This document shows positions 1 through 64,000 of a stretch of DNA of 64,000 nt, piece after piece. Source of the DNA: Verrucomicrobiota bacterium (lineage in GTDB: Bacteria; Verrucomicrobiota; Verrucomicrobiia; Limisphaerales; JACPZS01); NCBI GenBank assembly GCA_016195385.1, contig JACPZS010000232.1, forward strand, positions 1-64,000. Reading direction: 5' to 3'. Below the pieces are notes generated by a model. It saw only the letters and a list, made by a program, of their open reading frames with translations. It ran no database searches and was not told the DNA's origin. Positions within the stretch are counted from its first letter, which is position 1. Every line of letters starts with the position of its first letter. A program made the translations under genes and the position numbers.

Positions 1-2
1 CC

Positions 3-107
3 ATCGGGGAGATTTTCAACCTCACGAAGATTGACCGCTGGTTTCTGGTGCAGATCAAAGAGATTGTGGACTTTGAGGAGGAGTTGGCGGCGGCGAGTAT
101 GCCATGA
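3..107 (+). pseudogene. carB: carbamoyl-phosphate synthase large subunit fragment, 3'-truncated
   Basis: The frame entering the window encodes a peptide containing [18 protein letters not shown], which matches the region near residues 470-490 of CarB (E. coli has [18 protein letters not shown]). A full CarB would continue for more than 500 residues, through the oligomerization domain and the second ATP-grasp half. Here the frame ends in TGA at 105-107 after ELAAASMP, and no other frame downstream looks like CarB. The stop overlaps an ATG (ATGA) opening a different reading frame. The fragment may be the broken end of a real carB lying to the left, or a displaced copy. The identification is firm; whether the upstream gene is functional cannot be seen. 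Confidence 0.7.
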
Positions 108-190
108 GCAAGCTCTTCTATGTCGAAAGCAGCGTGCCAAGTTTCTACACCGAAACGCGCGAAGCGGAAGAAAACGGATCGGAAATTTTC
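104..190 (+). pseudogene. possible N-terminal fragment of a PIN-domain (VapC-like) toxin
   Basis: An ATG overlapping the carB stop opens a frame beginning [19 protein letters not shown]. This resembles the first beta strand and first acidic position of PIN-domain toxins (pattern YVE-x-S-V-P-S-F/Y). After about 25 residues the translation (FRKFTAGLQEAGGENHTP and onward) no longer resembles a PIN domain, and the frame then runs into the antisense of the deacetylase gene. I therefore treat it as a remnant. Coordinates of the right edge are approximate. Confidence 0.35.
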
Positions 191-285
191 AGAAAGTTCA
201 CGGCCGGTCTTCAGGAAGCCGGTGGCGAAAATCACACGCCCATTCGAACGCAACGCGCCAAACCAGTTTGCAGCCGGAGGCCGGA

Positions 286-1068
286 TCAAAACTTCTGGCT
301 TCGAGCGAAGGACTTGACGTTCTTGAGCCGGCCAAAGAAGTTGCGCCAGTTGCGACTCGCGTATCGCGCCGTCACGCGCCGCAGTTGCCACGGATTCGTT
401 TCGGTTGTATTCACTCCGGCTTCAGTCGTGCAGGCGGTTTCGTAGCCCGCCTCTCTCGCGAGTTCGCTGATGGCATCGCTGCAATCGCCGTATGGATAAC
501 AAAAGTGACGAATCGGCACGTCAAAAAGATCTTCCAACTTTTTCTTGCTCGCCGAAATTTCTTCGCGCGCTTGCGCCAGCGGAATCTGCGTGAGAAACGG
601 ATGCGTCATTGAATGGGCACCGATCTCGTGATCGGCGGCAAGCCAGTCACGGATTTGCGCGGCGTCCATCAGACGCTCCGCAACCTCACCCTGGCGCATC
701 TCCCAATCGTTCAATTGACCGAGCCGAGCCGCAACGAGGAATTCAATCGACCGAAAACCGCATTGCCGCATCGGCTCGACGGCGTGCCGGAGCACGTTTT
801 CAAAGCCGTCGTCAAACGTGAGCGTGATCACCGGCGTGGCGGCCTGACCAGGTTTGTCCACGGCAGCCAATGATTGGGTTTGGAAACCGGCTTGATGCAG
901 TTCCGTCATTTGTTCGGCAAACAATTTTGGACTGACGTAGAGGCCCTTGAGTCGCGCGCCCCACGGACGCGGCCCGATCTTGTGATAGGTGAGCACAGGC
1001 GCACCGGTGGCGAACAATTCGCGGAATGGCGCCAGGCGGGTGTAGTAGGCGGGCAGCGGCGCGGTCAC
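286..1068 (-). CDS. polysaccharide deacetylase (CE4/NodB family)
   Basis: About 260 residues. It shows the NodB-homology motifs of metal-dependent polysaccharide N-deacetylases: TFDDG near residues 84-88 (metal and base Asp pair), HSMTHPFL near 152-159 (two metal-binding His), and a later CYPYGD motif. It likely removes acetyl groups from an N-acetylated sugar polymer or precursor at the envelope. An upstream ATG at 1101 exists, but a GTG at 1066-1068 overlaps the stop of the preceding glycosyltransferase as GTGA, typical of translational coupling, so I take GTG as the start. It is the last gene of the minus-strand glycan operon. No signal peptide is evident, so a cytoplasmic or membrane-associated role in precursor processing is possible. 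Confidence 0.85.
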   Translation of the reverse strand: MTAPLPAYYTRLAPFRELFATGAPVLTYHKIGPRPWGARLKGLYVSPKLFAEQMTELHQAGFQTQSLAAVDKPGQAATPVITLTFDDGFENVLRHAVEPMRQCGFRSIEFLVAARLGQLNDWEMRQGEVAERLMDAAQIRDWLAADHEIGAHSMTHPFLTQIPLAQAREEISASKKKLEDLFDVPIRHFCYPYGDCSDAISELAREAGYETACTTEAGVNTTETNPWQLRRVTARYASRNWRNFFGRLKNVKSFARSQKF

Positions 1069-2285
1069 TTGGTTTGCGTAGCATCCGCAGTTTGCCCGCA
1101 CAACTGCAAATAGAGCGCGACGGTTTTCTCCACTTGCAACCGGACGTCGAAGTGACGGCAGATATGTACGCGCCCGGCTGCGCCCATTTGTCGCGCGCGT
1201 TCAGGGTCGCTGGCGATATAACGCAGCGCGGCGGCGAGCGACGCGATGTTTTCCGGCGGCACCAGCAAACCATGTTCGCGGGCAAGAAACTGTTCGGGGA
1301 TGCCGTCGAGTTGCGACGCGATGACGGGTTTGCCGCACGCCAGTGCTTCCAGCGTCACGCCCGGAAACGCCTCGGTGCCGATTTGCGGATGGACGAGGCA
1401 ATCGATGGCATTCATCGCCGCCGGCATGTCGGTACAATACGGCGTGAGCCACGCCTTGCCCGTCAAGCCGAGCCGCGCGATGTCGGCTTTGAGCGTGTCC
1501 GCGAGATTACCGCGACCAACAATGAGGAAGCGCGCGTTGGGAAATTCTTCGTGGATGCTCGCCGCCGCCGCGAGAAATTCCCGCTGACCTTTGCCACGCG
1601 GCTTGCCGTAACCACCGACGACCGCGAATACAAAATGTTCCGGTGCGAGACTCCATTGTCGCCGCAGATCGCCGACATCGAACGGATGAAATCGCTCGGT
1701 GTCGATGCCGTTTTGGATGACGTGAATTTTGGAGTGGTCACCGCGCAATGGCGGGCGCGCGTGCCGCTCCGGTTCGGGCGATTCCGGTTCGTACGCGCCT
1801 TCGCGCAACACCTTCGCCACGAAGCTAGAGACGGCAATCATCGCGTCGCACTGGCTCAAAAGAAAATGCCGGCTCGGCCACGAACTGGGGCTTTTGGCGA
1901 GGTGACGGGAGAAAACAATTTTGGGCCGCGTGCCGGCGAGTCGCGCCGCGAGCACCGTCGGCCAATAATCGCGGCCATGATGGCTATGAACAATCTGGAA
2001 TTTCTCGCGGCGAATAAACCGAGCCACGTCGAAGATGAACCGCCATTTGAGCGGCCCTTCCGGCCGCGTCGCGTGGAACGGTACTCCGAGGTTGCGGATG
2101 ACCTGGGAAAACTCGCGTCCGTCCGGCCCCGCGATCCAAACTTGGTGACCGAGTTGTTGCAGTCCGTGGGCGAGCTTGACGCATTGGTCATCGGTGCCGC
2201 CGCCGGTGAGCAGCGAGTTCAAGTGAAGGATGCGCATGACATTTGTCGGCTGGCAAAATCCACTCGGGCGCGCGACGTCATTCAT
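1065..2285 (-). CDS. glycosyltransferase family 4 protein
   Basis: A GT-B fold retaining glycosyltransferase, about 400 residues. The N-terminal half carries the acceptor-binding Rossmann fold (MRILHLNSLLTGGGTDDQ) and the C-terminal half the donor-binding fold with the E-x7-E signature EAFPGVTLEA, plus VIQNGID and VGRGNL typical of GT4 enzymes. It probably adds a sugar from an NDP-sugar to a growing lipid-linked or LPS-type glycan on the cytoplasmic face. The ATG at 2285 overlaps the FkbM gene stop by 8 bases; an internal ATG at 2237 (MRILHLN) fits the family start better and may be the true one. Residues 176-186 hold a short Pro/Glu/Arg-rich insertion. Confidence 0.88.
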   Translation of the reverse strand: MNDVARPSGFCQPTNVMRILHLNSLLTGGGTDDQCVKLAHGLQQLGHQVWIAGPDGREFSQVIRNLGVPFHATRPEGPLKWRFIFDVARFIRREKFQIVHSHHGRDYWPTVLAARLAGTRPKIVFSRHLAKSPSSWPSRHFLLSQCDAMIAVSSFVAKVLREGAYEPESPEPERHARPPLRGDHSKIHVIQNGIDTERFHPFDVGDLRRQWSLAPEHFVFAVVGGYGKPRGKGQREFLAAAASIHEEFPNARFLIVGRGNLADTLKADIARLGLTGKAWLTPYCTDMPAAMNAIDCLVHPQIGTEAFPGVTLEALACGKPVIASQLDGIPEQFLAREHGLLVPPENIASLAAALRYIASDPERARQMGAAGRVHICRHFDVRLQVEKTVALYLQLCGQTADATQTK

Positions 2286-3273
2286 GGCTGGCTCGACGCG
2301 ACCATTCGGCTAGTTCAGCGAGGCGCGCCGCTTGTGCGGAATCTTTGGCGCACCAAAGTGTTTCTGCACCATTGGAAACTTCATTTAGCGGCTGAAAAAA
2401 CGCGACTGGCTGGCCGTCGGCGGATCGTTTTACGGCTTGCCGAAGTGCGCGGCCGCTGAGTTGCGGCGCGTAGGAGAATCCCGCGTAACCGCGCTCCTGG
2501 AGCAGAGCGCAAGCGGCCTCGCGTTCACGGCCTAGTTCGGCGTAGAGCACGGGAATCCGGTTCGGGACAAGCAGATCCCCAAGCCCCTTCAACACATTCA
2601 GGTCATGGCCTTCGGTATCAACTTTGAGGAAATCCACTTTGGCGAAATCGCAATTGCTGTTCAGCAATTCCCGCAGTGTCATCAACTTGACTTCGACTTT
2701 CTTGGTTTCTCCCGGATGCGGCCACCAATCGGATAGCAACGAATGCGAGCCGTCATATTCCTGACAGACGAAAAGCGAAGTTGAGCCGGTCTGATCCGAC
2801 GCGGCGGCTTCGATGACCTGGCAGGAATTTTTCCAGCCGTTGATTTCGACGTTGCGCCGAATGCCTGCCGCAAGCTCCGGGTGCGGTTCGATTAACATGA
2901 CGCGGGCGTGTTTGTGCAGCCTGGCTTCGAGCCCGATGAAGCCGCAATTGGCTCCGCAGTCGATCAGAGTTCCGCCCACGGGAAGAAACTCGCGCACTGC
3001 CCAGCTCAACTGCGGTTCCATGTCGCCGTCGTACCAAAAAATCGTGTGCTGAACAACGCGCTCCAAGTCCAACTCCAGTTTCAATCCGCTGCGCAGAACA
3101 ATCCGCTGATGTCGTGGCATCATCGTCCGCAGCAGCTTGCGTAACGCCGGATGACCGGCGCGGATCGGGCCGTTGCGATACCAACGGAAAAAATGCCGGG
3201 CCGAACGCGTGAATCCGGACTCCGAAGTCACTGGTGATTCCGGTCGTGGACTTGTGTTCGTGGCGTGCTGCAT
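2278..3273 (-). CDS. FkbM family methyltransferase
   Basis: 331 residues. SAM-dependent methyltransferase fold with motif I IDCGANCGFIGLEA, the acidic strand-2 end VMLIEPHPE, and the FkbM-type strand LKVDTEGHDLNVLKGL. FkbM enzymes O-methylate sugars or polyketide-like acceptors. In this operon, between glycosyltransferases, the likely substrate is a sugar hydroxyl of the surface glycan. The first 60 residues form an Arg-rich leader (TRSARHFFRWYRNGPIR) without a signal peptide. It overlaps the downstream GT4 gene by 8 bases. Sugar methylation is an inference from context. Confidence 0.85.
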   Translation of the reverse strand: MQHATNTSPRPESPVTSESGFTRSARHFFRWYRNGPIRAGHPALRKLLRTMMPRHQRIVLRSGLKLELDLERVVQHTIFWYDGDMEPQLSWAVREFLPVGGTLIDCGANCGFIGLEARLHKHARVMLIEPHPELAAGIRRNVEINGWKNSCQVIEAAASDQTGSTSLFVCQEYDGSHSLLSDWWPHPGETKKVEVKLMTLRELLNSNCDFAKVDFLKVDTEGHDLNVLKGLGDLLVPNRIPVLYAELGREREAACALLQERGYAGFSYAPQLSGRALRQAVKRSADGQPVAFFQPLNEVSNGAETLWCAKDSAQAARLAELAEWSRRASHE

Positions 3274-3332
3274 GGCGCGAGATTAACAGCGCCGCGATGG
3301 CCAAGTCAGCGGAAAAACCGGTCGGGCTGGCT

Positions 3333-4061
3333 TCACGAAGCGGGGCGTTGTTCCCGAGCCGCGCGTCTGTGTGCGAGAAAAACGCGCAGTTTGCGGAAGG
3401 GAGTATTGGCCCAAACTTTTTTCCAGAGACGAAAGCGTTCGAGCATGGTCGTCATCGTGAATGGTTGATCTGCGGGTATGTACCAGTTGTTCAAGCCCGT
3501 GCGTTTCACGAGCCGGTAGCCTTGCCGCCGTACATGCTGATGCACTTGCAAGTTGTGCAAATGATCTTCCAGCAGCAACAGGGCAGGGCGATGCCGGCGC
3601 AAATCAAAGCCGCGGAGCACGTCGAGTTGTGTGCCCTCGACATCGATGGAAATAAAATCGACGTGCGGAACTCCCGCCTCGGCCAGCACATCGTCGAGCG
3701 TCATCACTTTCACCAGCTCGGTCCCGACGTAGTGGGTGTTAGGATCGATCAAATTCTTCGCCAGCGAAGAATGGCCAGAGGTTTCCGCGACATAGAAAGG
3801 CAGCTCTTTCGGGTGACCGGGTGCGCCGCACGCGACTTGAAATACCTGCGAATGCGGCCGCTCCGAGCGCAACCGTTCGCACAGTCGCGATTGCGGTTCG
3901 ACGAGGATGCCGCGCCAGCCGTGCTGCTCGAAGAACCACGTCTGCGAACCGCCTTGCGGTTCGTTCGCGCCGACTTCAACGAAAAAGCCGTTCGTGCGGC
4001 GGCCGAAGAACTGCCAGATGAGTTCGTCTTCGTGCAACGCGGGGGCGGCGGATTTTTTCAT
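3333..4061 (-). CDS. FkbM family methyltransferase (second copy)
   Basis: 242 residues. It has the FkbM signature of a short N-terminal cap, FFVEVGANEPQGGSQT as the SAM-binding glycine motif, ILVEPQSRLCERL as the acidic strand, and VDFISIDVEGTQLDVLRGF. It differs clearly from the neighbouring FkbM protein, so it is a paralogue with probably a different acceptor position and not a recent duplication. A basic tail (RFRLWKKVWANTPFRKLR) may associate with the membrane. It starts 7 bases after the upstream GT2 gene stops, and 59 bases separate it from the next FkbM gene. Likely modifies the same glycan. Confidence 0.85.
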   Translation of the reverse strand: MKKSAAPALHEDELIWQFFGRRTNGFFVEVGANEPQGGSQTWFFEQHGWRGILVEPQSRLCERLRSERPHSQVFQVACGAPGHPKELPFYVAETSGHSSLAKNLIDPNTHYVGTELVKVMTLDDVLAEAGVPHVDFISIDVEGTQLDVLRGFDLRRHRPALLLLEDHLHNLQVHQHVRRQGYRLVKRTGLNNWYIPADQPFTMTTMLERFRLWKKVWANTPFRKLRVFLAHRRAAREQRPAS

Positions 4062-4068
4062 GACGTTG

Positions 4069-4854
4069 TCAGAGATATTGAAGGAGTCCGCGCTCGCAAC
4101 GGGTTTTTCCCGAGGCGATGGTTTCCGCGAGCCGCTGCTGGCTGGCCGGCACGTGGGCCTTGGGCAACTGCGGGTGATTCAGGTGATAAACGATGGCGCG
4201 GCCGTAAACAAATTTTCGCGCGCGGCCGAGATGATAAAGCCGTGTGCCCAAATCCGAATCTTCGCCAATACCCCAGCCAGTGTAGTCCTCGTCGAAACCG
4301 TTCACGGCCACCAAATCGTCGCGCCAGAAGCCCATGTTGCAGCCGATGATGCCGCGCTGGTCATGATTGCGGCGGACAATCGCCACCGGCAAACGCAGCG
4401 CCTTCGCCAGTCCAGAGATGCGTCCGCGCAGGCACCAAACCCAGATCCGCGTCCGTTCGATGGAAAATTCCGCGACGAATTTCTCCTCCACAAAACAGCG
4501 ACGGCCCTGCACCCAGAAATTTTTCTCCGACAACGCGAGGTGGTCGCGGATGAACTCGCAGTGCGGCACGCAATCACCATCCAGCAACACCACGTAATCC
4601 CCCGTGGCCGCGGCAACCGCTTTGTTGAGGATGATCGTTTTGCGAAAGCCCGCGTCCTCGTGCCAGACGTGTCGCAGTGCGAGGCGCGGTTGCCAGCGTT
4701 CGAGCAGCGCCCGCGTTGGCGGACCGGAACCGTCGTCGGCGATAAGAATTTCGTGGGGCTGCCGCGTCTGGCCTGCCACGCCTTGCAGCACTTTCTCCAG
4801 CGCCGCCGGACTTTCGTAGGTGCTGATGATCAGCGAGATTTTGGCGCAGGGCAT
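4069..4854 (-). CDS. glycosyltransferase family 2 with galactosyltransferase-type C-terminus
   Basis: 261 residues, GT-A fold. N-terminal ISLIISTYESP and ILIADDGSG bind the nucleotide; DGDC near residue 92 is the DxD metal site. The second half contains IIGCNMGFWRDDL and GWGIGEDSDL, the arrangement found in Glyco_transf_7C/chondroitin-polymerase-like GT2 enzymes (acceptor domain with catalytic E-D). It therefore likely transfers a Gal/GlcNAc-type residue during surface glycan assembly. It overlaps the upstream GT2 by 25 bases and lies 7 bases before an FkbM gene, firmly inside the operon. Donor specificity cannot be read from sequence. Confidence 0.88.
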   Translation of the reverse strand: MPCAKISLIISTYESPAALEKVLQGVAGQTRQPHEILIADDGSGPPTRALLERWQPRLALRHVWHEDAGFRKTIILNKAVAAATGDYVVLLDGDCVPHCEFIRDHLALSEKNFWVQGRRCFVEEKFVAEFSIERTRIWVWCLRGRISGLAKALRLPVAIVRRNHDQRGIIGCNMGFWRDDLVAVNGFDEDYTGWGIGEDSDLGTRLYHLGRARKFVYGRAIVYHLNHPQLPKAHVPASQQRLAETIASGKTRCERGLLQYL

Positions 4855-5624
4855 GGCGGGGCGCTGGAATGCAAATGCTGGTAGAGACGGCTGCGGCGGA
4901 CGAGCGTGGAGTACGCCGTCGAGGCGGCGATGAAGAAACCGGGAAAGCCATCAAGGAAACCAAGCCGGAAAAAATAGGCCCGCAGAAAGCGCCACGCGGA
5001 TCGCACTACCGTGCCCGTGACGGACCAGCGCACTTTCGCCTCCAGTTGCCGCTCCAGAAAAATGTCGGAGAAATAATTTATCTTCGTCACGTAACTTTGA
5101 ATCGTCGGGTTTGTGTAATGGTGGAGGTCGCCAGTCAACTTTTTCTCCGCGCCGCGCAGTTCAATTTTGCAGTGCTCCGGACTGCCGGCCCAGCGGCCCG
5201 CGTCGCGGCGAAACAATCGCAGCACGTGATCGGGATACCAGTCGCCATGCGTGATCCACCGGCCAAGAAACCAGACTTTGCGCGCGCAGTAAGCGCCCGC
5301 GAAGCGTTCGAGGCCGCTTTCAAAAAACGCTTCGATGGATGCGCGCAACTCCGGTGAAACTTCCTCGTCCGCGTCGAGCGCGAGCACCCACGGCTGCTGT
5401 GCATATTCCAGCGCGCGATTTTTCTGCTCGCGAAAGCCCGTCCACGGGTGCCGGAAAATTTTCGCGCCGTGACTCGCCGCAATTTCCTCCGTGCCGTCGG
5501 TGACTTCTTCGTTGATTACGACGATGATTTCGCTCGTCCAGTCCGCGACGCTGGACAACGCGCGGCCGATGCGCTGCGCCTCGGCGCCGGCGATCAAGCA
5601 GACCGAGATGGGAAGTTTTTTCAT
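4830..5624 (-). CDS. glycosyltransferase family 2, WaaE/KdtX-like
   Basis: 264 residues. The order ISVCLIAGAEAQRIGRAL, SEIIVVI, FREQKNRALEYA, LALDADEEVS and GDWYPDHVLRLFRR follows LPS core biosynthesis glycosyltransferases of the WaaE/KdtX group (beta-1,4-glucosyl or similar transfer onto heptose or Kdo). A hydrophobic stretch near the C-terminus (FLRAYFFRLGFLDGFPGFFIAA) is typical for this group and suggests membrane association. It is the first gene of the minus-strand operon and starts 35 bases from the divergent GT9 gene, so the short gap 5625-5659 must contain both promoters. Role in LPS-core-like assembly is inferred from family and from the heptosyltransferase neighbour. Confidence 0.85.
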   Translation of the reverse strand: MKKLPISVCLIAGAEAQRIGRALSSVADWTSEIIVVINEEVTDGTEEIAASHGAKIFRHPWTGFREQKNRALEYAQQPWVLALDADEEVSPELRASIEAFFESGLERFAGAYCARKVWFLGRWITHGDWYPDHVLRLFRRDAGRWAGSPEHCKIELRGAEKKLTGDLHHYTNPTIQSYVTKINYFSDIFLERQLEAKVRWSVTGTVVRSAWRFLRAYFFRLGFLDGFPGFFIAASTAYSTLVRRSRLYQHLHSSAPPCPAPKSR

Positions 5625-5659
5625 CGTCAGTGCGGCGGTTTCGGTCTAACTGATCTTCA

Positions 5660-6742
5660 GTGACGACCCGACCGAGCTTGCCGAGCTTCTACAACGAAAC
5701 GCGCGCCGCCCGCAAAATAATTGTGGTGGACCTTGGATTTCTCGGTGACTCCATTCACCTCATTCCCGCGCTGTGGGAAATCAAAGGGCACTATCCGCAG
5801 GCCGAAGTTCACACGCTCTCGGCGCCCGTCGGCGCGAAAGTTTTGAAACTCGCGCCGTGCGTCGATCGCGCGTGGACATTTCCACTTGGACCGCAAAGTC
5901 CCGCGTGGTGGCGGCACTGGGACATGATCCGCGCGCTCCGTCGCGAGCGCTTCGATCTTGCGTTCAATTTCAGCGGTGCGGATCGCGCGATATTTTTGAC
6001 GGCTCTGACCGGCGCACGTTGGCGTCTGGCACAATCTGGCACGCGCGATCATTTTTGGAAAACCTGGCTGATTGGAGACTGGGTGCCGCGACGGAGCGGA
6101 GATTTGCCGGTCTTCGAACAGCGCCGGCAAACGCTGGCGCTGGCTGGCTGCGAACTGGCAGCGCCGAAGTTCGATCTGAAACTTGACGACGCTGCGCGTG
6201 CCTGGGCGGAACAGGTCATTCCCCCGCGTGCCATTCATCTTTCGATCAACGCCAGCACGCACCTCAAGGAATGGCCGCTGGCGCATTGGATCGCGCTGGC
6301 CAAAACATTGTTGGCGGAGGATTCCACGCTGCATCTGATCGCCACGGGCAGCGCCGCGCCGCGCGAACAGGCACGCTTGCAGTCGCTGACGGACTCGGTC
6401 GCAAACAATCGTCTGCGCGTGCTGAATTCGCTGACGATTCCGCAACTCGCGGCCGCGCTCGCGCGCTGCCGGCTCCACGTTGGCGCGGACTCGGGCGTGC
6501 TCCATCTGGCGCTGGCGCTCAATGTGCCGACGCTTTCGCTCTTTCGCGACTACGCCGGCTGGAAGGAATGGGCGCCTCGTGGATTGAACCATCGCCACTT
6601 GATCGTGCCGTGTCCGTGCGCAAACCAAAAAAATCCCGCGTGCGCCGTGCTCGATTACGCGCGCTGTCTGGCGGAGATTCAGCCCGCTCAAGTCATGCAA
6701 TTGCTGCGCGAAGGCACTCACGGCACGCAACGCAAGCGATAA
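5660..6742 (+). CDS. glycosyltransferase family 9 (ADP-heptose:LPS heptosyltransferase-like)
   Basis: 360 residues, GT-B fold of the WaaC/WaaF/WaaQ group. Seen are IIVVDLGFLGDSIHLIPAL at the N-terminus, AIHLSINASTHLKEWPL in the middle and the donor-site segment HVGADSGVLHLALALNVPTLSLF. It would transfer heptose from ADP-heptose to the inner LPS core on the cytoplasmic face. The start used is a GTG; the first 17 residues (containing SLPSFYNETRAAR) are an extension not expected in the family. It is transcribed divergently from the glycan operon. Its 3' end overlaps, on the opposite strand, a C-terminal gene remnant. Confidence 0.88.
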   Translation: MTTRPSLPSFYNETRAARKIIVVDLGFLGDSIHLIPALWEIKGHYPQAEVHTLSAPVGAKVLKLAPCVDRAWTFPLGPQSPAWWRHWDMIRALRRERFDLAFNFSGADRAIFLTALTGARWRLAQSGTRDHFWKTWLIGDWVPRRSGDLPVFEQRRQTLALAGCELAAPKFDLKLDDAARAWAEQVIPPRAIHLSINASTHLKEWPLAHWIALAKTLLAEDSTLHLIATGSAAPREQARLQSLTDSVANNRLRVLNSLTIPQLAAALARCRLHVGADSGVLHLALALNVPTLSLFRDYAGWKEWAPRGLNHRHLIVPCPCANQKNPACAVLDYARCLAEIQPAQVMQLLREGTHGTQRKR

Positions 6743-6939
6743 AGGCGCCGGTCGCCGGGCTTACTGGTTTTGTCGGTGAAGATGGACGCGCCATTGGGGG
6801 ACGCGACGGGTATGCCGATGGGTTTCCAGACAGCGGAGAAGTTGGTTGCCGACTCGACTTGGTGACACGCGTTCGCCTGATTGGTCCGAAAAAGGCGAAC
6901 CAGATCGGATCGATCAGACAGGCAAGTGCCGGAGTAAGG
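6718..6939 (-). pseudogene. C-terminal remnant of a secreted verrucomicrobial protein
   Basis: An open minus-strand frame between an in-frame TAG (6940-6942) and a TGA at 6718-6720 has no start codon, yet it encodes a sequence ending ATNFSAVWKPIGIPVASP and, at the very end, RRLYRLRCVP. This matches the C-terminal module that closes several secreted proteins in this window (for example WQMAAEIP...RYFRLRKP of the subtilisin at 34349). I read it as the tail of a lost gene. It overlaps the last bases of the GT9 gene and lies downstream of the pseudopilin gene on the same strand. Confidence 0.5.
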
Positions 6940-6961
6940 CTATTTTTCCCAACGGGTCAGC

Positions 6962-7762
6962 TCAAGGTCGCAGCAGCGCAACAATGGTTCGGAATTTCTT
7001 GGGGTTGTCGCCCGGATTTTGCAGCGCGTCGGCGTTTTCGCCGTGGTCCCAGAGGTTGGGAGCGAAGGCTTGTTTGGTGGTGCTGAACGACACATGGGCG
7101 TCGCCCCACAGCGCGTTGATGCCGATCGGATTGCGGTTGCTCGTGTGCGGCCGCGTCGCGAGCGTGTAGATAAGATCCGTGGTCAGGCTGCGCTGTGAAA
7201 CCAGGTCGGAGGTTTTTTCGGCCACGCGCGCCCACATTTCCTGCCCGGCCGGCGGGTTGTCCTTCGCGGGCCGATCCGACTGGGGATAATACATGTAATT
7301 CCCGCGCACTCCGCCGCTGAAAACCATGGGCCACGGCACTTTCGCGCTTTGGTAGTATTTCATTTCAAAATTCACTGGCAACCGGTCCGGGTGCCGCAAG
7401 CCGGGATCGTAATAGGATTTTCCCGACGTGATCAACTTGTCCGTGTACAGGTACCCGAGGTTAGTCGGATCGGTCGTGTCCGCAGGTTTGTTGTCCGCGC
7501 CGGTGAAAAGAAAATAGGATTGCCATGGTCCGGAGTCGGGCACTTTTTCCGGATTGAACAAAGTCGGCGCGAGGCGGTCGTTGTAATTGTCCGCATAAAT
7601 GAAAACGGCCAGGCCGAGTTGCCGCAGGTTGTTTGTGCAACTGATGCGGTTCGCGCGATTTTTGGCGTTGCCAAGGGCGGGCAGGAGCATTGCCGCCAGG
7701 ATTGCGATGATGGCGATGACGACGAGTAATTCGATGAGAGTGAATCCGTGCGGGCGCTTCAT
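6962..7762 (-). CDS. prepilin-type N-terminal cleavage/methylation protein (pseudopilin-like)
   Basis: 266 residues. It begins [13 protein letters not shown], with G-F prepilin peptidase cleavage context and the invariant Glu at position +5, followed by one hydrophobic helix. The periplasmic part has the PVC-type pattern [22 protein letters not shown], then a C-terminal [14 protein letters not shown] (the 'DGH' segment of this family). Such proteins are pseudopilins exported by a type II secretion or type IV pilus machine, and are strongly expanded in Planctomycetes and Verrucomicrobia. A second copy lies immediately upstream. No secretion machinery genes are in the window, so the partner system is unknown. 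Confidence 0.88.
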
Positions 7763-7900
7763 AATGATTATCCGGGTTGAATGTTTGAACTTAAATCAAA
7801 ATTGAACTCTGCAATCTGAATCACCGCACGGGCTGAACACACGCGAAATTTTCCGGTGTCGTGCCCGCCGTTGCGGTCGATTTTCGCGAACAGCCAGTTG

Positions 7901-8767
7901 CTACCGATAAACCGGCCCGTTGAAAAGGTCGTTCGGCGCCGGGATTTTGTTGATGAGTTCGTAAGCGCGATTCCATTTTACAAGGTGGGCACTCCCGCCG
8001 AAATAACCCGCGACCGCCCCACCCGGCAGGCTCTTCGCGATGCCGGCGCCATTCGGATTCGGCAGCGTCCACCAATTGGGAATCCCCGCGTGGCGGATGG
8101 AGATGCCGTTGCCGGCGTTACCCGGCGGTGGCACGTTCGACGCATCGTTAAAATTGAAGGGATCCAGTTCGTTCTGCTCCCATAACATCCAATCCGTGGC
8201 GTTGAAGTCAGTCAGCTTATAGGTTTTTCCGTCCGGGTTCAGGGATGCCTTGCCGATATTGTTGTAACCACCGATCGTCCCGTTCCAACAGTAGGAGGTG
8301 AGTTTGACCGGCCGCCCCAGCCAGAGATCTTTCAACTTGCCGCTGCCACGGGTGGATACGTCCTTGGGGCACCAGCAAGTTTTGTAATCACCGAGGATTG
8401 CGCCCACCTGGCTGATTTTGAAGAACGACACCTGATTGCTGAACTGAACCGAATTCACATCCTTGCCGGCCGCCGAAGCTGGTGCCGTCGGGCCGCCGGG
8501 AATGCGCCCGTTGTTCTTCGTCGCGTACACCCAGCCGTCCGGCCCGCTCAAATCGCCGCCCCAAGTGGGATGCGCGCAGTAATCATTGTTGTCGCCAGCG
8601 TAAACGTGATTCGCGAGCGTGATCTGTTTCACGTTGTTCAAATCCAGCGTGAGTTGCGCACGATCCTTGGCGCGCGAAAGTGCCGGAATGAGCATCGAGG
8701 CCAGGATGGCAATGATGGCGATGACGACGAGCAGTTCGATGAGGGTGAAGGCGAAATTTCGTTTCAT
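7901..8767 (-). CDS. prepilin-type N-terminal cleavage/methylation protein (pseudopilin-like)
   Basis: 288 residues. It starts [13 protein letters not shown], with A-F instead of the more usual G-F at the prepilin peptidase site, followed by the hydrophobic helix and [19 protein letters not shown]. The remainder is a globular domain rich in Trp, Asn and Gly. It ends with a segment ([18 protein letters not shown]) equivalent to the DGH region of related proteins. It is on the same strand as the pseudopilin at 6962, 138 bases upstream of it; the two may be co-transcribed. The Gly-to-Ala change at the cleavage site is tolerated in some family members. Confidence 0.85.
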
Positions 8768-8925
8768 GTTGGTTCTCCTGAAATACGCTTAAATTCCAAT
8801 CGCATAAAAACTGAACCCGGCAGAAATTCTTCCATTCTGGAAAGAACTGAAACCGAGGGCTAACCCAGCGTCGCCATTTGACCCCGTTTCTTCAAGCGGC
8901 AAATGCGAATGAAATTATCGCGGAA

Positions 8926-11856
8926 TTACGGCCCCGAAGCAGGTTTGCTCGTAAACAAAAACTCCAGCACGTCGGCCGCTTCCTGCGCCGTCAGCGGCGC
9001 GAGCAACCCTTCGGGCATCGCAGACAGCGTGGATTCGCGGGAGTCTTTTACGTCGGTCAACTTCACCCCGCGTTCGGCGAGCGTCTCGTCGCGCAGAACG
9101 ACTTCGGTCGCGCCGCGTTTCAGAACGAAGCCGGTGATTTCACTTTCGTCGCGCAAAGTGACCGTCGTGCTTTTGAACTCAGGCGCGATGATTTTGGACG
9201 GCAGGAGAATCTGTTCGAGCAATTGCGCGCGTTGGTACTTGCGCGCGATGCCGCTGAGGTCCGGACCGAACAGCCGTCCCTCACCGCCGCAGACGTGGCA
9301 GCGGGCACATTGCGACGCGCCGAGAAAAACTTCCCGGCCGCGCGCCGCGTTGCCGCTCAGCGCGAGAATCGTCAGTGGATCAATTTCGCTGCCCAGCGTT
9401 TTGCGTCGTTGCTCCGCCGGCAGGAAGCGTTGGAACAAATCGCGAATAAGCGCGTTCGTATGCGACGCTGCGGCGGTAGCAGCTTCGATTCGCAGCGCCG
9501 GCGCGGCGGCCTCGTTCAACAGCGCCAAACTGCCGTTGGCAGTCCCAAGCAATTTTCCAATGGCGTCGCGACGGCCATCGCCTTGCAATTGCGCGAGCAA
9601 GCTCGAGTTCTCTGCACCCAGTTTGCGAGCGGCGGCAAGGTCGGCTTCAGGGTTTTGCGGTAGCGAGCGGATCCAGTCGCGGACGGCGCGCACACCCGCT
9701 TCATCAACGAGCCGCGAGCCGATGTGCGGCATTCGCCCTGAACCTTCGGTGCTGATGCGGTACAAAAGCGCAGAGCGATACGGATGTCCCGATGAGATCA
9801 CGCGCCCGCCAAGCAAACCAAAATCGCCGCGCGTTGGTTTTTCGTCGAGCGTCCGCATTTCCTTCAACGGCTTGTCAAAATTCAAATGAATCGCGACCGC
9901 GCCGCCCGCGCCGAAGCGATGACATGCCGAGCAATTCACGTGGAGCCACGAACGCGCGCGGTCCGCGAGTTCCTGGGAATCGTCGTAAGGATTGATAATT
10001 GCCCGCAGCATTCCATCTCGGCGGTCTTTCGCTTTCAGCACGCCAAGTTCAATCAACCGCTCAAATTCAGACGCTCCGTTCGCACCGCGCGCACCGAGCT
10101 GTTGCCAGTTCAGCGTCAACGCCTCGCCAGCCCACGCGTTGTGGCAGCGCAAACATTCTGCGCGACTGCCGAAGCGCCACGGCGTTTCGCGGCGCCCGCC
10201 TGGCGCGCTCGCGTCCGTGACAGTGAACGTGTCGTTCGTGCCTTCACTCGAAACGAGTTCTGCGTCCGATTGCGCTGCGTTCCAGCGATACGTGTACGGA
10301 TTCCACGCCTGGCCATCCCAGTGCAGCAATTGCGTCTCGATGCGGCGGCGCGACGACGGCTTGCCGGTTTCCATTTCGAGCGTGAGCGTGCGCGCGAGGA
10401 CGGTGTTGCTCGGGAAGAACCACGTGCCGCCCGTGATGTTGCCGACGCCACCCTCGGTCGCCAACGCCGCGTCGCCGGGCACGCCGAGGACGCGCTCGGC
10501 AGTCGCGTGATCATTCCACATTTCGGCGTTGATGCGATACGGCACGACGCCCGTCGCGAGTGTGAGCGGCGTGAGCGTGGTGAAGATTCCCGTCGCGCTG
10601 AGTTGGCGTGGAAACGCTTCATTCGCCGGCGGCGCAGAGTTCGGCACGAGTTGGTAGAAGCCGCCGTTGTAATCGAGGATGATCAGTTCACCCGACGAAT
10701 CGAGCGTGAACGCCACCGGTTTGAGCGTCGTGTCGCAAAGTTCATCGTCCGACACCAGCTTGTCGCCGTCGTGACGCAGCGCCCAAAATTTCCCCGTCTC
10801 CCAGTCGCCATAAATGTATGCGCCACGCAGCTTCGCGAGCCGCTGGCCGTGATACACGTAGCCGCCGGTGATGCTCGCCGCCTCGCTGTGCGGATGCGCG
10901 GTCATCGGCGGCAGGATCGGGCCGGGGCCTTGTTTCACATCCGTGCGCAGATGCGGATTCGGTCCTTCGGTGAGCGACCAGCCGTAATTGCCGCCGCGCT
11001 TGATGAAGTAAATCATCTCCCATTGTTCCCAGCCGACGTCGCCGACCCACAAATCGCCGGTCGCGCGATCGATGCTCATGCGAAATGGATTCCGAAAACC
11101 GAACGACCAAATCTCGGGCCGCGCTCCGGGTATGCTCACGAAAGGATTGTCGCGTGGAATCGAATACGCCTTCACGCCGTCGGCGTGATCGACGTCGATG
11201 CGTAAAATCGACGAGAGCAAATCGCTCACGTCCTGGCCGGTTTTTCGTTTGCCATCGGGCGGATCGGGATCCGCCGCGTCGCCCGTCGAGATGTAGAGAA
11301 AACCGTCGTTGCCGAACGCGAGTGTGCAACCGTTGTGGCCGCCACTGAGCCAGCGAATGATGACCTTTTCGCTCGTCGGATCAATCGTCGGTGGATTGCT
11401 CGTCGAAACCGTGAAGCGCGAAACGAACGCGCCGTCCTCGCGGCCGCCGGGCTCGTTGTAGTTGATGAAAATGTAGCGGTTCGTCGCAAAGCCGGGATGG
11501 AATGTGAAGCCGAGGATGCTGTCGAGCGGCTGATGATGCGCGCGCAGATCGACAACAAGGTTCGTCTGGGCTGACATGGATTTAGTGTCGAAGGTCCAAA
11601 TTTTGCCTGACTGATCCGCGACGAAAAGCCGCGTTGAACCGGGCAGGAACGCGAGATCGACCGGATGATCGAAGGTCACTTGCGGAAAGAGACGCTCGAC
11701 GTTGTAGGGCGCGGGCGGATTCGGCGAGCCGACGACGCGATTGGAAGTCCACGGTGGGCGCGGCGCGGCATTTGACACAGGTAGGACGGCGAAAACGATA
11801 GCGGCGAGCAACGTCCCAAGATGAGCGCGACGGCGAAGAGGACTGGAAAGTTTCAT
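8926..11856 (-). CDS. secreted PVC-type multihaem protein with sorbosone-dehydrogenase-like beta-propeller
   Basis: 976 residues with a signal peptide (HLGTLLAAIVFAVLPVSNA). Residues about 45-420 form a glucose/sorbosone dehydrogenase-type propeller (GHNGCTLAFGNDGFLYISTGD, SFGFRNPFRMSID, GGNYGWSLTEG). The second half carries three haem c sites: CLRCH near 568-572, CSACH near 642-646 and CARCH near 850. The last belongs to the PVC-specific C-terminal haem domain (GPDLSGIARKY, ILLPSKIIAPEF). Periplasmic sugar or polyol oxidation with electrons passed along the haems is the likely role; the substrate is unknown. It is transcribed away from the sigma-factor gene at 12003, with a 146-base divergent promoter region. 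Confidence 0.88.
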   Translation of the reverse strand: MKLSSPLRRRAHLGTLLAAIVFAVLPVSNAAPRPPWTSNRVVGSPNPPAPYNVERLFPQVTFDHPVDLAFLPGSTRLFVADQSGKIWTFDTKSMSAQTNLVVDLRAHHQPLDSILGFTFHPGFATNRYIFINYNEPGGREDGAFVSRFTVSTSNPPTIDPTSEKVIIRWLSGGHNGCTLAFGNDGFLYISTGDAADPDPPDGKRKTGQDVSDLLSSILRIDVDHADGVKAYSIPRDNPFVSIPGARPEIWSFGFRNPFRMSIDRATGDLWVGDVGWEQWEMIYFIKRGGNYGWSLTEGPNPHLRTDVKQGPGPILPPMTAHPHSEAASITGGYVYHGQRLAKLRGAYIYGDWETGKFWALRHDGDKLVSDDELCDTTLKPVAFTLDSSGELIILDYNGGFYQLVPNSAPPANEAFPRQLSATGIFTTLTPLTLATGVVPYRINAEMWNDHATAERVLGVPGDAALATEGGVGNITGGTWFFPSNTVLARTLTLEMETGKPSSRRRIETQLLHWDGQAWNPYTYRWNAAQSDAELVSSEGTNDTFTVTDASAPGGRRETPWRFGSRAECLRCHNAWAGEALTLNWQQLGARGANGASEFERLIELGVLKAKDRRDGMLRAIINPYDDSQELADRARSWLHVNCSACHRFGAGGAVAIHLNFDKPLKEMRTLDEKPTRGDFGLLGGRVISSGHPYRSALLYRISTEGSGRMPHIGSRLVDEAGVRAVRDWIRSLPQNPEADLAAARKLGAENSSLLAQLQGDGRRDAIGKLLGTANGSLALLNEAAAPALRIEAATAAASHTNALIRDLFQRFLPAEQRRKTLGSEIDPLTILALSGNAARGREVFLGASQCARCHVCGGEGRLFGPDLSGIARKYQRAQLLEQILLPSKIIAPEFKSTTVTLRDESEITGFVLKRGATEVVLRDETLAERGVKLTDVKDSRESTLSAMPEGLLAPLTAQEAADVLEFLFTSKPASGP

Positions 11857-12002
11857 CGGGCGCGAACTTTATACACTCGCCCTGCGTCCCGCTAGAAATA
11901 CTTCGCGGGAGGCAACATTTATTGTGACCGGCTCGCTCTAAACTAAGTGGCAAAGATATTTTGTTCGGTTCCAGACTTCAGCGGGGATTTACTGGTGAAC
12001 AG

Positions 12003-13853
12003 ATGATAACGGACACTCGACAATTGCTCGGAGAATACGCGGCGGATGGCTCGGAAGCGGCTTTCCGGGAACTGGTCGCGCGCTACCTCAACCTGGTTTA
12101 TTCGACGGCGCTGCGGCTGGTGGGCGGCAACGCTCAGTTGGCGGAGGACGTGTCGCAGGCGGTTTTTCTCGGCCTGGCGCGCAAGGGCCGCACGCTGTCC
12201 AGCAAGGTGATGCTGGGCGGCTGGCTGCATCAGCACACGTATCATGTGGCGACCCGGGCCGTGCGCAGCGAGCAGCGCCGTCAAATCCGTGAACGCGAGG
12301 CCGTGGAAATGAACAAACTACAGGACGATTCTGGAGCGCACTGGCGGCAACTGGCTCCGATACTCGATGAAGCCATCACGCAACTGGGAAGCGAAGATCG
12401 CACCGCGATTTTGCTTCGCTATTTCGAGCAGCAGGATTTTCGCGCCGTGGGCGAAGCGTTGGGCAGCACACAGGATGCGGCACGGGTGCGCGTGAACCGG
12501 GCGTTGGAGAAATTGCAGGCTCTGCTGAAGCAGCGCGGTGTCGCTCTCTCCGTCGGGACGCTGGGAACGCTGCTCGCGGCGGGATCGATCACAGCGGCAC
12601 CCGCTGGACTGGCGCTCGCGATCTCCACTGCCGCCTTGGCGGGCGCGGCGACCGGCACCGGAACGACTCTCACTCTCTTAAAACTTATGGCTACCACCAA
12701 ACTTAAACTCGGACTTACCGCTCTGGTCGTCGCTGGCGCGGCGACCACCGTCGTCATCCAACACCGTTCGCAAGTCGAAGTGCGGGACGAAAACCAATCG
12801 TTGCGCCAGCAAATCGCGCAACTCCAAACCGACAACGAAAACCTCGCCAACCGAACCACTCTCTCGAAAATAACTCGCGCTCCGCACCTGCCCGCGCCGC
12901 CCATGCCGGCCATTGCCTCGGTGGATGCAATGCCGCCGGAGCCAGTCCAAACCCGTAATCTCTATGCCCTGCTCACGAACCGAACTTCACAGGTGAAACT
13001 CACCGCGGTTCAAGCCGAAGCTTATCTCAAAGAACATCGCCGGAGCGCCGCCAGTCTTCTGGCCGCTTTTCGCACGTCGGACGATCCGGCGCTGCTCCAG
13101 GAAGCGATGCAGAAATATCCGAATGATCCGCAAGTAAGTTTTGAAGCGGCGTCACGCCACGACGCTCCCCCCGACGAACGTCGGCAATGGTTGGACAAGT
13201 TGAAGCAGTCCGCTCCGGAGAACGCCCTCGCAAACTATCTCTCGGCCGCTGATCACTTCAAAGCGGGCCAGGCCGATCAGGCCGTGCAGGATCTCATCGC
13301 CGCCGCCGGCAAGCCGCAGTTTCAGGAATACAACCTGGATCGCATCCAAGCGGATGAAGAAGCATACCGCGCGGCCGGTTATCCCGAGGCGGAGGCCAAA
13401 CTTCTCGCGAGTTCACAGTTGGTGATGGCGCATCTCGGATCCGTGAGTGGGTTGAGTGGGAGTCTGCTCGAGCTGGCCAAATCCTACCAGCAGGCGGGGG
13501 ATGAGGCTTCCCGGCAGACGGCCTTGCAGATGGCGGTTGATTTGGGCCAGCGCTATGGCGACGACACGCCTGGGCAGATGTTGGCAGCCAAACTTCTTGG
13601 CATAAGTATCCAACGCAAAGGTCTCGGAGCGATGGATCCCAACCAGGCTTATGGCGGTGGTGGCCAAACGGTGCAGGATCGACTCGCTCAACTCGTCCAA
13701 CAAAAAGCGGCGCTCGGAGAACTCACCAAGCAAACTGACCCGATCATGCAAACGATGCCGGACGCGGATTGGATCAGTTTCAACGATCGTTTGATGATCT
13801 TTGGCGAAGAACCCGCGATGCGGTGGCTGATCGCCAAGCACGGGCCGAAATGA
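12003..13853 (+). CDS. ECF sigma factor fused to a membrane-anchored C-terminal domain
   Basis: 616 residues. Residues 1-180 are an ECF sigma factor: region 2 is FRELVARYLNLVYSTALRLV with DVSQAVFLGLARK, and region 4 is ILLRYFEQQDFRAVGEALG followed by DAARVRVNRALEKL. A long hydrophobic Ala/Gly-rich stretch (about 183-225) and a clear membrane helix (LKLGLTALVVAGAATTVVI) follow, then a coiled coil (LRQQIAQLQTDNENLANR) and a helical domain of 350 residues with TPR-like character. The fusion suggests a sigma factor held at the membrane or regulated in cis by its extracytoplasmic part; that is inference. I chose ATG 12003, since the upstream TTG extension is not sigma-like. The next gene starts 18 bases later. 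Confidence 0.85.
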   Translation: MITDTRQLLGEYAADGSEAAFRELVARYLNLVYSTALRLVGGNAQLAEDVSQAVFLGLARKGRTLSSKVMLGGWLHQHTYHVATRAVRSEQRRQIREREAVEMNKLQDDSGAHWRQLAPILDEAITQLGSEDRTAILLRYFEQQDFRAVGEALGSTQDAARVRVNRALEKLQALLKQRGVALSVGTLGTLLAAGSITAAPAGLALAISTAALAGAATGTGTTLTLLKLMATTKLKLGLTALVVAGAATTVVIQHRSQVEVRDENQSLRQQIAQLQTDNENLANRTTLSKITRAPHLPAPPMPAIASVDAMPPEPVQTRNLYALLTNRTSQVKLTAVQAEAYLKEHRRSAASLLAAFRTSDDPALLQEAMQKYPNDPQVSFEAASRHDAPPDERRQWLDKLKQSAPENALANYLSAADHFKAGQADQAVQDLIAAAGKPQFQEYNLDRIQADEEAYRAAGYPEAEAKLLASSQLVMAHLGSVSGLSGSLLELAKSYQQAGDEASRQTALQMAVDLGQRYGDDTPGQMLAAKLLGISIQRKGLGAMDPNQAYGGGGQTVQDRLAQLVQQKAALGELTKQTDPIMQTMPDADWISFNDRLMIFGEEPAMRWLIAKHGPK

Positions 13854-13871
13854 TCGCAACCAACCTGCATC

Positions 13872-15505
13872 ATGATCCCAATCAAAATCTTTTGCGGCTG
13901 TGGACAAAAGTACGCCTTCGACGTTGAGCCAATCGGCGGGCGCATCGCTCACGCGGTGCAATGCCCGGTTTGTGGGAGCGACGGCACGATTGCAGCGAAC
14001 CAGTTAATTGCGCAGCACTTGGCGGCGAATGCGTCTCCCGCTTCGGGCCTGCGCATCGGCGGGCAGCAACGCCTGGCCACCGTTCCACTGCCGCCGCGAA
14101 TACCCACCGCCGCCACGCCAGAGAGCAACCTCTCCGGAGGGAAGGTCAGAAACAAATGGTCCATCCTGATTCTCAGCGGAGCCGTTGTCTCTCTGCTCGT
14201 TTTGGCCGGAGCCGTGATGTTTGCCAGCAGTCATAACCGAAAACAAGAATCGGCCTTACCTTTGGCTGAGGTACCCGCCGGCCTTCCCAAAACGCTCGCT
14301 GAACTCAACGCCTGGTATGTTGAACCGCCAGTCGGACAGAACGCCGCCAACTTTTATTTGAAAGGATTCGACGCGATGCAATTAGCCAACATCGACGCGG
14401 TCCCGTTCCAGAGCAAAGTCCCACTCCCGGCTCTCGACAGAGCCATCCCAGCCTCGATGAAATCCACTTTGGCCGTCTTTGTGAAATCGAACCAGTCTGC
14501 CTTGCAATTGCTCGCCCAAGGCACCAAGTACGATCACTGCCGTTATCCGGTCGATTTGACTCTTGGCTTCGATGCGCTCTTTCCGCATGCAAAAAAACTC
14601 AGCAATGCCAACCGGCTCCTGGAGCTGACAGCCATCTACCATGCGGAGTCCAACCAAGGTGAGCTGGCAGCGAAGGACGTGTTGATTGGCTTGGCATTGG
14701 CGAATTCACTTTTGGAAGAGCCCGCCGTGCTGGCTCAGTTGCCCCGCGCGTGGGGCATTGCCAATGCCGTGGAGGCATTGGAGCAGACCGTCAACCGCAC
14801 GCTCCTGCCAGCGGAAGCCTGAGCAAACTCGCCAAAGTGTTTCAAAGCATGGAAAGCAGCGAAGCGCGAGGCGAAGGGTTCAGCCGGGCCATGGCCGGAG
14901 AGCGCGCCATGGACCTGGCGGCGCTGGCTAATCCGCAACAACTTTTGTTCGCTCTGCCCGCTCCGGATTTGAAAATGCCCGCCGACCGGCGAAGCAAGAT
15001 CACTGCGCGTCTGGAAAAGGGAGAAAACTTGACGGCAGAACGGGAGTTTTTTGAGGCCGCCTTTCGGCGGTTGATGGCTGCGCGTCAATTGCCCTTTCCA
15101 GCCCGGTTGAAGACCGACGCGCTGGGCCGCCAACTGGTGGCTGAAGCTTTGGAGAAAAAGCTCTTCGTGCTCGACCTGTTGCTACCCAGTCTTGGCCGGC
15201 GAACTGGCGTCGAAGCCGAATGTTTGGCGCAGTTGCGTCTGGGATGGACCGCCGTGGCGCTGGAACAATTCCGCGCCGCGCACGAAAACCGATATCCCGC
15301 CGCCTTATCCGAACTAACGGCCGAGTATTTGAGCGCCATCCCCACGGACCCATTCGACGGCCAGCCCTTACGCTATCAGAAAAAAGGCAGCGGCTACATG
15401 CTCTATAGCATCGGGCCTGACCTGAAGGACAATGCCGGCGAGCGGAAGCATGGGAAAGATGGGGACATTGTCTTCGCGGTCATCACGCCAGCACTACGTA
15501 GGTGA
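13872..15505 (+). pseudogene. zinc-ribbon single-pass membrane protein, apparent frameshift
   Basis: Two overlapping frames together make one protein. The first (13872-14822) begins with a zinc ribbon (CGCGQKY then CPVCGSDGT), a linker, a membrane helix (WSILILSGAVVSLLVLAGAVM), and then a soluble helical domain ending at NRTLLPAEA. The second frame takes up directly at LSKLAKVFQSMES and runs to 15505, ending in the family-typical segment EYLSAIPTDPFDGQPLRY...GYMLYSIGPDLKDN. The switch is around 14805-14825. A single-base error in the sequence, a real mutation or programmed shifting are all possible. It directly follows the membrane-fused sigma factor and is likely co-transcribed. Function unknown; the family is common in Verrucomicrobiota. 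Confidence 0.7.
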
Positions 15506-15700
15506 TGTTTGAAAGTGAGCCTTTCCTAGTTGAGCGAGTGGGAACCTGCTGAAGCGCTGGGAATGCGATGCGCGACAAGTTCCGCGCCGGGCCTGTGTCG
15601 CCAGTCATGGAACTGGGAAACAACCTTCGCAAGTTGAGGAAAATCTCACGGAAGAAGGCGAGGAGCAAAACAGATAGGGCTAAGAAATCGGAGTCGTGGA

Positions 15701-16051
15701 TCACTCCAATTCATGCACGTCGTGCAACACACCGCGCGGAACGCAGACGACCAGCACTTTCAGCGCGCCCCAAGCTTTGTGTTTCACTCCGCGCGGCACA
15801 TAGATCACTTGGCCGGGCCGCACTTCGATTTCATCATCGGCCAGCCGCATCCAGCCGTGGCCGTCGATGACGTAATAAATTTCATCGGTGCGCTCATGGA
15901 AGTGCAGTTTGGCATCGGTGATTTCCAAGTGATGAACTTCTGCCGCCGCGCCATCCTTTTCCTCGATGAGCGGTCGAATCTGACCGCACGTTTCCGTCCA
16001 CGGTTTCACATCGGCGGGATCACGGTGCAGAAAAGTCGAGCTAGAATTCAT
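15701..16051 (-). CDS. cupin-domain protein
   Basis: 116 residues, a single small cupin barrel. Motif 1 is seen as LHFHERTDEIYYVIDGHG (metal-binding His-x-His...Glu) and motif 2 around VRPGQVIYVPRGVKHKAWG with its His. The fold resembles mannose-6-phosphate isomerase-like cupins used as sugar-binding proteins or small metal enzymes. No operon partner on the same strand is close: 70 bases separate it from the glycosidase-like gene upstream. The 195 bases between the frameshifted gene and this one hold nothing recognisable. Substrate unknown. Confidence 0.82.
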   Translation of the reverse strand: MNSSSTFLHRDPADVKPWTETCGQIRPLIEEKDGAAAEVHHLEITDAKLHFHERTDEIYYVIDGHGWMRLADDEIEVRPGQVIYVPRGVKHKAWGALKVLVVCVPRGVLHDVHELE

Positions 16052-16121
16052 GGCGAACTTTAAGCACGCTCCCTTGACGTAGGCGATAGGAAATTGGCGG
16101 CAACCAAGCGCGAGCGGATTG

Positions 16122-17708
16122 TCATCGAATTGAGGTTGATACGATAAGCTTCAGCGCGATGTCTTCGGTGAAATCCGGCGTCTCGGTCAGCCAACCGCCG
16201 CCGGGATGCGTGAAGGGTTCCAGCGTCCGAACTGAACCGTCGCGCGGCGTGACCCATTCGGCCTGCCAACGGCCCGGCGGCAAATCCATCGCGAACTTTG
16301 TTCGGCGCGGTTGTTCCGAACCACGAAAATAAACCGCGTACACTTTGCCCGGTTGTTCGAGTACGTAAAAAGATTCGCTCGGCGAATGCGGCCACGGACG
16401 CAGCCGATGCTGATTCGGTCGCATGTTGATGAAGTCGAGGCTCTCCATGAATTTCTTCAACACGCCGAGTTGCGCGCGCACGTCGCGGCAATCGTACCGT
16501 CCATCCGCCTGCATCACCTTGCCGCTGCCCGTCGGGTCGTCGGTCGCGAACGAAGGATCGAGATTGTCGTAGCCCGCGCCGCCACTGAGCATGAACGCCC
16601 ACGCCTCGCGCCGCCGGTCGAGCGCCTTGTGGCCCGCGTTGCCCGCGGTCTCGTCAAACACGATTGGCTTGTTGAAATGCCAGTTCAACGGCACGGCAGC
16701 AGGTGGCGAGCAATAATGGAAGTTGAACACCGAAATCGCCGGATGCGGTTTCTCGACCGCGATGTAACCGTTCGCAAAATTCACCGCGATGAGATGCTTC
16801 TTCGGCAGCTTGCGCTCGGTGGCAACGAACGTGTCGATGAGGTGGTTCTGCCACGCGGTCGTCTCGGCTGGACTCGCGCCGGAGAAATACGGCTCGTCGC
16901 ACATCTCGTAATACACGTTGTCGAACTCGTTCAACTCCGTGAGCGTCTTGCGCAGCAGCGCGTCCTGTCGCGCCACGATGCCGGCGTCGGTGAGCGTGTT
17001 GTAGCGATGCCAGGGAATGTTGCCGACGCCGTTTATGTTGTTGGCCGCATTGAACGGATGCAGCACCCAACTGCCTTTTGTCGGTCCCTCGTCGTAAAGC
17101 ACGTAGAACGCGTTGAACTCGACGACAATTCCGCGTTCGCCGGCGGCGCGAACAAAACTCTTGAGGCGCGCGAAATAATTTTCATCCCACTTGTCCAAAT
17201 CAAATTTGTTGCCACCGAAATAATAGCCGAGCTGATCACTGCGTTTCCATGGGGCGAGGTAACGTCCGAGACGCGGCGCGAGCGGATTTTGATCGCCGCC
17301 ACGCCAGAGCGTCGTATTCGTGGATTCGAGATAACTTCCGTTCACCGTGCGCGTCAGGTTCAAGCCAGCGGCCTTGAGCGTGTCGAGATAGGTGACGAAG
17401 TCGAAGTCCGGATTCAGTACCGCACCGTAATGCTCGGTCGAGGTGATGAGCACCGTCGGTTTCTCGTGGAAGAGAAAGTAGTGCTGGTTTTCGGGATGAA
17501 CACGAATTGGCTCGGCATGGCTCATCAAGGTCGCCAGCGAGAAAAGTGCGAAGCTCAATCCAGCGATGAATCGCTGCGCTATTCTCGGGTGCCTCGGCGG
17601 GACGGACTCCAACGCCAGCGCCTCATTGCGCTGACTCAACGCGGAATAGCCCACCATGTCCGTGAACATGATGGCGGCGAGCTTGCGCTGTTCCGTGCTG
17701 TCGCTCAT
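16122..17708 (-). CDS. glycoside-hydrolase-like secreted protein with a class III cyclase fragment at its N-terminus
   Basis: 528 residues read as one frame. Residues 1-34 (RKLAAIMFTDMVGYSALSQ) are the beginning of a class III adenylate/guanylate cyclase domain, with the first metal-binding Asp in FTDMVGYS; the cyclase stops there. From residue 35 the sequence becomes a signal-peptide-like segment (RFIAGLSFALFSLATLMSHA) followed by a TIM-barrel-type hydrolase domain (HYGAVLNPDFDFVTYLDTL, YYEMCDEPYFSG, PIVFDETAGN) and a C-terminal beta domain. The Glu residues in EMCDEP and FDET fit acid/base and nucleophile positions of clan GH-A enzymes. The native hydrolase may start at an internal non-ATG codon. 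I think this is a chimeric 5' end from a deletion or insertion. Confidence 0.7.
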   Translation of the reverse strand: MSDSTEQRKLAAIMFTDMVGYSALSQRNEALALESVPPRHPRIAQRFIAGLSFALFSLATLMSHAEPIRVHPENQHYFLFHEKPTVLITSTEHYGAVLNPDFDFVTYLDTLKAAGLNLTRTVNGSYLESTNTTLWRGGDQNPLAPRLGRYLAPWKRSDQLGYYFGGNKFDLDKWDENYFARLKSFVRAAGERGIVVEFNAFYVLYDEGPTKGSWVLHPFNAANNINGVGNIPWHRYNTLTDAGIVARQDALLRKTLTELNEFDNVYYEMCDEPYFSGASPAETTAWQNHLIDTFVATERKLPKKHLIAVNFANGYIAVEKPHPAISVFNFHYCSPPAAVPLNWHFNKPIVFDETAGNAGHKALDRRREAWAFMLSGGAGYDNLDPSFATDDPTGSGKVMQADGRYDCRDVRAQLGVLKKFMESLDFINMRPNQHRLRPWPHSPSESFYVLEQPGKVYAVYFRGSEQPRRTKFAMDLPPGRWQAEWVTPRDGSVRTLEPFTHPGGGWLTETPDFTEDIALKLIVSTSIR

Positions 17709-18079
17709 GGAACTGGATTAAACCGAATAGAGGGAATGACGAAAAGGCAATTCAGCGATCACCGCAAGCGTCGAGGTGTGATTGATTCCGAAAAGCGGAG
17801 TTGAATCACGGATGGAAACTGATGGCTGCCGGGTTGAAAAGAAGCCACTGGGCGTCCCATTTTTCCGTGCGGAAAATTGTTTCAACCCGGGTTTGGTTTC
17901 ATCGATATCAATCCGCGATATTCTAATCCCTGCTTCGGAGCAATCGTCAAATCTTTCACGGTGCGCGGCCGGGGCCGGAGCCGTTGCAGATAGTGTTTCG
18001 CCCAGGTGTTGAATACCGCTTCCAATCGCGATGTACCATCCGGCTTGACCGTCCGAACGCTTGCTGCCACACATTAGCC
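17709..18079. other. intergenic region with a degenerate dispersed repeat
   Basis: 371 bases between two divergent genes. Around 17795-17840 lies GTTGAATCACGGATGG followed by a short spacer and GGCTGCCGGGTTGAAAAG, a degenerate version of the repeat found at 54450 and 57520. The rest should contain promoters for both neighbours, but no convincing -35/-10 pair stands out. Short open frames in this stretch look like chance. Confidence 0.5.
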
Positions 18080-19402
18080 ATGAATAAATCCTCGCTCGCA
18101 CTCGCTCTGGCTTTGTCGGTTTCGCTGAACGCCTTCGCCAAAGATCACGTCCTGCACACGTTCAAAAAAATTCAACTCACCGATCAGTTTTGGGGCGAGG
18201 GCGCGAGCTTCGGCGACTTCAACCACGACGGCAAGATGGACATCGTCTCCGGCCCGTATTGGTGGGAAGGCCCCGATTACAAAAAGCGCCACGAATACGC
18301 GCCCGCCACGCAGACGTTCAAATTGAAGAAGGCCGACGGCAACGAGGAAACCATTCCCGGCTTCGAGGGCGGGCTTGGCAAGAACAACACTTACTCGAAA
18401 AACTTTTTCGCCTTCACCGGCGACTTCAATCACGACGGCTGGACGGACATCCTGATTCTCGGTTTCCCCGGCGAGGACTCCAACTGGTACGAAAATCCGA
18501 AAGGCAGGGACGGCCATTGGGTGAAACATCTCGCCCTCGACGTGACCGACAATGAATCGCCGGCGTTCACTGACATCACCGGCGATGGCAAACCGGAAAT
18601 CGTCTGCGCCTCCAAAGGTTCCTACGGCTACGCGCAGCCCGACGCGAGCGATGCCACGAAGCCGTGGAAGTGGCACTCCATCACGCCGAACAACAACTAC
18701 CACAAATTCACGCACGGCATGGGGGTAGGGGACGTCAACGGCGACGGTCGCATGGATTTGCTGGAGAAGGACGGTTGGTGGGAACACCCGGCTTCGCTCG
18801 CGGGCGATCCGGTTTGGAAATTCCACAAGTTCAACTTCGGCGTCGGTGGCGCGCAGATGTACGCCTACGACGTGAACGGCGACGGCCGCAACGATGTCAT
18901 CACGAGCACCTCCGCCCACGGTTACGGTTTGGTGTGGTACGAAAACATTTCCGAGAACGGCGAAATTACTTTCAAGGAACACGTCATCCTCAACAAGCTT
19001 GTCGGCGATCAGAAGAAACCCGCACCGAATAATTATGGCGTCGTCTTCTCGCAGCTTCACGCCATCGACCTCATTGACATGGACGGCGACGGCCTCAAAG
19101 ACATAGTGACGGGCAAACGCTTCTGGGCGCACGGCCCGAGTGGCGACGCCGAGCCGAACGCGCCCGCCGTGCTCTACTGGTTCAAACTCGTGCGCGGCCC
19201 GAACCACACCGCCGACTTCATCCCATACCTCATCGACGACAACTCCGGCATCGGCACGCAAGTCGTGGCCCGCGACATCAACGGCGACAAACTTCCCGAC
19301 ATCGTGGTCGGCAACAAAAAGGGAACGTTCGTCCACCTGCACGAAACGAAGAAGGTCAGTCAGGCCGAATGGGAGAAGGCGCAGCCGAAGGCGGGGCGAT
19401 AG
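18080..19402 (+). CDS. secreted FG-GAP/VCBS repeat protein
   Basis: 440 residues with a signal peptide (LALALALSVSLNAFA). At least five FG-GAP/VCBS-type calcium-binding blades are visible from their Asp-rich loops: DFNHDGKMDIV, DFNHDGWTDIL, DITGDGKPEIV, DVNGDGRMDLL, DVNGDGRNDVI, DMDGDGLKDIV and DINGDKLPDIV. This predicts a seven-bladed beta-propeller located in the periplasm or outside the cell, probably binding carbohydrate or another ligand. The ATG at 18080 gives a clean signal peptide; the upstream in-frame extension does not. It is the last ordinary gene before the cassette-like region, which begins within about 15 bases of its stop. Confidence 0.88.
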   Translation: MNKSSLALALALSVSLNAFAKDHVLHTFKKIQLTDQFWGEGASFGDFNHDGKMDIVSGPYWWEGPDYKKRHEYAPATQTFKLKKADGNEETIPGFEGGLGKNNTYSKNFFAFTGDFNHDGWTDILILGFPGEDSNWYENPKGRDGHWVKHLALDVTDNESPAFTDITGDGKPEIVCASKGSYGYAQPDASDATKPWKWHSITPNNNYHKFTHGMGVGDVNGDGRMDLLEKDGWWEHPASLAGDPVWKFHKFNFGVGGAQMYAYDVNGDGRNDVITSTSAHGYGLVWYENISENGEITFKEHVILNKLVGDQKKPAPNNYGVVFSQLHAIDLIDMDGDGLKDIVTGKRFWAHGPSGDAEPNAPAVLYWFKLVRGPNHTADFIPYLIDDNSGIGTQVVARDINGDKLPDIVVGNKKGTFVHLHETKKVSQAEWEKAQPKAGR

Positions 19403-19418
19403 CAGCAAATGGAAACAA

Positions 19419-19976
19419 ATGAGCGGGACACCTGCAATCAGGATGAGCAGCGCAGCGGCTTTGGCGGCCATCGGCGTATTTGCGTCTTTCAAGTTGAAGA
19501 CGGCAGGCACCATCGGGGAGCCGTCGTTTGTTGTATTCGTGTCCATTTCGGCAATAGTCTCGTTAGCGGTGGCGTTCGGCGACAGATTGCAGTCGGTGAG
19601 CCTCCGGGATTTGAAGATTGAGTTGGCTAAGGTCGAGTCCACCCGCAAGGAAGTAGAGCACCGCGAGCAGGAGGTTCGCCGAATTGCTACGGCCTTGGCT
19701 GAGGTTACGGTATTCCTTGCGGCATTTCATTGGCGCCCTGGTAGCCATGAGACGCAGGCTTTGGAGGTGCAGTGGCTTACACAGAGAGTCACCACTTTGC
19801 TTGATGGCATGGGTGCATCGGAGGCCGAACGTCAGAGGGTGTTCCAGTATTTGGACGCCGTGAAGAAGATGGACGCAGTTGGTAAGTCAGACAGAGCAGG
19901 TGCCGAAACCCAATGGGCGGCCCTTTGGAAGATGATTGAGGATGAGATTCATAGAACTACAAAACCCGCTTCCTAA
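19419..19976 (+). CDS. hypothetical membrane protein with coiled coil (cassette gene 1)
   Basis: 185 residues, unrecognised. Two hydrophobic segments (AALAAIGVFASFKL and PSFVVFVSISAIVSLAVAF) are followed by a coiled coil (LKIELAKVESTRKEVEHREQEVRRIATAL) and a helical tail. It may be an inner-membrane anchor with a cytoplasmic or periplasmic coiled-coil partner site. ATG 19419 is preferred over a nearby out-of-frame ATG at 19409 because only this frame gives membrane helices. An attC-like site begins 12 bases after the stop, which is the spacing expected in integron cassettes. It starts 16 bases after the VCBS gene. Confidence 0.7.
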   Translation: MSGTPAIRMSSAAALAAIGVFASFKLKTAGTIGEPSFVVFVSISAIVSLAVAFGDRLQSVSLRDLKIELAKVESTRKEVEHREQEVRRIATALAEVTVFLAAFHWRPGSHETQALEVQWLTQRVTTLLDGMGASEAERQRVFQYLDAVKKMDAVGKSDRAGAETQWAALWKMIEDEIHRTTKPAS

Positions 19977-19987
19977 CTGTGCGCTAC

Positions 19988-20063
19988 ACCTAACCCGGCC
20001 CTCGCGCTCTGGTTGTAATCGTGGCACCTCGTGGGCCGGGTCGTTGAGCTTGGGTCGTTAGAC
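19988..20063 (+). repeat. attC-like recombination site 1
   Basis: It starts with ACCTAAC (inverse core consensus RYYYAAC) and ends with GTTAGAC (core consensus GTTRRRY). Inside, CCCGGCCC near the left pairs with GGGCCGGG on the right. The right half contains GTCGTTGAGCTTGGGTCGTTAG, shared with the sites at 21433, 22119 and 23069. At 76 bases it lies in the normal attC length range. It separates cassette gene 1 from gene 2. Confidence 0.65.
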
Positions 20064-20097
20064 GTCATCGAGCGTCTCTTGTGAAAACAGTCAGTAC

Positions 20098-20811
20098 ATG
20101 AATGTCCTCAAAAGCATCAAAGCGTTCTTCACAGCCTCCCAGCCCGATCCGGTCGCTGAAGCCACTCGCAACCTTTTCAGTGCCGCGAGCGACGCCTTTG
20201 ATGCCGCATACACTGGAATGGAGACCTACACAACGCGAGCAAACCATCGCCATACCATCTTTGTAGCAGCCCGTTCCACTCACGATGCCGACGCATACAA
20301 CGAGGAAATTGCCAGCTACACCGACCCTGCAGACTTTGAGCCATACACCGATGCATACTTAGGTGCTCACACTGCCGCGATCGATCACCTCGCTGCTGCT
20401 TTCGATACCCTCACAGACGCATTCGCCGCCTTTAGCCCTACTGACCATCTCTACAAGTCCGCTGCCGCTGTTTACAAAGCCACGACCGCCCTTTACGTCT
20501 TCGCCACAGACGCTTATTCCAACGCTGCGCACTGCGCCATGACCACCGCGCTGGAGGGCAACCTCCAAGCCGCCCAAAACGATTTCAAGGTTATGCTACT
20601 TGAGACAAGAGCCGCCTACGCGACAGCAGCCGATGCTGCCGCCGCTACCGCGAAAGCCAACGCATTCAAAGCCAACGCGGTCAAGGACGCCGCCGCGGCG
20701 AAACTCCTCAAACAAAAGGCCACCGGGGCGGAAGTCAGAGCGAAGGCGCTCTGCGCCGAGGCTCGTTCCGCCGCTGCCAAGGCGGAAGAAGCCTTAGAAG
20801 AGAGCCAATGA
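20098..20811 (+). CDS. Ala-rich helical protein of unknown function (cassette gene 2)
   Basis: 237 residues, not recognised. The composition is dominated by Ala, with regular aromatic and acidic positions; the C-terminal third (ATAKANAFKANAVKDAAAAK, then KALCAEARSAAAKAEEALEE) predicts a long charged helix or coiled coil. No signal peptide or membrane segment is visible, so it should be cytoplasmic. It lies alone between attC-like sites 1 and 2, all on the plus strand, which is the usual one-gene-per-cassette arrangement. Codon use (many GCC/GCA Ala) looks different from the flanking chromosomal genes, but I did not quantify it. Confidence 0.65.
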   Translation: MNVLKSIKAFFTASQPDPVAEATRNLFSAASDAFDAAYTGMETYTTRANHRHTIFVAARSTHDADAYNEEIASYTDPADFEPYTDAYLGAHTAAIDHLAAAFDTLTDAFAAFSPTDHLYKSAAAVYKATTALYVFATDAYSNAAHCAMTTALEGNLQAAQNDFKVMLLETRAAYATAADAAAATAKANAFKANAVKDAAAAKLLKQKATGAEVRAKALCAEARSAAAKAEEALEESQ

Positions 20812-20831
20812 ACATTCCGACAAGGCACCGG

Positions 20832-20922
20832 ATCCAACCCCGATTGCCGCTTTCGGTCAATCGAGAACGCCTGTTGCGCACCGCGTCACCGGTTCGGGGT
20901 GGCTCAGCTTTCTACGTTAGGC
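20832..20922 (+). repeat. attC-like recombination site 2
   Basis: The left end ATCCAAC fits RYYYAAC and the right end GTTAGGC fits GTTRRRY. AACCCCGA on the left is nearly complementary to TTCGGGGT on the right, giving the imperfect inverted repeat expected of attC. Its middle differs from the other sites. Length is 91 bases, and it starts about 20 bases after the stop of cassette gene 2. Confidence 0.6.
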
Positions 20923-20947
20923 CTATCTAGCGCGTCCACACACGAGT

Positions 20948-21415
20948 ATGTATTGGAAATATTTTTTGAAATTCATGTTGGCAGACTTCCTCTGCACTAT
21001 CGTGTTCACCTTTGTAGTCGTGACCACACTTGTCCCTCTTGCATTCGGCGCGAAGGTCCAGACTGCGGGGAAAATACTCGCCGTTCCTGTTATTGTCGTT
21101 TCAGGTGCGGCGCAGATTTATTTCTGGGGCTTCTGGGCGGCGTTTTGCAGTGGATTCGCCGCGAAGTATTCCGCGATGCCGACCGTTTCTCATCGTTGGC
21201 TTTATTACGTTACTGCCTTCTTCTTTTGCACAGCGCCGCTCGGTTGGTTGAGTCTCGAAGAAACGCAGGTCGCTCAGTCCTCACAGGAGCGTCGTGGCAT
21301 TGAGCGAGGCACTACACTATATTCATTGGTCGCTATCGCTGCGTTCTTGGTGTTTTGTTTTTGGCCCGCTCTGGTCGAGTGGCCATACGCTTGGGCACTG
21401 AGCCACATCCTTTGA
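20948..21415 (+). CDS. four-helix membrane protein of unknown function (cassette gene 3)
   Basis: 155 residues. Four hydrophobic segments are visible: LADFLCTIVFTFVVVTTLVP, AVPVIVVSGAAQIYFWGFW, WLYYVTAFFFCTAPLGWL and YSLVAIAAFLVFCFWPALV. No known motif was recognised. Small polytopic membrane proteins of this kind are common cassette cargo. The start ATG at 20948 lies 25 bases after attC-like site 2, and the stop is 17 bases before site 3, leaving almost no spare sequence, as in a tight cassette. A recognisable ribosome-binding site is not obvious. Confidence 0.7.
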   Translation: MYWKYFLKFMLADFLCTIVFTFVVVTTLVPLAFGAKVQTAGKILAVPVIVVSGAAQIYFWGFWAAFCSGFAAKYSAMPTVSHRWLYYVTAFFFCTAPLGWLSLEETQVAQSSQERRGIERGTTLYSLVAIAAFLVFCFWPALVEWPYAWALSHIL

Positions 21416-21432
21416 TGTTGTTTTGAATGGTT

Positions 21433-21496
21433 CGCTAACCATGCGCTGCAATCGTGACCCCTCGTGGGCCGAGTCGTTGAGCTTCGGTCGTTCGCC
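21433..21496 (+). repeat. attC-like recombination site 3
   Basis: The site contains GCTAAC on the left and the shared right half TGGGCCGAGTCGTTGAGCTT followed by CGGTCGTTCGCC. The right core GTTCGCC departs from GTTRRRY at one position, so it may be weak or decayed. AATCGTGACCCCTCGTGGGC is almost identical to the matching part of site 1. Confidence 0.55.
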
Positions 21497-21546
21497 ATTC
21501 TCCGCGCTCCTTGACAAAGCGGACGCTTTCTCGAACGCTTCGAGCA

Positions 21547-21788
21547 TGACATCGCTGCCCGTCACGCAAGCCCGTTCCAAGCTCTACCAACTCCTGGATG
21601 AGGCCGCCGATTCGCACGAACCTATCCAGATTACCGGCAAGCGTTCCAATGCCGTTCTCATCTCCGAGGACGATTGGCGGAGCATCCAAGAGACGCTTTA
21701 TCTTATTTCGATTCCCGGTATGCGCGACTCCATCCGCAAGGGCATGGCCGAAACGCTCGGCAAGACCTCCACCAAACCCGGCTGGTGA
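21547..21788 (+). CDS. Phd/YefM-family antitoxin
   Basis: 80 residues. The N-terminal MTSLPVTQARSKLYQLLDEA and the segment PIQITGKRSNAVLISEDDW are typical of YefM/Phd antitoxins: a DNA-binding N-terminal domain followed by a toxin-wrapping C-terminal tail (ETLYLISIPGMRDSIRKGM). It would neutralise a YoeB/Txe RNase and repress its own promoter. Its stop overlaps the GTG of the downstream toxin frame (GTGA). The toxin is broken (see 21785), so this antitoxin is now an orphan. It lies between attC-like sites 3 and 4. The ATG at 21547 is chosen because the YefM homology begins there. Confidence 0.88.
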
Positions 21789-22124
21789 GTTGGTCCGTCG
21801 TTTACACCAAGCAAGCCCAGAAGGACGCCCAGAAGATTGCGTCCTCGAATCTCAGGCCCAAGCCAACGTCTTCTCGACATCCTCCCCATTGGAGCGCCGG
21901 TCTCCGACCCGGCGCGAAGCCAACCAAACAGCGTCACGCGCCGGGTCGGAGACCGGCGCTCCGGTTCAAGGGCGCAAAGCGCGCAAAAATTCGGAGTGGT
22001 CTCGCCGAGAATCCTTTCCAGAACCCGCTACCCTACGAAAAGCTCGTTGGCGAGTTGGCGGGCGCTTATTCCCGCCGCATCAACATTCAACACCGTCAAA
22101 GTTCTCCGTATGTGGACTCACTAA
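21785..22124 (+). pseudogene. YoeB/Txe-family toxin, disrupted by a hairpin element and deletions
   Basis: It begins with GTG as MSWSVVYTKQAQKDAQKIAS, the N-terminus of Txe/YoeB RNases. Family features reappear downstream in pieces: LLDIL in another frame, then LAENPFQNPLPYEKLVGELA with GAYSRRINIQHR, and finally TVKVLRMWTH in a third frame. Between the first two pieces lies a 72-base hairpin element (21891-21962) plus flanking sequence. Two bases are missing just before it, and about 25 bases are missing between IQH and TVKV, where the family normally has a segment like RLVYQVL. The catalytic C-terminal His-Tyr end is altered. A functional ribosome-dependent RNase is unlikely. Confidence 0.8.
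21891..21962. repeat. long perfect hairpin element inside the YoeB toxin gene
   Basis: Two 26-base arms (21891-21916 and 21937-21962) are exactly complementary, separated by a 20-base loop. The left arm begins GGAGCGCCGGTCTCC and the right arm ends GGAGACCGGCGCTCC. It has the look of a REP/MITE-type non-autonomous element. Its insertion broke the toxin frame. No target-site duplication was clear. Confidence 0.8.
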
Positions 22125-22246
22125 CAAATGAGCCGAACGCCTCCCGGCGCTGCGCCCAGCCATCGCGGTGCTTGCGCGCGGCCACTGGTTGCCAGCTGTG
22201 TTCCCACGCGGACCGGGTCGTTGAGCTTGGCGTGGGGTCGTTAGCG
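22119..22246 (+). repeat. attC-like recombination site 4
   Basis: CACTAAC on the left (containing the stop of the toxin remnant) is nearly the reverse complement of the right core GTTAGCG. The right half has ACCGGGTCGTTGAGCTTGG followed by CGTGGGGTCGTTAGCG. On the left, AACGCCTCCCGGCGCTGCGC is followed by CCAGCCATCGCG, shared with site 5. Length is 128 bases, within the upper range for attC. Confidence 0.55.
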
Positions 22247-22271
22247 GAACGATTCGTTTGAAACGGGGAAC

Positions 22272-22387
22272 GCGACCGTCCCGGTCGCACCAGTCGGCGT
22301 CTCGCCGACTGGTCTTGGGCGTACCTCTTGCAAACCAAACCGTGCTACCGTCCGGCACGAGCAAGTTTTCGGCGGGACGCCGAAAAC
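22272..22387. repeat. cluster of REP-like hairpins 1
   Basis: Four short hairpins lie in a row in the non-coding 364 bases between the toxin remnant and the next cassette gene. Stems: GCGACCG/CGGTCGC (22272-22288); an 11-base perfect stem beginning ACCAGTCGGCG (22289-22313); CGTGC/GCACG (22341-22359); and a 10-base stem GTTTTCGGCG (22365-22387). Loops are usually three bases. The stretch up to 22488 holds nothing else recognisable. Confidence 0.75.
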
Positions 22388-22488
22388 AGCGGGCGGGACG
22401 CCACGCGCTCCCCAACGAACTGCATCGCCCCGGCTTGGGCGCTTCTACGCGCTTGCCCTGAATCGGAACGCCCGGTATCGTCCCGGAT

Positions 22489-22728
22489 ATGCCAACAGTA
22501 GCACTACAAGCCCATTACGACGGCGTGCATATCGTTCTCGATGAGCCGTATGACCTGCCCGCCAACGCCAGCCTCATGGTGACGCTGCTTCCTGCCGCGT
22601 CCGACGAGGATGCCGAGGATGCCTGGCTGCGGGCAGCGTCGGCCAACGATGTTTTTGCGTTTCTCGCCGACCCTGCCGAAGACATCTACACCGCAGCCGA
22701 CGGCAAGCCATTCCGCGATGCGGTATAG
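22489..22728 (+). CDS. putative antitoxin partner of MazF (cassette gene)
   Basis: 79 residues. It starts MPTVALQAHYDGVHIVLDEP, with LPANASLMVTLLP, a pattern seen in small proteins encoded directly upstream of toxin genes. The C-terminal half is acidic (SDEDAEDAWLRAASANDVF, DPAEDIY), as expected of an antitoxin tail. It overlaps the MazF-like gene by 11 bases. No DNA-binding motif is evident, so autoregulation is uncertain. Antitoxin function rests on context. Confidence 0.7.
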   Translation: MPTVALQAHYDGVHIVLDEPYDLPANASLMVTLLPAASDEDAEDAWLRAASANDVFAFLADPAEDIYTAADGKPFRDAV

Positions 22729-23056
22729 AGTTGTCTTGGTTCCGTTTCCGTTCGACGACCTCTCCGGCAGCAAGGTCCGGCCAGCCGTATGTCTCACCAA
22801 CGCGGTCGGTGCGAATCGTCATGTTGTACTCGCATTCATCACAAGTGCCGTGCCGCCCGGACTGGAGCCAACCGATGTGTTGTTCGACCCCAGCAGCGCC
22901 GACTTTGTGCGCTCGGGGTTACGAGTCCGCTCCGCGTTGCGCCTGCATCGCATGGTGACGGTTTCTGCCACGATCATTCAGCGGCAATTGGGCATCCTGA
23001 CACCGAACCTCCAAGCCCAAGTCCAGCAACGACTACGCACACTCTTCGCTCTATGA
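22718..23056 (+). CDS. PemK/MazF-family toxin
   Basis: 112 residues. The start MRYRVVLVPFPFDDLSGSK and the following KVRPAVCLTNAVG carry the PemK/MazF signature (V-P-F-P-F/Y-D and a conserved KxRPA), and VLAFITSAVPP is the next conserved strand. MazF toxins are sequence-specific endoribonucleases. The chosen ATG overlaps the upstream antitoxin-like gene, the usual arrangement. It has normal length and all key regions, so it should be intact. It is the second toxin-antitoxin pair in the cassette array; such pairs are thought to stabilise chromosomal integron arrays. Confidence 0.85.
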   Translation: MRYRVVLVPFPFDDLSGSKVRPAVCLTNAVGANRHVVLAFITSAVPPGLEPTDVLFDPSSADFVRSGLRVRSALRLHRMVTVSATIIQRQLGILTPNLQAQVQQRLRTLFAL

Positions 23057-23068
23057 CGGTTTTTCTCC

Positions 23069-23164
23069 AATTAACCGAAGCGGCTAGGCGCTGCGCCCAG
23101 CCATCGCGTGCAGCTGCAATCGTGCAACTTCGCAGGCCGGGTCGTTGAGCTTTGGTCGTTCGTT
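23069..23164 (+). repeat. attC-like recombination site 5
   Basis: AATTAAC marks the left end. The right half is GGCCGGGTCGTTGAGCTTTG followed by GTCGTTCGTT. The left part shares GGCGCTGCGCCCAGCCATCG with site 4, and the middle shares GCAATCGTG with site 3. The right core GTTCGTT is degenerate. It follows the MazF stop by 12 bases. Confidence 0.5.
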
Positions 23165-23293
23165 TTGAAGGCATTCGTGCGCCCCACGAATTTATGTTTC
23201 AACCACAGAGCAAAGAATGTTTTGAGAAATTGCGGACACTTTCGTCAGTTGCCGCAGTGCAGGCATGGTTGCGGGAGATTTTTTGTCTGGGTG

Positions 23294-23426
23294 GAACAGG
23301 CCACTGGCCTGTTCTGTCGGGCTACCAGCCCGACAGTGAAACACACGCGGTGTCCACTTGTCGCCAGTTGGTGCCCTCCGCAAGCCTCGGCGGCAGGTTG
23401 CCGCCGAGAACGGCCAGGTTGGCCGT
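23294..23426. repeat. cluster of REP-like hairpins 2
   Basis: Four perfect hairpins fill the gap between attC-like site 5 and the next gene. Stems are GAACAGGCCA (23294-23314), CTGTCGGGCT (23314-23336), CTCGGCGGCA (23386-23408) and ACGGCCA (23410-23426), each with its exact complement; most loops are GGT or ACC. The remaining sequence of 23165-23497 shows no convincing gene. Confidence 0.8.
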
Positions 23427-23497
23427 GCCACCCGAACCAGCTCTGATTGCCGCCATTCGTAAGAACTCACGAGTTATGGTAAGCCACCCGAATCTCC

Positions 23498-24079
23498 ATG
23501 TCACTCATCCCTGACCGCATGAAGTTCCTGCGCTTCGAACGCTGGCTGATCAACGGGGCGATTCTCGTTCTCGTAATTGTCGTGGTGTTCCTGTTAACCG
23601 CTCCTTCTCTCGATTCGTCGTTTTCCTCGGATCCCCGGTTTGTGGTCACCACGCGGCCGCAGATGGGCTTGCCGGCGAGCGCCTCGCTCAAGGATCGGAT
23701 TTTTATCTGGCGATTGCAGCTTTATCAAAGATTCAGGAAGCCCAATCCGCTGGCCTGGTCCTTTGGTGCCAGCCCCACGAACCAGTGTTCCGTTCACGGG
23801 CTGCTGAACCAGTGCGCGGAGATTACTGGCGTCCGCTACGTCATCGCCCGCGAAGTGGCGTCTGGATCGGTTTTGTTTGGCTGCACCAACACTTTGAACG
23901 GCGTTCAGTGGGTGGCGGCCTTCACCGAGGCACTACAGACAGGCAAGCCAGGATGGTGGGATACGAAGAATCAGATTTTCCACAACGAGAACCTGGTGTT
24001 CGTGACCAATTCTCCCAAGACCATTCTGGTTCTTCCCGCGGCGATGGCGGCTGACTTTCAACGCAAGAAATCCAACTAG
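23498..24079 (+). CDS. hypothetical membrane-anchored protein
   Basis: 193 residues, or 186 if the second ATG (23519, MKFLRFERW) is used. One N-terminal membrane helix (LINGAILVLVIVVVFLLTA) is followed by a periplasmic domain with two Cys in a pair-like spacing (TNQCSVHGLLNQCAEITG) and a Trp-rich stretch (GVQWVAAF, KPGWWDTKNQ). No family was recognised. It could be a small exported sensor or an anchored periplasmic factor. It lies between attC-like site 5 and the degenerate site at 24391, sharing the interval with the MORN-like gene, so it may be cassette cargo or the edge of the older chromosome. Confidence 0.6.
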   Translation: MSLIPDRMKFLRFERWLINGAILVLVIVVVFLLTAPSLDSSFSSDPRFVVTTRPQMGLPASASLKDRIFIWRLQLYQRFRKPNPLAWSFGASPTNQCSVHGLLNQCAEITGVRYVIAREVASGSVLFGCTNTLNGVQWVAAFTEALQTGKPGWWDTKNQIFHNENLVFVTNSPKTILVLPAAMAADFQRKKSN

Positions 24080-24124
24080 CCTGCCGGCTCGATTTTTGGC
24101 AAACATCACTTGTCAATTTTTACC

Positions 24125-24373
24125 ATGAGCACCAAAAAAGCGTCGGAGAAGGAGCACATCGAGTATCACAAGGATGGCAGCATTTGGGCGAAGGGAAAGA
24201 CAGCCAATGGCGTCCCCGTTGGTTATTGGGAGTGGTTCCGAAAGAGCGGGACGAAGATGCGGTCCGGCTATTTCGAAAATGGCGAGCAGACTGGCGAGTG
24301 GATCACGTATGACAAGGATGGCCAGAAGTACAAAGTGACCAACATCAAACCAAAAAAGAAGACGCGGGCCTGA
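24125..24373 (+). CDS. MORN-type/YwqK-like repeat protein
   Basis: 82 residues. The repeat YHKDGSIWAKGKTANGVPVG then YWEWFRKSGTKMRSGYFENG then GEWITYDKDGQKYKV follows the MORN/YwqK pattern (Y/W-x-x-x-G-x3-x-x-G-x-Y/F). Proteins with this repeat are often annotated as YwqK-family antitoxins, but the fold is a general beta-sheet scaffold and the toxin link is weak. It is cytoplasmic, highly charged, and ends in a Lys/Arg tail. The ATG at 24125 is preferred over an upstream TTG. Confidence 0.75.
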   Translation: MSTKKASEKEHIEYHKDGSIWAKGKTANGVPVGYWEWFRKSGTKMRSGYFENGEQTGEWITYDKDGQKYKVTNIKPKKKTRA

Positions 24374-24390
24374 CCAAACATTCGCAGTGA

Positions 24391-24460
24391 ACCCAACCAG
24401 CCCGCTCCGGCGGCAAACGTGGCCTTTTGTGGGCCGAGTCTCGCCGAGCTTGCTACGCGG
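24391..24460 (+). repeat. degenerate attC-like site 6
   Basis: ACCCAAC fits the RYYYAAC consensus. Further right, CGTGGCCTTTTGTGGGCCGA followed by GTCTCGCCGAGCTTGC parallels the shared right half of sites 1 and 3, with scattered changes. No good GTTRRRY core follows. It may mark the decayed right end of the array. Confidence 0.35.
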
Positions 24461-24518
24461 CAAGCAACCAGATTCGGCTTGCGCAAAACTCCGTCTGGAA
24501 TAGCGTCCATTTTCGTTT

Positions 24519-25499
24519 ATGCGCCACACCAGAACATTTCGCTTTCAATTTCTCATCGCAGCCGCGCTGCTGATCGTCATCCATCCTGTCGCCCACGCCC
24601 AAGCGCAAACCAGTTTCGGCCGGCTTCAACGACAGACGAACGCCGAGATGGCGATTCAGTTCGTTGCTCCCAAAGGTTCACCTTACCGTCTCGAAACCTC
24701 CGGCGACCTTCTGCGCTGGGACGCCTGGCTGACGGCTGTGAGCACGGGGACGAACACGCATGTCGATGCCGCCGCGCCATTTTTGAACAGCCGCCTTTAT
24801 CGCGCGCTGCCAGTAACCGGTACAAATTACCTGACCGGCGATCATCTCAGCACGACGAACGGGGATGTGGTGTTCCATCCGATCAATCACGCGTCGTTGG
24901 TGATGAGCTGGAATGGCCTGACCATCTACAACGATCCCGTGGGCGGTTCCGCGCCGTATCGTGGACTGCCCCGCGCGGATCTCATCCTCATCAGCCATGT
25001 GCATGGCGACCACTTCGACACCGCGACACTCAACGCCGTCAAAACCACAAACTCGATCCTCATCGCTCCACCGGCCGTGTATTCGGGCCTGTCGATTGCA
25101 CTCAAGCAGCAGACGATTTCGCTGGCGAACAACTCCAGCACCAACGCGCTCGGTGTGTTCGTGGACGCCGTGCCAGCCTACAACTCGAACCACCCCAAAG
25201 GCACGGGCAACGGCTACGTGCTCACGCTCGGCGAACGCCGCATTTACCTGAGCGGCGATACCGAAGACATCGCCGAGATGCGCGCCTTGCGGGACATTGA
25301 TGTGGCGTTCGTGTGCATGAACGTGCCGTTCACGATGACGGTCACGCGCGCCGCCAGCGCCATTCGCGACTTTCGTCCCGGCGTCATTTATCCATACCAC
25401 TACCGCAATCAGGACAACACCTACGCAAACTTCCAGACCTTCCGCCAGCAACTCGGCGCCGACCTCGGCATCGAATTGCGCCTGCGGTCGTGGTATTGA
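24519..25499 (+). CDS. exported metallo-beta-lactamase-fold hydrolase
   Basis: 326 residues. A signal peptide (FLIAAALLIVIHPVAHA) is followed by about 60 residues resembling the module found at the ends of other secreted proteins here (YRLETSGDLLRWDAWL). The MBL domain then has HASLVMSWNG, the zinc motif SHVHGDHFD, IAPPAVYS, YLSGDTED and a final YPYHYRN His. The overall organisation is like UlaG/YycJ-type single-domain MBL proteins, in a periplasmic form. The substrate is unknown. It lies just outside the cassette region and has no same-strand partner nearby. Confidence 0.85.
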   Translation: MRHTRTFRFQFLIAAALLIVIHPVAHAQAQTSFGRLQRQTNAEMAIQFVAPKGSPYRLETSGDLLRWDAWLTAVSTGTNTHVDAAAPFLNSRLYRALPVTGTNYLTGDHLSTTNGDVVFHPINHASLVMSWNGLTIYNDPVGGSAPYRGLPRADLILISHVHGDHFDTATLNAVKTTNSILIAPPAVYSGLSIALKQQTISLANNSSTNALGVFVDAVPAYNSNHPKGTGNGYVLTLGERRIYLSGDTEDIAEMRALRDIDVAFVCMNVPFTMTVTRAASAIRDFRPGVIYPYHYRNQDNTYANFQTFRQQLGADLGIELRLRSWY

Positions 25500-25583
25500 G
25501 CCGCGCCATGTGGAGGTCAACTGCCCTGTGGATCAGCTCGGCGAAAGGTGTGCAGACCTCCGGGCAACGCGCAGCTTGCGTCG

Positions 25584-28151
25584 TCAATCGCTGTAAACGA
25601 ATTCGTTCAAATTCAGGATCACGCGGCACATTTGCACGAGGGCTTCGCGACGGGCCGCGTCTTTTTTGGTTGGAGCCAAAGCGTTGCCTGTTTCGCGCAA
25701 GCGGACAGCGGTTTCTTTTTCAACCAGGTTCCGCAGAGTTTTCCGTTCAATCAAGGTTGGCGGACGACATAGTGCGAGCAAGTAGGCGCGTTCAATTTGG
25801 CGACCGACATCATCTCCAACTTCGCGTTGCAACCGCGTCGCGAGGTGCCGCGCCTGGCGGTTGACGAAGTCGCCGTTGAAGAGCGTGAGCGCTTGCGGCG
25901 CGATGCTCGTGATGCTGCGCTTCTCCGCGCTTTGTGTGCTGTCGCAGAGGTCGAGCACTTCGAGCATCGGTACGACGAGCGAGCGTTTTACGAAGGCGTA
26001 AATTGTTCGTCGCGAAGATTCGGTCTCGTCGAAAGCCGGCCAGATTTTGTCCGGGTCGCTGTGACCTTCAAGTGCATCCTTGGGAACGAACGGATACATG
26101 CTTGGCCCGCGCATCTTCGGATTCAATTGCCCGCTGACGACAAGCATCGAGTCGCGAATCGCCTCAACTTCGAGCCGGCGATACGGGAAGCGCCAGAGCA
26201 ACTGGTTCTCCGGATCGGTCTCGCCGTATTTCGGGTTCCACGCCTTGCTCATGCGGTAGGTGCTGCTGGACAGGATGAGTCGATGAAGTTTTTTGAACGA
26301 CCATTCGCCCTCGTGTGTGAACCAATCCGCGAGCCAGTCGAGCAACTCAGGATGAGTTGGCGCGTTGCCCGCCGTGCCAAAGTCGCTCGGCGTCGCGACC
26401 AAGCCTTCGCCGAAATGATACTGCCACACGCGATTCACGATGACGCGGGCCGTGAGCGGATTTTCCGGGCTGGCAATCCAGTTCGCGAGCGACAATCGGC
26501 GACGCGTCGTGTGCTCATCGGGCGGCAGAAACACGAGCGGATTTGAAGTCAAAACGACCGGCACTGCCGGCTGCATTTCGGGGCCGGGATTGGCCGCGCG
26601 TCCGCGCAGCAAAAGATGCGTCTTCGGCGGCGTGGACGAAGGCTCGCGCAAGAAATAAGCGCGGGGCAAGTCGGGCGTTTGCTTTTGCAGTTGGATGATG
26701 CGCTCATCGCACTCCGCGATTTTTTGCTTCACTGTTTCCGGCATCGTCGCCGCGATTTCGTCTTCCAACTGTTTGGAATTTTTCCCGATCAAATCCTTTT
26801 GCTCATCGGTCTGCTGCTTCGCCTCGGTCTGAAAAGCGGCGATGACTTTCGACGGAAGCGAAGTTTGGCCATTCTTCAGGAACTCAACCCGGTTGGTGGC
26901 GCGCACGCGGGCGATTTCGTCGCGCAACGCGGCGATGTTTTTATCACGTTCATCAAGGGCCGCGAGTTCTTCACGCGTCCCAGCGGGCAGATCGAGATCA
27001 TCGCGGCCGGGTTTGGGCCGTTGCAGTCCGTCGAAAATCGCCGCCATGCTGTAATAATCTTTCGCGGTCAACGGATCGAATTTGTGATCGTGACAGCGCG
27101 CGCAACCCAGCGTGAGGCCGAGAAACACCTGCGACGTGGTGCGAATGAGATCGTCGATTTGGTCGGCGCGATCCTGGAGCGGATCGGCCGGCTCATCGTC
27201 CCACGGGCCGAGACGATGATAGCCGGTGGCGATGAGCATCTCGGCGTTTGCGTCCGGCAACTCGTCCCCGGCGAGTTGCTCGCGGATGAAACGGTTGTAG
27301 GGTTTGTCGCGGTTGAATGAGTCGATGACGTAATCGCGATAGCGCCAGACTTGCGGCTTGGTCGCGTCGCGTTCGTAGCCGTTGCTTTCGGCGTAGCGAA
27401 CCAAGTCGAGCCAATGCCGCGCCCAGCGTTCGCCATAGGCGGGACGCGCCAGCAGGTCGTCAATCAATTGATCGAAGTCGCGAGCCTTCGGCTGTTTCAA
27501 AAACTTTTCCTGTTCAGCCAAAGTTGGCGGCAAGCCGATCACGTCGAGATAAACCCGGCGCAACCAGGCGCGCGGCGACGCAGCAGGTGACGGCTCCCAG
27601 CCGCGTTCTTCAAGCTTTGCCAGAACAAAATGGTCAATCGGATTGCGCGGCCAGTTCTTGTTTTTCACCTCCGGCACTTTCGGACGAACCGGCGGGATGA
27701 ACGCCCAGTGTTTTTCGTTGCTCGTGTCCGGCCAAGGCGCGCCTTGCTGCACCCATGATTTCAACAAAGCGATCTGTGCGTCGGTCAACGGCTTGCCTTT
27801 GGGCGGCATGTGCTCGTCGGGATTGGAAGTCGTGATGCGCTCGATCAAAGTTCCCACGGCGCTCCTGGCCGTCGGAAAAACTGGCTGACCCGATTCGCCG
27901 CCACGCACGGCCTCATCACGGCGATCCAGACGCAGACCGCCCTTGTGCTTCTCGGCGTTGTGGCAAGTGACGCAGCGGCGCGCGAGGATGGGTTTAATTT
28001 CGCGGCCAAAATCGATTTTCCGTGTGGGAGGATTTTCCTTCGTTCGCGCCGTGGCGTTCCCAGCGATGACGGGCAGCACAAACCAAAGCAGCGACAGCAG
28101 CATTGCGCCGAAGCATCCGTATGCAGATCGCGCTGGCGGCGTAGGTTTCAT
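25584..28151 (-). CDS. PSD1-type planctomycete/verrucomicrobial cytochrome protein (PSCyt1, DUF1549, DUF1553)
   Basis: About 855 residues. A signal peptide (LLSLLWFVLPVIAGNATA) is followed by a haem site CVTCHNAEKHKGGLRLD (PSCyt1), then DUF1549 (NPIDHFVLAKLEERGWEPSP, YGERWARHWLDLVRYAESNG, HKFDPLTAKDYYS) and C-terminal DUF1553 (SLANWIASPENPLTARVIVN, RRLEVEAIRDSMLVVSG, ALTLFNGDFVNRQA). Such proteins are typical of PVC bacteria and are usually encoded next to a DUF1501 protein. Here the DUF1501 gene is about 9 kb away (37218). Role unknown, probably envelope redox chemistry in polymer degradation. ATG 28151 is preferred over 28193 because it begins the signal peptide. Confidence 0.9.
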   Translation of the reverse strand: MKPTPPARSAYGCFGAMLLSLLWFVLPVIAGNATARTKENPPTRKIDFGREIKPILARRCVTCHNAEKHKGGLRLDRRDEAVRGGESGQPVFPTARSAVGTLIERITTSNPDEHMPPKGKPLTDAQIALLKSWVQQGAPWPDTSNEKHWAFIPPVRPKVPEVKNKNWPRNPIDHFVLAKLEERGWEPSPAASPRAWLRRVYLDVIGLPPTLAEQEKFLKQPKARDFDQLIDDLLARPAYGERWARHWLDLVRYAESNGYERDATKPQVWRYRDYVIDSFNRDKPYNRFIREQLAGDELPDANAEMLIATGYHRLGPWDDEPADPLQDRADQIDDLIRTTSQVFLGLTLGCARCHDHKFDPLTAKDYYSMAAIFDGLQRPKPGRDDLDLPAGTREELAALDERDKNIAALRDEIARVRATNRVEFLKNGQTSLPSKVIAAFQTEAKQQTDEQKDLIGKNSKQLEDEIAATMPETVKQKIAECDERIIQLQKQTPDLPRAYFLREPSSTPPKTHLLLRGRAANPGPEMQPAVPVVLTSNPLVFLPPDEHTTRRRLSLANWIASPENPLTARVIVNRVWQYHFGEGLVATPSDFGTAGNAPTHPELLDWLADWFTHEGEWSFKKLHRLILSSSTYRMSKAWNPKYGETDPENQLLWRFPYRRLEVEAIRDSMLVVSGQLNPKMRGPSMYPFVPKDALEGHSDPDKIWPAFDETESSRRTIYAFVKRSLVVPMLEVLDLCDSTQSAEKRSITSIAPQALTLFNGDFVNRQARHLATRLQREVGDDVGRQIERAYLLALCRPPTLIERKTLRNLVEKETAVRLRETGNALAPTKKDAARREALVQMCRVILNLNEFVYSD

Positions 28152-28307
28152 GACAAGTTGATCCGAAATCTGAGCCGGATTACAAATCGTCATCCTTGGT
28201 TTGTCCAGCGGACTGTTGACGACGGCGCTTCAAGCTTGGCAAGCCGACGCGCGCTGCTACATTGCAAACATGACTGAAAAATCCATTTTTCCATTCCCGG
28301 AATGTTT

Positions 28308-28673
28308 ATGAAAACTCTCACTACTTTGAGCTTCGTCGCGGTGCTGATCCTTTCTGGTTGCGGGAAAAAAGACGCGGCCTCAAACGCGAGCGCGACCAAT
28401 GCTGCCGCGCCGTCCAGCGGCAACCCGCTCACCGCGCCGGTGGATTATCTTGGCGCTGTGTCGAAGGCGCAGAAGACGGCGGTGAAAGTCCTCGACGTGT
28501 CGTCGATCAACAAGGCCATTCAGGAGTTCAACGCCGGCGAAGGGCGCTACCCAAATGATTTGAACGAACTGGTCAAGGAGCACTATCTCGGCTCGGTTCC
28601 GACGGCACCGGCGGGGACGAAATTTGAATACAACCCGGCAACGGGTCAAATGCGAGTCGTGCGCTTGCAGTGA
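28308..28673 (+). CDS. small lipoprotein
   Basis: 121 residues. A lipoprotein signal peptide with lipobox ends LILSGCGKK, so the mature protein should be attached at Cys in the envelope. The body has AISKAQKTAVKVLD-like and INKAIQEFNAGEGRYPNDLN followed by ELVKEHYLGSVPTAPAGTKF, which resembles the processed domain of type II pseudopilins (the YP-x-D/T-L-x-x-L pattern) without the pilin helix. It may work together with pseudopilins such as the one encoded 250 bases downstream. The divergent gene upstream leaves 156 bases for promoters. Confidence 0.75.
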   Translation: MKTLTTLSFVAVLILSGCGKKDAASNASATNAAAPSSGNPLTAPVDYLGAVSKAQKTAVKVLDVSSINKAIQEFNAGEGRYPNDLNELVKEHYLGSVPTAPAGTKFEYNPATGQMRVVRLQ

Positions 28674-28922
28674 ACAAGTCCTGCCAAGCGCGCCACTTTC
28701 GAGGACAACCGAATGGAGCATTCATCGCACAAAAGCGCATCGACGTGTTTTCGACTTGCCCGCCTGGCCGCGAATCAGCCTCCCGTGCGTACAGGCAATT
28801 ATCATGTCAGCGAGATTGTTCGTGCGATTTGCCGACAGCCCCAACTCCTCGCTTGCTTTCAAGTTGGATTTCGCGGAGAAAAAAGCTGCGGCCTAAATTT
28901 TTTTGAACCGAGCACTCAGAAT

Positions 28923-29828
28923 ATGAAAACAATACAATCCGGAACCCGAAAGTGCCCCGCGCAATCTCGCGCAGCGTTTGCCGGTTTTACTTTAATCGAA
29001 CTGCTCGTTGTGATCGCGATTATCGCGATCCTGGCTTCGATGTTGTTGCCGGCGCTGGCCAAGGCGAAGACCAAGGCGCACGGAATCAAATGCCTCAACA
29101 ACAACAAGCACTTGATGCTGGCGTGGCGAATGTATGTGGACGACAACAACGACACGTTGCCGTTTGCGTATGTCGAGGACAACCCGGCCAACAAGAACTA
29201 CTCAGCCGCCTGGGTTCACGGCATTGAGGATTACAGCGCGGGCAACACCGCAAATTGGGATGTGGAGACGACGTTGAAGAAGGGCGCCATCTGGTCCTAC
29301 ACGGGTCCCACGCCGGAGATTTATCGCTGTCCGGCGGACATCGTGACGGTCAAGCCGACCAGCGGCCCGTTCAAAGGCCAGGTGGTTCAGCGCGCGCGCA
29401 GCAATTCAATGAATGCCTGGCTGGGCATGAACGAAGGCACGTGGACCTGGTTCGGCGGACCGGAGTTCCGAAAATATCTCAAGAGTTCTGACTTGGTGGA
29501 TCCCGGCCCTTCGATGACGTGGGTGCTGCTGGACGAACATCCGGACAGCATGAACGACGGTTTTTTCGTGACCGTCATGACGGGCTATCCGAATCCAGCA
29601 CAAACAACGCTGCCGGATGTCCCCGCGAGCTACCACAACGGCGCGGGCGGATTGGCGTTTGCTGACGGCCACGCCGAAATCAAACGCTGGCAGGATGCGC
29701 GCACCAAACCGCCCGTGCGAAAACAGTCCGGCTGGTTCAGTTCTGCTGCGCCGTATTCCAATCAGGCAAACAACAAGGACATTCTCTGGCTCTGGGAACG
29801 CACGACAAGACGCTATAACGGCAAGTAA
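28923..29828 (+). CDS. prepilin-type N-terminal cleavage/methylation protein (pseudopilin-like)
   Basis: 301 residues. The prepilin leader is long (about 20 residues, [13 protein letters not shown]) before [20 protein letters not shown]. It continues with the PVC pattern [20 protein letters not shown] and [13 protein letters not shown], and has the C-terminal [20 protein letters not shown] that defines this family (H-x-DGH). It is the third such protein in the window. The 249 bases before it contain nothing recognised. As with the others, export by a type II secretion-like machine is expected and the function of the globular part is unknown. Confidence 0.88.
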
Positions 29829-29938
29829 AGGGTGTGTCATTTGCGCAATCCGACGTGGATTGAGCCGGGCAAATGAGCGTCCAGTTTTGAAGCTGGTTCC
29901 GCGAACCTAGTTTTGCGTGCGCTCTTCGTCACGCGGCC

Positions 29939-30673
29939 ATGAAGGACAAGACCAGAAACTTACTGCTCATTGGAGTCGTGCTTGGTCTGGTGGCGCTGGC
30001 GCTGGTTTTCTTTCCCCGCAACACTTCCCGGCGGAACGCCCTCGCCAGCCGCGCGCTCGCGACTCAGGTGCTTGCCGAATATCTCGCCGGCAAATTTCCC
30101 GGCCAGCGCGCACTCATCGTCGCCAATCCGTTCACGGTGCAAAGAGGCCGGCGCGCGGAAGTTTATCAGTTTGAGCAGGCTGGTATCGATGGGCTTCGCC
30201 GCGGCTTTGGCAAAGATGTTCAGCTCGTCGGCGTTGCGTTTCCGGAACTACGCCGCGAAGTGCTGGAAAATCCCGCTTCCATTCAACTTCCGGTTCCGAC
30301 GACCACGCCGCTGAGTTATCTCGTCGCTGAAAATTCCTTCGACATTTTGATGAAGCAAAATCCGTCCACGGAAATCATCGTCAGCTTGATAGGTCTGCCG
30401 AACGGTGTGACGGAAACCGAACTTTGGAAGAATCCCAAGATGCCGAAGCTTGGCTTGCTCCTGCCGGACTGGCGTGTCCTGGGTGATCCGCAACTCGTGA
30501 CGCAGGCGATTCGCTCCGGCAAGATCGCTGCGGCGGTTCTGAACAAACCCGGTGCTCCCGCCGAAAACGCTCCTCCTGGCAACGACAGCCGTGCTGCGTT
30601 TGCCGAACGGTTCCTGCTCGTCACCGCCGATTCCTTGGACGATCTGCTGCGCCAGTATCCGAAACTATTTTGA
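29939..30673 (+). CDS. hypothetical membrane-anchored periplasmic protein
   Basis: 244 residues, unrecognised. One N-terminal membrane helix (LLLIGVVLGLVALALVFFP) is followed by a periplasmic alpha/beta domain with LAEYLAGKFPGQRALIVANP, DGLRRGFGKDVQLVGVAFP and a repeat of short strands (STEIIVSLIGLP, GLLLPDWRVLGD). The strand-helix pattern recalls a Rossmann-like or periplasmic-binding-like fold, but no catalytic motif is clear. It lies between the pseudopilin and the ECF sigma factor, 111 and 167 bases from them, so operon membership is doubtful. Confidence 0.65.
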   Translation: MKDKTRNLLLIGVVLGLVALALVFFPRNTSRRNALASRALATQVLAEYLAGKFPGQRALIVANPFTVQRGRRAEVYQFEQAGIDGLRRGFGKDVQLVGVAFPELRREVLENPASIQLPVPTTTPLSYLVAENSFDILMKQNPSTEIIVSLIGLPNGVTETELWKNPKMPKLGLLLPDWRVLGDPQLVTQAIRSGKIAAAVLNKPGAPAENAPPGNDSRAAFAERFLLVTADSLDDLLRQYPKLF

Positions 30674-30839
30674 TCTGATACCTGAACCGGCGCGCTGTAT
30701 CTGGCTATCTGCCATCATCCAATTGCAGAACTCCACGCTCACAACTTGAAGTTTGCGCTGGTGGTGAAATTCGAAACCGCCGGTGCGACAACTCTCACCG
30801 GGCTTGAGTCTGTCGGCCAGCGGTTGAATAATTCCGCGC

Positions 30840-31400
30840 ATGAGCGATGTCACTCAGATCCTCGACGCGATCCAGCGCGGCGATCCCAAGGCCGCCGAAG
30901 AATTGCTCCCGCTCGTTTACGAAGAGCTCCGCAAGCTGGCCCGCCATCGCATGGCCAGCGAAGCGCCCGGTCAAACCCTCCAACCTACCGCTCTCGTCCA
31001 CGAAGCCTGGCTGCGATTGGTGAACCAGCCTCAATCGCAGACTTGGGATCATCGTGGCCATTTCTTCGCTGCTGCCGCCGAAGCCATGCGCCGCATCCTC
31101 ATCGAGAACGCGCGCCGCAAGACCCGTCAAAAACGTGGCGGCCACCGTGAGCGCGTCAACCTCGAAGACGTCCTCCTTGCCACCGACTCCGATCCTGCCA
31201 CGTTGTTGAGCATCGACGACGCTCTCGAACAGCTCGGGCGGGAGTTCCCGGAGAAGGCCGCACTGGTCAAGTTGCGTTTCTTCGCCGGCCTGTCGCTGCC
31301 CGAAGCGGCACGCGCGCTTCAAATTTCCGAGACGAGCGCCAAGCGGCACTGGGCCTTTGCCCGCGCGTGGCTTTACCAGGCACTCGAAGGCCGCGACTGA
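30840..31400 (+). CDS. ECF-type RNA polymerase sigma factor (TIGR02999-like)
   Basis: 186 residues. Region 2 is seen in LLPLVYEELRKLARHRMASE with LVHEAWLRLVNQPQSQTWDH and FFAAAAEAMRRILIENARR; region 4 in VKLRFFAGLSLPEAARALQI with SETSAKRHWAFARAWLYQAL. This is the ECF subgroup common in Planctomycetes, Acidobacteria and Verrucomicrobia, usually encoded immediately before a Ser/Thr kinase and lacking an anti-sigma factor. That is the case here: the kinase gene starts 78 bases downstream. Control is therefore likely through phosphorylation or binding by the kinase. Confidence 0.92.
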   Translation: MSDVTQILDAIQRGDPKAAEELLPLVYEELRKLARHRMASEAPGQTLQPTALVHEAWLRLVNQPQSQTWDHRGHFFAAAAEAMRRILIENARRKTRQKRGGHRERVNLEDVLLATDSDPATLLSIDDALEQLGREFPEKAALVKLRFFAGLSLPEAARALQISETSAKRHWAFARAWLYQALEGRD

Positions 31401-31478
31401 CGTCGCGAAAATAGTTTGGCCCGGTTTGCCGTCGGTTGGCGCATTAGTTCAGTGAAGACTTGAAACGCAAAACTGAAT

Positions 31479-34031
31479 ATGAGCGAAGATCGTAAGAAGC
31501 TTGAGGCCATCTTTAACGCGGCCTTGGAATTGACCGGAACGGAACGCGAGATCTATTTGGCGCGGGCGTGTGCCGATGACGCGCCTTTGCGCCAACAGGT
31601 CGAGAAACTCCTGCAAGCGCTGGATCGCGCCGATGGTTTCCTCACACGCGGCAGCCAGGAACTCGCGCCCGTCAGCGACGCGGACAAAGCAACGCGCCTC
31701 GCGGATCGACCCATCGACGAGTCCGACCGTCCGACCGTCCTCGCGCCCACGCCCATTTCCGAAGGCCCCGGCACGCGCATCGGCCGCTACAAGCTTCTCC
31801 AACAAATCGGCGAGGGCGGCATGGGCGTTGTCTATATGGCCGAGCAAGAGGAACCCGTTCGCCGCCGTGTCGCCCTCAAAGTCATCAAGCTGGGCATGGA
31901 CACCAAGCAGGTCGTCGCGCGCTTCGAGGCCGAGCGCCAGGCGCTGGCCCTTATGGATCATCCGAACATCGCGAGCGTGCTCGACGGCGGCGCGACCGAC
32001 ACCGGCCGGCCGTACTTCGTCATGGAACTCGTCCAGGGCGTGCCCATCACCGAATTTTGCGACAAGGCCAAACTCTCCGCGAAAGAGCGCCTCAAGCTCT
32101 TCATGCAAGTCTGCCAGGCGATCCAGAGCGCGCACCAAAAGGGCATCATCCATCGCGACATCAAACCCTCGAACGTCCTCGTCACACTGCACGACGGCGT
32201 GCCAGTGCCGAAGGTGATCGACTTCGGCATCGCCAAAGCCACCAACCAGAAGCTCACCGAGAAAACGCTCTTTACGAATTTCGCGAGTATGATCGGCACG
32301 CCGGCTTACATGAGTCCCGAGCAGGCGGAGATGAGCGGACTGGACATCGACACGCGCACCGACATTTACGCCTTGGGCGTGTTGCTCTATGCGCTGCTGA
32401 CCGGCACGACGCCGTTCCCCGAGAAACGCCTGCGCAGCCTCGGCTACGGCGAGATGCAAAGGGTGATCCTCGAAGAAGAACCCGAGCGCCCGAGCACGCG
32501 CTTGAGCACGATGGCGAATGAACAAAAGACGATCGTTGCGAAGAACTGCGGCGAAGAACTCGCGGCGTTGAGCAACCTGCTCAAAGGCGACCTCGATTGG
32601 ATTGTGATGAAGTGTTTGGAAAAGGATCGCCAGCGCCGTTACGAAACCGCCAACGGACTCGCCAGTGACATTCAACGTTTTCTCGGCAATGAGCCTGTCC
32701 TCGCGCGCCCGCCGAGCGCGGCATATCGGGTTGAGAAATTTGCACGTCGGCATCGTACCGCTTCGGTTGCAGCCGCTCTCATCACGCTGGCCCTGCTAAT
32801 CGGAGTCACCGTCGCTACGTGGGCGCTGATTCACGAGCGCGCCGCAAGAGAACGGGAACAAGCCACTTTTGACCGGGCGAACCAGCAGTTGAGCGCGGCA
32901 AAAGATTTCGTAAAGCAGGTATTCGACAAAGTGGCTCCGGAGATTGCCAAGCTGGCAGGTGCTGCCAACGCACAGGAAAGTTTAACGCAATCTGGTCTCA
33001 GCTTTGTGCAACGCCTCCAGGCATTGGCGGGCGATGACCCCGCGTTGCGCGCATCGCTGGCGCGGTTGCTGATTCAAGCTGCCGAGGCTCAAGATTCTGG
33101 ACTCGCCAACACCGTCGGAGATTATGCCAAGGGATTGCAGCGGGCCAACGAGGCGATCTCGCTTCTCCGGGGCGGCTCGCTTTCCCTCGCTCCATCGGAA
33201 CACGCACGCTTGCTGTACCTTGCCGACCAAGCCGCGATTCAATGCCTCTATGGGTTGGGCAAGTGGGACGAGGGCGTGTCGCGGTCGCAATCGCTGGAGG
33301 CGAAGCTGGATGAACTGGAGCAGGGGCCGGGCGCCAACCTGTGGGCGCGCGAGCGGAGGATAAATCTGCGTCTCAGTACGGCTGCGGCGTTGGATAGCGC
33401 AGGCCGGCACAAGGAAGCCATCGAACAATATCTACAGCCGTTTCTCGCCAGCGAGCGGGCACGTAGCATCGGTGAGGATTCGACGGAATTCCAACTGAGA
33501 TGTTTGATCTGTGCGAACGACAACCTAACGAGCGCTCATGCGTTCCTGAAAGAGTTCGACGCGATGCTTCCCTGCGCCAACGAAGCGGTTCGTATTGCGG
33601 AGTTGCTGGTGAAACGCTTTCCTCGGGATGCTCGCTACGCAGCGGGCCAACCTTATTCATGGTCGATGCAGGGATACGCCATGTTGCGGACGGGCAGCTC
33701 CAATGACGGGGTGGCTGTGCTTGCAAAAGCTCGGCGTGAAATTGAAAGACTGATCAGTATCGACTCCGTAAACGACCTGTTCCGTTACATACGGGCGATC
33801 ATCGCGGCCAATCAGTCGCTCGCTTTTGCCGGATGGAGTGAGGAAAATGTGTCTTTGGGCGAAAGGGAGAAGCGGCTCTCGCAGGCTCAAACTTATTTTG
33901 CCGAAGCTGAAGAGTTCAATCGTGCGGCCAAAGCGAAGGAGCCGGAACGCTTCATCAAGGCGGCAAGCGTCCAGATGACTATTGCCCGCGCAAAACTCGC
34001 AGCAGACAAAAACGCTCAAGCCAAACCGTGA
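31479..34031 (+). CDS. transmembrane Hanks-type Ser/Thr protein kinase
   Basis: 850 residues. An N-terminal helical region (about 1-95) is followed by the kinase domain from residue 102: glycine loop IGEGGMGVVY, Lys 134 in VALKVIKLG, catalytic HRDIKPSN near 225, DFGIAK near 248 and TPAYMSPEQAE in place of the APE loop. The domain is followed by a membrane helix near 428-447 (AAALITLALLIGVTVATWAL) and about 380 residues of helical, TPR-like sequence outside the membrane. All key residues of an active kinase are present. Paired with the ECF sigma factor at 30840, it probably transmits an envelope or extracellular signal to transcription. Confidence 0.92.
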   Translation: MSEDRKKLEAIFNAALELTGTEREIYLARACADDAPLRQQVEKLLQALDRADGFLTRGSQELAPVSDADKATRLADRPIDESDRPTVLAPTPISEGPGTRIGRYKLLQQIGEGGMGVVYMAEQEEPVRRRVALKVIKLGMDTKQVVARFEAERQALALMDHPNIASVLDGGATDTGRPYFVMELVQGVPITEFCDKAKLSAKERLKLFMQVCQAIQSAHQKGIIHRDIKPSNVLVTLHDGVPVPKVIDFGIAKATNQKLTEKTLFTNFASMIGTPAYMSPEQAEMSGLDIDTRTDIYALGVLLYALLTGTTPFPEKRLRSLGYGEMQRVILEEEPERPSTRLSTMANEQKTIVAKNCGEELAALSNLLKGDLDWIVMKCLEKDRQRRYETANGLASDIQRFLGNEPVLARPPSAAYRVEKFARRHRTASVAAALITLALLIGVTVATWALIHERAAREREQATFDRANQQLSAAKDFVKQVFDKVAPEIAKLAGAANAQESLTQSGLSFVQRLQALAGDDPALRASLARLLIQAAEAQDSGLANTVGDYAKGLQRANEAISLLRGGSLSLAPSEHARLLYLADQAAIQCLYGLGKWDEGVSRSQSLEAKLDELEQGPGANLWARERRINLRLSTAAALDSAGRHKEAIEQYLQPFLASERARSIGEDSTEFQLRCLICANDNLTSAHAFLKEFDAMLPCANEAVRIAELLVKRFPRDARYAAGQPYSWSMQGYAMLRTGSSNDGVAVLAKARREIERLISIDSVNDLFRYIRAIIAANQSLAFAGWSEENVSLGEREKRLSQAQTYFAEAEEFNRAAKAKEPERFIKAASVQMTIARAKLAADKNAQAKP

Positions 34032-34348
34032 AGAGAGCACGAACCATTAAAAACGCCCAGCAGTCTCCCAGGCTTCGGACTGCGCCTCTGCTCGGTTGCT
34101 TGCGCCAGCACTCGTCCGCATCTCAAAAGATTCTCCCGATGCTTCCATCCGAGCATTCGCCGCCACCCGCCAATCTGCTAAAACCGGGCTAATTAGGCGC
34201 TTGTTCCCCCAGAGCAAAAACCATCCGTGTCCATGAAAACCCGGCGCGCACCTTCCCTGTCTTTTTCCCGCCTTTGTCAGCAGAACGAGGACTTCCGCTG
34301 AACGGTGCGGTGAGGCAAGGCGGTGCCGCCACAAATCAAACTCAAACT
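34032..34348. other. intergenic region, no recognised content
   Basis: 317 bases between the kinase and the subtilisin gene. I see no gene, hairpin cluster or repeat. It must contain the promoter for the protease; the frame upstream of 34349 stays open but codes for an atypical sequence before the signal peptide. Confidence 0.5.
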
Positions 34349-37120
34349 ATGAACTCCAAATCAAATCTGCATTCTATGAACTGTATCTATTTCCGAACCA
34401 AATCCCTTACATCGCGGGCGAGTTGCTACTCACGCGCCTTGGCTCTGCTCATGGCCGTCGGCGTCTGTCTGCGGTTGCATTCCGCACCCAGCCACGTTGA
34501 AGGTGAACTCCTGCTAAAATGGAAGGACGGTCCCGAGAGCTATGCGGCGGCCATCGGCAACGCCCAAGTTAGGGCCACGGTGAAGCGCAACTTTAACGCG
34601 CTTGGCTGGCAAAAAGTTAAACTGCCGTCCGGCCTGAGCGTGCGGGATGGAATGCAGGCGTATCAAGCGCTCGGCACGGTGCTGGCCATGGAACCGAATG
34701 GCGCAATAACTGTCCCACACATCGTTCCTCCGTCGGAGAGCGCAACTGCCGACATTAAACATGGGAGGGACGCTGTCCTCAGCGTCCCTGAAATTGAGGT
34801 CGGCGAGCACTCCCTTCGCACACTCTCTACTGAATCTCTCACTCAAGCTGCTTCTGCTCCGGTTGGCGTGATCCCCAACGACCCACGCTTCAAGGACCAG
34901 TGGTATCTAAAAAAGATTGGGGCGACCAACGCGTGGGCCACGACCACAGGTAGCAGCAATGTCGTGGTCGCGGTGATCGACACCGGGGTGGACTACAAGC
35001 ATCCCGACCTGGCGGCCAACATGTGGCGCAATCCGGGCGAGACCGGCCTTGATGCCAATGGTAATGACAAGGCGACCAACGGAATTGACGACGATGGCAA
35101 CGGTTACGTGGACGATGTGTATGGCGTGGACGTTATGACGGGAAGCGGTGATCCGATGGACACCGGTTTTTTCTTTCCGCCAGCGGCACCCTTCTACCAC
35201 GGAACATTTTGCGCCGGCATCATAGGAGCGGTTGGAAACAACGGCGTTGGCATCACAGGTCTAAATTGGAATTGTCAAATCATGGCCATTCACTTCTACG
35301 GAGATTTGTCCAAAGACACAGACCAGGCTGTGGTGAGCCGTACATTGGCGGCGTATGATTACGTAGTCATGATGAAACGACGGGGCATTAACATCCGGGT
35401 AACGAGCAATAGCGTCTTCTCCAATGGGGCCAGCATGGCAATACGGGATGCCATGGCGTTGGCTGGCCGAGAAGGAATTCTCAACGTGTGCATCGCGGGC
35501 AACCAACCCAATGATCAAGATCTCTTGCCGATCTCGTTTCCCGGCGCTTACGACGAGCGGTCGATCGTGAGCGTTGCCGCTTCCAACGAATCGGATCGTT
35601 TGACCGATTTTTCCGGCTATGGCCGGAGCACGGTTGATATCGCAGCACCGGGGATAAACATCATTTCAACGGTGAAAGGCGGGGGCTACCTCAGTGGCGG
35701 CCAAGGCACCTCTTTCGCCTGCCCACAGGTGGCGGGAGCGGCGGCCTTGCTTCTTTCCGCAAACTCGGGTCTGACCGTGGACCAAATCAAAGCGGCCCTC
35801 TTCGGCTCGGTGGACCAGCCCGCATCACTCAAAGGCAAGCTTTTCACCAACGGGCGGCTCAACGTTTCGCGCGCCCTTGATTCACTGACCAACGCCAATC
35901 CACCCGTCATCATCACTTACGCCTCGCCGGCGGGGCGGCGGGCGGACCCGCTCGACCCGATTCAAGTCACCTTCAGTCAACCCATGAACCGTGGCTCGAC
36001 CGAAAGCGCCTTTGCGATTCAACCCGCAATCGCGGGAACGTTTGAGTGGGGAACCGACAGCCGTTCGTTCTCCTTCCGGCATGATCAGCCTTTCGATGTG
36101 ACCACGGAATACAGTGTGCGAATCGCCGGGACTGCGGAGCAGGAGGGCGGCGGAACTTTGGATGGAAATTTCAACCACGCCTTGGAAAGTTCGCCGACGG
36201 ACGATTTCGTCTGGTCGTTCCGCTTTCCGGTGCCGGGCGACGATTTCGCGAATGCCCAAAACATCGAGGGAACATCCGGCTCCGTGCTCGCCAGCGATCG
36301 CTACGCCACCGGGGAATTCTTTGAGGGCGACCATGCGGGTGCATCCGCCGGCGCGTCGATGTGGTATCGATGGGTGCCGCCGACACCGGGAGGCTGGTTC
36401 ACCTTTGACTTGACCTCGGGAACCGCGTTCGACTCGTTGCTTGCGATCAAGACCGGCGACATTTTGGGCAACCTCACCGAGGTGGCGGGCAACGACAACT
36501 TTGGGACGAAACTCGCCAGCCGCGTGAGTTTCCTTGCGTCCTCCGCCACGAATTACTCGCTCGTCGTGGCCAGCAAGGCTGCAGGGATCTCCGACTTGAT
36601 CGACCCCACGAAAACAGGAAATTTCAAACTGGCCTGGTATCCCACACCACCGCCAAGCTTCACCGGCGCGCAGTTCTCTCCAGCGAGCGGAATGCCGGGC
36701 ACGAAGGTGACACTCACCGGCACGAACTTCACCGGCGCGACGGGCGTGCTCTTCAACGGTTCCAGCGCCAGTTTTTCCAACGCGCTCGCGAATAACCTCG
36801 ATCTCAAAATCACCGCCATCGTTCCAGCGGATGCCACGTCCGGCTCCATCACCATTGTGACGCCGCATGGCAGCGTGATCAGCGCGGACATTTTCGAGGT
36901 TTTACCATTGCCAGTGCTCGCCGCCGCGTTCACGGCTCAGGGCATGTTAATCTTGTCCTGGCCGGAAACGCTCAACGGCTTCGTGCTCGAATCCACCGCT
37001 GGCTTCAGCCCGCCGAATTGGCAGATGGCCGCTGAGATTCCGATCATCAACAACGGCCGTTGGGAAGTCACAGCGTCCGCCAACCCAGGACAGCGCTACT
37101 TCCGACTGCGCAAGCCGTGA
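34349..37120 (+). CDS. secreted subtilisin-like (S8) protease with C-terminal accessory domains
   Basis: 923 residues. Signal peptide (ALALLMAVGVCLRLHSAPS), a prodomain starting EGELLLKWKDGPE, then the S8 catalytic domain: Asp near 211 (VVVAVIDTGVDY), His near 284 (FYHGTFCAG) and Ser near 455 (GGQGTSFACPQVAGAAAL), with Asn in VCIAGNQPN as the oxyanion position. Further along come a Big_5-like domain (PLDPIQVTFSQPM), a pre-peptidase-C-type domain (DDFANAQNIEG, MWYRWVPPTPG, FDSLLAIKTG), an IPT/TIG domain (PASGMPGTKVTLTGTNFTG) and the short C-terminal module ending RYFRLRKP. An extracellular protease. A REP hairpin lies in frame between prodomain and catalytic domain. Starting at ATG 34376 is also possible. 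Confidence 0.92.
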   Translation: MNSKSNLHSMNCIYFRTKSLTSRASCYSRALALLMAVGVCLRLHSAPSHVEGELLLKWKDGPESYAAAIGNAQVRATVKRNFNALGWQKVKLPSGLSVRDGMQAYQALGTVLAMEPNGAITVPHIVPPSESATADIKHGRDAVLSVPEIEVGEHSLRTLSTESLTQAASAPVGVIPNDPRFKDQWYLKKIGATNAWATTTGSSNVVVAVIDTGVDYKHPDLAANMWRNPGETGLDANGNDKATNGIDDDGNGYVDDVYGVDVMTGSGDPMDTGFFFPPAAPFYHGTFCAGIIGAVGNNGVGITGLNWNCQIMAIHFYGDLSKDTDQAVVSRTLAAYDYVVMMKRRGINIRVTSNSVFSNGASMAIRDAMALAGREGILNVCIAGNQPNDQDLLPISFPGAYDERSIVSVAASNESDRLTDFSGYGRSTVDIAAPGINIISTVKGGGYLSGGQGTSFACPQVAGAAALLLSANSGLTVDQIKAALFGSVDQPASLKGKLFTNGRLNVSRALDSLTNANPPVIITYASPAGRRADPLDPIQVTFSQPMNRGSTESAFAIQPAIAGTFEWGTDSRSFSFRHDQPFDVTTEYSVRIAGTAEQEGGGTLDGNFNHALESSPTDDFVWSFRFPVPGDDFANAQNIEGTSGSVLASDRYATGEFFEGDHAGASAGASMWYRWVPPTPGGWFTFDLTSGTAFDSLLAIKTGDILGNLTEVAGNDNFGTKLASRVSFLASSATNYSLVVASKAAGISDLIDPTKTGNFKLAWYPTPPPSFTGAQFSPASGMPGTKVTLTGTNFTGATGVLFNGSSASFSNALANNLDLKITAIVPADATSGSITIVTPHGSVISADIFEVLPLPVLAAAFTAQGMLILSWPETLNGFVLESTAGFSPPNWQMAAEIPIINNGRWEVTASANPGQRYFRLRKP
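34766..34789. repeat. REP-like hairpin inside the protease coding sequence
   Basis: AGGGACGCTG (34766-34775), a TCCT loop, and its exact complement CAGCGTCCCT (34780-34789). It encodes GRDAVLSVPE within the linker after the prodomain, around residue 140 of the protease. The element keeps the frame open. Confidence 0.75.
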
Positions 37121-37217
37121 GGCCAAACCCACGCGCCGAACAACGTCCCGAAGCACGCTGGAAAGAAGGGCCAAACACGCGACACACGCACCCTCCATCG
37201 CAACTGTATCGTCATGA

Positions 37218-38648
37218 TTAAGCGAAGACTGCCCAGATTGGTTGCGAACCCGGCTCGACGAGCCGGACGGGGCGCCCGTTGATTTCGACTTCCATCTTTT
37301 TGTGGTCGAGGCCCAAGAGTTGCAGAATCGTGGCCTGGAGGTCGCTGATGTAAACCGGATTTTCCACCGCGCGATAGCCGACGTCGTCCGTGCTGCCGTA
37401 AATCAGGCCGCTTTTCACGCCGCCGCCCGCGAGCCAGGAGGTGAAGCCCTTGGGATTGTGATCGCGACCGGTCGTGTTCTGCGACCACGGCGTGCGGCCA
37501 AATTCACTCGTCCACACCACGAGCGTTTCATCGAGCAGCCCGCGCTGGCGCAAATCGCAAATCAATCCGGCGATCGGCTTGTCCACCTGCCGGCACAGCG
37601 GCGCGTGGCTGTCCATCGTGCCGTGAGCGTCCCACGCGCCGTTGCCGCCGCCGGCGTGGCAGATTTGAATGAAGCGCACGCCGCGTTCGACGAGCCGCCG
37701 CGCAAGGAGAAGTTGCTTTCCAAAATCATCCGTCTCTTTCTCGCCGAGACCGTAAAGCCGCTTCACCGATTCCGATTCGCCAGAAAAATTCACGGCTTCG
37801 GGCGCGGAGAGTTGCATCCGCCCAGCCAACTCGAAGGCTTTCGTGCGCGCGGCGATGGCGGAGTTCACCGCGTATTCGTCGCGAAATTCGCGGTTCAAAT
37901 CTTCCAGCGCGCGCATTTGACGCTCGCGTTCCTCAGCGTCGCTGCCTTTGGGCGGTCGGAGATTGGGAATCGGCGTTTCGCCAGGTTGAAACGGCGTCGC
38001 CGCGACGGACGCGCCGAGGTAGCCGCCGCTTAATTGCACGGGCGACGACGGACGGCCGAGGTTGACGAACGCCGGAAGGTTTTGGTTCTCCGTCCCCAGC
38101 GCATACGAAACCCAGCTTCCCAGGCACGGATGCTCCACGATTCGGTCGCGATGCCCGGTGGCCATTTCGACCACGGCTGGAAAGTGATTTGTCTCGTGGC
38201 ACCACATTGAGCGCACGAGGGCCAGTTCATCCACCACGCCGCCGACGTGCGGAAACCAATCCGATACCGGAATGCCCGATTGTCCGTAGCGCGTGAATGT
38301 GCGCTGGCAGGGAATCACGGGGCGCTTCATTTCGGCCATGTTGTCGCCGAAGCCGACGGCGTCGATCAACTTGCCGGCGAATTTGTTATCCTTCGGATCG
38401 AACGTGTCGATGTGACTCACGCCGCCGCACATGAAGAGAAAAATCACGGATTTTGCGCGCGCCGGAAAATGCGGCAGCAACTGCGGCCCGGCCAGCTTGC
38501 CCTCGGCGGCCAGCAACGCGCCCATCGCCGTGCCGACAAATCCCGCGCCCGCTTGGAACAGAAACTTTCGTCGCGAAACTCGTCCGCAGGGATAGATACA
38601 CGGATTGCTCATCGACATGTTTATGTCATTGGTCATCGTACCGCTCAA
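37218..38648 (-). CDS. DUF1501 family protein (Tat-exported)
   Basis: 476 residues. A twin-arginine signal (VSRRKFLFQAGAGFVGTAMG) precedes a sulfatase/alkaline-phosphatase-like fold: KSVIFLFMCGGVSHIDTFDPK, RPVIPCQRTFTRYGQSGIPV, VRSMWCHETNHFPAVVEMAT, GVRFIQICHAGGGNGAWDAH, LVVWTSEFGRTPWSQ and GRDHNPKGFTSWLAGGGVK. DUF1501 proteins are found widely in PVC bacteria, normally next to a PSD1/DUF1553 gene; here that gene is at 25584. An internal ATG at 38618 would also keep the signal. It is convergent with the protease gene, the 97-base gap showing no clear terminator. Biochemical role unknown. Confidence 0.9.
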   Translation of the reverse strand: MSGTMTNDINMSMSNPCIYPCGRVSRRKFLFQAGAGFVGTAMGALLAAEGKLAGPQLLPHFPARAKSVIFLFMCGGVSHIDTFDPKDNKFAGKLIDAVGFGDNMAEMKRPVIPCQRTFTRYGQSGIPVSDWFPHVGGVVDELALVRSMWCHETNHFPAVVEMATGHRDRIVEHPCLGSWVSYALGTENQNLPAFVNLGRPSSPVQLSGGYLGASVAATPFQPGETPIPNLRPPKGSDAEERERQMRALEDLNREFRDEYAVNSAIAARTKAFELAGRMQLSAPEAVNFSGESESVKRLYGLGEKETDDFGKQLLLARRLVERGVRFIQICHAGGGNGAWDAHGTMDSHAPLCRQVDKPIAGLICDLRQRGLLDETLVVWTSEFGRTPWSQNTTGRDHNPKGFTSWLAGGGVKSGLIYGSTDDVGYRAVENPVYISDLQATILQLLGLDHKKMEVEINGRPVRLVEPGSQPIWAVFA

Positions 38649-38795
38649 GCTGTGGCAGCGGGGACAGTTTGCTTCGGGTGGTGAAAACGGACAAGAAAAT
38701 CTTCCTGCGCTTATTCACAACACGGCTTGCCATTGCGAAGTTGGCTCACCGACAAACGCTTGTCGGTCGGAGGAGTTTTGGTAGGCTCGGCGGCG

Positions 38796-39851
38796 ATGTT
38801 ACGTTTCATGGCAGGATTTCTGGTGGCGGCGGCGGCCGGCGCGATGAGCGCGGCGGAGTTGCAATTCGATTTCGGGACTTTTGAAACCGATAAAACTCCG
38901 CCTGGCTTTCGCAGCAGCGTGAGCGGCTCCGGCAAACCCGGCGATTGGAAAATCATCCTCGACGCTGTGCCGCCACAGATCGCGCCGATTACGCCCGACG
39001 CGCCCGTCGTCACCAAACGGCCCGTGCTGGCGCAACTGGATCGCTCGCCGACGGACGAGCATTTTCCGTTGCTCATTTACGAAAAGGAAACGTTCAGTGA
39101 CTTCACGCTCACGACGCGCTTCAAAACCGTGTCCGGCGCGATCGAGCAAATGGCCGGTGTCGCCTTTCGCCTGCAGGACGAGAAGAATTATTATTACTTT
39201 CGCGCCAGTTCGCTGGGAAACACCTTTCGTTTCTACAAACTCGTGAACGGCGAGCGCAGCGCGCCAATCGGCGCGGACGTGCCCATTCCCAAAGGCGTGT
39301 GGCACGATTTGTCGATCACGTGCCAAGGCAATTCCATCCGCTGTCTGCTCGACGGCAAGGAAGTCATCCCCGCGTTGACGGACAACACGTTCGCCACCGG
39401 CAAAATTGCTTTCTGGACCAAATCCGATTCCGTCAGTTACTTCGCGGATGTGAAGATCAATTACAAGCCGCGCATCCCGCTGGCGCAGACGATGGTGAAT
39501 GACCTCTTCCGTAGTCATCCCCGACTCGTGGGCCTCAAGGTTTTCGCGCCTGCGGGAAAAGAATCAAAACTGCAAATTATCGCCAGCCTGGACGAAAAAG
39601 AAATCGGGCAGTCCGGTCGCAAAGTTGAGGAAGATGTGCTGGCGAAAAGCGCCGTTTATTACGGCAAAGAAAAAGACTCGGTGCTCGTGACGATGCCACT
39701 GCACGATCGCAACGGTGATACTGTCGCCGCCGTGCGTGTGACGATGAAAAGTTTTCCAGGACAGACGGAACAAAATGCCATCGCGCGGGCGCTGCCCATC
39801 GTGAAGGAGATGGAAGCACGCGTTCGTTCGGCCAAAGAGATGTTCGAATAG
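38796..39851 (+). CDS. secreted protein with DUF1080/LamG-like domain
   Basis: 351 residues. Signal peptide (LRFMAGFLVAAAAGAMSAA), then a jelly-roll domain resembling 3-keto-disaccharide hydrolase (DUF1080) or concanavalin-like domains: KETFSDFTLTTRFKTVSG, AGVAFRLQDEKNYYYFRASS, GVWHDLSITCQGNSIRCLLD and TFATGKIAFWTKSDSVSYFA. The last 120 residues (VGLKVFAPAGKESKLQIIAS, VLVTMPLHDRNGDTVAAVRV) look like a Cache/PAS-type sensing domain without a transmitter. Probably binds sugars or small ligands in the periplasm. Two ATGs (38796, 38808) are possible. Confidence 0.75.
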   Translation: MLRFMAGFLVAAAAGAMSAAELQFDFGTFETDKTPPGFRSSVSGSGKPGDWKIILDAVPPQIAPITPDAPVVTKRPVLAQLDRSPTDEHFPLLIYEKETFSDFTLTTRFKTVSGAIEQMAGVAFRLQDEKNYYYFRASSLGNTFRFYKLVNGERSAPIGADVPIPKGVWHDLSITCQGNSIRCLLDGKEVIPALTDNTFATGKIAFWTKSDSVSYFADVKINYKPRIPLAQTMVNDLFRSHPRLVGLKVFAPAGKESKLQIIASLDEKEIGQSGRKVEEDVLAKSAVYYGKEKDSVLVTMPLHDRNGDTVAAVRVTMKSFPGQTEQNAIARALPIVKEMEARVRSAKEMFE

Positions 39852-40008
39852 CCGCCCTTCATTTCTGGTTGGGAGCAGGAAGCCATTGTTTTCCGTTGGT
39901 ATCAACTTTTTTCCGGCGTCATCTTATTTCGGAAACCGTTTTCGGAAAAATCTTCTGCAAATTTTGCGAGGACGGTGTTGTCGGCCAAAGTCCTGCTTTG
40001 TCAAAAGT

Positions 40009-40569
40009 ATGAAACCTGCCGTATTCATCGAACGCGATGGCTTACTCAACCGCCTGCTAGTAGAACGCCGCCAGCCGCGCAGTCCTTTGAGTTTGGAGGA
40101 ATTTCAAATCAACCAAGCGGTCGTGGAGCCGCTCCAAGCCATCCAAGCTGCCGGCTTCATGCTGATTGCCACCACCAACCAGCCTGGTCTGTCCCGGGGC
40201 ACGCTCCGGCGTCATGAATTGGACCACATGCACGCGCTGCTCCAGCGCACGTTTAATCTCGACGGCATCCTGCTCTGCCCGCATGACGAGAACGACGCCT
40301 GTCCGTGCCGCAAGCCCAAGCCGGGATTGCTCCTTGAAGCGGCGTTCAAATGGCATCTCGATTTGGAGCATTGCTTCGTCGTCAGCGAAATGTGGCAGGA
40401 CGCACAGGCCGCGCATGTCGCCGGCTGCACTTCGTTGTTGATTCGCTCGCCTTGGAACGGTTCCGGACATCACGACTTTGTGCTCGAGGAACTGGCCGAC
40501 CTTCCCGCCAAATTACGGCAACTCCGCGCCCTGCAGCAGCCTGAATTCGCGGTTTGCGAGGCCGTTTAG
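40009..40569 (+). CDS. HAD-IIIA (GmhB-like) phosphatase relative with altered nucleophile
   Basis: 186 residues, the length and order of GmhB (D-glycero-D-manno-heptose-1,7-bisphosphate 7-phosphatase) or histidinol-phosphatase relatives. Seen: motif I FIERDGLLN, motif II IATTNQPGLSRG, the zinc loop CPHDENDACPCRKPKPG, and motif III/IV region FVVSEMWQDAQAAHVAGC. In active enzymes motif I is DxDGT with the first Asp as nucleophile, and the last motif is (G)D-S-x-x-D. Here both first acids are Glu. The zinc-binding loop is intact, so the fold should hold, but catalysis may be lost or changed. The upstream extension of the frame has no homology, hence ATG 40009. Confidence 0.8.
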   Translation: MKPAVFIERDGLLNRLLVERRQPRSPLSLEEFQINQAVVEPLQAIQAAGFMLIATTNQPGLSRGTLRRHELDHMHALLQRTFNLDGILLCPHDENDACPCRKPKPGLLLEAAFKWHLDLEHCFVVSEMWQDAQAAHVAGCTSLLIRSPWNGSGHHDFVLEELADLPAKLRQLRALQQPEFAVCEAV

Positions 40570-40657
40570 GTTCGATTGCTGAATTCGGCAGCGCTTTCCC
40601 CGACGGCCAGTTTTTGCTTGCCAGCACTTTGCGTCCGGGCGTTTGCTGCGCGCAGAC

Positions 40658-41515
40658 ATGACGAAACTTTGCCGCTTTCAAAACGCCGCCCGACAAATTC
40701 GTATTGGCCTCGCGCCAGACGATCACACGCTACTGGACTTGACTGCTGCTGGTGTCGAAAGCCTGTCCTCGCTTCTCGAAAACGACGACCTGCACGGCCA
40801 GCTTGCTATTTTTGTGCAGCAAAAACTTCCGAGCCTTGCGCTCTCTGAAGTGAAATTATTGGCCCCAGTAGAGGAACAGGAAATCTGGGCCGCGGGTGTG
40901 ACTTATCTCCGCAGCAAAAAAGCGCGCATGGAGGAATCGGATTTCAGCGCCACAGCGTACGACCGGGTTTACGAGGCGGAACGACCGGAGATTTTTTTCA
41001 AATCGCTTCCCTCAAAAACCGTCGGCCCGGATGACGCCGTCGGCATCCGCAAAGATTCACGCTGGAATGTGCCCGAGCCGGAACTGGCGCTCGTGTTGAA
41101 TTCGCGCGGCCATATCGTCGGCTTCACCATCGGCAACGACATGAGCTCGCGCGACATCGAGGGCGAAAATCTGCTCTACTTGCCGCAGGCGAAAATCTAC
41201 GACCGCTCGTGCGCGCTCGGCCCGTTCATCACAATTGCGAGCGAAGCCGAAGCGCGCAGTTGGCAGATTCGCATCGAGATTCTTCGTGCGAACAAGCGCG
41301 TCTTTTCTGGTGAGACTGCGGTCAGCCAAATCAAGCGCGCCTTTGGCCAACTTGCGGAATTCCTCTTTCGCAGCCAAAAATTTCCCAACGGCGCGGTGTT
41401 GCTCACTGGCACGGGCGTCGTGCCGCCGGATGATTTTTCGCTTCAACCGGGCGACACCATCCGCATCGAAATTTCCGACGTTGGTGTCCTGGCCAATTCA
41501 GTCGTCGAAGTTTGA
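40658..41515 (+). CDS. fumarylacetoacetate hydrolase family protein, AraD1-like sugar-acid dehydratase
   Basis: 285 residues. FAH-fold signatures include IWAAGVTYLRSKKARMEES, VYEAERPEIFFKSLP, RWNVPEPELALVLN, GFTIGNDMSSRDIEGEN, LYLPQAKIYDRSCALGP and TGTGVVPPDDFSLQPGD. The GVTY-x-RS-x-x-ARMEES and IEGEN...LPQAK combination is that of AraD1-type enzymes (2-keto-3-deoxy-L-arabonate or related dehydratase) rather than true fumarylacetoacetase. The metal-binding Glu pair is in PEPELALV. It would act in cytoplasmic sugar-acid catabolism. ATG 40658 is preferred over 40643. It lies 88 bases after the HAD gene; the next gene is 105 bases on. Confidence 0.85.
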   Translation: MTKLCRFQNAARQIRIGLAPDDHTLLDLTAAGVESLSSLLENDDLHGQLAIFVQQKLPSLALSEVKLLAPVEEQEIWAAGVTYLRSKKARMEESDFSATAYDRVYEAERPEIFFKSLPSKTVGPDDAVGIRKDSRWNVPEPELALVLNSRGHIVGFTIGNDMSSRDIEGENLLYLPQAKIYDRSCALGPFITIASEAEARSWQIRIEILRANKRVFSGETAVSQIKRAFGQLAEFLFRSQKFPNGAVLLTGTGVVPPDDFSLQPGDTIRIEISDVGVLANSVVEV

Positions 41516-41620
41516 AACCGGGCGGCCGGCGCACTGGACAGCTCACGCACGCACACGCGAAACGAAAATAGAAAAGGTTTCACGTTTACTAACCGGCGGC
41601 TGGCTGCTAGACAAAAGCGC

Positions 41621-42025
41621 ATGTCCGAATTCGTCAATTTTGTTAACCACGGTGCCGCCTTTATCACCCCGGCCGTTGTCGAAAAAGTTTTGCGCCAGCT
41701 GCCGCTCTGGAAAATGGAGTTCACACAAATCCACGCGCCGCATTTTCCGCACTTGGTGGATCAACTCGAATTTCTTGCTGACGCGGTCGAAGACGCCGCC
41801 GAGGGCGCTTACAAGGATTTGCCGTACTTCGCGTTGGCCGAGGCGGTTTTCGCGCTCACTTACGCGCACAAGAAAGTGGACATCATTCCCGACCTGATTC
41901 CGAACAGCGGACGCGCGGATGATTCGAGCGTCGTGAGGGCCGTGCTGATCCAGAATGAAAGAGCTTTTGCGATTTACGCCGCAGCGCAAGGTTTCGATTG
42001 GTCTCGCATCACGAGCAATCCGTAA
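41621..42025 (+). CDS. small DUF1232-like (YkvA) protein
   Basis: 134 residues. The core YFALAEAVFALTYAHKKVDI and IPDLIPNSGRADDSSVVRAV resembles DUF1232/YkvA proteins, whose signature is a D-x-I-P-D-x-I-P-x-x-G-x-x-D-D loop between helices. In YkvA the loop is flanked by a membrane-inserting helix; here the flanks are less hydrophobic, so it may be peripheral. Function unknown in the whole family. It is convergent with lepB, with only 40 bases between the two stops. Confidence 0.7.
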   Translation: MSEFVNFVNHGAAFITPAVVEKVLRQLPLWKMEFTQIHAPHFPHLVDQLEFLADAVEDAAEGAYKDLPYFALAEAVFALTYAHKKVDIIPDLIPNSGRADDSSVVRAVLIQNERAFAIYAAAQGFDWSRITSNP

Positions 42026-42065
42026 TCGAGAAAGTATCTATAGGCAGCGGCCGCACGTCTGCCGC

Positions 42066-42626
42066 TCAACGACTCCGAAGTTTGCCCAGCAAACGATTTC
42101 CCGGCACTGGCCCGAGGTAACGGCTGTCGAGACTGATTTCGCGGTTGTCCCCCAGCACAAAGAACTCGTCCGAACCAAGTTCGATGACGTTCTCCGCGGC
42201 GCGGCGTGGATTCAACGTGGTGACATCCTTCGGCAAATAGGGTTCCATCAGCACACGCCCGTTTAAGTAAACGCTCCCGTTTTTGAATTGAAGCTGATCG
42301 TGCGGCAACGCCACGATGCGTTTGATCGAAAACTGGTTGTCGTCGCGATCACGAATCAGCGCTATGTCGCCGCGATGGTAGCCTTGCAACAAAGCCAGCC
42401 AGCGGTGCGCGAGCCGGATTTCACCCGGTTGCAAAGTGGGTGTCATACTCTCGCCAGAAATGACGATCGGTTTGGCACCGTAGCGACTACAGACGGCAAA
42501 ACTGAGTGCCGCCCAAAGCCCGAGGCAGAGCAGGGTGCCGCCGCGCCAACGAATCGGTTTGGTAAAAACAGACTTCATCATTCGGGCGGCTCCGCGCCGC
42601 TCGACGTGAGTTGTATCGGCAGGCAC
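42066..42626 (-). CDS. lepB: signal peptidase I
   Basis: 186 residues, or about 171 from the internal ATG at 42581 or 42578 (MMKSVFTKPIRWRGG). One membrane helix (GGTLLCLGLWAALSFAV) precedes the S26 catalytic domain: Ser in ISGESMTPTLQPGE, Lys in IKRIVALPHDQ, and the box E segment FFVLGDNREISLDSRYLGPV. It cleaves signal peptides of exported proteins at the outer face of the inner membrane. It is short, as in Gram-positive-type signal peptidases, with a single anchor. Upstream lies the divergent GrpE-like gene, with 106 bases between them. Confidence 0.9.
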   Translation of the reverse strand: MPADTTHVERRGAARMMKSVFTKPIRWRGGTLLCLGLWAALSFAVCSRYGAKPIVISGESMTPTLQPGEIRLAHRWLALLQGYHRGDIALIRDRDDNQFSIKRIVALPHDQLQFKNGSVYLNGRVLMEPYLPKDVTTLNPRRAAENVIELGSDEFFVLGDNREISLDSRYLGPVPGNRLLGKLRSR

Positions 42627-42732
42627 GAAGCTTCGTTGAGGACGGCAACAGCGGTGGAAATCTCAAACGCGAGGGGGACGACTATTTTTCCGTGGCTTCG
42701 CGCGCCGCGCTTCCCGTAAAGTTGCACGCAAC

Positions 42733-43587
42733 ATGACTGACCGCCTTACACCCAAATTACCGAAATGGCCGTTCTTGCTCGGAGATATTTTGCTCGTGGC
42801 CGTGGCCGTGGCGATTGTCTTTCGTGGCGAAGGGGCATTCGACACTTTGGAAATCGCGGCCTGCGTCGTCAGCGTCGCGCTGGGAGCCTGGTTTTGCGTG
42901 ACGCCGTTTTTGAAGGAGTACCGCACCGCGTCGCAACTCGCCGAAAATAACGGCCTGGCCGACACGTTGACTCAAATCCAAAACCTTGAAAACGTCGGCG
43001 CGCAGATCGCCACCGCCACCAGCCAGTGGCAGAACGTCCAGGAGCAATCGTCCAGAACCGCGGCCGCTGCGAAAGAAATCGCCGAACACATCGCGGCGGA
43101 ATCCAAATCGTTCAGCGAATTTCTTCAGAAGGCCAACGAACAGGAGAAAAATCATTTGCGCCTGGAAGTTGAAAAACTGCGTCGCGCGGAGGGCGATTGG
43201 CTGCAAATCGTCGTGCGGCTGCTCGATCATATTTACGCGCTGAACGTCGCCGCCGGGCACTCCGGCCAGCCCAATTTGATCGAACAACTTGGCAATTTTC
43301 AAAATGCCTGCCGCGAGGTCGTGCGGCGGGTTGGCTTGGTGCCGTTTGTCATCAAGCCAGGCGAGGCATTCGACGCCAAAATCCATCAGCTTCCCGATCC
43401 AGAAACAAATGTCGCGGCGAACGCGCAGGTCGCGGAAACTCTGGCGACGGGTTTCACATTTCAAGGCCAGTTGCTGCGGCCCGCCATCGTGAATTTGCAA
43501 CCTGGCGAACCCAGTGCGCGTGCGGAAATCGCGCCTTCCAGCTCCAAGCCCGCCGCGCCGCTCGCGAGTGAGCCAACCTTGCTGTGA
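42733..43587 (+). CDS. membrane-anchored protein with GrpE-like C-terminal domain
   Basis: 284 residues. Two N-terminal membrane helices (FLLGDILLVAVAVAIVF and EIAACVVSVALGAWFCVTPF) are followed by a long coiled coil (about residues 65-150). Then comes a region with the order of the GrpE beta domain: LVPFVIKPGEAFDAKIHQLP and AETLATGFTFQGQLLRPAIV, comparable to GrpE's FDP-x-x-HEA and GY-x-L-x-GR-x-LRPA-x-V. GrpE is the nucleotide-exchange factor of DnaK. A membrane-tethered version would position exchange activity, or a DnaK/Hsp70-like partner, at the inner membrane. Proline-rich tail. No dnaK or dnaJ is nearby. The GrpE link is seen by motif only. Confidence 0.7.
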   Translation: MTDRLTPKLPKWPFLLGDILLVAVAVAIVFRGEGAFDTLEIAACVVSVALGAWFCVTPFLKEYRTASQLAENNGLADTLTQIQNLENVGAQIATATSQWQNVQEQSSRTAAAAKEIAEHIAAESKSFSEFLQKANEQEKNHLRLEVEKLRRAEGDWLQIVVRLLDHIYALNVAAGHSGQPNLIEQLGNFQNACREVVRRVGLVPFVIKPGEAFDAKIHQLPDPETNVAANAQVAETLATGFTFQGQLLRPAIVNLQPGEPSARAEIAPSSSKPAAPLASEPTLL

Positions 43588-43624
43588 TCAAAATGTCGCA
43601 GTGCCTTACCAAATTTTTGACCGC

Positions 43625-44935
43625 ATGAAATTTTTTGCCCTTGCAAGCTTCGGAATCCTGTTTGCGCTGACGGCACACGCGGAATTGAATCCGCCGCACG
43701 AATCCGTGCTCGCGCGCTTCCTTCGCTACGTGCAGATCGATACGCAATCGAAGGAAGATCAGCCAACCGTTCCCAGCACAAAGAAACAATTTGATTTGGC
43801 AAAGTTGCTGGTGACCGAATTGAAAACTCTCGGCGCTCAAGACGTTCGACTCAGCGAGCACGCGATTGTTTACGCGCGCATCCCGGGCAATCTGCCGGAC
43901 AACTCTGCGGTGCCCGTCATCGGATTCATCGCGCACATGGACACGTCGCCAGAAGTCTCGGGAGCCAATGTCCATCCAATCGTTCACAAGAACTACCAGG
44001 GCGGTGACCTCGTGCTGCCCAATGATCCAACGCAGATCATCAGCGTTGCCAAAAATCCCTTGCTCAAAGAAATGATCGGCGACGACATTATTACCGCCGA
44101 TGGCACGACGTTGCTCGGCTCGGATGACAAGGCGGGTTGCGCCGCGATTCTGACGCTCGTCGATTTGCTCCAGCGCAATCCGCAAATTCGCCACGGCCCG
44201 CTCGCCATCGCTTTCACGCCCGACGAAGAAGTCGGCGGCGGCATTGATAAATTCGACGTGAAAGAATTCGGCGCGCAATACGCCTACACCGTGGACGGCG
44301 AAGCGCCCGGCGAAATCAGCAACGAAACCTGGAACGCGCGCTCGGCGACGGTCACGTTCCACGGCAAGAACACGCACCCCGGCACGGCGAAAGGCATCAT
44401 GATCAATTCGCTGCCTGCCGTGGCGGATTTCATCGCGCGCTTTCCAGCGGACATGCTGCCGGAGACGACCGCCAACCGGGTCGGTTTCGTGCATCCGTAC
44501 ACGGGCACGCTGGAAGTGGAGGAATCGAATCTGAAAATTCTGCTCCGCGATTTTGAAACGAGCGGACTTGACGCGAAGGAAGCTCTCCTGCGCGACATGG
44601 TGAAAGCGACTCAGGAAAAATTTCCGGCGGTCAAAATTTCGCTCACCGTCAAGGAGTCCTACAAAAACATGAAAGAGGTGCTGAAAAATCATCCGCATCT
44701 GACCGACTACGCCCTCGAAGCTGCGCGCCGCGCCGGATTGAACGCGCGGCTGCACGCGATCCGCGGCGGCACCGACGGCTCGCGCCTCACCTTCGCCGGT
44801 CTGCCGTGCCCGGACATTTTTACTGGCGGGCAAAATTTCCACGGCAAGCTCGAGTTCAATTCCCGGCGTGGCCTGGAAAAGACAACCGAGACGCTGCTCC
44901 ACCTCGTGCAGATTTTTGTGGAGAAATCCAAATGA
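43625..44935 (+). CDS. pepT: peptidase T-like aminotripeptidase with a signal peptide
   Basis: 436 residues. Peptidase M20B motifs are all present: FIAHMDTSPE, GSDDKAGCAAI (Asp 167/168), FTPDEEVGGG, NTHPGTAKG, HAIRGGTDGSRL and IFTGGQNFHGKLEF. Two zinc ions would be bound by His/Asp/Asp/Glu/His of these motifs. PepT removes the N-terminal residue from tripeptides and is normally cytoplasmic; here residues 1-20 (KFFALASFGILFALTAHA) form a convincing signal peptide, implying a periplasmic location. ATG 43625 is used, because sequence upstream in frame is not family-like. The previous gene ends 37 bases before. Confidence 0.88.
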   Translation: MKFFALASFGILFALTAHAELNPPHESVLARFLRYVQIDTQSKEDQPTVPSTKKQFDLAKLLVTELKTLGAQDVRLSEHAIVYARIPGNLPDNSAVPVIGFIAHMDTSPEVSGANVHPIVHKNYQGGDLVLPNDPTQIISVAKNPLLKEMIGDDIITADGTTLLGSDDKAGCAAILTLVDLLQRNPQIRHGPLAIAFTPDEEVGGGIDKFDVKEFGAQYAYTVDGEAPGEISNETWNARSATVTFHGKNTHPGTAKGIMINSLPAVADFIARFPADMLPETTANRVGFVHPYTGTLEVEESNLKILLRDFETSGLDAKEALLRDMVKATQEKFPAVKISLTVKESYKNMKEVLKNHPHLTDYALEAARRAGLNARLHAIRGGTDGSRLTFAGLPCPDIFTGGQNFHGKLEFNSRRGLEKTTETLLHLVQIFVEKSK

Positions 44936-44972
44936 CGCGGTGAGGGGAAGCCGCGCAGCCAATTTCCCTTCC

Positions 44973-45950
44973 GTGACTTCCGCCTATCCTGATCAACCAC
45001 ACGAGTGCGACCGCTGGATACTCGCGAAACGCGGACCGCGTGAGTCCCTCGACCCGCGCCGTCCTCACGCATTTCTGCTCGAAGAAGAGCGGGCGGAATC
45101 GGGTGACATCATTTCAGTCGCAACCATTTTTCTAACCAATCGCGAATGCCTGTGGCGCTGCTTGATGTGCGATCTCTGGAAGCACACGTTGCGGGAAACC
45201 GTGCCGCCCGGAGCAATCCCGGAGCAAATTGAATTTGCGCTCGAGCAGTTGTGCGCGCAAGCGCCCGCCGAAGTCGTCACACGCCACATCAAACTCTACA
45301 ACAGCGGCAGCTTCTTCGATCCACGCGCGATTCCGCCCGCGGATCATCCGGCGATTGCGGAACAAATTCGTTCCTTCGAGCGCGTGATCGTCGAGTGCCA
45401 TCCATCGCTTGTGAACGACTCATGCCTGCGATTCCGCAATCAACTTGCCGGACAACTTGAAGTCGCGATGGGTTTGGAGACGGCGCATCCCGGAGTCCTG
45501 GCGAAGCTGAACAAGCGGATGACACTCCAGCAGTTTTCGCACGCGGCGAAATTTCTCCGCGCGAACCGAATTGCGTTGCGCGTGTTCGTGCTCGTCAAAC
45601 CGCCATTCCTCGACGAAGCCGAAGCACTGGATTGGGCCAGACGTTCCATTGACTTCGCGTTTGATTGCGGGGCGAGCGTTGTGTCACTCATCCCCACTCG
45701 CTTCGGTAATGGAGCCTTGGAGGCACTCGCGGCGCTTGGTGAATTTTCGCCACCGAAGCTGGCGGCGCTCGAAGCGGCGCTGGCTTACGGGATCGATCTG
45801 CGCCGTGGTCGCGTGTTTGCCGACACGTGGGACTTGGAGAAATTTTCGGATTGCCCGCGTTGTTTCGCGCCACGCGAAGCCCGGCTGCGCGAAATGAATT
45901 TGCGACAGATCAAGCTGCCGCCGATTGTTTGTACTGCTTGCAGCATTTAG
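44973..45950 (+). CDS. radical SAM protein (TIGR01210/RaSEA-like)
   Basis: 325 residues with a GTG start at 44973. The 4Fe-4S motif is C-x3-C-x2-C at residues 59-66 (CLWRCLMC), preceded by SVATIFLTNRE. Later parts (HIKLYNSGSFFDPRAIP, VECHPSLVN, VAMGLETAHPGVLAKLNKRM) follow the TIM-barrel order of the Elp3/RaSEA-type radical SAM group, where TIGR01210 proteins act in archaeosine formation. Bacterial members have no firm function. A C-terminal Cys set (DCPRCFAPRE, PPIVCTACSI) is likely to bind another metal or cluster. It lies 37 bases after pepT on the same strand and may be co-transcribed. Confidence 0.82.
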   Translation: MTSAYPDQPHECDRWILAKRGPRESLDPRRPHAFLLEEERAESGDIISVATIFLTNRECLWRCLMCDLWKHTLRETVPPGAIPEQIEFALEQLCAQAPAEVVTRHIKLYNSGSFFDPRAIPPADHPAIAEQIRSFERVIVECHPSLVNDSCLRFRNQLAGQLEVAMGLETAHPGVLAKLNKRMTLQQFSHAAKFLRANRIALRVFVLVKPPFLDEAEALDWARRSIDFAFDCGASVVSLIPTRFGNGALEALAALGEFSPPKLAALEAALAYGIDLRRGRVFADTWDLEKFSDCPRCFAPREARLREMNLRQIKLPPIVCTACSI

Positions 45951-45984
45951 TGTTCGTCGCTCCGTCTAGGAAGCGAAGTTGTGC

Positions 45985-46959
45985 TCAAGGAATCTGCCGC
46001 GCGCGGTAAAATTGCGAAGTAAAATTTGTCGCCGCGTTGTCGAGAAAATCGGCCGTGCCATCCGTCGCGTGGAGGGTTTTGATTTCCGTCCAATGAACCA
46101 GGTCGCTGCTCGCGTCGATGGCGTATTTGAGGCCAAGCTCGCCGTGAAGTTTTAGCAGGAACTGGCCGGCAGCGAGGCGTTGGACGGCTTCGAGCGTCGG
46201 TGGAATGGACGGTAGCGCTTCCGCTGTCACGACGTATTCATCGAAAAGCAGGTAATTGTCGCCGGCCTGGCCGGGCGTGCGAATGGACCACACGGCGTCA
46301 ATGTCGGCGAGGTTCAACACGGTGTCGAAACGCGTCGAGATTGGCTTGCTGTTCACGACGGGCAGGTTGTTCAAACTCGCGCTCCAAAGATTGCGCGTGA
46401 AATTCATGGTGATGGCCAGTTCGTAAATCACCAAATTCGTGAACCCCACTCCGGTCGAGAAAAATCCCGCACCGTCATCGAGCGCGTAGTTGACGCCGTG
46501 AGTGACACCATCGAAATCGAGCGAGAACAACCGCTGTTGGGCGAGGTTGTAAACGCTCCAGCGAAAATCGTCGCGATTGGTCGAACTCGACTCCGTGATC
46601 GACATGAGGACAGAGAACTTGACGATGGGTTGATGTGTCGTATCGGCGACGAAATTGAACGGCCGCAACAAGCTGAACGTGTCGGCGGAATTAGTCGGCC
46701 CGGTTAAACCGATGAACGCCTGCTGTCCCAGCCCGTCAAAAAAATTCGTGACCAGGCCATTTCCGCCGGAGCCGAAATTCATCCAGCCATTCTGGCCAAC
46801 CAGGATGAGTTGATCGTCGTAGCCTTCGCTTTTTTCAAAACCGGTCGCAAAGATCACGGTGGTGTTCGCGTTCTGGCTTTGCGCCTTGGCCGTGTGCAAC
46901 GGCCGCGACCAAACAGCAAGGACGAGCAGACAGGGAAGCCACGTTTTCATAAACAGCAC
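45985..46959 (-). CDS. secreted protein of unknown function with jelly-roll-like domain
   Basis: 324 residues, or 321 from the ATG at 46950 (MKTWLPCLLV). A signal peptide (WLPCLLVLAVWSRPLHTAKA) is followed by a beta-rich domain (VIFATGFEKSEGYDDQLILV, FNFVADTTHQPIVKFSVLM, FRWSVYNLAQQRLFSLDFD, LAITMNFTRNLWSASLNNL). The C-terminal 80 residues contain the short module (YAIDASSDLVHWTEIKTLH, ending FYRARQIP) shared by several secreted proteins of this window. The first domain resembles concanavalin-like folds, but no catalytic residue pattern was identified. It is probably a surface or extracellular binding protein. Convergent with the radical SAM gene. Confidence 0.75.
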   Translation of the reverse strand: MLFMKTWLPCLLVLAVWSRPLHTAKAQSQNANTTVIFATGFEKSEGYDDQLILVGQNGWMNFGSGGNGLVTNFFDGLGQQAFIGLTGPTNSADTFSLLRPFNFVADTTHQPIVKFSVLMSITESSSTNRDDFRWSVYNLAQQRLFSLDFDGVTHGVNYALDDGAGFFSTGVGFTNLVIYELAITMNFTRNLWSASLNNLPVVNSKPISTRFDTVLNLADIDAVWSIRTPGQAGDNYLLFDEYVVTAEALPSIPPTLEAVQRLAAGQFLLKLHGELGLKYAIDASSDLVHWTEIKTLHATDGTADFLDNAATNFTSQFYRARQIP

Positions 46960-47025
46960 GAAACGATCTCAAGTGCTTCGGCAAAACTTTGGGTTCAGCC
47001 GGTTCTCTTTTTGAACAAACGAAAA

Positions 47026-49165
47026 CTATTTCTCGTTTTTTCCGCGCGACGGCGTGGCGGGTACCGAACGTTGTTGTTGCTGGGCCGGCGGTGAATAAGA
47101 CGGGGCCGGTCGCGGCGCCTCGTAACGCGGCGGTGGCGAATAGGTCGGCGCGGCTTGCGGGCGATACTGCTGGAATGGCGGCGGGGTGTACGCTGGCTGG
47201 CGAACCACCGGCTGCGGCGCTATGTAGGTGGGATGCGGTTGCGGCACTTGATAATTTGGCTGCTGAACGATGCGCGCCTGCGGTGTGTTCACCACTTGCG
47301 GTGTTGGTTGCGTTTGCACGACGGTTGCGTTCGCAGATGATTGACCGACGTAAGGCGGCGAGGCCGGAACTGCCTTCGCAGGCTGAGGCGCAGGCGAAGG
47401 GTTTCTTACGATCACCGGATCGCCGCTACGTTCGTTGACTGGCTTCGACTGCGGTATTCCATCGGCGCTTTGCCGGGGAGTCGGCGAAGGCGGGACCGTT
47501 GGTTTCACTGCAACCGGTGTGGAGGTAGCCGCTGGCTTGGGCAAAGATTCCAGACTGCGCGGCGTGCTTACGACAGTGGATGGTGTCTTCGCCGGTTCGA
47601 GTTTCGGCTTCACGACCGCTGTCGGCGACAGCGGCGAAGAGGCGTTTACCGTGGACACGCGCTCATCGACTCGCTTTTGAGCCAAGCGAGAAGCCGCCGG
47701 AATCGCGGTGGCTTTGGCATTCGCCGAAGCGAGCGCAGCCACTCCCACCGCTCCCGCGCCTACGGCTACAGCCGCTGGCGCGACGAAACTGGAGACCGGT
47801 GCCGCACCTTTGCGCAATTCCTGGGCTGAACGCGCCGGCACCGCGGCAGCCGTGCCGGCGGTCATCGCGCTCGATGCGGTCCGGCTTGAGCGCTTTTTGT
47901 GGCGCGGTCGGCAGATCGCGCACCGAGACTTTGGCTACTTCAGTGCGTGATACAGAGGAAATTTTATCAAAACCGACGCCTTGGTTGATGATCGTGTTGT
48001 TGTTCCCCACAACAATGTTGTTGATGACTTTGCTGTTGGCGTAAACGTTTCCAGCCCGGTCAGCAGGGAGGAGATGATGTACCGGCGCGCGATCCGCAAA
48101 ATTTCGATGCGACACCCACGAGAAGTGAAACGCGGTCAGGCCAAAATCAAAGCCGACGCCCACAGCCACGCCGCGGTAGGTAGAGCCGTGTGCGCCGCAA
48201 TGAAATCCGTAGGGCAGCGGCGCCCAACCGCAGTAGCCATCGGTATTGCGCCAAGTGACCCACGCTGGCGCCCAGACCGAATCCGGGAACCAAACCCAGC
48301 CAACGCGTGGATTATGATGCCAACGGCCATAATGAAAAGGCGCCCAGCCCCATGAATAATCCGAATGCCAGTACCAGCCGCAGTCCGAATACAACCAGCG
48401 CCCACTGTGGCAGTACGGCCGCCAACCCGTATTCACGACGGCGACGGTTGGTTGCCAGCACCAGCCGTAAGCTGGAAGTTCAATCCACGATCCGTAAGGC
48501 GAAAGGCTGCTGTAGAAATAATTTACTTCCTGCGGCGCGTTGAGCAGCGGCGCTGGCGTTGCGTCTATCGGCGGCGGCGTGCTGACATATTGCGGTGCGG
48601 GGGCTTCCGTCACGACGGCTGGCGCGGCAGCGGGTTGCACACCTGGCTGGGGCGGTGCCGGATTCTTGGCATCGGCAGCTTGGGATTGCTTGGCCGCTGC
48701 CACTGCCTTGTCGAGTTCGGCTGGCTTCGTCGCCAAATTTTTCTCCTGCTCACGGAGTTTGCTGCCGTGTTCGATCATCGCCTTCATGACGTCGTCGGAA
48801 ACACCCACGTCGTTCAAGTAAGTGATGTCATCCGCGGCCAGCTCGTAAGTGACCGTTGAATTTTCGATGTAGGCGAGGATGACCGAGTCGCCCACGCCTG
48901 ATTGGGCAAGCTTGATAACGTCTTCGACTCCGGCAGACATTGGCAACGCCGCTGGCTCGATTGTTCTCAACGGTGCCGCGTCGAGATCCGCTGCCGTCGT
49001 TTCATCGGTTGCTGGAAGATTGTTCGTGTTGCTGACGAGCGGCGTCGTTGCTGCTGGCTTGTCGGATTGCGCCAGTTTCGCGGACTTTCCTTCGCAACCG
49101 AGCAACACACTCGCTACGGTGATCGCTCCCGCTGTTTTCAAGAACCGTGTGATTCGGACATTCAT
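47026..49165 (-). pseudogene. DUF6600-like lipoprotein with Pro-rich tail, apparent frameshift
   Basis: Two frames make one protein. The first begins MNVRITRFLK (49165; an ATG at 49186 is also open) with a lipobox SVLLGCEG, then a helical region (VEDVIKLAQSGVGDSVILAY), a Pro/Ala linker and a Trp/Tyr-rich domain (YSSLSPYGSWIELPAYGWCW, WYWHSDYSWGWAPFHYGRW, WAPLPYGFHCG), the signature of DUF6600 proteins. The sense ends near KPDRIERDDRR. The next frame takes over at about 47870 with a long Pro/Gln/Ala-rich tail to 47026 (for example PSYSPPAQQQQRSVPATPSR). A one-base shift separates them. It is either a real frameshift or a sequence error. Likely an outer-membrane or periplasmic structural protein. 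Confidence 0.7.
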
Positions 49166-49439
49166 ATCAACCTGCCTTTCCGGCATTTGGGCCTGCGCCC
49201 GTTGTTATCAGTTATCCGCACCAAAATTTCAAACTGCCTTATCGACTCAATTAGTCCGGCGGCTATTCAAAGCGCCCGGCAGCCCGGTGTCAAACGTCCT
49301 TGTGGCGAACCGAAACCGGGCAAATTCGACCCCGCCGCAACTTCCACTCCGCGCGTCGCCGTGATGCGTCATTGACTGGCGTCCGTGCCATCGCGTAGAG
49401 ATTTGCCCAACATAATCCGCCACGTTCCCGGTGATGACC

Positions 49440-50258
49440 ATGTCAAAAAAAATTCAAAACCAAGTGCTGCTGATCACCGGCTCGACGGGCATCGCGGCGG
49501 CGACGGCGGAACTCGCCTCATGCGAAGGAGCGAAAATCTTCATCACCAGCCGCACAGCCGAACACGGCCGAGCGCTCATCGAAAAAATCCACGCCACGAA
49601 TGCCGAGTGTGATTTCTTCGCGGCGGACTTGACCGTTCCGGACGCCGTGGCGACCGCTGTCGAGCATTGCCGCGCGCGCTTCGGGCGGATCGACGCGCTC
49701 TTCAACGTCGCCGGTATCAGCGGCCGCAAATTCGGCGACGGCCCGGTTCACGAATGCACCGAGGCGGGTTGGGACATCACGATGAACACCAACGCCAAAA
49801 CCGTTTTCTTCATGTGCCGCGCGGTGATCGCGCAGATGTTGCGGCAGCCGCCGGGAGAAAATGGTTTGCGCGGTTCGATCCTGAACATGGCCAGCGTGCT
49901 GGGCCATTCACCATCGCCCAAATTTTTTGAGACGCACGCCTACGCGGCGAGCAAAGGCGCCATCATCGCTTTGAGCAAAGCGATGGCCGCCAGTTACGCG
50001 CCGCAAAAAATTCGCGTGAACGTCATTGCCCCGGCGCTGGTGCGGACGCCCATGAGCGCGCGTGCGCAGCAGAACCCCGACGTGTTGCATTTCATGAAGA
50101 CCAAACAGCCGCTGGTCGAAGATCTAATTGATGCGGATGCCGTGGCTCGCGCCGCCGCGTTTCTGTTGAGCGACGACGCCAGTGCCATCACCGGTGACGT
50201 CGTCAACGTCGATGCCGGTTGGTGTGTCAGCGAAGGTCAGCACGGAATGGGCGAGTAA
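49440..50258 (+). CDS. short-chain dehydrogenase/reductase (SDR) family protein
   Basis: 272 residues. Rossmann motif LLITGSTGIAAATAELAS, where the last Gly of the usual TGx3GxG is Ala; the strand 3 acid DFFAADLTVP; NVAG in place of NNAG; catalytic Ser in NMASVLG; and the Y-x3-K pair in AYAASKGAII. The C-terminal segment IRVNVIAPALVRTPMSARAQ and ITGDVVNVDAGWCV is standard for classical SDRs. NAD(P)-dependent oxidoreductase of unknown substrate. The start MSKKIQNQ is chosen; an ATG nine bases earlier is also open. The 253 bases upstream are a divergent promoter region with nothing else seen. Confidence 0.88.
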   Translation: MSKKIQNQVLLITGSTGIAAATAELASCEGAKIFITSRTAEHGRALIEKIHATNAECDFFAADLTVPDAVATAVEHCRARFGRIDALFNVAGISGRKFGDGPVHECTEAGWDITMNTNAKTVFFMCRAVIAQMLRQPPGENGLRGSILNMASVLGHSPSPKFFETHAYAASKGAIIALSKAMAASYAPQKIRVNVIAPALVRTPMSARAQQNPDVLHFMKTKQPLVEDLIDADAVARAAAFLLSDDASAITGDVVNVDAGWCVSEGQHGMGE

Positions 50259-50363
50259 CAAAGCGCACATGGCGAGTTCAACCGAGCACGTGGCCTCAGT
50301 GAATCATCTTCTCATCATCGTTGGGCTTTCGCTCTTCGCCACTCGACTCTCGGCTTTTTTCAA

Positions 50364-51275
50364 ATGAGCTACTCCCTCGGAATTGATCTGGGCGGCTCGA
50401 GCATCAAAGCAGTGGCCGTCACGCCTGCTGGAGAAAATTTGCTCCAACGGAACGTCGAGTTTGAAACGGAAGAGAAAATGGATTGGGCGCTGAAAATTCG
50501 TGCCCTTCTTGATCAGATTCAAACCGAACGCGGCGTGCGGGCGCAAACCATCGGCCTTTCCGCGCCTGGACTCGCCGCCAGCGACGGTCGCTCCATCGCG
50601 TACATGCCGGGCCGGCTACAGGGACTGGAGCGATTGGATTGGACGACATTTCTTGGCACGCGTTTGCCAGTGCCCGTTCTTAACGATGCGCAGGCGGCGT
50701 TGCTGGGCGAGTCGTGGCTGGGCGCGGCGCGTAGATTTCAAAATGTCATTCTGCTCACCCTTGGCACCGGCGTCGGCGGCGCGGCGATGGTGGATGGCAA
50801 ACTTTTGCACGGACACCTCGGCCGCGCTGGACACTTTGGCCACATTTGCCTCGACCCCGAGGGCGCGCCTGACATCTGCGGCACGCCTGGGAGTCTCGAA
50901 CTGGCCATCGGTAACGCCACCATTCGTGACCGTAGCGGCGGACGTTTTCAAACCACGCACGAACTCCTCGCCGCGCACACCGCCGGCGACGCACAAGCAA
51001 CCGCAATTTGGCTGAAGTCAGTCAAAGCCTTGGCTGGCGCGGTCGCCTCGTTCATCAACATCCTCGATCCAGCGGCCGTCATCATCGGCGGTGGGGTGGC
51101 TCGCGCTGGAAATTCTCTTTTCGAGCCGCTGCAACATTTTCTCGACGCGATGGAATGGCGGCCGGGCGGCCAGCGCGCCCAACTTCTGCCGGCCCAGCTC
51201 GGTGAATTTGCCGGAGCCTTCGGCGCGGCGCGTCACGCTCAAAACCATTGCCCTTCGGAGCGTCCTAATGTTTGA
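50364..51275 (+). CDS. ROK family protein (sugar kinase-like)
   Basis: 303 residues. The phosphate loop LGIDLGGSSIKAVAV, VPVLNDAQAALLGESWLGAA, VILLTLGTGVGGAAMVDGKL, and RAGHFGHICLD with the ROK His match glucokinase-like ROK proteins. The adenosine motif INILDPAAVIIGGGVA is present. The typical ROK zinc-binding Cys cluster (CxCGxxGC-x-E) is reduced to C...ICGTPGSLE, so zinc binding may be weaker. Without a winged-helix N-terminus it should be a kinase, not a repressor. Its 3' end overlaps the convergent DapA-family gene by 11 bases; possibly a 2-keto sugar or N-acyl sugar route. Confidence 0.87.
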   Translation: MSYSLGIDLGGSSIKAVAVTPAGENLLQRNVEFETEEKMDWALKIRALLDQIQTERGVRAQTIGLSAPGLAASDGRSIAYMPGRLQGLERLDWTTFLGTRLPVPVLNDAQAALLGESWLGAARRFQNVILLTLGTGVGGAAMVDGKLLHGHLGRAGHFGHICLDPEGAPDICGTPGSLELAIGNATIRDRSGGRFQTTHELLAAHTAGDAQATAIWLKSVKALAGAVASFINILDPAAVIIGGGVARAGNSLFEPLQHFLDAMEWRPGGQRAQLLPAQLGEFAGAFGAARHAQNHCPSERPNV

Positions 51276-52191
51276 ATCGGCTAACCTTGCCGAACGATTT
51301 CGCAGGCCGCTTCGCGCTGCCGTCGTGGATGATTTTCAAGATTCGCCGGCGCTCCTCGCCCGCAAGCGGCAGGCGCGGCGCGCGCACCCATTCGCGGCCG
51401 AGACCGCATTCCTGCACGGCGAGCTTGATGTATTGGACAAACTTCGTGCTGACATCGAGATGCAGCAGCGGAGTGAACCAACGATAAATCTCCCGTGCCT
51501 TTTCCCACTCACCGCGGCGCGTTAGCTCCCAGAGATATTGGTTCTCCTGCGGGAACGCGATGCCGCTGCCCGCTACCCAGCCATCAATGCCGAGGATCGA
51601 GGTCTCCAACACCAGGTCATCGACGCCGGTGAAAATAGCGTAGCGGTCGCCGACGGTGTTGCGCAGATCCGTGATGCGGCGCGTGTCGCCGGAACTTTCT
51701 TTGAGCGCGACGAAATTTTTCTGCGCCGCCAGTTCCGCGAACATCGCCGGCGTGAGGTCGTTCGCGTAGCTGATCGGATTGTTATAAATCATGATCGGCA
51801 GGCCGGTCGCCTTGGCCGTCGTGCGAAAGTGCGTGAGTGTTTCGCGCGGGTCGCCTTTGTAGAGCATCGCAGGCATGAGCATCACGCCGTCCGCGCCAAG
51901 CTTCTCCACGTCGCGCACGTAGCGAATGGCTTCCGTCGTGCTCGCCTCGGCCACACCGCTCAAAACTGGCACACGGCCATTCACCGCTTTGATCATGGCT
52001 GCGATGACGCGCCGTTTTTCGTCGCCCGTCATCGCCTGGTTTTCACCGAGCGAGCCGAGGAAAATGATTCCGCTCACGCCAGAATCGAGCAGCGCTTCGG
52101 CGTGGCGGGCGGTCGCATCGAGATCGAGCGCACCGTCCTTTTTCATCTGTGTCGTGATGGCGGGGAAAACGCCTTGCCAGTGGGGCTTCAT
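51265..52191 (-). CDS. dihydrodipicolinate synthase/N-acetylneuraminate lyase family aldolase
   Basis: 308 residues. Class I aldolase features: FPAITTQMKKDGALDLDA, GIIFLGSLGENQAMTGDEKR, MIYNNPISYANDL with the catalytic Tyr, and the Schiff-base Lys in FVALKESSGDTRR. The motif GSLGEN replaces the GTTGE of DHDPS, which points to a family member other than DapA, for example an N-acetylneuraminate lyase-type or sugar-acid aldolase. It lies 15 bases downstream of the beta-propeller gene (52207) on the same strand, and overlaps the convergent ROK gene. Substrate not predictable. Confidence 0.87.
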   Translation of the reverse strand: MKPHWQGVFPAITTQMKKDGALDLDATARHAEALLDSGVSGIIFLGSLGENQAMTGDEKRRVIAAMIKAVNGRVPVLSGVAEASTTEAIRYVRDVEKLGADGVMLMPAMLYKGDPRETLTHFRTTAKATGLPIMIYNNPISYANDLTPAMFAELAAQKNFVALKESSGDTRRITDLRNTVGDRYAIFTGVDDLVLETSILGIDGWVAGSGIAFPQENQYLWELTRRGEWEKAREIYRWFTPLLHLDVSTKFVQYIKLAVQECGLGREWVRAPRLPLAGEERRRILKIIHDGSAKRPAKSFGKVSRFKH

Positions 52192-52206
52192 GTAAATTCT
52201 GAGTTG

Positions 52207-54309
52207 TTAATTTTGAGTTTTGAATGAGAACGGTTCGGCGAGACGATTCAAACTCAAATAGAGCGGGCCGCCTGCCGTCGCGCCGCTCGTGAAGCGCAGA
52301 TTGAACTTCACTTCCATCTGCATCACCGGCCGCAGGTCAGGCGTTTCGATGAACACGGTGCGTCCGTCGGCGCTCAATTTCGCCGAGCGCACTTCGACTT
52401 CATCGCGACCTTCCTTGTCTGGATTTGTGACGGAATAATCCTTCGAGCCGTAACTCGCGGCGTAACGATAATTCCACTGGTGCAATGCAAAGCTGCCAGG
52501 ATCCTCTGCCGTCGCGCGGTCAAGCGGTTGACTGAATGTGATCGCGAGTCCGTTGCGATGCGCGTGCCAGGCGACGGGCCAGCGCGGAAGTGTGCCGGTG
52601 TAGCGCACGCGTTGGAACGCTCCATCCTTCAACGCGCTGGTCTGCCAGCCCGTGCTGCCGGCGATGTAAAGTTGTCCATCCTTCGGCGAAAAAGTTCCGC
52701 GCATCGGGCCGGAAAGAAATTTCGCCGGCAGCCCGACGGCCGCGCCTTGGGCCTGGCTGTCGATCACGTCGCGCAGCACCATCATCATCGTGCAACGGCC
52801 CCATGCGAGGCTTAACATTTGTCCGCCGAGCGCGCCCCAGGTTCCCTTCGGCACCTCGACGCCGAGACCGTTGGGATTGCGAAAGCCCGTGCCCAAAGTT
52901 TCCTTCGTCCGGCCGTCCGGTGACAGGCGATGCACGCCGTGCGGATCGACAAAATAAAAATTTCCCGCCTCGTCTTGTTCGAGGCAGGTCACGAAATCAT
53001 GCGAGCTTGTCGAAGTGTCGATGAGGTTCGAGAAATTTTCATAACGGTCGGCTTCGTCGTCGCCGTTGTCGTCGTGCAGAATCGTAATTTGATCGCGGCC
53101 CAGGACGTGAACCTTGTCGTTCACGACGCGCAGGCCAAGCGCTTGATAAAGACCGGTCGCGTAACGCTTCCACGTCACGGCGCGCAGTTTGTCATCGAGG
53201 CCGGTGACGTGCCATACGTCGCCGTGAATCGTGCAAACCGCCGCCGAGCCGTCGCGGAAAAAATCGACGCCCGAGCAAAACATCAATGCCTTCCACGGAT
53301 TGGCGTACGGGACGGTGAGCGTGTCCACGGCGAATCCATCCGTCAGAAAACCAACTTGGCCAATCGTCGTCAACGCCGGCAGCCAATGCGCGGGGCCGGG
53401 GCGGGCGAGCGTGGCGAGATTTTCCGGCGGAGTCGAACTAGCCACCATTTTCTCAAACTCTGCCGCCGCGACGACCGGGCCAGACCAGAGAAACACTTTC
53501 GCAAGATACGGTTCAGCGCGCGGCGGGAACGTGAGGCTGATTTGATTGTTGGCTGCGGAAAGTTTTGCACCCGCCACATTCTTGCGAGCAATGGCAGTGA
53601 CTCGGCCATCGTGTTCGATCATCGCCAGCTCGATAGTGGAGTTGCTGCGAAACCGAGCCACGCCGTGGGTTTGCGCGAAGATAAGATTGGTGAGCGCCAG
53701 CTTTCCTGCACCAACTTCAAAACTCCGAGTGAACATGTGCAAGTCGCCGACCGTTTCCATCCACGGCGACTCACGCACAAGCGTGTCGCCAACGCGTGTA
53801 TCGAGGACGACGCGTTTGCCATTCAAGTGCAGCGCTACGTGGCGCGCGATGACGCCCTGCCAGCCCGCGTTGGTCGTCGTAGAAAAACTCCATTCGCCTG
53901 CCGCCGCTGGCGCGCCAATCAAACCGAAACGCGATGCGCTGAATTTCAAGAGACCGCCTATCCACGCCGCGCGCAACGATGGATTTCCCGTGTCGTAGCA
54001 GACCGCGGCTTCGCCATTTTCGCCGACGCGAATGGAAAATCCTTTTGCGACCCAACCACTCGGCGTTTGCAAACTCGACGTGAGGAACGGCCCCACGTCC
54101 GTTTGATTCCAGCGGCCATCCACCCAATCCTTCTCGGCTTGAGCGGCGGCTTCCTTGCCGGCCGTGGTCGCCTGGCCAGGTTGCGTCGAAGCAGGAGCGT
54201 CAGCGTTTTGCGCACCGGCAAGACGACACACGTTCGCCAATGCGACGAGCGCCAAAAATTTAATCAAAGTGGAGGCAGCGCGGGCACCGATTGGCAGAGG
54301 CATGTTCAT
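52207..54309 (-). CDS. secreted PVC beta-propeller protein (DUF6797-like)
   Basis: 700 residues with a signal peptide (LIKFLALVALANVCRLAGA). The N-terminal third (WNQTDVGPFLTSSLQTPSGW, VCYDTGNPSLRAAWIGGLLK) is typical of DUF6797 in Planctomycetes and Verrucomicrobia. The middle is a beta-propeller (FCSGVDFFRDGSAAVCTIHG, YQALGLRVVNDKVHVLGRDQ, HDDNGDDEADRYENFSNL, FVTCLEQDEAGNFYFVDP) like those of PVC dehydrogenases, but no CxxCH haem motif is seen. The last part has an Ig-like domain (AITFSQPLDRATAEDPGSFA). Likely a periplasmic or surface carbohydrate oxidising or binding protein; probably transcribed with the aldolase gene downstream. Confidence 0.82.
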   Translation of the reverse strand: MNMPLPIGARAASTLIKFLALVALANVCRLAGAQNADAPASTQPGQATTAGKEAAAQAEKDWVDGRWNQTDVGPFLTSSLQTPSGWVAKGFSIRVGENGEAAVCYDTGNPSLRAAWIGGLLKFSASRFGLIGAPAAAGEWSFSTTTNAGWQGVIARHVALHLNGKRVVLDTRVGDTLVRESPWMETVGDLHMFTRSFEVGAGKLALTNLIFAQTHGVARFRSNSTIELAMIEHDGRVTAIARKNVAGAKLSAANNQISLTFPPRAEPYLAKVFLWSGPVVAAAEFEKMVASSTPPENLATLARPGPAHWLPALTTIGQVGFLTDGFAVDTLTVPYANPWKALMFCSGVDFFRDGSAAVCTIHGDVWHVTGLDDKLRAVTWKRYATGLYQALGLRVVNDKVHVLGRDQITILHDDNGDDEADRYENFSNLIDTSTSSHDFVTCLEQDEAGNFYFVDPHGVHRLSPDGRTKETLGTGFRNPNGLGVEVPKGTWGALGGQMLSLAWGRCTMMMVLRDVIDSQAQGAAVGLPAKFLSGPMRGTFSPKDGQLYIAGSTGWQTSALKDGAFQRVRYTGTLPRWPVAWHAHRNGLAITFSQPLDRATAEDPGSFALHQWNYRYAASYGSKDYSVTNPDKEGRDEVEVRSAKLSADGRTVFIETPDLRPVMQMEVKFNLRFTSGATAGGPLYLSLNRLAEPFSFKTQN

Positions 54310-54449
54310 GCGTTGATTTTTCGCCGCTGGTTATCGCGCGAAGGTGCGCGTGCGATCAAGCCTGCGCTTGAATGAAACGCAATGAGATCCCGCCGGCCTT
54401 GTGGAAGCCACCGCTTAAAAGCTGCGCCGGTTAACCCTCGAAAACCGGA

Positions 54450-54490
54450 GTTGAACCACGGATGGACACAGATCCACACCGATTGCTGCC
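54450..54490. repeat. dispersed repeat GTTGAACCACGGATGGACAC
   Basis: Begins GTTGAACCACGGATGGACAC followed by AGATCCACACCG. Related copies are at 17795 and at 57521-57644. A reverse-oriented partial copy, CGTGTTTATCCGTGG, lies at about 54568-54583. It sits in the 689-base non-coding stretch 54310-54998, whose other recognisable content is the duplicated gene end at 54653. Confidence 0.6.
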
Positions 54491-54652
54491 AAGTTGAAAG
54501 GCAGCGGGCAGAGCTTTCAATTCCACCGTGTGGGGAAAAGTCGCCCCGCTCCGGCTTTCGCTTCATTCGTGTTTATCCGTGGACTTCCGTAGTTGTCCAC
54601 TTCCTGCCTGCGGTCAATCTCAAGTTCCCCTTCAGTTTTCGGGAAGAAAACG

Positions 54653-54803
54653 AAAACGGCGTGCAGCCAACGCAGTCCAAGCCTGCCGGCCGCACGCCGC
54701 GCCAAAAAACGATCTGCTTATGCCGCCTGCAGTTGAATCACATCACTCGCCGGGGCGTTGCCGACGCCGTTGGTGGCCACGATTTGCAACTGCACCGTCG
54801 CGC
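54653..54803 (-). pseudogene. displaced copy of the 3' end of the fibronectin III gene (56493)
   Basis: 151 bases that match 56427-56577 closely (I count roughly ten differences). They encode on the minus strand TVQLQIVATNGVGNAPASDV ending IQLQAA and a stop, plus about 75 bases downstream including the terminator-like hairpin. Sequence further right has no similarity to the rest of the gene, so the copy is truncated. Confidence 0.85.
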
Positions 54804-54998
54804 ACTCGTCTAAACGAACTCGCCATCGTCCGATTGAATGAATCCCTCCGGAAATCGTGGTTGACAGCCGCCCACATGCGCAGTATTCGCGGCGAAGGAT
54901 GCAGACTGAAAGCTATTCGTTTCGCCGGCATGAGGTTAAGCTTCTTTCCGTTTCGGCCAGTTGCCTGAAAATGTTTCACCGGCCCAGCCCCCATTAAA

Positions 54999-56408
54999 AT
55001 GAAAACCAACATCTGTCTTTGCTTCGGTTTCCTCGTGCTTGCCTCGACGGCTTTCGCCGCACCCCCTTTCTATCCGGTGGCCACGACGAATACGCTTGTT
55101 CCCGGTGGCTTTGCCAATTTCACGCGATTCTGGACCGCGGGTATCAACAACTCCACAGTGGCTTTTGTCGCCGATGGCCTGGGGCCACGGACGGTGTTTG
55201 TCCAAGAGCCAGGCCAGCAGCTCACCAACCCCGTCGTTGAGACCGTGATAGAGTTTGGTTTGTACAATGGCAATCTCGGCAACTTGCTCTACACCGTTCA
55301 CAATCCCAATAATGAAGACAACGACGTCATTTTCGACCAGACCGGAATTGGAACGACGGTAGCGATCGTGGCCCGGACCAATGCCGTGCCCTTCGGTTCG
55401 GGAACCTTCGACCTCAAGGTGGGGCCAGCCGCGGAGGATGCCGGCGTGGTTGCGTTTGCTGGCTTGGGGTCGAATGACGCAGGTGTCTATCTCGCAAATT
55501 TGGCTGGCAACCGCGTTACAGTGATTGCGACTCGAAACACGGGACTGCCCAGTGCCAATTCGGGCTGCGGAACCAACCTGTACGAGCCCACGCACATCGC
55601 TTACGCAGGCGGGGTATTGGCTTTTGTGGCCCGGCTGGGTGGGCCTTTGTGCAACAACATCATCGGCCTCTACTCCACTACCGGCAGCGGCTTCACCAAC
55701 GTGGCGGATATCAACACTCTGGCGCCCCCCTTCAGCACACGCATTACTTCATTGGGCCCCATCCAGATAGCCGGCAATCAAGTGGTGTTCAAAGCCCGGA
55801 CGGGCGGGACGCCTGCGCCGGGCGGCATCTACATAAAGCCGCTTGATGGCAGCGGTTCGCCGGTCGCGCTCATCACGAGTGAAGCTTTCTTTCCGGGCAC
55901 CACCAACAAGCTTGGTTCCGAGTTCGGGAACTTCACTTACGAAAACGGCGTTCTGGCATTTGAGATCACCGGCGGGAGCTACACGAACACCGGAATATAC
56001 GTCCTGACAAATGGAGTCATCACGCGCGTCATCGGCAACGGGGATTTGCTGGATGGCAAAACAGTTTCCGCCCTTTTGCTGGGCCAGCAATCGTTGAGCC
56101 GGGGTATCCTGGTATTCACCGTTTATTTTACGGATGATTCCACGGCGGTTTACACTGCCTCGGGCGCTCCTTTTTTAGGCGCGGGCGGCCTGCTCCAGCC
56201 CGGCTCCATGGTTTATTCGGCGGCGACTGGATTTTCGTTCACCTTTGAGGGGCAGCCCTACCGGCACTATCGCATCCAGTACACCCCGACTCTTAGTCCA
56301 CCCAATTGGATAGACCTGACCAATTTCTTTTACCTCCCTCCCGTCACGATAGCCGACCCCGGCGCGGTAAACGGCCAATCCCGCTGGTATCAGGCGGTCA
56401 GTCCGTGA
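54999..56408 (+). CDS. secreted protein with repeated beta structure (DUF7453-like)
   Basis: 469 residues. Signal peptide (CLCFGFLVLASTAFAA), then repeated blade-like units with a recurring G-x-V-A-F pattern: STVAFVADGLGPRTVFV, GVVAFAGLGSNDAGVYL, GVLAFVARLGGPLCNN, NQVVFKARTGGTPAPGG, GVLAFEITGGSYTNTG and GILVFTVYFTDDSTAV. This suggests a beta-propeller. The end (YRIQYTPTLSPPNWIDLTNF ... RWYQAVSP) is the C-terminal module common to other secreted proteins here. It may be exported for surface use. It lies between two direct copies of a neighbouring gene's 3' end. Confidence 0.78.
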   Translation: MKTNICLCFGFLVLASTAFAAPPFYPVATTNTLVPGGFANFTRFWTAGINNSTVAFVADGLGPRTVFVQEPGQQLTNPVVETVIEFGLYNGNLGNLLYTVHNPNNEDNDVIFDQTGIGTTVAIVARTNAVPFGSGTFDLKVGPAAEDAGVVAFAGLGSNDAGVYLANLAGNRVTVIATRNTGLPSANSGCGTNLYEPTHIAYAGGVLAFVARLGGPLCNNIIGLYSTTGSGFTNVADINTLAPPFSTRITSLGPIQIAGNQVVFKARTGGTPAPGGIYIKPLDGSGSPVALITSEAFFPGTTNKLGSEFGNFTYENGVLAFEITGGSYTNTGIYVLTNGVITRVIGNGDLLDGKTVSALLLGQQSLSRGILVFTVYFTDDSTAVYTASGAPFLGAGGLLQPGSMVYSAATGFSFTFEGQPYRHYRIQYTPTLSPPNWIDLTNFFYLPPVTIADPGAVNGQSRWYQAVSP

Positions 56409-56426
56409 AATTGCCCAGGTCGAAAT

Positions 56427-56475
56427 AAAAACGGCGTGCGGCCAACGCAGTCCAAGCCTGCCGGCCGCACGCCAC
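56427..56475 (-). terminator. rho-independent terminator of the fibronectin III gene
   Basis: Reading the minus strand after the stop at 56493, an 11-base perfect stem GGCGTGCGGCC/GGCCGCACGCC with a loop of about 19 bases is followed by GTTTTTATTT. It is part of the 151-base block duplicated at 54653, so the copy carries a slightly mismatched version. Confidence 0.75.
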
Positions 56476-56492
56476 GACAAAAAACGATCTGG

Positions 56493-57398
56493 TTATGCCG
56501 CCTGCAATTGAATCACATCACTCGCGGGGGCGTCGCCGACGCCGTTGGTGGCCACGATTTGCAATTGCACCGTCGCGCCGCTGGGCACACCGGTGATTTG
56601 CGCGTCGCTGTCTTCCACCGTGGCGACCACGACGGGCGCGGGATCCACGCCCACGATCTGCTTGAGCACTTTGTAACGCGACGCGCGTGTGGCATCCGGC
56701 CAGTCCAGCACGATGATGCCACCGGGTTGCACGGTGGCGGTGACGTCCGTGACTTGCTCTGGCGCGTGCGGATCGCCCGGAATGCGGTCGATGAACTTGA
56801 GCCAGCGCGCGTCCGTCGGCGTGAGCACCGCTTCCAACTCCTTCCACAGACTGTTGAGTTGATTCTCCAGCGCCGTTTCGGCCGTGTTGCGACCGTCGCG
56901 GTTCGTGCGCTGATCGGTGCGGCAATTGCGCGTCGTCTGCATCGCGGCAGTGAGCGCGTCGAGCAAACCCTGGGTGGTGCTCGCGGTGATATTCAGCGGC
57001 GTGCTTTCGTGCGCGGCGTTCGCCGTGAAATAAGCCGTGATGCCCGTGAGCACTCGCAGGCGACGCGCGTCGGTGTTCGGCAATTCCAGCGTGGGCGAAG
57101 TGAAGCCGATTTGCGTCCAGCTTTCATTCCAAGTGCCGCCGAGGAAAGGCGTCAAATAATTACGCGCCTTCTCGATATAGTCCTGCGCGTTTGCGCGAGC
57201 GGTGCGCAGGTCGATGAACGCCTGGCGTTTGCCCGCGCGCGTCGTCTGGAAAAGCGCGCTCCCGTTTTCCGCCGTCGCCATCAAGCCGGTCAACTGCGGC
57301 ACGGTGGTGTGGGTGATGCCGAGCGCTACGCCCAGTTCCGTTAATCCGGCGAGTGAAACGCCGGCGATTCGATAGAACTCAGAATTATTATCATTCAT
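56493..57398 (-). CDS. fibronectin type III-containing protein
   Basis: 301 residues without a signal peptide. The first two thirds are helical (LFQTTRAGKRQAFIDLRTAR, AQDYIEKARNYLTPFLGG, TQGLLDALTAAMQT, NTAETALENQLNSLWKELEA). The C-terminal 85 residues form a fibronectin type III domain (PEQVTDVTATVQPGGIIVLD, WPDATRASRYKVLKQIVG, GATVQLQIVATNGVGDAPAS). Unrecognised family, known in PVC bacteria as an intracellular or surface hypothetical with no role assigned. It ends at a terminator, and a displaced copy of its 3' end lies 1.8 kb away. ATG 57398 is the first in frame and gives the full helical domain. Confidence 0.75.
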   Translation of the reverse strand: MNDNNSEFYRIAGVSLAGLTELGVALGITHTTVPQLTGLMATAENGSALFQTTRAGKRQAFIDLRTARANAQDYIEKARNYLTPFLGGTWNESWTQIGFTSPTLELPNTDARRLRVLTGITAYFTANAAHESTPLNITASTTQGLLDALTAAMQTTRNCRTDQRTNRDGRNTAETALENQLNSLWKELEAVLTPTDARWLKFIDRIPGDPHAPEQVTDVTATVQPGGIIVLDWPDATRASRYKVLKQIVGVDPAPVVVATVEDSDAQITGVPSGATVQLQIVATNGVGDAPASDVIQLQAA

Positions 57399-57524
57399 GC
57401 CGCACGTAATAGCTGGCTCCGTGCCAGCCCTCGTCGCGCGCCGCGAAATTTATAAGTATGAAAATCTCCCGCCGCGGATTTGTGATTTGCAAACCATTTT
57501 CCATGCACCTGAAAAAAACAGTTG

Positions 57525-57644
57525 AACCACGGATGAACACGGATGGACACAGATGAGAAGGATTTGCGTGGAAAGCCCACGGCACCAGGAAGATGAGCCA
57601 TACCCGACTGTTTTATCCGTGTTCATCCATGTCCATCCGTGGTT
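57525..57644. repeat. inverted pair of the AACCACGGATG dispersed repeat
   Basis: Left arm 57525-57555 begins AACCACGGATGAACACGGAT; right arm 57615-57644 is its inverse (ATCCGTGTTC...TCCGTGGTT) with a few mismatches. About 60 bases separate them. This could form a long hairpin. It lies in the stretch 57399-58462, which otherwise holds the 42-bp tandem repeat and nothing clearly genic. Confidence 0.75.
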
Positions 57645-57786
57645 AATAAATTCATGCTCTAGTTGAACTGCCGAAGCCAGGAAAAATGACCTGCATCAAG
57701 GCGGCCTGCTGGTCGGCTCCATCGGGCCGACGCGCTGGTGGGCCGGGATCACCGTCCAAAAATAGGACAGCCGTGTCCCAAGACAG

Positions 57787-57994
57787 GACACGACGGCACG
57801 CCGTGGCGACCGATCCGGCATCAGATCGTACGTCACGGCGCACCGTAGCGACCGATCCGGCGACGAAAACGACGCTATCGCACGCCGTAGCGACCGATCC
57901 GGCGTCAGATCGTACGTCACGGCGCACCGTAGCGACCGATCTCGCGTCAGATCGTACACTACGGCGCGCCGCAGCGACCGATCTGGCATGAAAC
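57787..57994. repeat. 42-bp tandem repeat, five units
   Basis: The sequence GCGACCGATC recurs with GACCGATC at 57808, 57850, 57892, 57934 and 57976, exactly 42 bases apart each time. The unit is close to ACGGCGCACCGTAGCGACCG followed by ATCCGGCGTCAGATCGTACGTC. Because 42 is divisible by three, frames stay open on both strands; one plus-strand frame (57686-57991) would encode 14-residue repeats with VATDPASDRT. An isolated extra copy of the core is at 58156-58173. I do not think coding is established. Confidence 0.85.
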
Positions 57995-58462
57995 CCTACG
58001 ATCCAAGGCGTCGGAACGAACGAATTGGCAGCAAATCGGGGAAGCCGGCACATTGAAGCAAACACGTTCTGGCAAGGTTGAGCGTGAAATCCATGCTCAA
58101 GATGAGATCGTGCGAAGGTTTGTTCTGATTAACGCGTCGGAAAGTTCGAAATCGCGCCGTAGCGACCGATCCGATGGCGAAAAACCCGCCTTGTTTAGCA
58201 AATGGCCTGAGCGGGCCACAAAGGGCGTTTAGCTTTCGCCAAATAACGGGAAGTTGCCTGCTGATTTCACCACCACGTTATCCAACATAACGCATGGAAA
58301 AGGCACGCATCAATTCAGTTCCGGCAACGAAGGCTTTGCGTGCTTGGGTGAGCAGGCGGCGGGCGTTGGCCTTGAACCCCGTGTGTGGCCAAGGCCCGCC
58401 TCGCGGAATCTGAAAAGGAAAGAGACGTAAAGCACTAACGATCAGCCAAACCCATTTTCACC

Positions 58463-61222
58463 ATGAATATGAACCAGATCTGCCTCATCGTTGGATTTCT
58501 TCAAGCGATCGGCTGGGGATGGAGCGAGTCCGTCCACGCGCAACAGACCTTGACCCACTATGTCAACGCAGCCAATCCGAACCCGGTCGCACCCTACACG
58601 AGTTGGAATACGGCGGCGACCAACATTCAGGACGCGATCAGCGCGGGAACGCAGGCCGGCTGCCTCGTTGTTGTCTCCAACGGGGTGTATCGAGCAGGTA
58701 GTGTCGAGACGAACGGGCTAAATCGAGTGGCGCTAACCAATGCCGTTATGGTTCGGAGCGTTAACGGGCCGGACGTTACGGTGATAGAGGGCGGTGAAAC
58801 TGAAGTCCAAAACGAGACTGGTGGTTTTGACACCGCTCGATGTGCTTACGTAGGGAATGGCTCGGTGTTGAGCGGGTTTACTTTGACGCGGGGCAATGCT
58901 TTAAGCGGCGGCGGAGTTTTTAGTGAGAGCTCCGGCATTGTCACCAACTGCTTGTTTGTCAGCAACCGAGCTGAGAGCGGTGGCGGAGCCTACGGCGGAA
59001 CGCTCTACAAATGCGTCTTGATTAGCAATTCAGCGCACGAAGGTGGAGGTGCGAATGGCAGCACGCTCTTCAATTGCACGCTGAAGGCGAATGCTGTCTT
59101 TTCTCACTATCTTTTACCTTCGATTGTTCATGGCGTGGGCAGTGGAGCATATCGTTGCACTCTCTTCGATAGCACACTGACTGAAAATGCGGCATCGGGA
59201 GCCGTTGGTAGCGCCCCTATACGCAGGCTTGCTGCCGGCGGGGGAGCCAGCGAAAGCACTCTCTATCGCTGCACGTTGACAAATAACTTCGCTTTAGTTG
59301 GTGGTGGAGCTCATGCGAGCACGCTCTACGACTGCCTGCTGAACGCCAACGCCGGTGGAGGAGCCTTTGGAGGGACCCTCAATAATTGCAGACTGTCACA
59401 AAACACAGGCGAGGGTGCGACTGGAGCCACACTCTACAATTGCATCGCCACTGGCAATTCAGCCAGTGGAGCGAATGGCGGCACACTCTACAATTGCACG
59501 GTGACTGGCAATTCAGGCGGCGGAGTGATTGAAGGTGCGACGCTCTACAACTGCATCGTTTACTTCAACAACGGTCCCAATTACACCAACAGCGTATTCG
59601 AGTATTCCTGCACCACACCTTTGCCTCCTGGCCCCGGAAACATCGATGCCGGTCCACGTTTCCTTGACGCTCCTGCGGGTGACTTCCGCCTGAGCTGCGA
59701 TTCGCCTTGCGTTGATAGCGGAACAAACCTCGTTTCTTTGATCCCAACTGATATTGAAGGCCACCCGCGACTTCTTGATGGCAACGGGGATGGTATTGTG
59801 GCCTTCGACATGGGTGCCTACGAATCCACGCGGCCAGCGTTTATCGACGCCGGGCCGGATTTACCGGCCGCTGCGCTGGATGTTACTTACAAAATTTCAC
59901 TACAAATCGGTTGCGGCACCGCGCCTTATTCCCTGGCCGTGATCGCAGGAGGACTACCGCCAGGTCTGTCCCTCGACTCGGGCGGAACGATAAGCGGCAA
60001 GGCGACACAATCAGGCAGTTTCACTTTCACTTTGGAAGTGACCGATTCGCTTGGCCAGCAATCGCGAGCCGAACGTCAACTGCTCGTCAAGACGTTGACC
60101 TTGGAGTCTGCTCGTGTGCCCGGCGTCGCCACGCCAGGTTTTGATTTCTCGACTTTGTTGCACGCCAACTACGGCACCGAGCCATACAAGTTTGCCTTGG
60201 TATCCGGCGCGCTGCCGCCTGGGTTGGCGCTCTCCTCTTCAGGTTTCATCTCGGGTATCCCGAACTCAACAGGTTCGTTCACTTTCACCGTACGAGTGAC
60301 CGACGCTGCATCTCACGCCGCCGAGAAGGAGTTCGCGCTGCTTGTTAGCGATTTCGTGGAAGGCTTGGTCGGCCACTGGAGCTTCGACGAAGGCCAGGGC
60401 ATCATCGCCAGAGACTGGTCAGGCAGCCGCAACGATGGTGTCCTCAAGGCTGGAGTGAATTGGGCTGAAGGGTGGATCGGTAAGGCACTCGAGTTCAACT
60501 GGCGCTTCGATTCATTCGTTCAAGTGCCTTCATCAGCGAGTCTGAACGTCTCCACCGGTCTGAGCATCTGTGCTTGGATCAAGTCCTCCAACACCGACGG
60601 CGCGCACGTTATCGTATCAAAATGGGACGACACCGCGAGGCAGTGGTCGTACATTTTTCAGGAAGACAGCGATTCGGGTATGCTCAGAATCGAGCTTTCC
60701 AAAAACATCAATCATGACTTAGTGGCCCTCGGGGGCAGCCGACCGATACTACTCGGACAGTGGATGCACGTGGCTACGACCTACGATGCCGCCACCGGAG
60801 TGGTACGTCTGTTCGTCAACGGGGACTTGGACTCCGAGGCTACCTCAAGCGGTGGACCTATCCAGCCGTGTCTCGCCAACCTTCAAATTGGGGCAATTGG
60901 CACTCAAAACACCGGTGGCGTATTTGAAGGGCTTATCGATGAAGTGGCTCTGTTCAATCGCGCTCTTCCGCCAGAGGAGATTCAGAAGCTCTACCGACAG
61001 GGATTCGGCGCAACCACACAACTCCCCGCCTTCACTCATGTGGTGGTGAGCACCACTGGGCTTGAGTTGCGATGGAACGACGCGGCCAGGGGCATGAAGC
61101 TGCAACAGGCGCCGACGTTGACCAACCCAGTCTGGCAGGACGTTCCGGGATCAGAAACCACGAACACAATCACGCTGCACATTGCAGGCAGCAGCGCATT
61201 CTTCCGTTTGGTGAAACCGTAA
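58463..61222 (+). CDS. large secreted protein: beta-helix, Ig-like (He_PIG) and LamG domains
   Basis: 919 residues. After a signal peptide (LIVGFLQAIGWGWSESVHA), residues about 30-420 are a right-handed beta-helix with polymorphic repeats such as GTLYKCVLISNSAHEGGGAN, STLYDCLLNANAGGGAFGG and GTLYNCTVTGNSGGGV. Then come two He_PIG-type putative Ig repeats (GGLPPGLSLDSGGTISGKA and GALPPGLALSSSGFISGIP), a LamG/concanavalin domain (VGHWSFDEGQGIIARDWSG, WMHVATTYDAATGVVRLFVN, GLIDEVALFNRALPPEEIQ) and the C-terminal module ending AFFRLVKP. An adhesin or polysaccharide-binding extracellular protein. The beta-helix repeats are highly alike and may vary by recombination. Confidence 0.88.
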   Translation: MNMNQICLIVGFLQAIGWGWSESVHAQQTLTHYVNAANPNPVAPYTSWNTAATNIQDAISAGTQAGCLVVVSNGVYRAGSVETNGLNRVALTNAVMVRSVNGPDVTVIEGGETEVQNETGGFDTARCAYVGNGSVLSGFTLTRGNALSGGGVFSESSGIVTNCLFVSNRAESGGGAYGGTLYKCVLISNSAHEGGGANGSTLFNCTLKANAVFSHYLLPSIVHGVGSGAYRCTLFDSTLTENAASGAVGSAPIRRLAAGGGASESTLYRCTLTNNFALVGGGAHASTLYDCLLNANAGGGAFGGTLNNCRLSQNTGEGATGATLYNCIATGNSASGANGGTLYNCTVTGNSGGGVIEGATLYNCIVYFNNGPNYTNSVFEYSCTTPLPPGPGNIDAGPRFLDAPAGDFRLSCDSPCVDSGTNLVSLIPTDIEGHPRLLDGNGDGIVAFDMGAYESTRPAFIDAGPDLPAAALDVTYKISLQIGCGTAPYSLAVIAGGLPPGLSLDSGGTISGKATQSGSFTFTLEVTDSLGQQSRAERQLLVKTLTLESARVPGVATPGFDFSTLLHANYGTEPYKFALVSGALPPGLALSSSGFISGIPNSTGSFTFTVRVTDAASHAAEKEFALLVSDFVEGLVGHWSFDEGQGIIARDWSGSRNDGVLKAGVNWAEGWIGKALEFNWRFDSFVQVPSSASLNVSTGLSICAWIKSSNTDGAHVIVSKWDDTARQWSYIFQEDSDSGMLRIELSKNINHDLVALGGSRPILLGQWMHVATTYDAATGVVRLFVNGDLDSEATSSGGPIQPCLANLQIGAIGTQNTGGVFEGLIDEVALFNRALPPEEIQKLYRQGFGATTQLPAFTHVVVSTTGLELRWNDAARGMKLQQAPTLTNPVWQDVPGSETTNTITLHIAGSSAFFRLVKP

Positions 61223-61359
61223 TGCAAATCGAGTTGATTATGAAAGTATAAATCCAGCGGCTGGTGTTTTGGGTGCCACAGGTTCTGTGCATTTCGGCGC
61301 CCGGTGCTTCCGTTTGGCCACTGCGGTTGAATTTATCAACCACGCGCAGTCATGATCTA

Positions 61360-61520
61360 TTTCGTGTATTTGTCGAGCGCCCGCATGGGTCTCGTCGAGG
61401 CAGTACTTGCTGTAGTAATCGGGCTTTTTCGGGTCTCTTTCCTTTTCCAAAACTTCGAGCGCGACTTCGGCGGCCTTGGCGGATTTGAAGAAGCTGCACG
61501 CGCGCACACCTCTTCGAGTC
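61360..61520 (-). pseudogene. displaced copy of the 3' end of the PVC dehydrogenase gene (62505)
   Basis: On the minus strand it encodes RACSFFKSAKAAEVALEVLE, KERDPKKPDYY and KYCLDET, matching the C-terminus of the gene at 62505, then an extra G shifts the frame before the stop region. About 148 bases are closely similar to 62508-62654. Sequence to the right has no similarity to the rest of the gene. The 61223-61359 stretch to its left holds nothing recognisable. Confidence 0.88.
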
Positions 61521-61724
61521 AACTATTGGTCATGTCGTCACTGAGATTCCGCGCTTTGCCTTCAGAAGGCTCCCGCATCGCACTCAGCACAACCCGCCCG
61601 TTGACAGTCCCGGCTTGGACGCGAAAACGAATGAACGTGATGGGGAACGCGACAACATCATCTTTCTCGATGCCCCGAACTGTCGCCGGTGCCTCAGCAC
61701 CTTGGCAAAATCTGAACCTGATTC

Positions 61725-62135
61725 TCAGGTCTTGCTCGTCCACGGGTCCAGCACCGCCGCGCCAGTGCGCGCCATGTCTCGGCTGTTGTGGGTTACGAGT
61801 GTCAGGCGTCTGGTGAGGGCCGTCGCCGCGATGAGAGTGTCGAGAGTGGGGAGCGGGCCGGCGGTGGCTTGGAGTTCACCAAACTTCACAGCTATGGAGT
61901 AGTCCACGGGGATGATGCGGTGGTGGAAACGGTCGGGGATCAGATCGAACATCGCCTCCAGGGCGCGGCGTTTGCGTCCGTGCGGGAGTCCGGCGATGCC
62001 CTGCCATAGTTCGCCAAGAGTGATGACACTCAGGTGCAAATCCAGCCAATCCACAGTCTGGAGCCAGGCGAGCAGACCGGAGTCCGGGGCGGGCTTCTCC
62101 AATTCGGAGAGCGCGTCGGTGTCGAGCAGAAACAT
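61725..62135 (-). CDS. vapC: VapC-type PIN-domain toxin
   Basis: 136 residues. The PIN fold is recognised from MFLLDTDALSELEKPAPDSG (first Asp), SVITLGELWQGIAGLP (Glu), LDTLIAATALTRRLTLVTHN (Asp pair) and the final strand GAAVLDPW. The order resembles FitB-like VapC toxins, which are Mg-dependent RNases. Its ATG overlaps the antitoxin stop (TGATG). The longer in-frame extension upstream is antisense-like sequence of the antitoxin gene and is not used. The gene lies, with its antitoxin, between two copies of the neighbouring gene's 3' end. Confidence 0.88.
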   Translation of the reverse strand: MFLLDTDALSELEKPAPDSGLLAWLQTVDWLDLHLSVITLGELWQGIAGLPHGRKRRALEAMFDLIPDRFHHRIIPVDYSIAVKFGELQATAGPLPTLDTLIAATALTRRLTLVTHNSRDMARTGAAVLDPWTSKT

Positions 62136-62374
62136 CAGAGCTTGAGCTTGCGCGGCCGATCGCGGCGACGCTCGAGCGGAATGCCGGAGCCTTTGAGGGG
62201 GCGGAAAAATTCCAGCACGGTTTCCTTCGGGCGGGTGACGCGCTTGTATTCGTCCGCCGCCACGATGACGGCCACCGGCTCGCCATGCCGGGTGACGGTC
62301 TGTGGGCCTTGGGTCACAGCCAGTTCTACGAGGTGGCTGAACTGATTCTTCGCGTCTTGCAGCGGCCAAGTTTT
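62135..62374 (-). CDS. Phd/YefM-type antitoxin of the VapC pair
   Basis: About 79 residues from a GTG at 62374 (VKTWPLQDAKNQFSHLVELA), or 92 from an ATG at 62413. The N-terminal half W-x-L-Q-D-A-K-x-x-F and QTVTRHGEPVAVIVAADEYK are typical Phd/YefM signatures; the tail (ETVLEFFRPLKGSGIPLERR) is basic. It should repress the operon and neutralise the PIN toxin. The pairing of a Phd/YefM antitoxin with a PIN toxin is common for this FitB-like group. The GTG start is preferred because the segment before it (ISRRTLLN) is atypical. Confidence 0.85.
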   Translation of the reverse strand, partial: KTWPLQDAKNQFSHLVELAVTQGPQTVTRHGEPVAVIVAADEYKRVTRPKETVLEFFRPLKGSGIPLERRRDRPRKLKL

Positions 62375-62504
62375 CACGTTGAGGAGCGTCCGACGTGAAA
62401 TCTGGCCAGTCAAGCTTGTTTTGTATTGAGCGCGCGTTGCGGCGCGTACACTGTCACGCGGGCGGAGCCGCTCGGCTGGTTTTATCGACCGTGCGGAGGC
62501 TTGC

Positions 62505-64000
62505 TTACTTCGTATATTTGTCCAACGCCTTCATGGTCTCGTCGAGGCAGTACTTGATGTAGTAATCGGGCTTTTTCGGATCTTTTTCCTTCTCCAAAAC
62601 TTCGAGCGCGACTTCGGCGGCCTTGGCGGATTTGAAGAAGCTGCACGCGCGCACGGCTTCGAGGCGCACGCGCGGATGTTCGTCGTTGACCTGGACTTTG
62701 AGCAACGCCAACGGGTCGTTCACGCGGTCGCGCCAGTAACAAAGGACGCGCGTGGCGGCGGCGCGCGCGCGGTGGTCGGATGAGCGGAGCATCCGTTGGA
62801 GCAGCGCTTCATCGACGACGTTGTGCCATTGATGAACCCAGAGCGCTTCGAGCATGTGGTGCTCGTAATCCTTGTCTTTGGGGTCGAGTTTCGCGCTCCA
62901 TTTCTTGACGGCGGCGATGACTTTCGCGCTGTCGTGCTTGCCAAGTTCGATCTTCGCGCGCGTGCGGACGTCGTCCTCGGGTTCCTTGAGCAGATCAAGC
63001 AAAGCTACGATGGGCTGGCCGTCGATTTTCTTAGGCTTGAGCAACGGGCGGCCTTCGTAAGTGATGCGGTAGATGCGGCCGTGGCTTTTGTCGCGGTTGG
63101 GATCGCGGATGTGGTGTTGCATGTGGCCGATGAGCGGCTTGGCCCAGTCGCAGAAATAGATCGAACCATCCGGTGCAGTGGCAATGCAGATCGGCCGGAA
63201 GTTCGGGTCGTCGGAACTGACGAGATCTTCCAGCGACTCGCCTTTCAAACCGGAGCCGTCCTCGTTCATCTTCACGCGGAAGATGCCGAGAAAGCCGATG
63301 ACGTTCAGATTGAGAAAATTTCCCTGAAACTCTTCCGGGAAATGGCGGCTGGAAAGAATGCCGGTCGCGGGGCAGGGACGGGACGGACGTTTCCAAAATT
63401 CCTGCATGCCCTTGTGCTTGGCCGGATATTCGAGGTAGCCGCTGAACGCCGGGCCGAAGTAATTCGCGTTGCCGGTGGCGTCGGTGATGATGTCGTTGCC
63501 CCAGTAATCAAACACGCGCCCGTGCGGATTGGCGAAGCCGTACGGAACGTAGCGCTCGAATTTCCCCGTCACCGGTTCGTAGCGATAAATGCAGCCGTCG
63601 TCATTGCGGACGGGGCCTGCCGCGGTCTCGACTTGTGTGCGATGGAACACGCCGTCGCTGAGATACGTCGCGCCGCCGGGATCGAGCACCATCGCATTGG
63701 CAGTGTGGTGCGAATCGGCGGAGTCCATGCCCATGAGCACGCGCTCCTTCCAATCAGCCTTGCCGTCACCATTCGTGTCGCGCACGAACCACAAGTCCGG
63801 CGCCTGCATCACGAGCACGCCGTCTTTGTAGAACTGGAAGCCGGTGGGGCAATTCAAACCGTCGAGGAACACCGTCATCTTGTCGGCTTTGCCGTCATTG
63901 TTCGTGTCTTCAAAAATCAGAAGCTTGTCGAAAACTTTATCCGTCGGGGTGAGTTCCGGATAACTCGGCCACGCGGCAACCCACAACCGGCCCTTCGTGT
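62505..64000 (-). CDS. PVC-type membrane-bound dehydrogenase, 5' end beyond the window
   Basis: Partial: about 498 residues, beginning within RLWVAAWPSYPELTPTDKVF. The propeller of PVC sorbosone-dehydrogenase-like proteins is seen (LIFEDTNNDGKADKMTVFLD, DLWFVRDTNGDGKADWKER, SDSHHTANAMVLDPGGATYL-like region, GFANPHGRVFDYWGNDIITD, DPNFRPICIATAPDGSIYFC, DWAKPLIGHMQHH). The C-terminal 170 residues are HEAT-like repeats (VRTRAKIELGKHDSAKVIA, ARAAATRVLCYWR, PRVRLEAVRACSFFKSAKAA). Related proteins have c-type haem domains, not visible here; a separate protein or the missing part may carry them. A displaced copy of its 3' end is at 61360. Confidence 0.85.
   Translation of the reverse strand, partial: TKGRLWVAAWPSYPELTPTDKVFDKLLIFEDTNNDGKADKMTVFLDGLNCPTGFQFYKDGVLVMQAPDLWFVRDTNGDGKADWKERVLMGMDSADSHHTANAMVLDPGGATYLSDGVFHRTQVETAAGPVRNDDGCIYRYEPVTGKFERYVPYGFANPHGRVFDYWGNDIITDATGNANYFGPAFSGYLEYPAKHKGMQEFWKRPSRPCPATGILSSRHFPEEFQGNFLNLNVIGFLGIFRVKMNEDGSGLKGESLEDLVSSDDPNFRPICIATAPDGSIYFCDWAKPLIGHMQHHIRDPNRDKSHGRIYRITYEGRPLLKPKKIDGQPIVALLDLLKEPEDDVRTRAKIELGKHDSAKVIAAVKKWSAKLDPKDKDYEHHMLEALWVHQWHNVVDEALLQRMLRSSDHRARAAATRVLCYWRDRVNDPLALLKVQVNDEHPRVRLEAVRACSFFKSAKAAEVALEVLEKEKDPKKPDYYIKYCLDETMKALDKYTK

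Follow-up and report, generated by a model that had tools for sequence, protein, structure and literature searches.

The window analyzed here, a 64,000-nucleotide stretch of a contig from a Verrucomicrobiota bacterium, carries on its minus strand an ORF (17708..16122) that runs for 528 codons without an internal stop and codes for a protein of 528 aa reading MSDSTEQRKLAAIMFTDMVGYSALSQRNEALALE-SVPPRHPRIAQRFIAGLSFALFSLATLMSHAEPIRVHPENQHYF..., in a frame unbroken across two joins. Its first 34 codons (17607..17708, minus strand) are the start of a class III cyclase (MSDSTEQRKLAAIMFTDMVGYSALSQRNEALALE), recognized by matches to paralogues. They are followed by the left-end relic of a dispersed palindromic repeat (17556..17603, minus strand, coding for V36 to L51), identified by blastn and by a spacing and frame common to other loci, and, from about residue 52 up to and including the stop codon (16122..17555, minus strand), by hydrolase-derived sequence, GH-A/apiosidase-like according to its homologues and three conserved glutamates and probably exported. 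Residues 47 to 62 (FIAGLSFALFSLATLM, 17523..17570, minus strand) form the hydrophobic core of a signal-peptide-like helix, with a peak of 2.05 at residue 47 that is the highest hydrophobicity of any 15-residue segment starting at residues 1 to 90; the repeat relic supplies the first five residues of this helix and a large share of the N-region ahead of it. Downstream on the same strand there is a gene for a cupin protein (15701..16051; PF07883, E 1.2e-10), a possible operon partner. The original prediction had described a cyclase start fused in frame to a signal-peptide-like helix and a hydrolase-like protein at 17580-17708, which is correct, and the repeat-derived piece extends to 17556. Most likely, the ORF is a real, in-frame, two-step chimera of cyclase start, palindromic-repeat relic, and hydrolase.

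A tblastn search of the window with a 702-aa cyclase paralogue from contig C220 gave a single match at E ≤ 1, at 17696-17607, where residues 5 to 34 match at 93%. This bears out the cyclase N-terminus claimed for the first 34 residues, and no remainder of the cyclase is therefore detected in the 64 kb. The 20 other cyclase starts of this genome that were compared run on past codon 34 into cyclase sequence, and two of the paralogues match the catalytic domain (Guanylate_cyc, PF00211) at 1e-17 and 9.5e-19, both carrying TPR repeats as well. The fusion matches class III adenylate/guanylate cyclases of this kind over its first 34 codons but, unlike them, has no cyclase domain left, since a Pfam search of the 528 aa found no PF00211 match at E ≤ 1. 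Over codons 6 to 34, all 29 residues compared occur at the same column in at least one of the 20 paralogues. Class III cyclase starts number at least 20 in this genome, on C220 and other contigs, and cyclase matches at E ≤ 0.001 amount to 33 here and to at most six in each of 38 other genomes. Four of the genes lie head-to-tail on C220 (locus L025), with starts at 13632, 11528, 9471, and 7324 and a spacing of ~2.1 kb.

The 48 bp that follow the cyclase codons (17603-17556) align by blastn to repeat copies elsewhere in the genome, with 85% identity to the copy on C104 (E 1.9e-8) and 87.5% to that on C193. With the C104 copy as the query, full or partial copies were found on C104, C193, C37, C99, C95, C234, and C173 (several) besides the window, a match on C220 being confined to the cyclase start, and matches were present in at least 14 of the 39 genomes searched, our own included; for some of these genomes only 19 candidates were scored, so that the counts are lower bounds. 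Many matches in genome G037 span positions 9-212 of the query, which gives a repeat length of ~204 bp, and many in G022 and others span only about 7-95. The C104 copy is predicted to form a single long hairpin (-60.5 kcal/mol with DNA parameters, z -5.8). Its two ends match, in opposite orientations, the Acido-Lenti-1 RNA motif (RF01687) at 45.1 and 41.7 bits, and those of the C95 copy do so, again in opposite orientations, at 38.8 and 33.2 bits; the gathering score of 37 is thus reached by three of the four ends of the two full copies scanned. The relic in the window scores 11.0 bits (E 8.1) with this family, below that gathering score, and the whole window has no Rfam match at the gathering level.

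We also considered whether the repeat might be a coding element with a conserved open frame, which we reject. Of 16 copies, one (L301) could not be aligned and 15 were read without gaps; the element frame is stop-free in only three of these 15 (C104, C37, and L302). On C37 and C104 the frame is open across the whole element, and in the window the ORF is open across the relic. The C99 copy is broken by a further insert (L022, 12251-12391) with inverted GAGCGCCGAGC/GCTCGGCGCTC ends.

When the junction region was compared with the whole genome at the DNA level, at least 32 matches were obtained, a lower bound because 40 of 64 candidates were scored; the best non-self match has E 4.6e-25. Considering this number of matches and the similarity of the stretch after codon 34 to a dispersed repeat, the joining of cyclase and repeat is not a chance feature. 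Most of the matches are cyclase starts, and besides the window those on C37, C99, and C104 extend past the junction. At all four places ATGTTCAC of the cyclase start and AATAGC(C/G)CAGCG of the repeat delimit a span of exactly 98 bp, and the frame is identical. Among 320 genomes of the order, the exact pattern occurs in our own and in G169 and G178, where the matches are not cyclase starts; the cyclase-start/repeat junction is therefore present, as an exact pattern that diverged junctions would escape, in none of the other 319 cyclase-bearing genomes. Looser pattern scans of genome contigs and of viral contigs gave chance matches, with the cyclase motif at none of 146 loci among the matches listed.

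The junction looks homologous, since codon 33 is TTG in the window, C37, and C99, and in none of the 20 paralogues compared; in all three it is followed by TC(A/C)GT(T/C)CCGC. C104 is without this TTG, but C37 and C104 have in common a Gly-to-Asp change at codon 20, which points to a common junction. The four cyclase-start fragments differ in their 5' context, however, so that one common origin is not established. On C37, C99, C104, and C193 the repeat passes directly into another cyclase start. The downstream cyclase continues on C37 and C99 (on C99 to the contig end) and is broken off early on C104 and C193. On C37 and C104 no stop interrupts the ORF within the repeat, and the TGA that ends it overlaps the next ATG (AAATGA); on C99 the frame is closed inside the further insert. 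Given the order of cyclase start, repeat, and full cyclase start on C37 and C99, the copy in the window is most plausibly what remains of such a unit.

The genome is in 263 contigs, and both the cyclase starts and the repeats are multi-copy, so an assembler might have been led by them to join two separate loci. We regard such an artefact as very improbable. Exact matches between the junction region and the other loci compared reach at most 41 bp, which makes a repeat-driven misjoin unlikely, yet possible; moreover, both joins keep the frame, and the junction is internal to a contig of 109.7 kb.

Homologues of the hydrolase were found in 34 of the 78 genomes searched, our own included, and the region before the hydrolase homology was read at 23 loci, one of which (L074) is cut by the contig end. 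The comparison with relatives that the original prediction had proposed gave a uniform answer, as the cyclase motif is in none of 22 relatives' frames, and the 23rd locus (L073), inspected by eye, is also without it. The hydrolase thus now sits behind a cyclase start, as had been claimed, and the fusion in the window is secondary. The genomes returned by the hydrolase and junction searches include none of the same family; a prefusion locus is thus unseen. A conserved family of cyclase-hydrolase fusions was rejected on the frames of these relatives and on the exact-pattern search of the order. The original prediction had invoked a deletion joining two genes, and here only the part that makes the fusion a derived state holds; a simple two-gene deletion would leave unexplained both the palindromic-repeat piece between the two parts and the junction common to three other loci.

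The hydrolase part looks intact at the sequence level. E268, E272, and E353 are invariant in all 23 aligned sequences (the window and 22 relatives; the alignment leaves out L073, and L074 is incomplete at its start), and they may include the two catalytic glutamates of a GH-A-type enzyme. Its placement in a family is weak, and we can call it no more precisely than hydrolase-like: the Pfam gathering scores are not reached for Apiosidase (PF13204, 17.1 versus 26.5 bits), Cellulase (PF00150, 16 versus 23.5 bits), or DUF6298 (PF19815, 24.8 versus 28.1 bits), an NCBIfam search gave no match at E ≤ 0.01, the best match to a solved structure is 4n0r (E 0.046), and a single-sequence fold prediction has a mean pLDDT of 35.6. 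The fusion thus resembles apiosidase-like, DUF6298, and GH5-type glycoside hydrolases in weak profile matches and in the conserved glutamates but falls below every curated cutoff. It is probably a secreted, sugar-cutting enzyme; most relatives show, by eye, a hydrophobic stretch at the position of the helix in the window. In the relative with the highest local identity (in G003), such a stretch follows the gene's own start, and the sequence carries an internal deletion.

We propose that the chimera arose in two steps, a DNA history to which we give a probability of about 0.7. In the first, in an ancestor, a palindromic repeat with ends that resemble two inverted Acido-Lenti-1 motifs would have become attached to a cyclase gene start behind codon ~34, and the resulting unit of cyclase start, repeat, and next cyclase start would have spread or been copied among the cyclase paralogues of the genome. 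In the second, at the window locus, the repeat would have broken about 50 bp in and been fused to the signal-peptide region of a hydrolase gene, the remainder of the repeat, any cyclase behind it, and the original hydrolase start being lost. From then on, the hydrolase would lie behind the cyclase start and most likely be translated from the cyclase ATG, giving an exported enzyme with a signal peptide that has an N-region of ~45 residues and a helix built partly from the repeat.

A more far-reaching version, which we put forward only as a tentative idea, is that the repeat and the cyclase start behind it act as a self-healing unit. This unit would have inserted repeatedly into class III cyclase genes, each time at codon ~34, perhaps via recombination between cyclase starts. 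The native start would remain in front as a short leader ORF, its stop overlapping the replacement ATG, as in the AAATGA of C37 and C104, so that the target gene could stay expressed; in the window, an unrelated enzyme would have taken over such a leader as its start for expression and export. In a mosaic comparison, the body of the C99 gene groups with those of C104, C2, and C161 (83-85%; next best, 71%). The start of the C99 gene reads MVGYS, versus IVGYT both in these three and in the C99 fragment ahead of the repeat; however, the EER residues of the C99 gene start are of the body type, so the recombination pattern is mixed.

On the two-step history, the question is where translation of the fusion begins. 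It probably does so at the cyclase ATG, as judged from the sequence, and the main alternative is the TTG at codon 33 (17610..17612, minus strand), a candidate internal start noted by inspection. The DNA history would then be the same, and the cyclase codons would be a 5' leader, with a start or reinitiation at the TTG yielding a signal peptide of normal length (MESVPPRHPRIAQRFIAGLSFALFSLATLMSHA). We think this unlikely, although a GAGG lies eight bases upstream of the TTG (17612-17610) and in the relatives, by eye, a possible start shortly precedes the hydrophobic stretch, because the frame from the ATG is open through both joins and the cyclase codons of the fusion hold no residue unseen in the 20 paralogues, as compared with four on C37, two on C99, and six on C104. 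The absence of such residues fits continued translation, and a recent fusion would look alike. An exported enzyme could result either from a signal peptide whose N-region is long or from a start at the TTG, so the earlier verdict that a cyclase start ahead of a signal sequence makes no functional sense is too strong.

The same DNA history would also hold if the fusion were a decaying pseudogene, a dead relic without a product. The unseen residues in the sister fragments of C37 and C104, the lack of a full downstream cyclase on C104 and C193, and the internal deletion in the G003 relative speak for decay. In the window, however, the 528 codons are open, the residues invariant in relatives are retained, and the cyclase codons are unspoilt, so that we consider a pseudogene improbable.

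As regards transcription, it had been suggested that the hydrolase may use the promoter of the cyclase. A scan upstream of the fusion found no sigma-70-type consensus promoter, and the 104 nt upstream contain only an 11-base match to the upstream region of a paralogue (C188); on the other side, whole-query similarity to the C161 paralogue extends 45 nt upstream of the ATG. Use of a cyclase promoter is accordingly something that we can only infer. Among the cyclase genes, a stretch resembling ATTGC...TAATAC was seen by eye directly before the start codon on C142, C240, C26, C14, and C54 and in the C37 fragment, which suggests that these genes may share a promoter and have transcripts with almost no leader.

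Rickettsia palindromic elements (RPE) and other MITEs have been described as fused in frame to host genes (PMC10969869). The likeness to RPE would lie in a short, dispersed palindromic element that sits in frame inside a gene and adds its translation to the product (PMC10969869). In contrast to RPE, the repeat described here is found behind cyclase starts at several loci, contributes to a signal-peptide-like helix, and has a frame that few copies keep free of stops. A palindromic element translated within a host gene is thus of a known kind, as described for Rickettsia (PMC10969869), and the capture of a start together with the rebuilding of a signal peptide is a variant of it. A literature search found no paper that combines Verrucomicrobia with intergenic palindromic repeat elements, which bears only on whether these terms occur together in the library searched. 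The locus indicates that a gene's start can be brought to another gene by a dispersed palindromic repeat, which also contributes to rebuilding a signal peptide, and that likely intermediates of such a transfer persist in the same genome.

The Acido-Lenti-1 RNA motif is listed in Table 1 of a 2010 paper (PMC2864571). The ends of the two full repeat copies match this 46-nt motif, but here it occurs as an inverted pair within a dispersed palindrome, and the relic in the window is far below the family score. Our data indicate that a dispersed palindromic element can have a pair of Acido-Lenti-1 motifs as its two ends, a finding that would be relevant to the nature of that orphan RNA family.

Another palindrome in the window, of 72 bp (21891-21962) and different from the repeat in the fusion, interrupts, apparently in frame, a plus-strand frame (21806-22120) downstream of a Phd/YefM antitoxin gene (PF02604). 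We take the interrupted frame, which has no Pfam match, to resemble a YoeB-type toxin. Related copies of this palindrome are present on C153, C195, C74, and C251.

Follow-up and report, generated by a model that had tools for sequence, protein, structure and literature searches.

A secreted-protein gene between two copies of its neighbour's 3′ end, and a recurrent class of gene-tail duplications that may record additive gene import in a Verrucomicrobiota lineage

How does a single gene come to lie between two direct copies of the 3′ end of the gene beside it? The question is raised by a 64,000-nucleotide stretch of a Verrucomicrobiota genome (hereafter the window), in which a first-pass annotation had noted that a 151-bp block from the tail of a fibronectin III-like (fn3-like) gene is present on both sides of a gene for a secreted protein. 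Local alignment confirmed the duplication, with 8 differences between the copies; a softer edge would extend them by 5 bp (54648-54803 and 56423-56578, 94% identical). The repeat consists of the last 86 bp of the minus-strand fn3-like gene and the 65 bp downstream of it, which include a strong terminator hairpin detected in both copies (RNA fold z-scores of -3.2 and -3.4). A genome search located the full block at these two places only, and two further matches were the tails of paralogues, with 76-77% identity. The possibility that the block is a dispersed element was therefore rejected. The features of this locus and of the related cases described below are collected in the table.

Table. Features of the two cases in the window, and cargo of the other 3′-end cases in the same genome.
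Locus	Feature	Position	Strand	Evidence
fn3, window	Remnant: truncated second copy of the fn3-like gene 3′ end with terminator, lacking the gene body	54653-54803	-	94.7% identity to 56428-56578, gap-free
fn3, window	Terminator hairpin of the remnant copy	54656-54700	-	RNA fold, -35.4 kcal/mol, z -3.17
fn3, window	Insert between the two tails, 1624 bp	54804-56427	+	Local alignment boundaries
fn3, window	Cargo gene, secreted protein of 469 aa, signal peptide by eye	54999-56408	+	Profile and relative searches
fn3, window	Intact fn3-like gene 3′ end with terminator	56428-56578	-	Alignment, RNA fold
fn3, window	Target gene, fn3-like, 301 aa, multicopy family	56493-57398	-	Family matches
PVC, window	Remnant of the PVC-type cytochrome gene 3′ end, with frameshift	61317-61507	-	Alignment
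PVC, window	Phd-VapC cargo: PIN (VapC) toxin 61725-62135 and Phd/YefM antitoxin 62135-62377 (or 62413)	61725-62377	-	Pfam PF01850, PF02604
PVC, window	Intact tail of the target gene 62505-63998 (TIGR02604)	62467-62654	-	Alignment, family match
L061	Phd-VapC at a DUF748 gene			
L066	DUF4160-DUF2442 at purM			
L153	DUF5615-DUF433			
L081	DUF6932 pair (putative toxin-antitoxin) at a PSD1 gene, nested repeats			
L169	ORF6N-like protein			By eye
L086	ECF sigma factor and acetyltransferase at a beta-lactamase-like gene			
L086	Esterase			
L125	PEP-CTERM-like protein at a DUF1501 gene			By eye (cargo)
L080	Short ORF			

The insert carries this one gene. The product matched no Pfam or NCBIfam family and has no paralogue in its own genome, and one full-length relative, 34% identical, was found among 58 genomes of the order. 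In composition, the cargo does not stand out from the rest of the genome (GC3 percentile 20). A structure prediction reached a mean pLDDT of 33.8 and was left unused. The hairpin of the right-hand copy lies directly 3′ of the stop codon of the cargo gene, and this terminator may serve both the cargo gene and the fn3-like gene.

Other repeats were seen around the locus. A tandem repeat with a 42-bp period occupies 57787-58038, upstream of the fn3-like gene, and an intergenic repeat of the CCACGGATGGACAC type, with six such sites in 1.9 Mb, is present at 54456 and 57527, flanking the unit formed by the fn3-like and secreted-protein genes. The fn3-like family has seven matches in the genome, one of which is the remnant; in another genome of the order (G005) it reaches at least 40 copies scattered across contigs.

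The window holds a second case of the same geometry, in which a VapC-Phd module lies between tails of a gene for a PVC-type heme-binding protein. The first-pass annotation had recognized this case as well, and its homology proved longer than had been claimed, at about 190 bp. The tails are 97-100% identical over most of the coding part, and identity drops gradually to about 70% in the sequence 3′ of the stop. Changes in the final codons are mostly synonymous, and the stop codon, as read from the alignment, is TAA in one tail and TAG in the other. The nearly equal repeat length of about 150 bp that had been proposed for the two cases did not hold up, and over 13 cases compiled as described below the length ranges from 69 to 188 bp.

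We scanned 1.906 Mb (32%) of the 5.9-Mb genome for isolated direct repeats of 60-450 bp that are at least 80% identical, lie 0.2-4 kb apart and are not within one gene. Thirty such pairs were found, and 11 of the 30 are at gene 3′ ends, so the two cases in the window are not the only ones. The same scan gave one pair in 373 kb of genome G049, one in 153 kb of small loci from relatives and none in 50 kb of E. coli, and no control pair was at a gene end; with controls this small, the differing rates of the genomes are no more than suggestive. Among 80 relatives (1.21 Mb) there were 14 pairs; four are at 3′ ends, and several are REP/RAYT units. The tail-duplication pattern is thus a trait of the lineage rather than of this genome alone. 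No gene-tail duplicate longer than 204 bp was found outside paralogues. REP-like and RAYT units, an Rhs-like tip (L130), pilin N-termini (L132) and intragenic repeats were set aside as lookalikes. The RAYT units of this lineage (L074:10483-11613, L199, L212 and L216) resemble the class in that a gene, here for a Y1/RAYT-like transposase, lies between imperfect direct repeats of about 100 bp, which start with GGACTGCGGTGGCAAGCG. They differ from it by having a dispersed repeat and a transposase, appear to be REP-associated units and were kept out of the class. A mostly gene-poor stretch of 4.5 kb (L088:923-5373) contains about eight copies of a repeat that measures 76-103 bp, with 80-99% identity among them.

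Likely toxin-antitoxin genes are the cargo in five of the 11 cases of this genome (Phd-VapC twice, DUF4160-DUF2442, DUF5615-DUF433 and DUF6932). At L135, a HepT-MNT pair is likewise bracketed by a repeat, but not at a gene 3′ end. No recombinase was found among the scanned cargo proteins of the 3′-end cases, and across the repeat edges of the 13 cases no column rose above chance. Insertion by a transposon or integrase is not supported, since the scanned cargo is without a recombinase, the repeats vary in length and their borders share no motif. The shared mechanism hinted at by the first-pass annotation is borne out, in that the geometry recurs genome-wide and in relatives; a fixed length and a common border motif are not.

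We explored the possibility that the repeats arose by insertion with a long target duplication, in which a staggered break or template switching copies about 70-190 bp of the gene end and one copy then decays. Restriction-modification genes of Helicobacter insert with long, variable target duplications in the account of Nobusato et al. (2000) given by PMC3031569, and the geometry described there matches the present one: a selfish two-gene unit or a single gene lies between long, variable direct repeats of resident sequence, without a transposase. As far as that account goes, the present cases differ in that the cargo is often a toxin-antitoxin module or a single gene, the repeats are mainly at gene 3′ ends and the copies, which for restriction-modification genes would be identical at birth, differ mostly at synonymous sites. 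Duplication and decay would also be consistent with the pair at L061, which is 98.6% identical, and with the several remnants that are frameshifted or carry a stop. At the fn3 locus, the tails have four coding differences, three of them synonymous. The intact copy has the state shared with the closest paralogue at all four and the state shared with a relative from another family at most of them, and the remnant carries most of the derived states. Taken alone, this locus would be fitted equally well by plain duplication with a decaying copy.

The class as a whole behaves differently from what duplication and decay would predict. The pN/pS of the coding differences between tails is 0.20 when the 11 cases of this genome are pooled, and the 13 cases together have 101 synonymous versus 65 nonsynonymous differences, a synonymous share of 61%. 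Duplication followed by equal-time neutral decay, with the intact branch constrained, was simulated in 400 runs at kappa values of 2, 4 and 6. The simulated synonymous share was 39-42%, and none of the 400 runs reached 61% at any kappa; the pooled synonymous excess rejects duplication with neutral decay. In eight of the 13 cases, homology runs out no more than 12 bp from the stop codon, as it should where coding sequence is conserved but the flanks are not. These pooled features are those expected for tails that evolved in two functional genes before they met, and they favour foreign alleles over copies of one sequence. Since four coding differences cannot decide at the fn3 locus, the reading of the repeats as imported alleles rests on the class and not on this locus.

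The tail of purM allows the two copies to be compared with other species. Insertions are present at the purM 3′ end in this genome (L066, repeat 15886-16066 and 16713-16892) and in two relatives (L203 and L215), where the cargo is a RelE-like module inside the purM tails. The intact and leftover purM tails are 81-84% identical, much like the tails of different species. The two copies are about equally distant from their respective nearest other species, with identities of 85.6 and 85.6% for L203, 87.6 and 87.4% for L215 and 65.6 and 63.6% for the case in this genome, whose purM tail is more diverged than the purM body predicts (second lowest of 81). By both the pooled simulations and the purM distances, the two tails in the class depart from what an origin as identical sequences at insertion would give. 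Furthermore, Ku (PF02735) had no match in this genome, which is 94.6% complete, and was found in 11 of 58 genomes; Ku-type end joining is therefore unlikely here, and Ku-dependent joining with fill-in was rejected. We regard a long target duplication as a doubtful explanation that nevertheless deserves serious attention. The target-duplicating insertion implied by the first-pass annotation is disfavoured for the class, since the tails differ like alleles under purifying selection and not like an original and its decaying copy.

Tails that evolved in two functional genes could also be left by a former tandem paralogue, if the target was once fully duplicated and the cargo subsequently took the place of the second copy, sparing only the tail of that copy. 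Former functional paralogues are expected to show a low pN/pS, and the fn3-like gene does belong to a multicopy family. The closest fn3-like paralogues in this genome, however, are 53-57% identical, and purM is affected too. A second purM tail was found in a few of 293 genomes, several of them within one family. The extra purM-tail matches listed beside the full purM in these genomes are short frames rather than second full-length genes, which is therefore evidence against a former tandem paralogue, and no adjacent second full-length copy is among these matches. This explanation also requires many independent full duplications, each of which lost all but 70-190 bp, and we find it improbable.

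The purM cases also bear on whether the modules are dedicated mobile cassettes, mainly of toxin-antitoxin genes, that use a gene tail as attachment site and a recombinase acting in trans. The module in L066 is unrelated to that in L203 and L215 and has the opposite orientation, and yet the inner edges of the repeats coincide to the codon, immediately following the GIGM motif. In L203 and L215, the leftover purM tail follows the RelE-like toxin gene with a (nearly) overlapping ATG (L203:9578-9706 and L215:6205-6330), and in L203 it forms an open, coupled mini-ORF of 42 aa in the purM frame. Both the edge and the mini-ORF speak for a cassette. However, L203 and L215 share their junction and group with further genomes, mainly of one family, in which purM also has a second tail; their insertions probably share ancestry, which leaves two independent purM cases. 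Together with the diverse cargo, including the secreted protein at the fn3 locus, the scanned proteins without a recombinase and the borders without a motif, this makes such a cassette very unlikely. A broader form of the idea, in which small selfish units, chiefly toxin-antitoxin genes, spread within the order as cassettes that carry a copy of a specific gene's 3′ end, prefer certain positions in that gene and restore it each time by means of an unrecognized recombinase, is speculative and would be given little credence.

The assembly itself was considered, since metagenome assembly could fuse two strains and this genome is fragmented into 263 contigs. The longest exact run between the two tails is 33 bp at the fn3 locus and 17-62 bp in the other cases, generally too short to mislead long-k assembly, and the same geometry is present in assemblies of relatives from other projects. 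An artefact of this kind is hardly credible.

We propose that an additive gene import, by homologous recombination with foreign DNA, left this structure as its scar, an explanation that we hold to be somewhat better than evenly probable. Foreign DNA from a related bacterium would bring the cargo gene beside its own allele of the fn3-like gene 3′ end, and the shared tail of about 150 bp would provide the homology for recombination, while the other end would be joined illegitimately inside the resident gene. Alternatively, the fragment may first circularize and then integrate by a single crossover at the tail, which would give the same product. Either route would leave an intact gene with one tail, the cargo and a leftover tail, in this order. 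The target gene would remain unbroken because the duplicated piece spans the gene end. For the same reason 3′ ends would dominate; an event at a 5′ end would presumably tend to part the gene from its promoter. At the fn3 locus itself, the foreign origin of one tail and the steps of recombination are what we infer from the class. ComEC and DprA families are present in the genome, but both are widespread and their presence is no proof of competence. No donor, empty site or genome of the same family was found among the genomes searched. The narrow range of repeat length, with gene-tail duplicates of at most 204 bp, is not predicted by import without an added argument about survivors: longer and more similar repeats may recombine away, and toxin-antitoxin cargo may persist as its loss by recombination between the tails is punished.

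The proposed import belongs to a class of mechanism that is already known; what is new is its genome-wide form, rich in toxin-antitoxin cargo. Homology-facilitated illegitimate recombination has been demonstrated in several bacteria (PMC3240628; Prudhomme 2002 and de Vries and Wackernagel 2002, as cited in PMC5361080), and it shares with our proposal an incoming DNA that is homologous at one end and joined illegitimately at the other, with the addition of DNA as a possible outcome. It was shown in laboratory transformation or conjugation, whereas here it is deduced from many scars in the genome of an uncultured bacterium, with the donor side of the joint unseen; the divergence of the tails is allele-like in the pooled cases and at purM, and at the fn3 locus the differences are few and a donor was not seen. 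In the effector-immunity arrays of the Vibrio cholerae type VI secretion system (T6SS), module insertion was proposed to occur by this recombination, and the old effector gene leaves behind its 3′ end, displaced downstream, much as a tail is left over in the present cases (PMC5361080). The arrays are one type of cluster in which toxin-immunity cargo enters at a toxin gene, and here the targets are unrelated housekeeping and family genes throughout the genome. Transposed genes of Arabidopsis (PMC2869330) are also single genes between direct repeats that match a genic target, for which a circle and recombination were proposed; they are eukaryotic, and many of their repeats are much shorter (thresholds of 15 and 30 bp). 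For small variable segments of E. coli, S. aureus and S. pyogenes, the flanking repeats are mostly shorter than 30 bp (PMC2884548). Searches of the open-licence literature yielded no description of toxin-antitoxin modules that lie between tails of neighbouring genes.

By what route lone toxin-antitoxin modules or single genes get into chromosomes in the absence of mobile-element machinery is an old open question. The genome studied here has a dozen scars, and in each the two tails can be compared with one another, which makes the choice between alleles and copies testable. If import is the correct explanation, the scars are traces of recombination with relatives, and the share of toxin-antitoxin genes in the cargo would be due to addiction, which counteracts excision between the repeats. 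The same geometry was also observed at a gene start: at L233:11610-12502, a 70-bp duplicate of the following gene's 5′ end brackets a pair judged by eye to be VapB-like and PIN-like.
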